The position numbers and the translations under genes were made by a program. Of a stretch of 31,573 nucleotides of DNA, positions 1-31,573 are shown one piece after another (within the stretch, counting starts at the first letter, position 1; each line of letters begins with the position of its first letter). The notes beneath the pieces were generated by a model, which had not been told where the DNA came from, searched no databases, and saw only the letters and a list, made by a program, of their open reading frames with translations. The stretch is from a virus: positions 1 to 31,573 of IMG/VR virus record IMGVR_UViG_3300006917_000090; one strand, 5' to 3'.

Positions 1-1
1 C

Positions 2-61
2 AGTCTCGCGCCCTCGCGCTATTTTCACGCTAAAGGAGTAAAAACCACCGGTAAGCAATGA
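2..61 (+). CDS. C-terminal end of an upstream gene (partial)
   Basis: The second reading frame is open from the left edge and ends in a TGA that overlaps the next ATG as ATGA. That is the junction used throughout this phage. Only 19 residues are visible, ending in KTTGKQ, so no function can be assigned. The alternative frame from base 1 stops at 33 and has no such coupling. An AAGGAG sits at 35-40, but it is too far from the ATG at 58 to be an obvious ribosome site. Confidence 0.4.
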   Translation, partial: SLAPSRYFHAKGVKTTGKQ

Positions 62-291
62 CCCATTCCGAACCATCTCTTTTCGTTTGGACCGCCGACC
101 GCCCGACTGCGCCCGGCTGGTATTGGGTGAAGCGCGCAGGCATCGTGGCCGTGCTTGAGATCGCGCGAGGCGAAACGATGGCCGGCGTCGAGGTGCTTTG
201 GGTTTACGGGCTGGCCGGCGGCTGGCCGATTTACAGCGATCATCTTTTGGGCTGGCAATGGGCCGGTCCGATTCCGGAACCGATCCGATGA
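58..291 (+). CDS. Small hypothetical phage protein, tryptophan-rich
   Basis: This 77-residue protein has a PGWYW motif near residue 20 and a second Trp-rich stretch (GWQWAGP) near the C-terminus. Short phage proteins with a PGWYW core and a terminal W-x-GPI are common between replication and packaging genes, but no function is known to me. The ATG at 58 overlaps the previous stop, and the TGA at 289-291 overlaps the next ATG. This places it in one translationally coupled string with the terminase genes. No signal peptide or membrane segment is seen. Confidence 0.65.
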   Translation: MTHSEPSLFVWTADRPTAPGWYWVKRAGIVAVLEIARGETMAGVEVLWVYGLAGGWPIYSDHLLGWQWAGPIPEPIR

Positions 292-743
292 AACCGAAAA
301 CCGTAGTTGATCCCAAGGGCCGCTGCAACGTCCTGCTGCGGATGTCGGAATATCTTGGCGTGCCGAATCAGACGCTCGTCAATTGGTCAAACCTACCTGG
401 CTTTCCGAAGAAAACGAAAACCGGATGGCTGGTTTCCGAGGTGGCGGCTTTCGTCGATGAGAAAAATCAGGCGGAAAATCCCGAGTGGGATTACGAAAAG
501 GTGAGACACAAGCGGGCGCAAGCGAGTCGCGAAGAGCTGCGGCTGGCGCAAGAGCGGGGCGAGCTAATCCCCGCCGCCGAGGTGGAGCGGGAATGGAGCG
601 CGAGAATCAACCGGCTAAAGAGCGAGATCGACCGCGCGTTTGCCAGGGCCGCGCCGCAGCTTTCGGGTTGTGACGCGCCGGATATATTGAAATCCCTGCG
701 AAAGCTGGCGCGGGATGTTTACGAACAGGAATCAAAGATATGA
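288..743 (+). CDS. Terminase small subunit, Nu1-like
   Basis: The 151-residue product starts at the ATG at 288, chosen because it forms an ATGA overlap with the preceding stop; an in-frame start at 198 would run 90 bases into that gene. The N-terminal third reads as a winged-helix DNA-binding unit (LGVPNQTLVNW, then PGFPKKTKTGW and a VSEVAAFV helix), as in the lambda Nu1 and excisionase-like fold. The rest is a charged helical region suited to oligomerisation and contact with the large subunit. In lambda-type phages this subunit recognises the cos site and loads the packaging motor. Its place two genes before the large terminase supports the call. No cos site was identified. Confidence 0.75.
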   Translation: MKPKTVVDPKGRCNVLLRMSEYLGVPNQTLVNWSNLPGFPKKTKTGWLVSEVAAFVDEKNQAENPEWDYEKVRHKRAQASREELRLAQERGELIPAAEVEREWSARINRLKSEIDRAFARAAPQLSGCDAPDILKSLRKLARDVYEQESKI

Positions 744-949
744 AACTCCCCGGAGAAAAAGGAGACCTACGAATCGTGACGCGATTTATCCGAATCGCGG
801 ACGGTGCGGAAAGGACGTTTGTGGAGACTTACAACAAATCATTCGACGCGGCGACCCGGCGAAATGCAGCGGCTATGGCGATGCGTAACGTTGGATTAGA
901 ACGCGATGGGATGCTCTGCTTGGCTTGTGATTACGAATACCTAAAATGA
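740..949 (+). CDS. Small hypothetical protein between the terminase subunits
   Basis: This 69-residue protein is coupled by ATGA overlaps on both sides, at 740 and 946. It is basic at the N-terminus and contains a TFVETYNKSFDAATRR stretch likely to be helical, and it ends in two cysteines (CLACDYEY). I do not recognise the family. Its position between small and large terminase suggests a packaging accessory, but that is inference from place alone. Confidence 0.6.
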   Translation: MKLPGEKGDLRIVTRFIRIADGAERTFVETYNKSFDAATRRNAAAMAMRNVGLERDGMLCLACDYEYLK

Positions 950-2790
950 CACAACCCCTAGCCGCCATCTGGGGCCGCGCCCTCGCTCCAGAACCCGACC
1001 TGAAGCCGTGGGAATGGTGCGAGCGGAACGTCAAAAATATTCCCTATTCGCCAGTGCCAGGCGGCTTTTCGTCGGCGCATCATCCGGCGATCCGAGAAGT
1101 CATGGAAACAATCTGCGACCCGGCCGTGCCGCTGGTCGTGCTGAAATGCGCTGTCCAGACGATCAAGACCTTGGCGCTTGAACTCTCTATCACCTGGGCG
1201 GTCAAGAACGACCCGGCGCCGACGCTCTTCTTGCAGGACCAGGACGCGAACGCGAAGGACGAAATGCAGATGCGACTCCGGCCGCTCATGGAGAATACCG
1301 AGGCGGTCAAGCAGCTAATCCCCATCGGGGCCGACAAAGACAAGGCGAAAAACGCCAGCATCCTTTTCCGGAACGGGATGCCGCTTTGGGTTCTCGGTGC
1401 CAGCAACCCGCGCAACCTTCAGCGCCGATCCATTCGCCGCGTGTTTCTCGACGAATGCTGGATGTATCCACCGGACCGCATGGCGATCAAGGAAGCGAGC
1501 GCGCGCGTTACGGCCTTTGGGTATCTTGGGAAGGTAGTAGCCGCCAGCCAGGGCAGCGAAGAGAATGACGAATTCGACAAGCTGCACAAAGAAACCGATC
1601 AACGGGAATGGAACGTAGCTTGTCCGGAGTGCGAATGCTTGCAACCGCTAGCCTGGTCGAATGTGAAATTCACGGCCGAGCGGGACGACAACGGGAACTA
1701 CAATTACCCTGAGATCGCGCCGACGGTCCATTACGAATGCGCGAAATGTCAGGCGAAATGGGAGGACACCGATGAGATGCGCCGTGATCTCAACGCGACC
1801 GGGCGATTCGTGGCGACCAATGAAAGCGCGCCAAAGGGCAAGGTAGGATTCACCGTCAATTCGATCTCTTCGATGCCATGGGCGATCCTTGTCGAGATGT
1901 ATCTATCGGCTAAGGTCGCGAGCTGGACGGGCGACATCGGGCCGCTGAAGGTCTTTTACCAGAAGCGGCTGGCCTGGTGCTGGGGCGACGGGAACGGCGA
2001 GGATTTCAAGATCGAGGTGAAGGGCAGCGGTTACAAGCTAGAGGATGCCGAGAAATGGGAGGATGAAAGCATCCTTTCGATGCGCGCCGGCTTTCTCAAG
2101 ATCGGGAAGAAGCCGGAGGGAGAATTACCGCCCGGCAACTTTCTTTTCCGCGTTATGACCGTGGACGTTCAACAAGCCTGCTTTTTCTATGTCGTGCGGT
2201 CTTGGAGCCGAGACGGGAAAAGCCGGTTGTTGAAAGCCGGCCGGGCGATTTCATGGAATGATCTGGATGCGCTGGCGACCCGTTACAATCTTTGTCCGCA
2301 AATGGTAATGGTGGACTCCGGCAATCAGCCGGCCGTCGAGGTTTACCCGAACACGGCCGCGCGTGGCTGGACCTGCTTGCGAGGCGATCAGCGCCGGTCA
2401 TTCCCGCACCGTGACAAGATCGAGGGCAGGACATTTGAGAGGTATTACTCGACCGTCCGCAAGGTGCCGCTGTCAAAGGGCAAGGTGGCGAAGGTGTTCC
2501 ACTGGTCGAATCTCAACTGCAAAGACATGCTCGCGCGGATGCTCCGGATGCCGGAGCGATGGCAGATTGCCGATGATATTCTCGACTCATGCCCGGAATA
2601 CCACGACGCGATGAACTCTGAGCGGCGAGTCAAGCGAAACAAGATCTGGCAATGGGAGGAAATTTCAAAGAGCCGGCCGAATCACCTATGGGACTGCGAG
2701 GCGATGCAGATCGTGGCGGGGCTGATGACGAAGGTAATCGGCGCGGAGATTGAGGCGGAAAAGGTTGAACCCGAAACGGAATCGGAATAA
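946..2790 (+). CDS. Terminase large subunit, GpA family
   Basis: This 614-residue packaging motor matches the lambda gpA type in length and order. A degenerate Walker A-like segment lies at residues 66-75 (LKCAVQTIKT) and a Walker B at 165-170 (RVFLDE). Paired CxxC motifs at about 226 and 265 (CPEC and CAKC) form the zinc insert typical of GpA proteins. The C-terminal nuclease half carries TVDVQ near residue 407 and VDSG near 456, giving acidic metal ligands. The enzyme should hydrolyse ATP to translocate DNA into the prohead and cut it at the genome ends. The ATG overlaps the previous stop. Lambda gpA is about 640 residues, so the gene looks complete. Confidence 0.93.
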   Translation: MTQPLAAIWGRALAPEPDLKPWEWCERNVKNIPYSPVPGGFSSAHHPAIREVMETICDPAVPLVVLKCAVQTIKTLALELSITWAVKNDPAPTLFLQDQDANAKDEMQMRLRPLMENTEAVKQLIPIGADKDKAKNASILFRNGMPLWVLGASNPRNLQRRSIRRVFLDECWMYPPDRMAIKEASARVTAFGYLGKVVAASQGSEENDEFDKLHKETDQREWNVACPECECLQPLAWSNVKFTAERDDNGNYNYPEIAPTVHYECAKCQAKWEDTDEMRRDLNATGRFVATNESAPKGKVGFTVNSISSMPWAILVEMYLSAKVASWTGDIGPLKVFYQKRLAWCWGDGNGEDFKIEVKGSGYKLEDAEKWEDESILSMRAGFLKIGKKPEGELPPGNFLFRVMTVDVQQACFFYVVRSWSRDGKSRLLKAGRAISWNDLDALATRYNLCPQMVMVDSGNQPAVEVYPNTAARGWTCLRGDQRRSFPHRDKIEGRTFERYYSTVRKVPLSKGKVAKVFHWSNLNCKDMLARMLRMPERWQIADDILDSCPEYHDAMNSERRVKRNKIWQWEEISKSRPNHLWDCEAMQIVAGLMTKVIGAEIEAEKVEPETESE

Positions 2791-2812
2791 CATAGGGTTA
2801 TCATAGGGCTAT
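2791..2812 (+). repeat. Tandem 11-base direct repeat abutting a start codon
   Basis: CATAGGGTTAT is followed at once by CATAGGGCTAT, one mismatch in 11, and the second copy supplies the first two bases of the ATG at 2811. It fills the whole gap between the terminase stop and the next gene. The AGGG in the second copy is too close to the ATG to be a good ribosome site. Confidence 0.6.
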
Positions 2813-2954
2813 GAACGATACAACCAAGCTTTCAGAGATTACCCTGGCCGCGCCGGCCAAGATCGCGCCGGAGAAAAAGCCAACCCCTCCGAAAGGCTTT
2901 CGGTTTTTCAGCAAGCGCAAAGGGCCGCGGCATCAAAAGCCCAAGTCGCGTTGA
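2811..2954 (+). CDS. Small basic protein (47 aa)
   Basis: This short open frame begins 20 bases after the terminase stop and encodes a Pro/Lys-rich 47-residue peptide. An N-terminal TTKLSEITLAAP is followed by a strongly basic tail (KGFRFFSKRKGPRHQKPKSR). Small basic or proline-rich peptides at this position occur in other lambda-like head operons. No function is assigned; nucleic-acid or capsid binding would be a guess from charge. The stop codon overlaps the TTGACA box at 2951. Confidence 0.5.
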   Translation: MNDTTKLSEITLAAPAKIAPEKKPTPPKGFRFFSKRKGPRHQKPKSR

Positions 2955-2992
2955 CAGTCGGCCGGTTTCATGGCGGCCGGCCTTTTTGTCAA
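2951..2992 (+). terminator. Hairpin with T-run overlapping the gpW-like start
   Basis: GGCCGG at 2960-2965 pairs with CCGGCC at 2977-2982 around an 11-base loop and is followed by TTTTT at 2983-2987. This is the layout of an intrinsic terminator. Outside it TTGACA (2951-2956) is complementary to TGTCAA (2987-2992), so the whole 42 bases can fold. The loop contains the ATG at 2970. It could act as an attenuator between the terminase and portal genes or control translation initiation. Confidence 0.5.
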
Positions 2993-3233
2993 CTTTACGG
3001 AAGTCGAGGTTTTGCAGATTCTGGCGAAGGCGAAAGCCCTCGTCTTAGAAGGCAAGACCATCCTCAATTATGGCGATCAGGGAACGTCCGTAGGCAAGGC
3101 GTTCACGATGCCGGTCGATAAGGTGATTGACGAATGCAATTACGCGCTCCGCGTTCTCGATCCCGATACTTACGGGACGCCAGTATCGACTCGCCGCGCT
3201 CATTCCAACTTTGGCGGATTTTTCAACCAATGA
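2970..3233 (+). CDS. gpW-like head-tail joining protein (putative)
   Basis: This 87-residue protein lies between large terminase and portal, where lambda encodes gpW. Its core follows the gpW pattern of a helix (VLQILAKAKALVLEGK), a short beta hairpin (TILNYGDQGTSVGKAFTM) and a second helix (VDKVIDECNYALRVL), then a Gly/Phe-rich tail. gpW plugs the connector after packaging and forms the surface for tail joining. The ATG at 2970 sits within a hairpin loop and has TTGACA 13 bases upstream but no Shine-Dalgarno site. The stop overlaps the portal ATG. The family call rests on position and predicted secondary structure rather than clear residue identity. Confidence 0.6.
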   Translation: MAAGLFVNFTEVEVLQILAKAKALVLEGKTILNYGDQGTSVGKAFTMPVDKVIDECNYALRVLDPDTYGTPVSTRRAHSNFGGFFNQ

Positions 3234-4669
3234 AGCTGCCAAATTGGATTAGACAGGCGGCGCTAAAGGTGGCGTCAACCGGGGCGCAATTTGAAAGCGG
3301 CAAGCGCGAATCGCGTTCGCGTGGGACGATTCCAGGTGGGACGCCGAGCGGGCTTAAATACGATCTGCCCGCCTACACCCGGCAGGAGATTCTGAAACGG
3401 TCGCGATACATCGCGCGCAATTCCGGATTCCAGGCCGAGATCAAATCCCTCATGGCGGTCTACGCCATCGGCGATGGGATGCGCCCCCAGGCGAAGTCGC
3501 CCGATACCGACTGGAACGCGGAAGCGGAAAGGCTTTTCAACGAGTGGTCATTTCGCGCGGAGATCACCAATCGGTTTAACTTCTTCGAGGTGCAGCACCT
3601 GGTCTCGCGCGCGCTCGACGACGACGGTGAGATCTTTGCGGTCAAGACCTTTGACCTTTACGAAAATCCCAAGCTTCAAATCGTCGAGACTCACGCGATT
3701 GATTGCAAGACCGATGCCGAGAAAAACCTGTTCGACGGCATCCAATTCGATGCAGTAGGCCGGCCGGTATCCTACATGCTACGGTCGCGCAAGATGGGCG
3801 ACCCGTCCGTTTCTCTCCCGGCTTCTGGCGTGATTCACGTTTTCGAGCCGCAATCTGTCAGCATGAGTCGCGCGTTCCCATCGGGCCAGCATGGACTGAC
3901 AAAGATGCAAGATGTGATGGAGCTGCTAGCGATGGAGACACACGCCACGAAAGACGCGGCCGAGGTGTCCCGCGTGCTGAAATCCAATCGCGAACGGGCG
4001 CTAAGTGACGGCGATTTCTCGCTCGATTCCGAAGGCGATAACTCTGAGATGACGACCGATGAAGCGGCCGTTGCGGCTGCGATTGGCGGGCGGATCGTCC
4101 GGATCAATACCGACGAAGAGCTGAACAGCTTCAACTCGAATCGCCCGAACGCGATGTTTCAGGGATTCCTGGACACGCTGAACCGCGAGGCCAGCGGCGG
4201 GAAGCTGCCGTTCGAGGTGCTATGGGATGCGTCCAAGGTCGGCGGCGCGTCCGTGCGCCTCGTCGTTAGCAAAGCGGATCGGCAATTCCAATACCGCCAA
4301 GGCGTCATGAAAACGCGCTTTCTGACTCCAGTATGGGGCTACGTCATCGGCTCGTTTATCAATGCCGGGATCTTGCCCGCCGTGAAAGGCTGGAATCGCG
4401 TTGACTGGACGACTCCTCGCCGCATCACGGTGGACGCTGGGCGCGAGGCGCAAGCGAACCGTCTCGATGTCGAGAGCGGCCTTAAGACTTGGGCCGATGA
4501 CATTGCCGAACGTGGGGGGGACTTCGACGAATGGTTGCGCGAACGGTCCGACCAGGCGCGGAAGATTATGGGCGCGGCCGGTATGGACGCGAGCGAACCG
4601 ATCCCGCTTTGGATGATTTACAAGCCGAGCGGCATGGCCCTTCAAACTCAGACAACCGAAATCGAATGA
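3230..4669 (+). CDS. Portal protein, lambda gpB family
   Basis: The 479-residue product starts at the ATG at 3230, which overlaps the preceding stop; an upstream in-frame start at 3134 would overlap the gpW-like gene by 100 bases. Hallmarks of the lambda portal family are the early RSRYIARNSGFQAEI segment, the DDDGEIFAV motif near residue 135, and the GGKLPFEVLWDASKVGGASVR region. That region corresponds to the conserved Y-S-S-x-R area that lies near the portal channel. A dodecameric ring at one capsid vertex forms the DNA entry port and the terminase dock. Length is close to that of lambda gpB (533 aa), with a somewhat shorter C-terminus. Confidence 0.92.
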   Translation: MKLPNWIRQAALKVASTGAQFESGKRESRSRGTIPGGTPSGLKYDLPAYTRQEILKRSRYIARNSGFQAEIKSLMAVYAIGDGMRPQAKSPDTDWNAEAERLFNEWSFRAEITNRFNFFEVQHLVSRALDDDGEIFAVKTFDLYENPKLQIVETHAIDCKTDAEKNLFDGIQFDAVGRPVSYMLRSRKMGDPSVSLPASGVIHVFEPQSVSMSRAFPSGQHGLTKMQDVMELLAMETHATKDAAEVSRVLKSNRERALSDGDFSLDSEGDNSEMTTDEAAVAAAIGGRIVRINTDEELNSFNSNRPNAMFQGFLDTLNREASGGKLPFEVLWDASKVGGASVRLVVSKADRQFQYRQGVMKTRFLTPVWGYVIGSFINAGILPAVKGWNRVDWTTPRRITVDAGREAQANRLDVESGLKTWADDIAERGGDFDEWLRERSDQARKIMGAAGMDASEPIPLWMIYKPSGMALQTQTTEIE

Positions 4670-5442
4670 ATCCTCAATTCGTGCATTCCCTATTCTGTCG
4701 GCCTTGGAACATCGAAGGAACCTATTGGTCCGCGATGGCAAACGCCGCGCTTCAGCCTGGCAATCTTTCGCTCGCGGACTTCTTTGTTGCCCGCGAAAAA
4801 ATGGAGATCGACGGAAACGGGGTCGCGCACATCTCAATTACCGGCGTCCTCGGGGATCTCGCGCCCATCGATGCGATGTTTGGCGATTCGGATTACAGCA
4901 CAATCGCAGCCGAGCTGGCAGACGCCAAAAAGAACGCGCGCGGCATCATGCTTCACGTTGATTCCCCTGGCGGGCAAGCCACCGGCAACGTCGAGGTTGC
5001 CAGCCTTGTCGCTGGACGGAAGCCGACTGCCGCGCACATTTCGGGAATGGGATGCTCTGCTGCCTACTGCATCGCATCTGGCGCCGATCACATTTCGGCC
5101 GAGCCATCGGCCATCGTCGGCAGCATCGGAACGATTCTAGCCCTGCTCGACGTTTCCGGCCTATGGGAATCGATGGGAGTCAAGCCCGACTACATCAAAA
5201 GCGGCGAGCTGAAAGCGGCTGGTTATCCTCCGGCGCAAACGGCCGAGGAACGCGCCAGCCTTCAAGAGACGGTTGATGACCTATTCGCACTGTTCAAGGG
5301 CCACGTATCCACCTATCGCGCAGTCCCGGCAAGCGCCATGCAAGGCCAGGCTTTCGTCGGCGCTCGCGCCAAAGAAAACAAGATGATCGACGCGGTTTCG
5401 AATTACGAGCAGGCATACCAGAAGCTGCTCCGCAGGATGTAA
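4666..5442 (+). CDS. S49 family prohead protease, lambda gpC-like
   Basis: This 258-residue protein starts at the ATG that overlaps the portal stop. It shows the SppA/ClpP-type fold: LHVDSPGGQATG near residue 100, then the nucleophile Ser131 in GMGCSAAY, then AIVGSIGTI. Lys178 in YIKSGELK is the likely partner of a Ser-Lys dyad. In lambda, gpC matures the prohead and its internal scaffold (Nu3) overlaps the C-terminus of gpC. Here the scaffold-like protein is instead a separate gene just downstream. No signal peptide is seen, as expected for a prohead enzyme rather than periplasmic SppA. Confidence 0.9.
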   Translation: MNPQFVHSLFCRPWNIEGTYWSAMANAALQPGNLSLADFFVAREKMEIDGNGVAHISITGVLGDLAPIDAMFGDSDYSTIAAELADAKKNARGIMLHVDSPGGQATGNVEVASLVAGRKPTAAHISGMGCSAAYCIASGADHISAEPSAIVGSIGTILALLDVSGLWESMGVKPDYIKSGELKAAGYPPAQTAEERASLQETVDDLFALFKGHVSTYRAVPASAMQGQAFVGARAKENKMIDAVSNYEQAYQKLLRRM

Positions 5443-5465
5443 CGGTTGACACAAAATCAAAACCA

Positions 5466-5912
5466 ATGGAAACGGACTCTACCGAAACCGAACGCTTCGC
5501 GTCTCTCGCGGAAGCGCGCGCCGCCTATTGCGAACTCGAAAGCGAATCGCAGTCTTTACTCAACGAAGCCGACGCGAAAGTGACGGCGCTCCAGGCCGAG
5601 CTTCAAGCGGCGAACGAGCGGGCGGATAGCCATGAGGCAGACTTTAACGCCGCGAGCGAGCAGATCGAATCATTGAAAGCCGCGAACGCCGAAGCCGCAT
5701 CGAAGATCGCCGCCCTAGAAGCGAGCGCCAAAACCGCCGAAGCCGAAGCTGCCCGCATCGCCGCGAGCCTTGGCATTGACCCCGTTCAACTCGCCATCTC
5801 GCAATCCATCGCCGGAAACCAAATGAGCCGCAAAGAATTTGAAGCTCTCAGCCATCGCGCGCGCCGGGAGTTTCTCGCCGCTGGAGGCAAAATCGATCAA
5901 TCCACTATCTGA
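5466..5912 (+). CDS. Coiled-coil protein, candidate capsid scaffold
   Basis: This 148-residue Ala/Glu-rich protein has long heptad-like coiled coil from about residue 30 to 100, with a compact C-terminus (MSRKEFEALSHRARREFLAAGGKI). It sits between the prohead protease and the major capsid protein, the usual site of a scaffold, and is small and highly charged like lambda Nu3. The C-terminal helix resembles short conserved ends seen in phage proteins at this locus. TTGACA lies at 5446-5451, 14 bases before the ATG, with no Shine-Dalgarno site. Scaffold function is inferred from place and coiled coil. Confidence 0.7.
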   Translation: METDSTETERFASLAEARAAYCELESESQSLLNEADAKVTALQAELQAANERADSHEADFNAASEQIESLKAANAEAASKIAALEASAKTAEAEAARIAASLGIDPVQLAISQSIAGNQMSRKEFEALSHRARREFLAAGGKIDQSTI

Positions 5913-5938
5913 AATCTCAACTCTAACTATCTCAAGCT

Positions 5939-7087
5939 ATGCCCGCTAATACTCTTCCAAGCGCCATCGCGGACGCCTACAAGGCCGCTGAAATTGTCGG
6001 TCGCGAGTCGGTCGGCTTCATCAATTCGGTGATGCTCAACACCGGCTCCGAAAAAGTCGCTCTGAACGCGGCCGTAAAATCCCTCAAGACCGAAGCGCCG
6101 ACGCTCAATACCAGTGTCACGCCGGCCATGACGATCCCCGAGGGCGACGTCCAGACGATCACCGAAGCCAACTTCACCCTCGGCCAGGTCGCCAATGTGA
6201 TGATCAACATCACCGGCGAGGAACAGAAAACGCTCGATACCCACTACAGCTTCGAGACGGTCCACGGCAATCAGTTTCTCCAGGCGTTCCGCAAGATCCG
6301 CAACGCCATCGAGAGCTACCTTTGGGGCATTTGCTACAAGGGCGCGTCGCGGGCCATCGGGACCGCTGGCACGACTCCTTTCGGCAATTCCACCGTGGGC
6401 ATCGATGACATCGCTGAGATTCGCCAGATCATTTTCGACAACGGTTATCTCTCGAGCGGCGATATGTCGCTGGTGTTGAACTCCGCTGCCGGAACCAACC
6501 TGCGCCAGCTCGCGCAGTTGCAAAAGGTGAATGAAGCCGGCGGTGGCGACCTGCTCCGCAATGGCGAGCTGCTCAACTTGCAGGGATTCAGCATCAAAGA
6601 AAGCGCCGGCATCGGGACGCATACCAAGGGCAATGGAACCAGCTACCAGCTCTCCGCTGCCGAAGCCGTGGGAAGCACCACGATCAACGTTGATACCGGC
6701 TCCGGCACCATTCTGACCGGCGACGTCATCACCTTCACAGGCTACAGCGACAAATACGTCGTGAATACCACGATGACCGGCAACGCGGCCGTGATTGGCG
6801 ATCCTGGTATCCGGGTCGCTGTCGCGGACGATACCGCTGTCACGGTAACCGGCAACTACACGCCGAATGTCGGACTCAACCGGATGTGTGTCGAACTCGC
6901 CGCGCGCCCGCTGGCCGTCCCAGGCACCGATGCCGCGACCGACGTCATCGAGGTGCAAGACCCGCTCACCGGCCTGACCTACGAGATTCGCGAATATTCC
7001 GGATTCCACAAGAAGATGTGGTCGATCACGGTCGTCTACGCCGGGAAAGTCTGGCACCCGCAAGGCGTCGCAATCCTCATCGGTTAA
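5939..7087 (+). CDS. Major capsid protein, P22 coat-like
   Basis: This 382-residue protein has the sequence style of the P22 gene 5 coat family. It opens with an N-terminal arm (MPANTLPSAIADAYKAAEIV) and a VGFINSVMLN segment. A central DIAEIRQIIFDNGYLSSGDMSLVLNS-type region follows, then the conserved AGTNLRQLAQLQKVNEAGGGDLL and FSIKESAGIGTHTKG stretches, and a beta-rich insertion (about residues 235-310) that could be the extra surface domain. It should form the HK97-fold capsid shell. The 26-base leader is G-poor (AACTCTAACTATCTCAAG) with no ribosome site, perhaps an unstructured leader for high expression. A 378-residue antisense frame here is a shadow. Confidence 0.9.
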   Translation: MPANTLPSAIADAYKAAEIVGRESVGFINSVMLNTGSEKVALNAAVKSLKTEAPTLNTSVTPAMTIPEGDVQTITEANFTLGQVANVMINITGEEQKTLDTHYSFETVHGNQFLQAFRKIRNAIESYLWGICYKGASRAIGTAGTTPFGNSTVGIDDIAEIRQIIFDNGYLSSGDMSLVLNSAAGTNLRQLAQLQKVNEAGGGDLLRNGELLNLQGFSIKESAGIGTHTKGNGTSYQLSAAEAVGSTTINVDTGSGTILTGDVITFTGYSDKYVVNTTMTGNAAVIGDPGIRVAVADDTAVTVTGNYTPNVGLNRMCVELAARPLAVPGTDAATDVIEVQDPLTGLTYEIREYSGFHKKMWSITVVYAGKVWHPQGVAILIG

Positions 7088-7092
7088 TCCGC

Positions 7093-7302
7093 ATGATTAT
7101 CTACCTTACAACCGACGCGCCCGTTGCTGGCAACGTATGGCCGAAAGGAACCCGTCTCTCCGCTCCCGACGCTGCCGCCATGGCCGCTGTAAGGGATGGG
7201 GTCGCGACCTTCGAGCCGCCCACTGAAAAGCAGCCCGCGCAGGTTGGAAACGAGGTGGAGGACGACGCGCCGAAACGCAGGGGCCGCCCGCCGAAGGCGT
7301 GA
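7093..7302 (+). CDS. Small protein with AT-hook-like C-terminus
   Basis: This 69-residue protein starts five bases after the capsid stop. The N-terminal half resembles a small beta-domain found after capsid genes (MIIYLTTDAPVAGNVWPKGTRL). The C-terminus KRRGRPPKA matches the GRP core of an AT-hook, a minor-groove DNA-binding element. Lambda places FI-like DNA-packaging accessories at this spot, often with basic tails. Function is not established. It is the last gene before the strong hairpin at 7340-7370. Confidence 0.6.
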   Translation: MIIYLTTDAPVAGNVWPKGTRLSAPDAAAMAAVRDGVATFEPPTEKQPAQVGNEVEDDAPKRRGRPPKA

Positions 7303-7339
7303 GACTTTGGGTTAAGGTTGCAGTTCATCGTCATGGGCA

Positions 7340-7370
7340 GGGCCGGGGAGACTAAATCACTCCCCGGCCC
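7340..7370 (+). terminator. Strong hairpin between capsid and connector genes
   Basis: GGGCCGGGGAG at 7340-7350 pairs perfectly with CTCCCCGGCCC at 7360-7370, giving 11 GC-rich base pairs and a 9-base loop. The following bases (GCTTCATTTA) hold no real T-run, so this is not a classic intrinsic terminator. It could lower read-through or protect the 3' end of the capsid mRNA. The surrounding gap 7303-7385 holds no gene. Confidence 0.6.
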
Positions 7371-7385
7371 GCTTCATTTAAAGCC

Positions 7386-7709
7386 ATGAAACTCACGGAA
7401 GAAATCCAGGCCGACCTTTACTCCGGCGAACTCGACGACCTTTTCCAGCCGGTCGAATGGGGATATCACATCCTTAAGGCGATGGTCGAAACTGCCGCAA
7501 CGATTGAGGGCATGGACGACCTAGGCGGGACCGTGTTGCGCGGGGAGCGGCAATTCAAGTTTCGCCGCCGTGACCTGGTGGAGATTGACGAAGATTTCGA
7601 GATGATAGGCGATGTGATCCATTTCGCCGGCCGCGTTTACGATGTGATGGAGATCGAGGACCGGCCGGATCATCCGATTGTCATCGTCCGGGGAGATTTG
7701 CGCGCATGA
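7386..7709 (+). CDS. Head-tail connector protein (putative)
   Basis: This 107-residue acidic protein is beta-rich in its C-terminal half (LRGERQFKFRRRDLVEIDEDFEM, then VIHFAGRVYDVMEIEDRPDHPIVIVRGDL). Size and place, directly after the capsid genes and before the minor tail protein, match the stopper or FII-like connector that seals the portal and joins the tail. The VxxxGRxYxVMEIEDRPDHP pattern is what connector-type beta proteins commonly show. Identity is inferred from synteny, as no unique motif is visible. The stop overlaps the next ATG. Confidence 0.6.
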   Translation: MKLTEEIQADLYSGELDDLFQPVEWGYHILKAMVETAATIEGMDDLGGTVLRGERQFKFRRRDLVEIDEDFEMIGDVIHFAGRVYDVMEIEDRPDHPIVIVRGDLRA

Positions 7710-8536
7710 AAGTCACGGCAAAACTTGAAGGCATTGACCGCGTTAATTTTGAGATCGCGCGGTTAATGAAGCTCGTTGGCGACGCGGCGAAGGACATTCC
7801 GTTGGATGAGGCGCGACTCTTCGCGGCGTCCGTGATGCGCGCGCTGCCGCCGACTGCGAGCAAGGCAGCGCAATCGGCCAGGAGCGGCGGCACGAAAGAA
7901 CAGGAGCAGCGCGGCAAGGCCGCTGTAGCGCGGTCGCATCGAAACGCAATGCCATGGTTTGAGTCGAAAGCCGATGAGCAGGAATCGTGGCTAGATCGGG
8001 CGATAAAGGCCGGAAATATCGAACAGGCGAACCGCGCCGCGCAATCGACTGGACTCGCCGCCGCCGGGTTGCGATTCGGCGCATTCTCAGCCGATGGGAT
8101 CAAGCGCGCGCGATTCAATGGGCGCGTCTATCGGAAGCGGAATAAAAACGTTCTGATCCGGCAGACCGACCTGAGCGCGCGCGATTCCCATACCGAGGCG
8201 AAGCAGCGGAACGTGGGCATGATGAAAGGCGCATGGTCCACGGTCGTTGCAGATTTGAACCATCGGACCGGATCGAGATCGGCTATTCCAAGCTGGGTCA
8301 AAAGCAACGCGACGCGCGGCAAATCGTGGCTGGGCACGCATCACATGGTCGGAATCAACCGGGACCGATCAACGGTCAGCATTGCCTCAGGCGTCCATCC
8401 ATGGACCGCGCCATTCATCGACATCGCCATGCGGTCCCGCGCTAATTCCGTTCGTCGCAAGATTCGCGCGATCCAGGCCGGCCAGGCTAGTTTCGTTGGC
8501 GGCAAATACAAAATCCATACCAGAGACGAAGAATGA
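7706..8536 (+). CDS. Minor tail / tail completion protein (putative)
   Basis: This 276-residue basic protein is coupled by ATGA overlaps to both neighbours. The N-terminus (KVTAKLEGIDRVNFEIARLMKLVG) resembles the opening of tail completion proteins of the lambda Z / HK97 gp10 type. The C-terminal HPWTAPFIDIAMRSRANSVRRKIRAI is a helical segment also typical of that group, where a conserved H-P area precedes the last helix. The central region has an unusual number of Arg, Lys, Ser and Gln residues. Such proteins finish the tail at its head-proximal end. The call rests mostly on gene order. Confidence 0.6.
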   Translation: MKVTAKLEGIDRVNFEIARLMKLVGDAAKDIPLDEARLFAASVMRALPPTASKAAQSARSGGTKEQEQRGKAAVARSHRNAMPWFESKADEQESWLDRAIKAGNIEQANRAAQSTGLAAAGLRFGAFSADGIKRARFNGRVYRKRNKNVLIRQTDLSARDSHTEAKQRNVGMMKGAWSTVVADLNHRTGSRSAIPSWVKSNATRGKSWLGTHHMVGINRDRSTVSIASGVHPWTAPFIDIAMRSRANSVRRKIRAIQAGQASFVGGKYKIHTRDEE

Positions 8537-9084
8537 GCGTGACCATCTTAGATACCTGCGACATCCGAGTAGAAAAAGCGTTCGGCGCCTACCTTCGCGG
8601 CTACCGCGACCGAGACGCCGACGATCCGCTTTGTGATCGGGCCATTGAAACGGTATGTAATCGCGCTGGCGAGCTTCTGGACGTGGCCGTCATCGAAGGC
8701 CGCTCGACGGTCCAAAGGACGCTCCCGGCCCTTGTGGTGACCGTGAGAAGCTGCGAGAGGATGTATCCTGGCGTGGACTGGTTCAAGATGGCGCTTGAGA
8801 TCGACCTTTTCACGCATCGCCGGGAGGACGGAAAAGGAATAGAGCGACCGGACGTGATCCATAACGCGCGCGCATTAGCCGTCCAGGAACTACTCCGCGA
8901 TGAGGACGCGGTAAAGCGGGCGATCAACAAGCCATCCGGCGCGCTGGATACCCGAGACGTTACCAACATCACCATCATGGGATGCGTGCTGGAAAACATG
9001 AGCGCCGACGTTCAAGCCAATGCGCTGATGCAGCGATGGGAGCTAGATGTTCACGCGGCTCCCTGGGATTCTGTCCATCCGTAA
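8533..9084 (+). CDS. Tail terminator-like protein (putative)
   Basis: This 183-residue protein follows the completion gene with an ATGA overlap and precedes the tail tube candidate, the slot of lambda gpU. It has an N-terminal helix (VEKAFGAYLRGY), then strands around LPALVVTVRSCERMYPGVDWFKMALEIDLFTHRRED and a C-terminal WELDVHAAP strand. This alternation suits the alpha/beta fold of tail terminators, which cap tail tube polymerisation. No diagnostic residue is visible, so alternatives such as another neck protein remain open. Confidence 0.5.
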   Translation: MSVTILDTCDIRVEKAFGAYLRGYRDRDADDPLCDRAIETVCNRAGELLDVAVIEGRSTVQRTLPALVVTVRSCERMYPGVDWFKMALEIDLFTHRREDGKGIERPDVIHNARALAVQELLRDEDAVKRAINKPSGALDTRDVTNITIMGCVLENMSADVQANALMQRWELDVHAAPWDSVHP

Positions 9085-9110
9085 ATTGTTGACACCTTCG
9101 CGCGTTTACT

Positions 9111-9464
9111 ATGGCTTCGACAGATGGAAATGCCCTCTTGAGGTTTGGCACCCAGGCCAAGACTGGCTGGTATGTCGTCAATATCTCGGAAGATCACACA
9201 AGCGAGGTTGTCGAGATCCAGGACGAGGACGGAGACATCGCAACGGTCGTTTCCAATTTCGGGAAAAAGGCCGCGATCAAGCTCGATCTGATCGGCAAGT
9301 CTGGAACGACGATGGTTGCCGTCGGCGATGTATTCACGTTTCCGGACAATGCCGGCGTCACTAAGACAATTCGTATCACCGGCCTGGGCAACGTCCAGAA
9401 CTACAATACCGAGATGAAAACGACCGTCTCCGGAACTCTCTATCCCGGCATCACTCCTTCTTGA
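9111..9464 (+). CDS. Tail tube-like protein (putative)
   Basis: This 117-residue, nearly all-beta protein (GWYVVNISEDHTSEVVEIQDEDGD, then AIKLDLIGKSGTTMVAVGDVFTF and TIRITGLGNVQNYNTEMKTTVSGTLYP) lies just before the chaperone and tape measure. That is where a tail tube subunit is expected. It is shorter than lambda gpV (246 aa) and lacks the Ig-like tail domain. The start codon has no Shine-Dalgarno site but has TTGACA at 9089-9094, 16 bases upstream. A small capsid or tail decoration protein is the alternative. Confidence 0.5.
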   Translation: MASTDGNALLRFGTQAKTGWYVVNISEDHTSEVVEIQDEDGDIATVVSNFGKKAAIKLDLIGKSGTTMVAVGDVFTFPDNAGVTKTIRITGLGNVQNYNTEMKTTVSGTLYPGITPS

Positions 9465-9467
9465 AAT

Positions 9468-10022
9468 GTGGACGCCAAACTCACCGAAGCCTTTTGGCAC
9501 GTTCCGCACCGCTGCTTAGGGCGGCGACTCCGGCCGCTTACCTTGCGGCATTGCTTCGTTCTGGCGACCGCCGGCAACCCGCTAATCTGCGGCGGGACAG
9601 TGACGCAGGCAGACATCCTGCAAGCCGTCGAAATCTGCTCGCGCGACGCGAACTTTTTTCTTCACGGCAGGAAACCTAACTGGATCGCGCGGCAGATTAC
9701 CGGCGTTGCGTCAATGCTAGACAAGCTGGCGATCCTCCGAATCACGGCCTATTTCAACGACTACGCATCGGCTCCCGGCGTTTGGGCCACCGAGGGCGGC
9801 GACCGCGCGAAAAGCCACTGGACCATCTCAGCCGTTGCCGGTCTTTGCCACTGGCTCGGCATGGACTATGAAAAGGCGTGGAACATGACGCCCGGCGAGG
9901 CATCGCATATGCTCGCGGCCGCGATTGAGCAAAGCCCTCACGCGAAGATTGACCTGGTGAGCGAGGAGGAAGCGGCAATGATCGAGCGAATCAAAGCGGA
10001 AGAGGAGGTGGCCGATGCTTAA
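9468..10022 (+). CDS. Tail assembly chaperone-like protein (putative)
   Basis: This 184-residue helical protein starts at GTG, three bases after the preceding stop; the ATG at 9465 is out of frame. The C-terminal part, MDYEKAWNMTPGEASHMLAAAIEQS followed by an acidic Glu-rich tail, is typical of proteins encoded just upstream of tape measure genes, which coat the tape measure before tube assembly. The stop overlaps the tape measure ATG by 8 bases. In lambda this locus makes a frameshift fusion (G/GT). No second frame or slippery site was found here, so a single product is likely. Confidence 0.6.
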   Translation: MDAKLTEAFWHVPHRCLGRRLRPLTLRHCFVLATAGNPLICGGTVTQADILQAVEICSRDANFFLHGRKPNWIARQITGVASMLDKLAILRITAYFNDYASAPGVWATEGGDRAKSHWTISAVAGLCHWLGMDYEKAWNMTPGEASHMLAAAIEQSPHAKIDLVSEEEAAMIERIKAEEEVADA

Positions 10023-11277
10023 CCAGGTCAACGTCAAATTCGGCGCGGACGTTTCGGGGCTAAGGACAGGCGTCGAGCAATCCAAGCGGATGCTCGGCGG
10101 TCTGAAATCGGCTGCGGCTGGCGTTGCTGGCGTCGTCGCTGCCATCGTCGGCTCCGGCCTTGTCGCCGGCGCTCGTCAAATCATCTCCGAGTTTGCCAGG
10201 ATTCAAGACCTAGCCGACCGATTCGGGATCTCGGCCGAGCAGATGCAAAAGCTCGGTTTCATCGCCAAGCAAAACGGGACCGACATTGAATCGATGGCGA
10301 TGGCGTTGCAGCGATCGAATATCGCGGCATCGAAAGCGGCTGAAGGAAATGAGGCATTGGCGAAATCGTTCGCAGACCTGGGGCTGAACGCGACCGAGTT
10401 TCTATCTCTTTCCGGGACCGATCAGCTCGCGGCGCTGGCCGGCGGATTTCAAAACGCGCAAAGCGAGGCGGAAGGATTCGCGGCCGTGATCGCGATTGCC
10501 GGAAGGGGCGGCGGCGAGTTGATTCCGACGCTGCGGGGCGGGGCGGAAGGCGTCAAGGAAATGGCGGATTCGTTTGATGCGCTTTCCAATGAGTCAGTGA
10601 AGGCCTTCGCGCGCGCCGACGATTCGGTCGAGCGACTGGCGGCATCATTCAAGGTTCTGATCGCTGGGCCGCTCGCTGATTTTCTTGAATGGTTTGAAAA
10701 AGCAGCGATCAAATCGACCGCTTTCGGTAAAAGCATCATCAACGATTGGGTCACGATTGGGAAGATCATCAAAGGCGTTGTGACGGGCGACACCGACGCT
10801 TTCAAGGGAGCGATGGCAGATAACGAGCTTTTCCGGCGCGGGATCGAGATGGAAAAGGAAAAGAAGCTAAAGGACATCGAGGATTCAAAGACTCAGGGGC
10901 CGCCGACAGATCGTCCGTTTACTGAACCATTTGTTAACCCTTTTCAAGATGCCTTGGATGATCTCGAAAAGAATGGGGCAAAAGATGCAATGGAAGCGGC
11001 ATATGAGAAAAACAACGATGCCGCCAAAAAAGCCTTCGATGATTTTCTGGATGCCAGCGAGGAATTGGCCGGCCTAAAGAAAAAGCGTTCTGAAATGGGC
11101 ATAACTTCGCCAGTCGTTTCAAGCAGCCTGGCGAGCATCGGCCTGGGCGGCGGCGTGTTCGGCGGGAATGGCAATCCGATGATCGCCAAATTGGATAAGC
11201 AGATTGAATACGCAAGCAAGCAACTGACTGAGCTGCAAAACATCAAAGGACTCGCCGCCCCCGAACTAATGCGATGA
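10015..11277 (+). CDS. Tape measure protein (short)
   Basis: This 420-residue protein opens with NVKFGADVSGLRTGVEQSKRML, the usual start of tape measures. A hydrophobic Gly/Ala segment follows (about residues 35-62, AAAGVAGVVAAIVGSGLVAGA). Then come helical repeats with FGISAEQMQKLGFIAKQNG, as in many proteobacterial phage tape measures, and a Lys/Asp-rich coiled C-terminus. Tape measure length sets tail length at roughly 0.15 nm per residue, so a short tail of about 60 nm is expected (inference). It overlaps the chaperone gene by 8 bases and its stop overlaps the next ATG. Confidence 0.85.
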   Translation: MLNQVNVKFGADVSGLRTGVEQSKRMLGGLKSAAAGVAGVVAAIVGSGLVAGARQIISEFARIQDLADRFGISAEQMQKLGFIAKQNGTDIESMAMALQRSNIAASKAAEGNEALAKSFADLGLNATEFLSLSGTDQLAALAGGFQNAQSEAEGFAAVIAIAGRGGGELIPTLRGGAEGVKEMADSFDALSNESVKAFARADDSVERLAASFKVLIAGPLADFLEWFEKAAIKSTAFGKSIINDWVTIGKIIKGVVTGDTDAFKGAMADNELFRRGIEMEKEKKLKDIEDSKTQGPPTDRPFTEPFVNPFQDALDDLEKNGAKDAMEAAYEKNNDAAKKAFDDFLDASEELAGLKKKRSEMGITSPVVSSSLASIGLGGGVFGGNGNPMIAKLDKQIEYASKQLTELQNIKGLAAPELMR

Positions 11278-12008
11278 GCAATATCAAAACAGACGGGAAG
11301 AAACTGGACCGCCTGATCCGCGTTCCGGATCGCGATTCGTTGATTCAAGACGAGCGCGGGCTATGGCGCGGGATGGTGTATTACCGCTGCGAATGGAGGC
11401 GAGTATTCACACTCATGCCGAGGCGCGGCGTCACGAAACACCCGGACTTTGCGAATCTGGTAGCCGAGCGCGTGACCGTCTCGCGTGAGAAGCCCAACAT
11501 CGCCGTCATCGCCTGCGAGTATGTTGGCGCAGGCGACGGTCCGAGCGATCCCACGGCGAGTTATGGAGCTAATTCGGCGATCATTGAAGTGAACGCGACC
11601 GTTGTCCAAGAGCCAATAGAGACGCACCCCAGGTTCACCGAAATGACACTCTCGCCGGCGCTCACGGAATGGCCCGGCGTTCTCATCGAGGAAGATGGCG
11701 GAACGGTATTCGGAAAATTTCCGAAAGAGGACAGCGAGGGCAACGATTGCCCGTATTTTGGCGTGACAGACTACCTCGCGCCGCAAAAGACCTGCCGCCG
11801 GACGACCATTTCCAAGACCGCGCCAAGCGCCAGCGATCTCGCGACAGCCGGCAAGCTGGAATCACCTCCCCTTTCCGGCCAAACGAACTGGCTCAAGACC
11901 GAATACAGCTACGTCCGCGAGGGCGCGGTGTATGTCGTCACCGAGTCATGGCTTGCGCCGGCCGAGGGGAAAACATTTGGCGGCGACAACGTGATTTACG
12001 AATCATGA
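11274..12008 (+). CDS. Tail tip / minor tail protein (unknown family)
   Basis: This 244-residue protein begins at the ATG overlapping the tape measure stop. The sequence is beta-rich with many aromatic positions (RGMVYYRCEWRRVFTLMPRRG, IIEVNATVVQEPIETHP, LKTEYSYVREGAVYVVTESWLAP). Genes directly after the tape measure encode distal tail and hub proteins, so a tip role is likely. I do not recognise the family. The motif W-L-K-T-E near residue 205 and the following strands may form the receptor-proximal beta domain. Coupled to the next gene by ATGA. Confidence 0.55.
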   Translation: MSNIKTDGKKLDRLIRVPDRDSLIQDERGLWRGMVYYRCEWRRVFTLMPRRGVTKHPDFANLVAERVTVSREKPNIAVIACEYVGAGDGPSDPTASYGANSAIIEVNATVVQEPIETHPRFTEMTLSPALTEWPGVLIEEDGGTVFGKFPKEDSEGNDCPYFGVTDYLAPQKTCRRTTISKTAPSASDLATAGKLESPPLSGQTNWLKTEYSYVREGAVYVVTESWLAPAEGKTFGGDNVIYES

Positions 12009-12748
12009 AGCGGATTCCGAGGTTTCGCGCGAACATCCCTTTAGCGTCGCAACTCACGCATCAGACGATGAATGCCATCGTCGATGCCATCGAGGCGCGG
12101 ACGCCGACGATTGGCAAGGGAACGCGGCTGCGGCAAACGCCGAAAGGCTTTGCGTATTCCGCCGATCCTGGCGGACGCTCGCGGCTTCGCAAGCTTCCGT
12201 TCCAAGTCTCGACGGTATCATTTGAAGACGACATTTACACAATCGAAGTCGAGCCGTCCACGGTGACAATCGACGGGACATCGAGAATCCCGACGATCAA
12301 CGGGACGCCGATGAACGAGCGCGATGAGGACGACAATCTCCCGCGATTGACGGCTGCTATAAACGATTTTTTGTGGCTGCGAATCGAGGCCGAATGGGCG
12401 ACGACGACAACGAATTTCGAGACTTGGGAAAGCGATGAGCCGACCGTTTACACGGTATTTTCTAGCGGCTCATATACCATCATCGATGTCTCGCTAGTCT
12501 GCCTGCCGAGCGGGACGCCGGAGCTAACAAGCCAGAATCGCGCGAGTGCGGAAGGCTCCACAACGTCCGTAGGATATTACGCCATCGACCAGATCCCGAC
12601 CGCTTCTGGCGTTCATCAGCAGCTCGCCTACGGTCCAGCGATGGCTACTCCCGGAGTCCTGGCTACGCGAGTCACGCCAGGCGGCTTCGATGTAAACGAT
12701 CAGGCCGAAATTAACGTGGCGTTCTCTAGCGTGTTCGCCAACGAGTAA
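12005..12748 (+). CDS. Tail tip / minor tail protein (unknown family)
   Basis: This 247-residue protein starts at the ATG overlapping the previous stop; a longer in-frame reading from 11669 would lie inside the upstream gene. The N-terminus has a helix (LASQLTHQTMNAIVDAIEARTP), and most of the rest is Thr/Ser-rich beta structure (VSFEDDIYTIEVEPSTVTIDG, VYTVFSSGSYTIIDVSLVCLPSG). It is the last + strand tail gene. Its TAA at 12746-12748 directly abuts the TCA of the convergent - strand gene, leaving no bases between the two stops. A short fibre or hub attachment role is inferred from place. Confidence 0.55.
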   Translation: MKRIPRFRANIPLASQLTHQTMNAIVDAIEARTPTIGKGTRLRQTPKGFAYSADPGGRSRLRKLPFQVSTVSFEDDIYTIEVEPSTVTIDGTSRIPTINGTPMNERDEDDNLPRLTAAINDFLWLRIEAEWATTTTNFETWESDEPTVYTVFSSGSYTIIDVSLVCLPSGTPELTSQNRASAEGSTTSVGYYAIDQIPTASGVHQQLAYGPAMATPGVLATRVTPGGFDVNDQAEINVAFSSVFANE

Positions 12749-12919
12749 TCACTTCGCGAACATCTTCGCCGCGATCCCGACGAGCGCGATGCCGATGGCT
12801 CCAGCGCCGCTCTTTAACCATTCGTCTCCATCTATGCTGCCCGCGAGCGCGAAAGTGGGCGCGTAGGCGATGAGGACTATCAGGCCGAAAAACCCAATGG
12901 ATTTAATGGACAGTTTCAT
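12749..12919 (-). CDS. Small two-helix membrane protein, holin candidate
   Basis: This 56-residue protein begins with MKLSIKSIGFFGLIVLIAYAP, a basic N-terminus followed by a hydrophobic segment ending at an AxA site (FALAG). A second hydrophobic stretch follows at about residues 38-53 (GAGAIGIALVGIAAKMF). It reads either as a two-TM small holin or as a secreted one-TM peptide. The start overlaps the upstream stop as ATGA, which supports real translation. It ends the - strand fibre operon. A holin-like gene also lies at 22007, nearer the endolysin, so this one could be an accessory membrane protein. Confidence 0.6.
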   Translation of the reverse strand: MKLSIKSIGFFGLIVLIAYAPTFALAGSIDGDEWLKSGAGAIGIALVGIAAKMFAK

Positions 12920-13332
12920 AGGGCGGCGATGGCTTGAGCGAATTGAGCTTGGACAGCTTCAAAGGTGGCGGCTTGAGCGTCCGAGTAGCCCGGCATCGGA
13001 GCAGCGAAAGCGACCATCGCGGACGCTGCTTCGTCATCGCCAGCGTCTAGGAGCGCGTTCGCAGCATCGAAGAGAAGGCGATACGGCCCGCGAATCCATG
13101 CCGGCAGCGCGTCCCATTGCGCGCGCATGGCAGCGCGAGCGGCTGGCCGGGCGATCTCTGCTTGTCGTTCCGCTGCCATCGCCGCTTCGACCGTGGCGCG
13201 CGCCGCTTCGATCTCAGACAACGGCGGGACCGGATCGCCAGCCGGCGAATAGATCGAGTCGTAATTGTCGCCGACGCAGATAAATCCTTGTCCGGGCCGG
13301 ATTCGGCTGATGATGTCGATTAGGGTAGCCAT
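12916..13332 (-). CDS. Fibre-operon protein, alanine-rich (unknown)
   Basis: The start at 13332 gives a 138-residue product (MATLIDIISRIRPGQGFICVGD...), chosen because it lies one base after the fibre stop; a longer frame reaching 13656 would sit inside the fibre gene. The first 45 residues resemble the short N-terminal segments seen in proteins that follow tail fibres. An alpha-helical Ala/Arg/Gln-rich body follows (EAARATVEAAMAAERQ). Such genes often encode fibre assembly factors in other phages, so that is one possibility. Family unknown. Confidence 0.6.
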   Translation of the reverse strand: MATLIDIISRIRPGQGFICVGDNYDSIYSPAGDPVPPLSEIEAARATVEAAMAAERQAEIARPAARAAMRAQWDALPAWIRGPYRLLFDAANALLDAGDDEAASAMVAFAAPMPGYSDAQAATFEAVQAQFAQAIAAL

Positions 13333-13333
13333 G

Positions 13334-15067
13334 TCAGTTGAGTTGGAAAACACGCATCGCCAAGCCTTCAACGAGCGTCGCCGCGCTACTGGCGATTTCC
13401 GAGGCCCATTGAAGCTGAACCGTCCCGGCGTTCGCGCCGTTTTCGAGGTATAGCGTGATGCGGATCGGATTCGCGGTCGTGCTAGTCCCGACCGTGACGT
13501 TCCCAGTTGATCCGAAGCCGGTGAACGGCTCGACACGAAAAGCATTGCTCGCGGTGAAAGCCAGCACCGAAGCATACATGGCATCTGGCGAGGCCGGCCC
13601 AGTGAACGCGACCGTGCATCCGACTGTGGTATTCGCCGAAGTCCAGAAGCCATCAATCTCGGCGTAGTAATCTTTGTTTGCTGCCGCTGAGAACGAAATC
13701 CCGGTAACGTCTGCCGGCGCGGTCGCAGTGCTGGTGAAATTCGCGGTGATGTAAGCGAGCGTCGGGACGCCAGGGTATCCCGTGCAGTTGGTCAGCGTGC
13801 CGCTCGAAGGCGTTCCGAGCGCGCCGCCGGAAAGGACGGCCGTGCCATCACCAAGCGTGATGTTGCCGGAAAGCGTGATCGTGCGGTCTAGATCGGCCGT
13901 GGCAATGAACAAGGTGCGATTGGCACTCAAGTCGCTATGCGGTTTCAGCGTCAGATTGTGGCTGGCGTTCGTGTCGAGCAGTTTTAGGCCGGTATTCGGG
14001 AAGGTCAGGCCGGTAGTCAGCGTTTGTCCGTCCGTGACGCCGCCCCCGCCTGGTGGCGCGCTCCACGTTCCGTTGCCATACCATACGGTCGTGGCGTTCG
14101 CGTTCGTTCCGCCGCCGAGATTCGTCACCGGAAGATTCCCGGTAACGTGCGAAGTGTTCGCCAGATCGACCGCGCCGCGAGTCAAAACTTGATTGGCAAG
14201 TGTCAGGTAGGTTCCGGCCCCGGCAACCGTTACGTCTCCACTGTTCGTCCCGCCGACAGTGGCGTTCGCGCTGAATGTCAGCGTCCGATTTGCATCTCCC
14301 GTGACGATAGCCACAGAGCGATTGGCGCTCGCGTCCTCCGCGCTGTAGATCGTGACGAGGTGATCGTCGGCGGAATCGTTGATCCTGATTGCCTCGAAGC
14401 GCGGGCTGGCGTCGGTCGTCAGATCCTGATTGACGAGTGATGCCGCCTCGACCGTCAGCGCCCCGGAAAGCGTCACCGTTTGGCCCTGGATCGTTCCAAG
14501 GTTCGCGAGGGTATCGATTGCCGCCTCAATGGTCGCCTCCGTGGTGGCGTCCAGCGCATCGATATTTTGCAACGTGGTTGTGCCGCTCGAATCGGATAGG
14601 ATTTCCACCGCGCCGAAGGCGAATTTGCCGGAAGCGGCAACCGCAAGCGTGTCCGAAGTAGTGTCGAAAGTCAGCGCCGAGTCGCCCTCGATCGTGCCGT
14701 CGCCGGTCCACACGCCAATCTGGTTGTTCGCCGGAGTTCCGACTTTGGTAACGTCCCCGCCTCCAGTCGAAGACAGGGTTGTCCCGCTCATGCTCAAGCC
14801 GGTGCCGAGAGTAATTTCCTCAAAGTCGCCAGCGCCCCCCGCGCTACCGCGCCCCACCAGTTTCGAGGCGCCGGATGCCTGCACTAGATTGGCGAAGGGG
14901 AGGTCGCCAGTCACGTTTCCGGTCAGCGACACGTTTCCAGCCGTGATCTGCTGGCCGCTCAAAGTTAAATAAGTATGTCCAGCCAGCGTCACTGGAGTGG
15001 AATTGTCCGTCCCGGCTGCGTCCACGCCTATCGAGGTTCTAAGCGTGGCCCCGCTCTCCCGACCCAC
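13334..15067 (-). CDS. Tail fibre, C-terminal fragment of a frameshifted gene
   Basis: This 577-residue frame starts at GTG 15067 and overlaps the 734-residue frame by 40 bases. Its first residues (ESGATLRTSIGVDAAGTDNS) continue a repeat that the upstream frame loses when it switches register. The body consists of repeats such as GNITLGDGT, FSANATVGGTNSG and DTNASHNLTLKPHSD, typical of trimeric beta-structured fibres. The last 140 residues (DVTGISFSAAANKDYYAEIDGFW onward) form a distinct non-repetitive domain, probably the receptor-binding or trimerising tip. Without repair the tip would be separated from the shaft, or made from an internal GTG. Confidence 0.75.
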   Translation of the reverse strand: MGRESGATLRTSIGVDAAGTDNSTPVTLAGHTYLTLSGQQITAGNVSLTGNVTGDLPFANLVQASGASKLVGRGSAGGAGDFEEITLGTGLSMSGTTLSSTGGGDVTKVGTPANNQIGVWTGDGTIEGDSALTFDTTSDTLAVAASGKFAFGAVEILSDSSGTTTLQNIDALDATTEATIEAAIDTLANLGTIQGQTVTLSGALTVEAASLVNQDLTTDASPRFEAIRINDSADDHLVTIYSAEDASANRSVAIVTGDANRTLTFSANATVGGTNSGDVTVAGAGTYLTLANQVLTRGAVDLANTSHVTGNLPVTNLGGGTNANATTVWYGNGTWSAPPGGGGVTDGQTLTTGLTFPNTGLKLLDTNASHNLTLKPHSDLSANRTLFIATADLDRTITLSGNITLGDGTAVLSGGALGTPSSGTLTNCTGYPGVPTLAYITANFTSTATAPADVTGISFSAAANKDYYAEIDGFWTSANTTVGCTVAFTGPASPDAMYASVLAFTASNAFRVEPFTGFGSTGNVTVGTSTTANPIRITLYLENGANAGTVQLQWASEIASSAATLVEGLAMRVFQLN

Positions 15068-17232
15068 GCGGACCCATTGCCGATCAAAACCGTATTGTCC
15101 GCTGGCGCGATGGCAGCGATGGCGGTCAAATTTGCGCTCGCAGCCTGGAAAGCCGCCGATGATTGCCCGTCGAGCAGATCGGCATCCAGCCCGCTCCCGG
15201 CCCCGTCAACCGTCAGGAGCGCGGCGAGGATTTCAGCGGCCGTTTGATCTGCGGTCGCGCCATCCTCGACATTGAGCAACGTTCGGATCTGCGTGGCGGT
15301 CGCGTCCTCTGGATCGCCCGTGCTGGCAGTGATGCGGGCTTTGATCGTCGATGCCGCCATGTTCGCAAGCTTGGCGTTGCTCACCGCGTCGTTGGCGATG
15401 GTTGCCGCGAAGCTTCCGCTCCCTGAGCCGGTCACATCTCCGGTTAGAGTGATCGTCTGATCGCCCGTGTTCGTGCCGCTGATGGTCGCGTCTCCGCTAA
15501 AGGTAAGCGTCCGGTCAGAGTCGCCGGTTGTGATCGTCAAAACTCGATCTGCCGTGATGTTCGATCCCGGCACAAGCGAAAGCCCGTGGCTTGCGTTCGT
15601 ATCTTTGACCTTCAGTCCTGTGTTGTTGAGGTAAACGCTCGTTATGTCGGTATTCGCACCTGATGCCGCCTTGGCGTTCCAGGTCGCGGCGCTGGAAATG
15701 TAGGAATCGCCGATGGCCGTTCCGTTCCAAGTCCCGTTCGCGATTGTTCCGACCGTGACGATGGAATCATCCCCGGAGTAGGTGCCGTTGGCGACCGAAA
15801 GCAGCGTTCCGTTGAACGCCTGCACATCCGTCCCAATTACCAAGCCGAGAGCGGTCCTCGCTGCGCTCGCGCTTGTCGCGCCCGTGCCGCCGTTGGCGAT
15901 TGGGAGCGTCCCGGTCACGTTACCGGAAAGCGAGACATTCCCCGCCGTAATCTGCTGGCCCGAAAGCGAAAGGTAAGTGTGCCCGGCGAGCGTTACCGGC
16001 GTTGAATTGTCGGTCCCGGCCGCATCGACCCCGATCGAGGTTCGCAGCGTCGATCCGCTTTCGCCTACCCATGCAGTCCCGTTGCCGATCAGGACCGTGT
16101 TATCGGCCGGCGTGATCGCCGCGATGGCCGTTAGGTTCGCGCTCGCGGTCTGAAATGCCGCCGATGATTGACCATCGAGGAGATCCGCATCGAGAAGTGA
16201 TCCCGCGCCATCAACGGTCAAAAGCGCCGCGAGTATTTCGGCCGCCGATTGATCCGCAGTCGCCCCAGTCTCGATGCCGTCGAGCTTGGACGCGTAGGTC
16301 GAGGACATCAACCCTTTAACGGTCGCGTTCGCCAGCCGGATGTCGTCGCTGCCGTCAACGTGGGAGGCGGCATGAGCGGTAGGCGTGCGCGCATCGGTAA
16401 ACCGCGAGTCATCCCCGAGGGCGACAGTTCCGGCACTGGTGCCAGTGTTCAACGTCGAGCTATTGCCAAGGCCGAGAGACGTTCGCGCCGTGGCACCAGA
16501 TTCGCCCACAAAGGCCGTTCCATTGCCGACGATAAAAGCGTTGTCCGTCGGTGCCAACGCGCCCAGCGTCGTCAGGTTGGCATTGGCGGCCTGATAGGTG
16601 CCGTCGTGGTTGTGATTGCCGAGAGCAACGGTAGTCCCGTTCGCGCCGGTGTTGAGCGTGGACGAATTACCGAGGCCCGTTACCTGCGTATTGGCGATCG
16701 AGAGATTTCCCTGGTGCGTCGTCACGGCCGCGCTTGTGACCGCCGAAACAGTGCCGGATAGCGTGAGGTTTCCGCTGCTGGTAATCGGCCCGCCTGAGAA
16801 CGAAAGGCCGGATACCGAGGTATTCGCGTTGACGCTAGTCACGGTCCCGTTGCCGCTGCCGCCGGATACCGTGGAAAATGAACCGTTACCGTAAAGGACG
16901 GTGCTAGAATTGCCGTCCAGATTTATCGTGGAGACATTACCCAAGCCGAGATTGGACCGCGCAGCCGTCGCATTAGCCGCCCCGGTGCCTCCGCTCGCAA
17001 CGCCAAGCGTGCCCGACAAACTGAGATTTCCGGAGCTGGTGATTGGCGAACCGCTGAAGCTCAGGCCGGTGAGCGTTGTGTTCGCGCCGACGCTCGTTAC
17101 CGTGCCGCTTGCAGACGATCCCGCAGGCCCGTGGAAAGTCTCAATTACCCGAACCTCATCATCCGGAATGACAACGTCAATCCGCCGCAGCGATTCATCG
17201 ACGGTGACTGTGATATTGGCGACTTCTGGCAT
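15028..17232 (-). CDS. Tail fibre, N-terminal and shaft portion of a frameshifted gene
   Basis: This 734-residue, Gly/Thr/Ser/Asn-rich protein starts one base after the stop of the preceding gene. The opening domain (MPEVANITVTVDESLRRIDVVIPDDEVRVIETFHGPAG) probably attaches to the tail. The shaft contains motifs such as GGTGATSASAARTALGLVIG, LSGNVTGTLPIANGGTG and YLSLSGQQITAGNV, common in phage fibres. The frame ends abnormally (VGRAGPRLEPR) where the paralogous internal repeat reads VGESGSTLRTSIG. One missing base in a G-run near 15058-15060 explains it. Restoring one base gives a single 1299-residue fibre. Confidence 0.75.
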   Translation of the reverse strand: MPEVANITVTVDESLRRIDVVIPDDEVRVIETFHGPAGSSASGTVTSVGANTTLTGLSFSGSPITSSGNLSLSGTLGVASGGTGAANATAARSNLGLGNVSTINLDGNSSTVLYGNGSFSTVSGGSGNGTVTSVNANTSVSGLSFSGGPITSSGNLTLSGTVSAVTSAAVTTHQGNLSIANTQVTGLGNSSTLNTGANGTTVALGNHNHDGTYQAANANLTTLGALAPTDNAFIVGNGTAFVGESGATARTSLGLGNSSTLNTGTSAGTVALGDDSRFTDARTPTAHAASHVDGSDDIRLANATVKGLMSSTYASKLDGIETGATADQSAAEILAALLTVDGAGSLLDADLLDGQSSAAFQTASANLTAIAAITPADNTVLIGNGTAWVGESGSTLRTSIGVDAAGTDNSTPVTLAGHTYLSLSGQQITAGNVSLSGNVTGTLPIANGGTGATSASAARTALGLVIGTDVQAFNGTLLSVANGTYSGDDSIVTVGTIANGTWNGTAIGDSYISSAATWNAKAASGANTDITSVYLNNTGLKVKDTNASHGLSLVPGSNITADRVLTITTGDSDRTLTFSGDATISGTNTGDQTITLTGDVTGSGSGSFAATIANDAVSNAKLANMAASTIKARITASTGDPEDATATQIRTLLNVEDGATADQTAAEILAALLTVDGAGSGLDADLLDGQSSAAFQAASANLTAIAAIAPADNTVLIGNGSAWVGRAGPRLEPR
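15056..15061 (-). other. Probable single-base deletion (frameshift site)
   Basis: On the - strand GTC GGG AGA GCG should read GTC GGG GAG AGC GGG by comparison with the internal repeat copy at about 16055-16075, which reads GTA GGC GAA AGC GGA. The + strand segment here is 15 bases long and the paralogous one is 16. Inserting one base joins the 15028-17232 and 13334-15067 frames into a 3900-base gene with no stop. Confidence 0.8.
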
Positions 17233-17233
17233 A

Positions 17234-17578
17234 TCACGGCTGAGTAATTACCGGCTCGACGCTGGCGCGTCCGATGACGTAGGGCGGCAATTCTTTACCG
17301 TCCGCATCATCACAAACCAGATCCCACGAATACCGACCGACCGTGGCGTTTGCCGTGGCGTTTCCAGTTAAAGAGATGGTCACAACCCCGCCTGTCGCAT
17401 TGGCGATTGTCGGGTTTAGGTCGAGTATGACCGATCCGGATTCGCTCAATCTGACTTCCGCGTAGGCCGTGTAACCAGTGAGATTCTTGGCAACGCCGTC
17501 CGCGTCCTTCAGGTTGAGCGTCAAATCGAACGCCCGCCCCTTGTAAATAGTGATGTGATGTTCTCCTGGCTTTGGCAT
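17234..17578 (-). CDS. Fibre/baseplate-associated beta protein
   Basis: This 114-residue protein opens with HHITIYKGRAFDLTLNLKDADGVAKNLTGYTAYAEVRLSE. The pattern of 'K-G-x-x-F-D-L-T-L', a D-G turn and 'L-T-G-Y' resembles the small beta-sandwich domain that many phages carry in the fibre or baseplate region (BppU N-terminal-like). It ends 1 base before the fibre start, so it is coupled to it. A role in linking the fibre to the tail is likely. The antisense + frame here is a shadow. The start at 17578 is the only good ATG. Confidence 0.6.
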   Translation of the reverse strand: MPKPGEHHITIYKGRAFDLTLNLKDADGVAKNLTGYTAYAEVRLSESGSVILDLNPTIANATGGVVTISLTGNATANATVGRYSWDLVCDDADGKELPPYVIGRASVEPVITQP

Positions 17579-17596
17579 GGGATTGGTGAGTTTGGA

Positions 17597-19636
17597 TTAC
17601 CATGCGGACGCGGTGCCGACGCGCTTAACCTGGAAGGCGACGGAAAGGAAATAGGCATCGGACGCTGACGTATCAGACCCGTCCGTTGCATTTCGCGCGA
17701 CCCTGAACTGAACCCATTTACCTGCCGCAGGCGTCCCGGCGAAAGTGATAGCTCCGGTCGCGGACGTGAGGCCGATCCGGTTTGCCGCCGCCGCCGTGTC
17801 GGTAATCGTTACGGCCGTTCCAAGAGCTGTCGCATTGTAATCCAGCGTGTCCTCGACACATAGACCGGCAATCGACCAGACGACATCGCCGGAACTGCCG
17901 ATCCATGCCACTTTGCATTTGATAGACGTTGCGCTGTCCCAGTCGTCAGGCAAGCGGAACATTCCCCACGCATATTCGATCGTGCTGGCGTCGTATGCGA
18001 AAATCTTCCAAATGATGTCATTAGACCCGGAATCGGCGACGGTATCTTGCGCCGGACTAACCGCTCCCAGCCACATTTCCTCTGATGTCACCACGATCTC
18101 ATCCCAATAGGTGAAGCTGGTAATTGCTGGCGCTCCCCACGCGGGATTCGCTCCCGCGCCTTGCGTAAGGAGGCTGTAACCGCTCATCCCATAGGGCAGT
18201 CGAGTCCAGGCCGAGCCGTTGTAATAGAGAAGATCGCCCTGCGCTGGAGTGCCGCTGGCCGAGATAATCGACGATCCGTTGACCGTGACGTTACCGCTCC
18301 CCTTGGATACGAGATTCAGACCGATATTCGTGTCGTCGCCCTTCGCGCGAATCGTCACGTTGCCTCCGGTCGCGGCGTTCTGAACGTCCAGATAGTTCAC
18401 GGCCGAAGCCGTCACGTTCGCCGTCAAGACTTCATTCCCGGCCGTATCAAGCAACCCGTAGCCGTTCGCGACGATGATCTGATTCGAGTTTGTATGAAGG
18501 TTCGCGCCGAGCGTGACGTTGCCGCTACCTTTCGAGTCTAGCGTGAGATCGATATTCGAGGCCGTGCCGTTCGCCGCGATGCTCGGGCTAGTCGCGTTGG
18601 CGTTGGTGATCTCGATATATGCCGTCGCGTTCGCGGTCTTCTGAAAACGGAGCGACCAGTTGCCGGAATCGTCCTGAATCCCGGTGGCGTCGTCAAATTG
18701 GATCGAGTAGCTATTCGCGTCGAGATTGCCGCCAAGCTGCGGCGTCGTGTCGTTGACGATGTTCGCCGTTGTCGCCAGGGCAGTATCGATCCCGTTAAGG
18801 TGCCCGCCCACGGTCGCATTGGCCGGCGTGTAATTTGACATGCTTGCTGGCGCGGAAACATCGGTCGCCGCCGCTGCAGCGAAAAGGCTTTGTAGCTTCC
18901 ATACCTTCGCGTTCGTGGACGCGTTGTAATCATCGGGCCGGATGATGTTCGGCGATGATTCCGCGTCCGTCCCGGCTTTTAGGACATAGATACTCCATCG
19001 ATTCGCGGCCGTATCTTGGTCATTGATGCCGACCGAATAAGGCGGCGTGAGGCTCGTTGTGGCGATGGAATCGAGATCCGCCGATGTGCCGCCGGTCAGA
19101 CTGGTAATCGCCGGCAGCCAGCGGAAAACCTGTGCCGCCGAGGGGTAGGGCGGATCGGCAGCGGTTGGAACTCCCTCATCTCCGCGAATCACGTCAGCTT
19201 CACAGAAAAGCGGTATCGTCCGCGTGCTTTGTAGCATCCCGGAACCGGAAATATCGACCTGGAACTCAGAGATTAGCTCGATCACCGGATCAGTCCCGAT
19301 GGCTGTTTCAAGCTCTGCCGTGTTAAATGAAATGGTCGCGTAGTAAAAATCCGTATCCTCCCACGCGCTATCGTTGACGGTCGTAGCCGCCGTCCAGGTC
19401 GTTGCCGAAGTCAGAAAGCTTCCCGCGAAATCGCCTTTTTCTTTGACACCGAAAGTCAGCTCGGACGATGCCGCCAAAAGCTCAGGAACCCCGCCGCGAT
19501 GAAACTGGACGCCCCACCGGGCCGAGTCGTGCAACTTTACGACGATCTCTTGAACCGCTTGGCGGCTGCCAAGCTCGGAAGAAACCAGCATGGAATCGAG
19601 ATCGATCCAGAAGCGGCGGAGGACGGACGTAGCCAT
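17597..19636 (-). CDS. Large tail fibre / tip protein
   Basis: This 679-residue protein is the first gene of the - strand block. Its N-terminal domain (about residues 1-170, MATSVLRRFWIDLDSMLVSSELGSRQAVQ) is non-repetitive and contains a bundle of aromatic beta strands. A central shaft shows repeats of the type GSGNVTLGANLHTNSNQIIVANGYG, DTNIGLNLVSKGSGNVTVNG. The C-terminal 170 residues (SFTYWDEIVVTSEEMWLGAVSPAQD) form a separate beta domain, perhaps carbohydrate-binding. On the - strand TTGACA lies at 19656-19651, 14 bases before the ATG. Role: part of the adsorption apparatus, inferred from repeats and neighbours. Confidence 0.75.
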   Translation of the reverse strand: MATSVLRRFWIDLDSMLVSSELGSRQAVQEIVVKLHDSARWGVQFHRGGVPELLAASSELTFGVKEKGDFAGSFLTSATTWTAATTVNDSAWEDTDFYYATISFNTAELETAIGTDPVIELISEFQVDISGSGMLQSTRTIPLFCEADVIRGDEGVPTAADPPYPSAAQVFRWLPAITSLTGGTSADLDSIATTSLTPPYSVGINDQDTAANRWSIYVLKAGTDAESSPNIIRPDDYNASTNAKVWKLQSLFAAAAATDVSAPASMSNYTPANATVGGHLNGIDTALATTANIVNDTTPQLGGNLDANSYSIQFDDATGIQDDSGNWSLRFQKTANATAYIEITNANATSPSIAANGTASNIDLTLDSKGSGNVTLGANLHTNSNQIIVANGYGLLDTAGNEVLTANVTASAVNYLDVQNAATGGNVTIRAKGDDTNIGLNLVSKGSGNVTVNGSSIISASGTPAQGDLLYYNGSAWTRLPYGMSGYSLLTQGAGANPAWGAPAITSFTYWDEIVVTSEEMWLGAVSPAQDTVADSGSNDIIWKIFAYDASTIEYAWGMFRLPDDWDSATSIKCKVAWIGSSGDVVWSIAGLCVEDTLDYNATALGTAVTITDTAAAANRIGLTSATGAITFAGTPAAGKWVQFRVARNATDGSDTSASDAYFLSVAFQVKRVGTASAW

Positions 19637-19650
19637 TGAAACTGCCGCAA

Positions 19651-19667
19651 TGTCAACGCGGTTGACA
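19651..19667. promoter_or_regulatory. Divergent TTGACA inverted repeat
   Basis: TGTCAA at 19651-19656 and TTGACA at 19662-19667 form a perfect inverted repeat with a 5-base spacer (CGCGG). They lie between the divergent fibre gene (ATG 19636) and PAS gene (ATG 19688). Each half is a TTGACA box upstream of its own gene, 14 and 20 bases from the ATG. It may be an operator, a pair of overlapping -35 boxes, or the non-SD start motif repeated on both strands. Confidence 0.55.
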
Positions 19668-19687
19668 GCCTACCCAAATCGAACCAA

Positions 19688-20299
19688 ATGGCTACTTCCA
19701 TCGCCTCCGTAAAAGCCTTCCGGGCGCACATGGAACCGAAAGAAATCAACGAATGGCTTGGCGTCGGTGGCGCGATTTCAGCCATCGCCATTTTCATCTG
19801 GCGAAAAGCCCTGCTCGGTTTCTTCCGCTGGATTTGTAACGCGATCAAAGCGCCGGCCAGGATCAACGAGATGGCAAAGACTCTTGAAAGCCTTTCTGCC
19901 GGGCTGCATACCGCAACTGCCCTTTCCCGCGCCACATGGGACGCGCTCTCGTTCCCGGTCTGGCACTCGGACGCCAGCGGCCTTTGTGTCCATGTCAATG
20001 CGTCCTACCGAGAAATCCTAAAAGTGCAATTTTCGGATGTCTCTGGCGATTCGTGGCGGTCCATCATCTATCAGGATGACAGGGAGCTAGTTTGGCGCGA
20101 ATGGGACTCGGCGATCAAGCAAAACCGGGACTTCGATTTGTCCTACCGATGGATTTCCAAAGAGGGCGAGATTATCCCGATTCACGCCCGCGCCTCACGA
20201 CTGCTCGCGGCAGACGGCAAAATTGCCGGATGGGTCGCTTTCGTGACCGTTCTTCCGTCTAATCGCCAGCATACTCAACCGATTAGACTTCAAGCCTGA
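19688..20299 (+). CDS. Membrane-anchored PAS domain protein
   Basis: This 203-residue protein has a cytoplasmic-type N-terminus, then a hydrophobic segment at about residues 24-48 (LGVGGAISAIAIFIW through LLGFF) flanked by basic residues. After a helical linker comes a PAS domain (about residues 82-195) with the usual WxSDASGLCxHVNxSY and DLSYRWISKEGEIIPIHARA signatures, the latter the PAS-core beta strands. No kinase, GGDEF, HTH or other output domain follows. It could be a sensor, an adaptor that titrates a host PAS partner, or a membrane exclusion factor. It runs opposite to the fibre block and shares 10 bases at its 3' end with the next - strand gene. Confidence 0.8.
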   Translation: MATSIASVKAFRAHMEPKEINEWLGVGGAISAIAIFIWRKALLGFFRWICNAIKAPARINEMAKTLESLSAGLHTATALSRATWDALSFPVWHSDASGLCVHVNASYREILKVQFSDVSGDSWRSIIYQDDRELVWREWDSAIKQNRDFDLSYRWISKEGEIIPIHARASRLLAADGKIAGWVAFVTVLPSNRQHTQPIRLQA

Positions 20300-20793
20300 T
20301 CGGCTTCCATTTCTTCAAGCGTTTCGTAAAGCGCAACCAGCGGCCGCAGTCTATCGGCCAGCATCTCGCGAACCGGCTGCGGCCAATCAGCAATGGCGCT
20401 TTCTTCCGTCCGTTTCCGCAACCAGGAGTGCAGCGATTCCAGGGGCGAGGCGAACGCCATCCATGCGCCCGATCCGGGGCCGGCGACCTTCTCGACTTGC
20501 TCGCGGACAGCCGGGAGCGCAAGTAGCGGGAGCATCATCTGCGAATTGATCCGGCCGTCATCGCCAGTCAATTCCGCCCGGCGCGCGTAGAAATTGCGGA
20601 AAATCTTTTGGGCGCTCGCATTGAACGGCAGCGCGTCGAAATCAAATCCGGCCGCGTCATCGGCCTTTTCCAGCCGCTCGCCGATCTGGATTGCTAGATG
20701 GCCGGAGTCAGAAACCGCTTGCGTAAAACGGTTGTATAACTCGCTGATTTCCGTTGCGAGATTGAGGCTAAGTTGCACGGTTTTTTGTGGCAT
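20290..20793 (-). CDS. Hypothetical helical protein
   Basis: This 167-residue protein is rich in Ala, Leu and Glu, with few predicted strands. N-terminal helix VQLSLNLATEISELYNRFTQAVSDSGHLAIQIGERLEKADD is amphipathic, and the middle contains FRNFYARRAELTGDDGRINSQMM. I do not recognise the family. It overlaps the C-terminal part of the upstream - strand frame by 100 bases, so one of the two is probably shorter or the boundary is uncertain. The stop falls within the last 10 bases of the convergent PAS gene. Confidence 0.55.
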   Translation of the reverse strand: MPQKTVQLSLNLATEISELYNRFTQAVSDSGHLAIQIGERLEKADDAAGFDFDALPFNASAQKIFRNFYARRAELTGDDGRINSQMMLPLLALPAVREQVEKVAGPGSGAWMAFASPLESLHSWLRKRTEESAIADWPQPVREMLADRLRPLVALYETLEEMEADQA

Positions 20794-21305
20794 CGTTTTA
20801 GGCTTTCTGAGGTTCGGGATTGCAGTGATTTCGCCCGTAAAGGCGGCGGTAAATGGAAGGCGTCCACGAACTCTGTCCGGATGACCGCGAGCCGCTGTTT
20901 CGAGATTCCGAACCGTGTCGCGGCAGTCTCAACCGATTCATCGAAATCGGGAAAGCCGAGGGCCGAAGCGATGGCCCAGAGCGTCGCCGGGACATTGCCC
21001 GAGTCAAGCAACCGGCGGATCACCATCCCGAGCATTGACCGCTCCTCGCGCGAAGTCGCGCCGCGGTCCTCGATTTCAGCGGCCAGCGGCATATCCTCGA
21101 TGCTCCGGCGCTTGCCGTTGATTTGCTGAATATCCCCGTCCGGTTGATCCCAGCCCTGCGCCTTTAGCTCCGCCCGCTGGCGCGGCGTGAGGCTGGCAAA
21201 CCATCGGCGATACTCGGCCTGATACTCCCGCTGCTCGCGGGCGCGATGAGCGGCCGAAATCGTGTCCCCGTCCATCTCATCGTCGCAGTCGTCATGGCTT
21301 GGCAT
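20694..21305 (-). CDS. Hypothetical protein with possible HTH
   Basis: Reading from the ATG at 21305 (MPSHDDCDDEMDGDT) gives about 203 residues; the longer frame to 21341 uses a TTG inside a TTGACA box and looks less likely. It has an acidic start and then helices including REQREYQAEYRRWFASLTPRQRAEL. Near the C-terminus ATRFGISKQRLAVIR looks like a helix-turn-helix. The final 30-40 residues (CHKKPCNLASISQRKSASYTTV) lie in the 100 bases shared with the next gene and may be an over-run. Could be a DNA-binding regulator; family unknown. It is transcribed divergently from the cement-like gene. Confidence 0.5.
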   Translation of the reverse strand: MPSHDDCDDEMDGDTISAAHRAREQREYQAEYRRWFASLTPRQRAELKAQGWDQPDGDIQQINGKRRSIEDMPLAAEIEDRGATSREERSMLGMVIRRLLDSGNVPATLWAIASALGFPDFDESVETAATRFGISKQRLAVIRTEFVDAFHLPPPLRAKSLQSRTSESLKRCHKKPCNLASISQRKSASYTTVLRKRFLTPAI

Positions 21306-21314
21306 GACGGGATT

Positions 21315-21335
21315 TTTTACGCCAATTGCGTAAAA
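21315..21335. promoter_or_regulatory. Inverted repeat in divergent spacer (operator candidate)
   Basis: TTTTACGC at 21315-21322 and GCGTAAAA at 21328-21335 are perfect inverted arms around CAATT. The repeat lies in the 64-base gap between the divergent - strand gene (ATG 21305) and the + strand cement-like gene (ATG 21370), next to a - strand TTGACA at 21341-21336 and a + strand TTGACA at 21350-21355. It has the size of a dimer-binding operator. It is not followed by a T-run long enough to call a terminator. Confidence 0.45.
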
Positions 21336-21369
21336 TGTCAATAGCTAGGTTGACAGTCCCGCAAAATCA

Positions 21370-21795
21370 ATGGCCGACTTGTCAATCACTACCACAGAAG
21401 TCATTCCCGGCGCTGCCGCCACGATCCTAACCGGCACGGCCGGCGCGAACATCACGGCCGGGCAGACGGTCTACGTCGATTCGTCCGACTCGAATACGAT
21501 CAAGCTGGCGCAAGATACCAGCACGAAATACGCTTTCGCCGGGATCGCCGTCTGCGGAGCGGCTACCGGCCAGCCGGTCAACTACTGCTCTTCGGATTCC
21601 GATTTTACCCTTGGCGCGTCTGCCAACATTACCGTTGGACAGGTTTACACTTTGAGCGACACGGCTGGCGGTATCCGCCCGGTAGCCGACAACGGGACCG
21701 GCGATTATGTGACGATCGTCGGGATCGGGAAAACGACCGCCAAGATTAAGACCCTAGCCGACGCGCGGCTACAGGCTGGCGCGGCGAAGGCGTGA
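21370..21795 (+). CDS. Capsid cement / decoration-like protein
   Basis: This 141-residue beta-rich protein has the layout of a common phage decoration family. It opens with an N-terminal ADLSITTTEVIPGAAATI segment. GTAGANITAGQTVYVDSSDSN-type text, a central ITVGQVYTLSDTAGGI and a C-terminal DYVTIVGIGKTTAKIK follow. That pattern is the one I associate with DUF2190-type capsid cement proteins. It lies far from the head genes (about 14 kb downstream of the capsid), which is unusual. TTGACA precedes the start by 14 bases, with no Shine-Dalgarno site. A beta-structured spike protein is the alternative. Confidence 0.65.
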   Translation: MADLSITTTEVIPGAAATILTGTAGANITAGQTVYVDSSDSNTIKLAQDTSTKYAFAGIAVCGAATGQPVNYCSSDSDFTLGASANITVGQVYTLSDTAGGIRPVADNGTGDYVTIVGIGKTTAKIKTLADARLQAGAAKA

Positions 21796-21799
21796 CGGT

Positions 21800-22003
21800 A
21801 TGGACGCGGCGCATCACGGCCTTTCCCCGATATTCCGCCCCCGGAATCGGAGGCGCTGGGGATGGGGCCGGAAGGCGCTCGCTGCTCTGGCGATTACCTG
21901 GCTGCTGCTGCTTTTCTCATACGTCCTGAGCTTCTTCGCCGCCAACGAGGCGCGCGATAGCTCGCCGACCGGGACATGGCTTTTTCGAGCGATGCCAGAT
22001 TGA
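21800..22003 (+). CDS. Small single-span membrane protein
   Basis: This 67-residue protein has a basic, Trp/Arg-rich N-terminus (RPRNRRRWGWGRKAL), one clear transmembrane helix at about residues 25-48 (ALAALAITWLLLLFSYVLSFFAA) and a short acidic tail. Together with the genes at 22007 and 22446 it lies in the lysis cassette, so a role in lysis, such as holin partner or spanin-like anchor, is possible. No lipobox or spanin pattern is seen. The stop is 3 bases before the next ATG. Confidence 0.55.
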   Translation: MDAAHHGLSPIFRPRNRRRWGWGRKALAALAITWLLLLFSYVLSFFAANEARDSSPTGTWLFRAMPD

Positions 22004-22006
22004 CCC

Positions 22007-22258
22007 ATGAAACTCCTGGATCAAATCAAGCTGGCGCTGCTGGCAAAGCGAATCCTCAAAGCCCTACCAGACATCGAAGTTATGAAAGAAAAACTCGCCT
22101 CGCGCAAACTCTGGGCAGCCTTTGCCGGCGCTGCCCTCGTGACATTCGGAAACCAGTTGGGACTCGCGCCCGATATGGTGACGACCATCGTCAATCTGGT
22201 GATGGTTTACATCGGCGGGCAAGCCGTCGTGGACGCCGCCGCCGCCGTGAAAAAGTGA
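22007..22258 (+). CDS. Holin-like membrane protein
   Basis: This 83-residue protein has an amphipathic N-terminal helix (MKLLDQIKLALLAKRILKALPDIEVMKEKL). Two hydrophobic stretches follow at about residues 34-49 (LWAAFAGAALVTFG) and 56-79 (MVTTIVNLVMVYIGGQAVVDAAAA), with a KK end. Size, two membrane spans and a place two genes before the endolysin fit a holin that opens the inner membrane for lysis. The stop overlaps a GTG start. No dual-start motif was looked for beyond the single ATG. Confidence 0.6.
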   Translation: MKLLDQIKLALLAKRILKALPDIEVMKEKLASRKLWAAFAGAALVTFGNQLGLAPDMVTTIVNLVMVYIGGQAVVDAAAAVKK

Positions 22259-22449
22259 AGCTCCTGCCTTGGATCGACAAGGAATCGCCAAAGGCTCCGC
22301 GCCTTTATGGACTCCGCGTGGCGATCACTTGGCTCGAGATCAAGATGGCTTGGAAAAAATTCCGCCACCGGAAAGAGCCGCGAATCGAACTGCCGACCGG
22401 GGACGATTACTCAGAAGACAAGCCAACTGAACCCCACATCCGAAAATGA
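22255..22449 (+). CDS. Small basic hypothetical protein in the lysis cassette
   Basis: It starts with GTG at 22255, overlapping the holin-like stop as GTGA, and its TGA overlaps the endolysin ATG at 22446. The 64-residue product has an amphipathic helix (LYGLRVAITWLEIKMAWKKFRHRKEP) and a charged acidic tail. It is not hydrophobic enough to be a holin. Function unknown. The double coupling is the main evidence that it is translated. Confidence 0.55.
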   Translation: MKLLPWIDKESPKAPRLYGLRVAITWLEIKMAWKKFRHRKEPRIELPTGDDYSEDKPTEPHIRK

Positions 22450-22931
22450 TCGCCGACAAAATCGTTGAACTCGCCGCGAAGGAAGTCGGTATCCGTGAGG
22501 TGCCGGTAAACTCCAACCGGGGGAAACGGGTCCAGCAATATCAAGCCGCGACCTGGCTAGAGGGCACTGGCTGGCCCTGGTGCGCGGCGTTTATCTGCTG
22601 GCTTGTCCGGGAGGCCTTACCGTCCGCGAACCCGCCAAAGGGCTTTAAACGCCCGGAAACGGCCGGCGCTTGGGACTTTGAAAACTGGGCAACCAAGATG
22701 GCCGGGAAAGGCGTTGAGCGATTCGAGGCCGGGTCAAAGCCGATTCGGCCGGGTGACATTCTGGTGTTCACGTTCTCCCACATCGGGCTGGCTGAAAAAG
22801 CCGAGTCTCGTGGATCGGTCCAGACCATCGAGGGTAATTCCGACGCGAGCGGGAGCCGCGAGGGCGGTGGCGTCTATCGCCAGGCTCGCAGGCTCTCGCA
22901 GATCCGCGAGGTGATCCGGCTGACTTTTTGA
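22446..22931 (+). CDS. CHAP-domain endolysin
   Basis: This 161-residue peptidoglycan hydrolase has the CHAP signature. Catalytic Cys46 lies in GWPWCAAFICW, His112 in FSHIGLAEK and an acidic or Asn residue in TIEGN at about 129-131. CHAP enzymes cut the peptide part of peptidoglycan. The N-terminal 30 residues (ELAAKEVGIREVPVNSNRGKRVQQY) match the usual lead-in. There is no signal peptide or cell-wall binding domain, so a holin would be needed, in line with the preceding genes. The gene ends the lysis cassette; a 233-base non-coding stretch follows. Confidence 0.9.
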   Translation: MIADKIVELAAKEVGIREVPVNSNRGKRVQQYQAATWLEGTGWPWCAAFICWLVREALPSANPPKGFKRPETAGAWDFENWATKMAGKGVERFEAGSKPIRPGDILVFTFSHIGLAEKAESRGSVQTIEGNSDASGSREGGGVYRQARRLSQIREVIRLTF

Positions 22932-22958
22932 CTTCTTACGCGGCTCTCGTAGAAACTT

Positions 22959-22991
22959 GCCGGTTTCCTTATTTCTAGGAAAACTCCCGGC
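22959..22991 (+). promoter_or_regulatory. Hairpin in the gap after the endolysin
   Basis: GCCGG-TTTCCT pairs with AGGAAA and, after a 4-base bulge (ACTC), with CCGGC around the loop TATTTCT. It lies 30 bases after the endolysin stop with no T-run, so it is terminator-like but incomplete. The rest of the 22932-23164 gap holds no gene. It includes A/T-rich direct copies of AATATT at about 23113-23127 and the promoter candidate at 23128. Confidence 0.45.
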
Positions 22992-23127
22992 CTGAATGTC
23001 GCCCATCTCTAGGTGACGCTTCCATTGATTGTTTTCGTGGCGCGTTGCTTTGCCGTGTCACGCAAGGGCTTACGCAGGAAATCACAAGCGCGTTAATGGC
23101 TTCCGTGAAAAAATATTGGAAAATATT

Positions 23128-23155
23128 TTGACAGGCGGTGACTCGCGATTTATCT
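23128..23155 (+). promoter_or_regulatory. Promoter candidate upstream of the early operon
   Basis: A perfect TTGACA at 23128-23133 follows an A/T-rich tract with two AATATT copies (an UP-like context). After 16-17 bases comes TTATCT or TATCTC, a weak -10. A start site near 23162 would give a very short leader before the ATG at 23165. This is the only place with an A/T-rich upstream tract, so it is the best promoter candidate of the window for the recT operon. Confidence 0.45.
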
Positions 23156-23164
23156 CGTTGCAAG

Positions 23165-23317
23165 ATGAAAGTCTCAACAACCGTATCAATTGATTCCGGC
23201 CTTCTTGCGAAACTGCGGAAGCTCGCCAAGGGACAACGCCGAAGCGTTTCCGCCCAGCTTGAGCAATGGGTGGCCGAAAAGATCGCCCTCGCCGAAAGCG
23301 AGAAAGCCGGAAAGTGA
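23165..23317 (+). CDS. Ribbon-helix-helix DNA-binding protein (50 aa)
   Basis: This 50-residue protein fits the ribbon-helix-helix fold: a short strand (KVSTTVSID), helix A (SGLLAKLRKLAKGQ) and helix B (SVSAQLEQWVAEKIALAESE). Such dimers bind DNA with the N-terminal ribbon and often repress their own operon (Arc, MetJ, omega). It is the first gene after the promoter candidate and lies 110 bases upstream of the CAC array, so it could regulate the recombination operon or bind the array. No Shine-Dalgarno site; TTGACA is 31 bases upstream of the ATG. Confidence 0.65.
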   Translation: MKVSTTVSIDSGLLAKLRKLAKGQRRSVSAQLEQWVAEKIALAESEKAGK

Positions 23318-23323
23318 ACTGCC

Positions 23324-23422
23324 GTGAAAACTGAAGAAGCCCTCTCCGCCCTGCTCCTGTTCGCGGTCCTGATCGCGATCCCTGTCTTAGTCCATGCGCT
23401 CAACGAGGCGCTTTGGCCGTGA
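23324..23422 (+). CDS. Tiny single-span membrane protein (32 aa)
   Basis: A GTG start after a 6-base gap gives a 32-residue peptide. It begins with MKTEEALSALLLF and consists of one hydrophobic helix (LLLFAVLIAIPVLVHAL) with a short polar tail. The in-frame stop ends just before the recT leader. Such tiny membrane peptides are usual in phage early operons, but function is unknown. The call is moderate because of its length. Confidence 0.4.
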   Translation: MKTEEALSALLLFAVLIAIPVLVHALNEALWP

Positions 23423-23434
23423 ATTTTTCCGCCA

Positions 23435-23504
23435 CACCGCACCGCACTTCACGGCACTACACTACACGTCACGGCACGCCACAACACCTCACAAAACATC
23501 ACTT
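23435..23504 (+). repeat. CACNN pentamer array in the recT leader
   Basis: From 23435 the triplet CAC occurs at 23435, 23440, 23445, 23450, 23455, 23460, 23465, 23470, 23475, 23480, 23485, 23490 and 23500; at 23495 it is AAC. The two-base spacers vary (CG, CG, TT, GG, TA, TA, GT, GG, GC, AA, CT, AA, AT, TT), so this is not a simple copied repeat but a fixed triplet at a fixed 5-base period. It ends 6 bases before the recT ATG and fills most of an 88-base gap that has no Shine-Dalgarno site. A 5-base period cannot be set by codons. See findings. Confidence 0.9.
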
Positions 23505-23510
23505 ACGCCC

Positions 23511-24473
23511 ATGAAAACCGAACTAGCGCCGCTGGCGCAACAACCCACCCCGCGCTCTGCCCTCTCCGCGATGGCATTGCGCTTCAACGTCGAGCCTGCG
23601 AAGCTGCTCGACACGCTCAAGAATACCGCGTTCAAGGGCGCGACCGATTCGCAGATGATGGCGCTTTGTGTCGTTGCGAATGAATACGGGCTAAACCCGT
23701 TCACTAAGGAAATCTATGCTTTCCCCGATTCCAAGTCCGGCGGCATCGTCCCGGTGATCGGAGTTGATGGCTGGTTTCGGATCGTCAACGATCACCCGCA
23801 GTTTGACGGCGTGGAGTTTGAGGACGCGGAAGATGCTGACGGCAACCTGATCGCGACCGAGTGCCGCATTTTCCGAAAGGACCGCAGCCGCGCGACGATC
23901 ATTTCCGAGCATCTCAGCGAGTGCCGCCGCAACACCGACCCGTGGAAAAACTCCCCGCGGCGGATGCTTCGCCATCGTGCCTTCATCCAATGCGCCCGTC
24001 TCGCCTTCGGGATGGCCGGCGCCGATCCCGAGGACGCGGAACGCATGATCGAGCGGCCCGCGAAAGGCCGTGTCGTGGTCGCGCCTGAAACGATGTTCAA
24101 GGCGCCGGCCTTACCCGACAATTCTCCAATCGCCGCCGAGCAATCGGCTGGTATTTCCAGCGGGGTTGCTATTGTCCCCACTCATCACCAGGAGGCCGCA
24201 GGACTGGATAGCCAAGAAGCCTCCGGCGATTCGGAGATCTTTTCGCTCGAAGCAGAAGACACGTTTCCGGCCGATGCTGCGCCAGATGTGCAGCTCGACT
24301 GGCTTTGCTCTCGCGGCGGCATGAGCGAGGCAGAGCTATTCGGTATCCTTCACCGCGCGAAGCTCGTCGGCCCTGAAATCAAAAGCGCCGCGGCGATGAG
24401 CGACAAGCAAATCGCTAAGGTTGTCAAGTCGTGGGATGGCATCCTCGCCGAACGGGAAGGAGGTGCGGCGTGA
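23511..24473 (+). CDS. recT: RecT/Bet-type single-strand annealing protein
   Basis: The start at ATG 23511 was chosen because the longer frame runs through the CAC array. The 320-residue product has the Bet/RecT core: SALSAMALRFNVEPAKLLDTLKNTAFKGATDSQMM at about 17-50, LNPFTKEIYAFP at 60-71, GVDGWFRI at 84-91 and PRRMLRHRAFIQCARLAFG near 150. Members anneal complementary single strands and act with an exonuclease, here probably the gene at 25117. The C-terminal third is acidic and low in complexity, as is common for host SSB or partner contacts. The stop overlaps the next GTG. Regulation may act through the leader array. Confidence 0.92.
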   Translation: MKTELAPLAQQPTPRSALSAMALRFNVEPAKLLDTLKNTAFKGATDSQMMALCVVANEYGLNPFTKEIYAFPDSKSGGIVPVIGVDGWFRIVNDHPQFDGVEFEDAEDADGNLIATECRIFRKDRSRATIISEHLSECRRNTDPWKNSPRRMLRHRAFIQCARLAFGMAGADPEDAERMIERPAKGRVVVAPETMFKAPALPDNSPIAAEQSAGISSGVAIVPTHHQEAAGLDSQEASGDSEIFSLEAEDTFPADAAPDVQLDWLCSRGGMSEAELFGILHRAKLVGPEIKSAAAMSDKQIAKVVKSWDGILAEREGGAA

Positions 24474-25120
24474 GTCTCGCCAAGGAAGAACTCGCCGATG
24501 TGCTGGAAAAGCACGCGAAATGGCTGCGGAGCGAGGAGGGTTGCAATCGAGCCGACCTCTCTCGAGCCAACCTCTCTCGAGCCGACCTCTCGCGAGCCAA
24601 CCTCTCGCGAGCCGACCTCTCGGGTGCCTGCCTCTTGGGTGCCGACCTCTCGGGTGCATACCTCTTGTGTGCCGACCTCTCGCGAGCCAACCTCTCGCGA
24701 GCCGACCTCTCGGGTGCCTGCCTCTTGGGTGCCGACCTCTCGGGTGTATACCTCTTGGGTGCCGACCTCTCGGGTGCCAACCTCTCGCGAGCCAACCTCT
24801 CGCGAGCCGACCTCTCGGGTGCCTGCCTCTCGGGTGCCTGCCTCTCGGGTGCCTGCCTCTCGGGTGCCGACCTCTCGGGTGCCGTGGCGGCATGGGCGCA
24901 GATCGCGTTTATGGGCCACGGCGAAAACGGTCGGATGCTGACGGCTTACCGGGTAGGGAAAGACGATCCGACTGTCTTTCAGTGCGGCTGCTTTTGGGGA
25001 GACGAGGCCAATCTGCGCGAATACATCGCCAACGGGGCGGCTCATTTTCGCCCGTCGCGCACGCTCGCGCTCCAAGCGGCCATTGAGCTGATCGCCATAG
25101 AAAGAGGGGTGGCGCCATGA
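24470..25120 (+). CDS. Pentapeptide-repeat protein
   Basis: It starts at GTG 24470, which overlaps the recT stop and has a strong AAGGAGGT site 5 bases upstream; a longer frame from 24431 would sit inside recT. The 216-residue product opens with an N-terminal helix (LAKEELADVLEKHAKWLRSEEG). Twenty-two A-[DNCY]-L-[SL]-x pentapeptides follow (about residues 27-136), forming a right-handed quadrilateral helix. An 80-residue C-terminal domain contains FMGHGENGRMLTAYRVG and CGCFWGDEANLREYIANGAAHF. This architecture occurs in many phage proteins. Pentapeptide helices can mimic DNA and bind gyrase (Qnr-type). It separates the annealase from the exonuclease. The coding strand is made of near-identical 15-base units. 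Confidence 0.85.
   Translation: MSLAKEELADVLEKHAKWLRSEEGCNRADLSRANLSRADLSRANLSRADLSGACLLGADLSGAYLLCADLSRANLSRADLSGACLLGADLSGVYLLGADLSGANLSRANLSRADLSGACLSGACLSGACLSGADLSGAVAAWAQIAFMGHGENGRMLTAYRVGKDDPTVFQCGCFWGDEANLREYIANGAAHFRPSRTLALQAAIELIAIERGVAP
24548..24877 (+). repeat. Tandem 15-base repeat coding pentapeptides, with a 90-base duplication
   Basis: Twenty-two 15-base units (variants of GCCGACCTCTCGCGA and GCCTGCCTCTTGGGT) are nearly identical even at synonymous positions. Within it 24591-24680 and 24681-24770 are head-to-tail copies of 90 bases that I read as differing at only two positions (GCATA/GTATA and TTGTGT/TTGGGT). Such near identity indicates recent tandem duplication and likely copy-number change between relatives. 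Confidence 0.85.
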
Positions 25121-26022
25121 ATGACCTGATTCCGCAATGGCCATCGCCGGGGATTTTCGCTGGCGTCTCCGAAATGGCCTATCACGGCCACAAGGGCGTC
25201 GTCTCGAAGTCGCTCCTTTGGGATTTCTTCCCGAATCCCCACAAATGGCGCTTCGGACCGGCAAAAGAGCAGACCGCCGCGATGGCCTACGGCTCGATGA
25301 TCGACGCGCTTTGGCTCGCGGAATCGTTCAACGAGGATTTCGTAATCATCCCAGACGATGCGCCTCCGCGCCCGCAAGAGCGGCACGTTAACGCCAAGAA
25401 ACCTTCCGCCGAAACATTGGAACGCGCCGAATGGTGGGCCAAGTTTGATGCCGATCTGAAGGGGAGAACCGCTGTTACTCAGGCGGATTATGATGCCGGG
25501 CTAATTGCGGTCGATGCCCTGTCCGCGCATCCCATCGCCAGCCAAATCCGCACCGAGAGCGACGCGCAAATCTCGGTCCTCGTCGAAGGCATCGAGCCGG
25601 AGACGGGCGAAGGATTCCGCGCCAAGGGCCGCATGGACCTTGTGCCGCACGAGATGAGCGATTACTCCAACTGGCTTTTCGATCTCAAGACAACGCGATC
25701 CGTGACCCGCCACGACATTCAGACGGCAATCGCCAGCTTTGGATACTATGCCCAGGCGGCGCTCTACCTTGATCTCTACAACACGGCGAGCGGCGACGCG
25801 CGATCCCGATTCGGCTTCATCTTCCAAGAGTCCGAGCCGCCCTACGAGATTGCGGTCGTTGAGCTAGGCCCGACAGACATCGAGGCGGGTCGCGCATGGT
25901 ATCAAAAAGCCCTCGCGCTCTGGTGCCGCTGCGAGCGAGATGGGAATTGGCCCTCGCCTTGGGATGATTCGATTCAGGTAGTTTCCCGGCCGGGCTGGGC
26001 ACGGAAAGGGGATGAAGAATGA
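25117..26022 (+). CDS. RecE-like PD-(D/E)XK exonuclease
   Basis: This 301-residue protein starts at the ATG overlapping the previous stop. It carries the nuclease signatures YGSMIDALWL (residues 58-67), GRMD with Asp174, and FDLKTT with Asp189 and Lys191, then YYAQAALYLDLY at about 211-222. These match the D...DxK and Q-x-x-x-Y arrangement of RecE / PDDEXK-1 type phage exonucleases, which chew one strand to give RecT its substrate. The His commonly found in the G-x-x-x-H motif is Asp63 here. The 51-residue gene after it overlaps by ATGA. Partner of the recT product, with the pentapeptide gene in between. Confidence 0.88.
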   Translation: MNDLIPQWPSPGIFAGVSEMAYHGHKGVVSKSLLWDFFPNPHKWRFGPAKEQTAAMAYGSMIDALWLAESFNEDFVIIPDDAPPRPQERHVNAKKPSAETLERAEWWAKFDADLKGRTAVTQADYDAGLIAVDALSAHPIASQIRTESDAQISVLVEGIEPETGEGFRAKGRMDLVPHEMSDYSNWLFDLKTTRSVTRHDIQTAIASFGYYAQAALYLDLYNTASGDARSRFGFIFQESEPPYEIAVVELGPTDIEAGRAWYQKALALWCRCERDGNWPSPWDDSIQVVSRPGWARKGDEE

Positions 26023-26174
26023 AGGGCGCAATCATCATCACGATCTCGACCCAGGCGGAGGCCGAATTAATCCGACTCATGCGGACCGGCTTCTATGGCA
26101 AAACGAAGCATGAAACCGCGACCATTCTACTACTCGAAAAACTCCGCGAAATCCAAGCCAAAGAAAAACCATGA
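26019..26174 (+). CDS. Small ribbon-helix-helix-like protein (51 aa)
   Basis: A 51-residue frame too short for an ordinary ORF list, coupled to both neighbours by ATGA. The layout IITISTQAEAELIRLMRTGFYGKTKHETATILLLEKLREI, with an initial strand then two helices, resembles the ribbon-helix-helix fold; GFYGKTKHETATILLLEKLRE is the typical second-helix segment. It is the second such protein in this operon after the one at 23165. Target unknown. Confidence 0.6.
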   Translation: MKGAIIITISTQAEAELIRLMRTGFYGKTKHETATILLLEKLREIQAKEKP

Positions 26175-26422
26175 GTGAACTCCAAAAAGTAACCTTCCCC
26201 GATGGCTATTCGCCATTCGTCCTGCTGCCGGCCCCGGCCGAGCTGAACCCCGAACTCGACCGCCTGGATGATCTCCGCGCGCGGCTCGTCGGTGTGATCG
26301 AGCGGCTGCGAACGCTCGAAGCCGATGCCGCCGAGCAATACCGCCGCTATGCGTCCCGACTCGACGCGTTCGCGATCCAACGGAAACAAGCGGAACAGGC
26401 GCTGGCTTGCCTCGAATCCTGA
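26171..26422 (+). CDS. Small coiled-coil hypothetical protein
   Basis: This 83-residue acidic protein starts at the ATG overlapping the previous stop. The C-terminal part (PELDRLDDLRARLVGVIERLRTLEADAAEQYRRYASRLDAFAIQRKQAEQALACLES) is an uninterrupted helical, probably coiled-coil, segment. The N-terminus (KVTFPDGYSPFVLLPAPAE) is short and proline-rich. No family recognised. Two bases... five bases separate its stop from the next likely start at 26428. Confidence 0.55.
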   Translation: MSELQKVTFPDGYSPFVLLPAPAELNPELDRLDDLRARLVGVIERLRTLEADAAEQYRRYASRLDAFAIQRKQAEQALACLES

Positions 26423-26427
26423 CGACC

Positions 26428-26661
26428 ATGACAGACGAAAAAACATCTGACATCCTCTGTGAATCTAAGCTGATGCTTCTTGATTTGCTTGAGGAATTAG
26501 GGCAAGCCGCCGCGCTGCTCCGCGAATCGTATTCCGACTGCGAAAACGGAAACATCACCGGGGCTGAAATTGTGGCCAGCGATGTTGTTTCGATCATGGC
26601 AACCATCGAAGCCAAGTCGTCCGAGATTGGAGCCTCGATAGCAAAGTGGATTGACGCCTAA
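26428..26661 (+). CDS. Small helical hypothetical protein
   Basis: Start chosen at the ATG at 26428 (MTDEKTSDILCESKL), as a start at 26407 would overlap the previous gene by 16 bases. The 77-residue product is acidic and helical (LMLLDLLEELGQAAALLRESYSDCENG, then EIVASDVVSIMATIEAKSSEIGASIAKWI). Function is not recognised. The stop is followed by 4 bases before the Zn-ribbon gene. Confidence 0.55.
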   Translation: MTDEKTSDILCESKLMLLDLLEELGQAAALLRESYSDCENGNITGAEIVASDVVSIMATIEAKSSEIGASIAKWIDA

Positions 26662-26665
26662 CCCT

Positions 26666-26875
26666 ATGACGCCGCGCCACTACAACTCCCTCCGCTGGAA
26701 GCTCTGCGCCGGATGCGGGACCGTGATCGCACAGAGCCGGGCGATCTGCCCGCATTGCCATAGCTATCGCTTTGATCCAATCGAAGTGCCGCCGATGACG
26801 AAAGATGAGATCAACGGCGCGGATACCGAGTGGCTTAAGAAACTTGCCCAGGTGCTAGAGGGGAAGCCGATATGA
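26666..26875 (+). CDS. Small Zn-ribbon protein
   Basis: Start at the ATG at 26666; the alternative TTG at 26651 overlaps the previous stop and is less likely. The 69-residue product carries two CxxC knuckles, LCAGCGTVI and ICPHCHSYRF, 14 residues apart, a zinc-ribbon that may bind DNA, RNA or protein. The C-terminus (MTKDEINGADTEWLKKLAQVLEG) is an amphipathic helix. Such ribbons are common in phage early operons. ATGA overlap with the next gene. Confidence 0.65.
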   Translation: MTPRHYNSLRWKLCAGCGTVIAQSRAICPHCHSYRFDPIEVPPMTKDEINGADTEWLKKLAQVLEGKPI

Positions 26876-27057
26876 AAACAAACCATCGAACCTGCCAAAG
26901 AACCGGCTGCAAAGCCACCTGTCACGGCGCAACGAGCCGATGCCTGAAGCACCTGCTCGAGATGCGCGAATACAACCGCGCGCGCTACCGTGCCGCCAAC
27001 GGCATACCAATCGACGCGCCGCTTTCCAAGCGCGGAAGACCGAGGGACGCGAAATGA
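26872..27057 (+). CDS. Small Cys-rich basic protein
   Basis: This 61-residue protein has four Cys (CQRTGCKATCHGATSRC), so a small zinc knuckle is plausible. A basic helix (REYNRARYRAANG) and a tail KRGRPRDAK, with a GRP like an AT-hook, follow. It may bind nucleic acid. It is coupled by ATGA to genes on both sides; the following helicase starts on its stop codon. No family name is offered. Confidence 0.55.
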   Translation: MKTNHRTCQRTGCKATCHGATSRCLKHLLEMREYNRARYRAANGIPIDAPLSKRGRPRDAK

Positions 27058-29255
27058 AAATGCTATCTTACGATGATTTCATCGCGGCAAAGTCGCGCCG
27101 CGCTCTTTCTTCCGGCTTCGATCCGTTGCCGATCAGAACCGCGCTGTTCGACTGGCAAGCGAACGTCGTCCGATGGGCGGTCAAGCAAGGCCGCGCGGCT
27201 CTTTTCGAGGACTGCGGGCTGGGCAAGACGCTCCAGCAACTCGAATGGGCGGATCAGGTCGCGCGGCACACAAGCCAGCCCGTGATCGTATTGACGCCCC
27301 TCGCCGTGGCTCACCAGACCGCAAAAGAAGCGGAGAAGTTCGGGATCTCGGCCGTCGTCGTTTCGGCTGGCGAGGAAGTCACGGGACCGGGAATCTACAT
27401 CGCCAACTATGAAAAGCTGGCGCATTTCGATTCGGTCAATTTCTCCGGCGTCGTCCTCGACGAATCGTCGATCTTGAAAAACTTCACCGGCAAGATTCGG
27501 ACGCAGTTGACGGAACGATTCGCAGCGACTCCCTATCGGCTCTGCTGCACGGCCACGCCATCGCCGAATGATTACTCTGAGTTTGGGCAACACGCTGACT
27601 TTCTCGGCGTCTCGACTCCGGCGCAGATGCTCGCCACGTTCTTCATCAACGACACGTTCAACACGGGCGATTGGCGTCTGAAAAAGCACGCTGAGAAATC
27701 ATTCTGGGAATGGGTTTCTTCGTGGGCCGCTTGCGTCGGTAAACCATCAGATATTGGCTTTTCCGATGACGGCTACATTCTCCCGGCGTTGAACATGGTC
27801 AGCCGCCCAGTCGATGTCGATTGGACCGAAAGCGCTGGCGATGAGCTGTTCCGCAACCCATCGCTATCGGCGACGACCCTCCACGATGAGTTGCGACTTA
27901 CCTGCCCGGCTCGCGCCGCCGCCGCCGCTGAACTTGTGAATGGATCGGATGAATCATGGATCGTCTGGTGCAATACGAATTACGAAGCCGATGAACTGGT
28001 CCGGCTGATCCCGGATGCCATCGAGGTTCGCGGGAGTGAAAAGGCATCATTGAAGGAAAAGAAGCTGGACGATTTCACCGAAGGCCGCGCGCGCGTGATC
28101 ATCACCAAACCGGGCATCGCTGGCTATGGCTTGAATTGGCAGCACTGCCATAACGTCGTCTTTGTCGGCCTTTCCTATTCATTCGAGGACTTCTATCAGG
28201 CGCTCCGGCGCTCCTATAGATTCGGCCAGGATCGCGAGGTGAACGCCTACGTCATCCACGCGACAACGGAGGATAGAATCATTCAGACCGTCCAACGCAA
28301 GATCAACGCCCATCAGCAGATGATGGAGAAAATGAAGATCGCTTCCGCTGCGTTCAAAGATTCACAAATGAAAAAGCCAAAGATGAAAACCGACATTGAA
28401 TCAGAAGAAAAAGACGGATGGAAAATGTATCACGGCGATTGTGTCCGAGTCGCCAAGACGATCCCGGATAAGTCCGTCGACATTTCCGTTTTCTCGCCGC
28501 CGTTCTCGGACCTGTTTACTTACTCGGACGATCTGCAAGACATGGGAAACACGTCGAACCTGGAGGAGTTCACCGCTCATTTTGAACTGCTCATCACTGA
28601 GATTGCGCGCGTCATGGTTCCGGGCCGAATCGTCGCCGTCCATTGCGTTGATCTGCTGGCGACGAAATGGAAGCATGGATACATCGGCTATCAGGATTTC
28701 AGCGGTGAGATTATCCGCGCATTCTGGCGGCACGGCTTCATCTTCCATTCCCGCGTCACGATCTGGAAGTCGCCAGTCACCGAGATGCAGCGCACGAAGG
28801 CGCACGGACTGTTGCACAAGACGCTTTGCAGTGACTCGTCATCGTCTCGGACCGGATCACCGGATTACCTTGTCGTCTTGCGGGCGCCAGGCGAAAACCC
28901 GAAGCCAGTCACGAAGTCGAAACAGGAATACCCGGTTTCCTGGTGGCAGGAGGTCGCATCGCCAGTCTGGATGACGGTCGATCAGGGGAACGTCTTGAAT
29001 CGTGACGGGGCGCGAGACTTTGCCGACGAAAAGCACATCTGCCCGCTTCAACTCGATGTTATCGAGCGGGCGATCACACTGTGGAGCAATCCCGGCGATC
29101 TCGTTTACTCGCCGTTCGCCGGCATCGGCTCCGAAGGATACATGGCAACGAAGATGGGACGCCGATTCATCGGTTCTGAACTTAAGGAGAGCTATTTCCG
29201 GCAGTCTTGCGCGAATCTGGCAAACGCAAACTCCCAGCTCGAGCTGGCAATCTGA
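27054..29255 (+). CDS. SNF2-type helicase fused to DNA methyltransferase
   Basis: This 733-residue two-part enzyme starts at ATG 27054 on the previous stop. The N-terminal half is an SF2/SNF2 ATPase: Q-motif FDWQ at 32-35, Walker A CGLGKT at 54-59, DESS at 136-139, TATPS at 166-170 and QALRRSYRFGQ near 382. After a Lys-rich linker (about 435-455) comes a methyltransferase in circularly permuted (beta) order, with motif IV SPPF at 481-484 and motif I FAGIGSEG near 687. SPPF is the form usual for N4-cytosine methyltransferases, while adenine enzymes more often have (D/N)PP(Y/F/W). The target recognition region is the segment between them. No endonuclease domain is fused, but a VRR-NUC nuclease follows 7 bases later. 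Confidence 0.9.
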   Translation: MKMLSYDDFIAAKSRRALSSGFDPLPIRTALFDWQANVVRWAVKQGRAALFEDCGLGKTLQQLEWADQVARHTSQPVIVLTPLAVAHQTAKEAEKFGISAVVVSAGEEVTGPGIYIANYEKLAHFDSVNFSGVVLDESSILKNFTGKIRTQLTERFAATPYRLCCTATPSPNDYSEFGQHADFLGVSTPAQMLATFFINDTFNTGDWRLKKHAEKSFWEWVSSWAACVGKPSDIGFSDDGYILPALNMVSRPVDVDWTESAGDELFRNPSLSATTLHDELRLTCPARAAAAAELVNGSDESWIVWCNTNYEADELVRLIPDAIEVRGSEKASLKEKKLDDFTEGRARVIITKPGIAGYGLNWQHCHNVVFVGLSYSFEDFYQALRRSYRFGQDREVNAYVIHATTEDRIIQTVQRKINAHQQMMEKMKIASAAFKDSQMKKPKMKTDIESEEKDGWKMYHGDCVRVAKTIPDKSVDISVFSPPFSDLFTYSDDLQDMGNTSNLEEFTAHFELLITEIARVMVPGRIVAVHCVDLLATKWKHGYIGYQDFSGEIIRAFWRHGFIFHSRVTIWKSPVTEMQRTKAHGLLHKTLCSDSSSSRTGSPDYLVVLRAPGENPKPVTKSKQEYPVSWWQEVASPVWMTVDQGNVLNRDGARDFADEKHICPLQLDVIERAITLWSNPGDLVYSPFAGIGSEGYMATKMGRRFIGSELKESYFRQSCANLANANSQLELAI

Positions 29256-29262
29256 CCCTCGC

Positions 29263-29742
29263 ATGAAAACATGGCATTCCCTCCCGCGCCGGCGCGGCTA
29301 CGCCTTGGAACACGATGCCCAGGTGGCGCTCTTCAAATGGGCGCGCTTGGCCGAGTCGCGATTCCCGGCGCTCGCGTTGATGTTCGCGATCCCCAACGGC
29401 GGCTGGCGGCATATCACGACGGCGGCGAGCCTCAAAGACGAAGGCGTGAAATCTGGCGTCCCTGACATTTTCTTGCCTTCGCCGGCTCGCGGATTCGCTG
29501 GCCTTTTCATCGAGATGAAGCGCGCCGACGCGAAGCCCAAAAGCGAAGGCGCAAAAGGGCCGCTGAGCGATGAGCAGGTCCAGTGGCTTTCGGCGCTTAC
29601 TAAGCAGGGTTATCTCGCGAAGGTCTGCTATGGATCGGAGGAAGCTATCGGGCTTGTGGCTTGGTATCTAGGAGGTCCGTCAATCGCTTATAATGATTTT
29701 CTCGTAAGCCATTTAACCGATAAAGGCATCGAAGCGCCATGA
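29263..29742 (+). CDS. VRR-NUC domain nuclease
   Basis: This 159-residue enzyme shows the VRR-NUC features in order. Glu16 lies in ALEHDAQVALFKWAR, and PNGG occurs at 44-47. GVKSGVPDIFL follows, with Asp68, and then GLFIEMKR with Glu84 and Lys86, the D-ExK metal site. The C-terminal LSDEQVQWLSALTKQGYLAKVCYG also matches. VRR-NUC is a PD-(D/E)XK-related domain acting on branched or structured DNA. Phages often pair it with a SNF2 helicase. Start at ATG 29263, 7 bases after the fusion gene. The stop overlaps the next ATG. Confidence 0.88.
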   Translation: MKTWHSLPRRRGYALEHDAQVALFKWARLAESRFPALALMFAIPNGGWRHITTAASLKDEGVKSGVPDIFLPSPARGFAGLFIEMKRADAKPKSEGAKGPLSDEQVQWLSALTKQGYLAKVCYGSEEAIGLVAWYLGGPSIAYNDFLVSHLTDKGIEAP

Positions 29743-30035
29743 GTAATACCCTCTCAGAAACGGCCCGCTGCGCGAAGAAAAATCACCGCTGCGTTCTTTG
29801 CGGGGAAAAGATCGCCGCCGGCCAGGTTTACCATCGACGGAACGGGGTTAGCTCCGGCGACTTCTGGACGATGAAGATGCACCACAACTGCTGGCTCTAT
29901 GAGTCGTCACCCGGCGCGGTGGACGCGGATTGGTATGAGGACGTATGGGACCCGGCTTTTTCAAAGGATATGGCCGATCAGTGGGTGAAAGACCAACAGG
30001 TAGCCTTAACCAAGGAGGGAATCGAATTGCCATGA
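29739..30035 (+). CDS. Small Zn-binding protein
   Basis: This 98-residue protein contains CVLCGEKIAAGQVYHRRNG followed by MKMHHNCWLYES. It thus has a CxxC and then a His-Asn-Cys group, a zinc-binding arrangement that often marks a small nuclease-like or DNA-binding knuckle. An HNH enzyme is a possible alternative, but the active-site pattern is not visible. ATGA overlaps at both ends keep it in the operon. Confidence 0.6.
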   Translation: MSNTLSETARCAKKNHRCVLCGEKIAAGQVYHRRNGVSSGDFWTMKMHHNCWLYESSPGAVDADWYEDVWDPAFSKDMADQWVKDQQVALTKEGIELP

Positions 30036-30364
30036 GCAAACACCTAGAAGGATCACCCGACTACATCACCGAGGCCGAACGCGACGCCGCCGACTGGCAG
30101 CGCGTCGAGAAGGCGGACGCGGGGAGGGATGAGCTAAAAAACCACCAAAAACCCATGACAAACCCGAACGATCAAGCATACCCAACCGTGACCGAAACGT
30201 CATACGTTCCCGGCCTCACCAAGCGCGAATACTTCGCCGCTATGGCGATGCAGGGGTTCTGCTCAAATCCTTCATGGGATGACAACTCGTTTGATTCCAT
30301 GGCATCAGCTGCGGTCGATTACGCCAACGCCATCATCGAAGCCCTCAACAAGCCCGTGCCATGA
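30032..30364 (+). CDS. Hypothetical early phage protein
   Basis: Start at the ATG overlapping the previous stop, giving 110 residues; an internal ATG at 30154 begins the stretch most like other phages (MTNPNDQAYPTVTETSYVPGLTKREYFAAMAMQG). The core GLTKREYFAAMAMQGFCS followed by a helical AAVDYANAIIEALN is a frequent small phage protein pattern with unknown function. The N-terminal 40 residues may be an addition specific to this phage. Coupled to the next gene by ATGA. Confidence 0.6.
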   Translation: MSKHLEGSPDYITEAERDAADWQRVEKADAGRDELKNHQKPMTNPNDQAYPTVTETSYVPGLTKREYFAAMAMQGFCSNPSWDDNSFDSMASAAVDYANAIIEALNKPVP

Positions 30365-30597
30365 ATATCGAATGGAGAATTAAACAGACCATCTACACCA
30401 ACCAAAATGGGATGGCGGGAGCGATTAAACAAAACAAGCCACTGGTGAAAGTAGTCTCAGTCGAGTTGGCTGGATCTATAGGTGGAGCGCGGGCAATCAG
30501 CATTAATGGGAAGTGGTTTAAAGAGGCCGATGACGGCGATTCTGCCGGACTTGAGTATGAGTGGAATGACGCCGAAACCCCTACCTACTGCCCATAG
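30361..30597 (+). CDS. Small beta-rich hypothetical protein
   Basis: This 78-residue protein starts on the previous stop. The sequence is beta-rich (NIEWRIKQTIYTNQNG, LVKVVSVELAGSIGGARAISINGKWFKEA) with an acidic C-terminus. No family is recognised. Codon use looks like its neighbours and the only evidence for translation is the frame and the overlap. The stop is 13 bases before the next ATG. Confidence 0.5.
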   Translation: MNIEWRIKQTIYTNQNGMAGAIKQNKPLVKVVSVELAGSIGGARAISINGKWFKEADDGDSAGLEYEWNDAETPTYCP

Positions 30598-30610
30598 CCG
30601 CGCCCACCCC

Positions 30611-30994
30611 ATGACAACCCAACTAGAAATTGACTGGCCATTGCATCGAAATTCGGACGATATGGGACTGCCTCCTAATATCGACTGGACCGCGAAAGCC
30701 GCGCGAGCAGTCGGCAGGGACATAACGGCGGGCAAGCACGGCGGTAACCCGGAGAGCGTTGCGGCTTATCGTCGCGCCAGGGACTCGATGCCGGAGAGTC
30801 GGGCCGAGGTGCTGGCGAAGATAAAGGCCAGCGGGCGACGCGGCCTGACCTGCAAGGAATGCGCCGAGGTGATGGGCGTCGAGATGCACGCGATTTCCGG
30901 CCGCATCACCGAGCTAAAGGCAGCAGGCCTGATCCTGCCCAATGGCGAGCGCAGAGACGGCGGGGCTGCGCTGGTTGCAAATGGTGACACTTGA
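30611..30994 (+). CDS. Winged-helix DNA-binding protein (putative)
   Basis: Start at ATG 30611, giving 127 residues; a longer frame from 30482 overlaps the preceding gene. The C-terminal part (AEVLAKIKASGRRGLTCKECAEVMGVEMHAISGRITELKAAGLILPNGERRDGGAALV) is a clear winged helix-turn-helix. The N-terminal 45 residues are disordered, with NPESVAAYRRARDSM. Phage proteins of this form precede DUF1376-type replication genes and may act in gene control or origin binding. The stop lies within a TTGACA box at 30991-30996. Confidence 0.7.
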   Translation: MTTQLEIDWPLHRNSDDMGLPPNIDWTAKAARAVGRDITAGKHGGNPESVAAYRRARDSMPESRAEVLAKIKASGRRGLTCKECAEVMGVEMHAISGRITELKAAGLILPNGERRDGGAALVANGDT

Positions 30995-31139
30995 CACGAT
31001 CCAGACCCGCCTAGAATCTCTAGGCGGCTTGCTGATGGCCATGAAAAATCCAACTCTTACCAGACAATCCAATTCTGCCCCTTCGCCCGGCTCGCCGGGA
31101 TCAGCCGAGGGGGTGGAATTGGGTTTTTTGTTGCCATGA
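30981..31139 (+). CDS. Possible small protein overlapping the leader of DUF1376
   Basis: A 52-residue frame from ATG 30981 runs through two hairpins to a TGA that overlaps the next ATG as ATGA. The product (MVTLDTIQTRLESLGGLLMAM...) has a helical start and a low-complexity Ser/Pro/Gly middle that mirrors the hairpin sequence. The coupling favours a real gene; the strong terminator-like structure inside it favours a non-coding leader. I lean only slightly toward coding. Confidence 0.35.
   Translation: MVTLDTIQTRLESLGGLLMAMKNPTLTRQSNSAPSPGSPGSAEGVELGFLLP
31007..31027 (+). promoter_or_regulatory. Perfect 9-base inverted repeat in the DUF1376 leader
   Basis: CCGCCTAGA at 31007-31015 and TCTAGGCGG at 31019-31027 are perfect arms around ATC. 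It lies 11 bases after a TTGACA (30991-30996), so it would cover the -10 area of that promoter candidate, as expected for an operator. It could also be an RNA hairpin. Confidence 0.5.
31069..31129 (+). terminator. Terminator-like structure just before the DUF1376 start
   Basis: Outer arms CCAATTC (31069-31075) and GAATTGG (31116-31122) pair, as do CCCC (31078-31081) and GGGG (31109-31112). An inner CCCGG-CTCG-CCGGG hairpin lies at 31086-31099. TTTTTT at 31124-31129 follows the outer arm by one base. This is a strong intrinsic-terminator layout, six bases before the ATG at 31136. It would attenuate transcription into the DUF1376 gene. Confidence 0.6.
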
Positions 31140-31573
31140 GCTTCAACCTCTCCCCGAAGCGCACGCGATCACCCTGGTTTGCCTTTTACCCGGACGACTG
31201 GACGGGGGGAACACGGGTAATGACTCTCGCCGCTCGTGGGGCATATCTCGATCTCTTGGCCTACCAATTCGCGAGTGGCCCGATCCCGAAAGACGACCGC
31301 GCCATTTGCCGGATCATCGGAGCGTTTCCGGATGAATGGGACACGATCAAGGGTGAAATCCTTCCAAAGTTTGAGGAAACCGAATCAGGATTTGTGAACC
31401 GAAGGATGGAAAAAGAGGCCGACGAAAGGTCCGAAATCCGTTCAAAACGTGTAGAAGCGATAAACAAAAGGTGGAACAAACCGAATACAAATGAAATACA
31501 AACCGGATACAAAAGTATCGATTCTGTAGATACGTCCCCGTCCCCGTCCCCGTCCCCGTCCCCGTCCCCGTCC
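31136..31573 (+). CDS. DUF1376 (YdaU-like) protein, truncated at the window edge
   Basis: The N-terminal 146 residues are visible. WFAFYPDDWTGGTRVMTLAARGAYLDLLAYQFASGP is the DUF1376 signature, and PKDDRAICRIIG and FVNRRMEKEADERSEIRSKRVEAINKRWN complete the domain. DUF1376 proteins are found before DnaB/DnaC-type or other replication genes in many prophages and are thought to act in DNA replication initiation. A Ser-Pro linker (SPSPSPSP) begins at about residue 134 and runs off the window. Start at ATG 31136 on the ATGA overlap. Confidence 0.88.
   Translation, partial: MSFNLSPKRTRSPWFAFYPDDWTGGTRVMTLAARGAYLDLLAYQFASGPIPKDDRAICRIIGAFPDEWDTIKGEILPKFEETESGFVNRRMEKEADERSEIRSKRVEAINKRWNKPNTNEIQTGYKSIDSVDTSPSPSPSPSPSPS
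31534..31573 (+). repeat. GTCCCC hexanucleotide repeat at the window end
   Basis: The six-base unit GTCCCC repeats about 6.7 times to the last base, coding Ser-Pro in the DUF1376 linker. Tandem low-complexity codon repeats are common in such linkers. The repeat runs into the window edge, so its full length is unknown and an assembly break at the repeat is likely. Confidence 0.85.

Follow-up and report, generated by a model that had tools for sequence, protein, structure and literature searches.

A CACNN array before recT in a virus contig as a probable CAC/NN variant of VIPR guide RNAs

The DNA analysed here is the whole 31,573-nt stretch of the virus record IMGVR_UViG_3300006917_000090 of IMG/VR (the window). 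Directly before its recT gene it carries 12 CAC triplets in an exact 5-base step, and we conclude that this array is very probably a guide RNA of the VIPR type (vrRNA), in a CAC/NN variant. VIPR (Viral Interference Programmable Repeat), described in 2026 and seen as what may be a precursor of CRISPR, comprises a phage RAMP protein, Vipr, whose guide RNAs are built of GGY/NN pentanucleotides, together with the accessory gene vap (PMC13142463, preprint, doi 10.64898/2026.04.26.720920). As described there, vrRNAs have 9 to 16 pentanucleotide units with a fixed triplet GGY "or a related consensus", one target base is skipped per unit, the skips fall on wobble bases, rival phages are targeted, and the vrRNAs of the SUSP1 clade have a conserved structured 3' tail (PMC13142463). 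An earlier note on this DNA had stated that no such phage element was known to be described, a statement that the preprint supersedes, and CAC/NN may already fall under its "related consensus" (PMC13142463).

The array and its neighbors in the window are as follows.

23138 to 23317, + strand: gene for a ribbon-helix-helix (RHH)/ParD-like protein; no link to such arrays seen elsewhere
23324 to 23422, + strand: 32-aa hydrophobic ORF that stops just 5' of the array (sequence)
23424 to 23430, + strand: TTTTTCC 5' flank (sequence; enriched 5' of related arrays)
23435 to 23492, + strand: CACNN array of 12 units, proposed as the guide portion of a vrRNA of CAC/NN type (sequence, chance test, vipr/vap-tied arrays elsewhere)
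23495 to 23500, + strand: AACATC, proposed 3' tail (same string 3' of arrays in loci L020, L021, L023, L027, L029 and others)
23511 to 24473, + strand: recT (Bet-type annealase), directly 3' of the array (Pfam RecT, 1.3e-24)

Direct reading of positions 23420 to 23515 gave, in order, TTTTTCCGCCA, the CAC array, AAAACATCAC, TTACGCCC and the recT ATG at 23511. The first CAC lies at 23435 and the twelfth starts at 23490, and the spacers, read 5' to 3', are CG CG TT GG TA TA GT GG GC AA CT AA, with 8 different pairs among the 12. Beyond the 12 units stand an AAC at 23495 and another CAC at 23500, and both are better taken as belonging to the tail AACATC, as it appears behind related arrays. The strict step of five that had been claimed (12 CAC from 23435, AAC at 23495, CAC at 23500) was confirmed by this reading and by shuffles; when a five-unit version of the pattern was allowed up to 2 mismatches, all of its 11 matches in the window fell within the array stretch, against 0.02 expected from shuffles. 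The array is therefore far outside chance expectation and is a real feature, and its length of 12 units is within the published vrRNA span of 9 to 16. The distance to recT needed correction, since the last CAC ends at 23502, leaving 8 bases before the ATG where 6 had been given. The sequence before recT bears out the remark that it holds no Shine-Dalgarno site. An ORF runs open from 23394 through the array into recT, and this is uninformative, because CACNN cannot contain a sense-strand stop codon in any frame.

Folding predicted an unstructured RNA for the array leader, with -4.1 kcal/mol, a weaker fold than in 194 of the 200 shuffles, and no stable fold resembling the structured 3' tail of SUSP1 was predicted for it, only the short common AACATC being present. 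No sigma-70-like promoter was found for the array, no Rfam family came close to threshold, and a tandem-repeat scan together with the sequence gave no CRISPR-array organization, that is, no long direct repeats with long unique spacers.

To collect similar arrays, IMG/VR was scanned for eight in-step CAC triplets, and the 115 stretches obtained split into two classes, uniform microsatellites and spacer-diverse arrays like that of the window. The diverse class comprises 140 distinct arrays, mostly of 9 to 14 units, in which the period stays 5 while the spacers drift, with an entropy of 3.92 of 4 bits; this answers the period-versus-spacer check proposed in the earlier note. Diverse arrays stand repeatedly 5' of two genes encoding proteins of ~190 and ~165 aa, often several to a contig, and share short linkers, TTTTCC on the 5' side and AACATC or GACAAC on the 3' side. 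Within 16 nt upstream, TTTTCC was present in 31 of the 140 related arrays (background 0.4%) and TTTCC in 59 of them (background 1.6%). The array in the window has both the TTTTCC flank and the AACATC tail of this family.

The two genes were identified by comparison with phage SUSP1, which carries one of the published VIPR systems with vap1 and in whose genome two genes and the GGY/NN arrays flanking them were located as the reference. The ~190-aa protein matched SUSP1 Vipr (hhalign E 8.6e-9; iterated HMM E 1.5e-23), and the Vipr profile matched PDB chain 36pp_D, "SUSP1 Vipr protein", with E 5e-7. A structural model of the same protein (pLDDT 89) matched, in Foldseek, the Cas7-like/Csm3-type RAMPs of type VII and type III systems (E 4e-8). 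The ~165-aa partner matched SUSP1 Vap1 (HMM E 4.6e-15; hhalign E 1e-4), and PHROG 4652, of function unknown, is the same family. Judged by these profile comparisons, the array-linked proteins are homologous to Vipr, a relative of the CRISPR RAMPs, and to Vap1 of SUSP1.

Vipr and/or vap genes were present in the fetched DNA of 52 of the 63 IMG/VR loci with diverse CACNN arrays. Three more such loci (L014, L105, L113) have them elsewhere on the whole contig, and a further two (L046, L086) lie on contigs that also carry vipr-bearing loci, for a total of 57/63 with vipr or vap on the contig, whereas none was found at the 52 uniform loci (0.5 Mb). In the reverse direction, Vipr loci were fetched by protein alone, and a period-5 array, defined by the same triplet at no fewer than 8 of 10 steps within a 220-nt leader, was found in 25 of 88 leaders, compared with 1 of 1017 control pieces. 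The fixed triplet in these loci was mostly CAC, GGC or CGC (the pattern search having favored CAC loci beyond their share). Its distribution over the Vipr tree is clustered, with 11 changes against 24.9 when shuffled. The triplet of the window array is CAC and not GGY; CAC arrays flank vipr homologues, and GGC and CGC occur in other Vipr loci. In two Vipr loci (L143, L182) the triplet that stays constant in the period-5 arrays is GAC or GTC, which hints at further guide alphabets. CAC/NN arrays of 53, 33 and 34 units were also seen (L041, reverse strand, 5498 to 5800 and 6525 to 6702; L059, 822 to 994); they are far above the published 9 to 16 and are possibly fused or staggered guides. A tblastn search with one CAC-type Vipr against 50,697 phage records gave no match.

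These associations bear on what reads the array. The core inference of the earlier note, a nucleic-acid-level register of 5 nt for an oligomeric protein, fits the linkage to vipr and its RAMP product. Its suggestion of a TRAP-like ring was apt in general style, but NAG does not fit as the triplet, and the protein linked to the arrays has the Cas7-like fold of a RAMP; a TRAP-binding site itself was rejected on the triplet, which is CAC and not (G/U)AG. The other readers proposed were RecT itself and the RHH protein, either of which, like a TRAP-like ring, would bind the register and regulate recT. The position of the array directly before recT, with no Shine-Dalgarno site, speaks for such control. 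However, the leaders of 15 recT relatives (52 to 70% identical to the window recT) contain no array, which shows that it does not belong to recT as such, and most similar arrays precede vipr, vap or other, unrelated genes. Arrays in other phages accompany vipr and vap rather than recT, and no RHH link was seen. We therefore regard control of recT by any of these proteins as strongly disfavored and very improbable. Equally small is the chance that we give to a microsatellite or to a simple translation enhancer that is CA-rich and unstructured: the leader is indeed CA-rich and predicted to be unstructured, and uniform CACNN microsatellites do occur in other contigs, but a strict period combined with 8 different spacers is explained neither by slippage nor by mere CA-richness, and it is the diverse, phased arrays that go with vipr and vap, the uniform ones (0/52) having neither.

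The place of the array before recT can be understood from VIPR loci of related phages, which can adjoin recT in the order vipr-array-vap-array-recT; the window would show only the recT-proximal guide of such an order. Three Vipr loci have the order vap-array-recT (L080, L085, L089), with RecT subfamilies that differ among them at the same place. The array ends 30 nt before the recT ATG in L085 and L089, and L080 is a complete vipr-vap-array locus with the order vap-array-ORF61-recT, whose recT fragment shares 67% identity with the window recT. A recognizable recT lies within 2.5 kb in 15 of 140 vipr/vap loci. The 61-aa hydrophobic ORF of L080 lies between array and recT, the 32-aa hydrophobic ORF of the window lies 5' of the array, and we note a resemblance only. 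Directly after recT, at 24431 to 25120, the window has a gene for a pentapeptide-repeat protein with ~22 copies of a 15-bp repeat.

Neither vipr nor vap was found in the window's 31,573 bases, and the record is linear and probably a fragment. With 31.6 kb lacking both genes, the array is either an orphan guide or one whose partner lies off the contig. A search for relatives of this phage by terminase gave one 6.4-kb contig with 98% identity that does not include the array region; the best named terminase relative is Verrucomicrobia phage P8625 (25%). Elsewhere in the window, 13334 to 17232 (- strand) holds two long adjacent ORFs with near-identical repeated blocks, resembling duplicated tail-fibre genes; 26940 to 29255 is a single long ORF in which an SNF2-type helicase is joined to an N6/N4 DNA methylase; and at 31533 to 31573 nearly seven copies of CGTCCC run to the very end of the contig, where the assembly may simply have stopped or may have been broken by a genuine repeat.

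Guide function was approached through target searches. For the window guide, three overlapping 8-unit seeds gave 13 hits in IMG/VR, the best with 20 of 24 positions, about what chance gives, and no convincing target. When 303 period-5 guides were compared with 2.3 Mb of fetched loci, allowing skips of 0 to 4 nt, no target rose above chance; the best 3-nt-skip matches in this local search were a homologous array. The CAC guide of L140 had one 2-mismatch hit among 301 genomes of its order, in a phosphatase-like gene and out of codon phase, and that of L034 had three 8-unit hits, two of them in codon phase in phage genes, with the ninth unit mismatched. Because the CAC/NN guides overall had no clear target in the searches made, the skip rule is one that we infer for the window array.

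A clearer result came from Paracoccus litorisediminis (L146), where a CGC/NN guide of ~13 units lies beside vipr. Searched as 12 units of NNxNN, it matched 6 of 298 Rhodobacteraceae genomes, while the reversed-pattern control matched 0 of 298. Five of the six matches (three of them examined in full context and two through the matched sequence) encode DPL(I/V)ERVTLVKP of a GpA-type phage terminase, with every skip on the wobble base of a codon. Units 1 to 11 were perfect in 3 genomes, the only mismatches being in the trailing AA unit, and the chance of an 11-unit match is estimated at ~1e-4 (2.3e9 positions over 4^22). The sixth match, in a different gene with 3 mismatches, is what chance would give. 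The natural target of this guide is thus likely the terminase large-subunit gene of other Rhodobacteraceae prophages and, as read from these genomes, the match is the published VIPR behavior seen independently for a non-GGY alphabet. The guide/terminase match concerns L146 together with L242, L243 and L245. No target was found for a second Paracoccus guide.

In the mechanism that we propose by homology, RAMP-fold Vipr subunits would hold the RNA by its invariant CAC triplets, with one subunit every 5 nt, and the NN pairs would jointly spell a DNA target, read as NNxNNx so that each unit passes over one target base. Vipr and guide together would then attach to a gene in a competing phage and silence it. 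For the window array, transcription, loading into Vipr, DNA targeting and the silencing of rivals are steps we infer. The partner Vipr may be encoded on an unsequenced part of the phage, or it may act in trans from another element in the same cell. A more tentative idea, which we consider possible though doubtful, is a free-standing CAC/NN vrRNA, by which a phage without Vipr would use, against its rivals, the Vipr of another phage resident in the same cell, or would block that Vipr as a decoy. Two contigs with clear arrays and no detected vipr (L024, L047) would be further cases. The array of L047 (8087 to 8174, - strand) is diverse, has 16 CAC/NN units, and lies ~100 bp past the 3' end of recT on the opposite strand, making it a second orphan-like case beside recT.

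Two further explanations start from the missing vipr and vap. The array might be the relic of a VIPR locus that lost both genes, its last guide left without function in the recT leader. The gene order, which is that of L080, L085 and L089 minus vipr and vap, suits this, but long neutral decay would hardly have left all 12 CAC intact and in step, and we hold the relic to be improbable. Rather less probable still is an orphan decoy, in which the array would mimic a vrRNA and soak up or misdirect the Vipr of a rival phage or of the host. RNA anti-CRISPRs, which mimic crRNA repeats, offer a parallel; the lack of vipr and vap on the contig, the clear arrays of L024 and L047, and a window guide with no target found in IMG/VR are in keeping with it. 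On the other hand, the spacers are as diverse as in working guides, the contig is incomplete and may lack vipr through assembly, and related recT-proximal arrays belong to full loci. The confidence given to a VIPR-type guide overlaps with that given to decoy or relic, because each of these would still be a vrRNA-type array.

Compared with known systems, the window array agrees with VIPR vrRNAs in being phage-encoded and built of tandem pentanucleotides in which a fixed triplet alternates with hypervariable NN, in having sister loci that adjoin homologues of vipr (RAMP) and vap1, and in that a sister CGC/NN guide follows the 1-nt-skip rule with wobble-phase skips. It differs in its CAC in place of GGY, its short unstructured tail, its contig lacking vipr and vap, and its place in the recT leader. 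CAC loci generally seem to have no structured tail, so this trait separates the CAC variant from SUSP1, not the window from the CAC group. With Class 1 CRISPR crRNAs it would share RAMP subunits along a guide RNA, the array-linked protein having a fold like Cas7/Csm3, but here there is no repeat-spacer array, there are no cas genes, and the target information would be noncontiguous. TRAP-binding leaders (~11 (G/U)AG triplets) likewise combine evenly placed triplets, free spacers and an oligomeric protein reader; they differ from the present CAC, strict step of 5 and RAMP link. RNA anti-CRISPRs (Racr) are phage-borne orphan guide-like RNAs without an effector gene, as the window array may be; it differs in its diverse, possibly targeting NN positions, and for which decoy action is putative.

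CAC/NN and CGC/NN guide alphabets are now linked to the Vipr protein family beside GGY/NN, and the fixed triplet broadly tracks the lineage of Vipr. Some VIPR-type loci adjoin recT, and some guides lie on contigs with no visible Vipr. Recognition of the fixed triplet by Vipr and the possible action of guides in trans have thereby become testable, and the CACNN-type pattern is an easily searched DNA signature with which many further systems of this kind can be sought in metagenomes.
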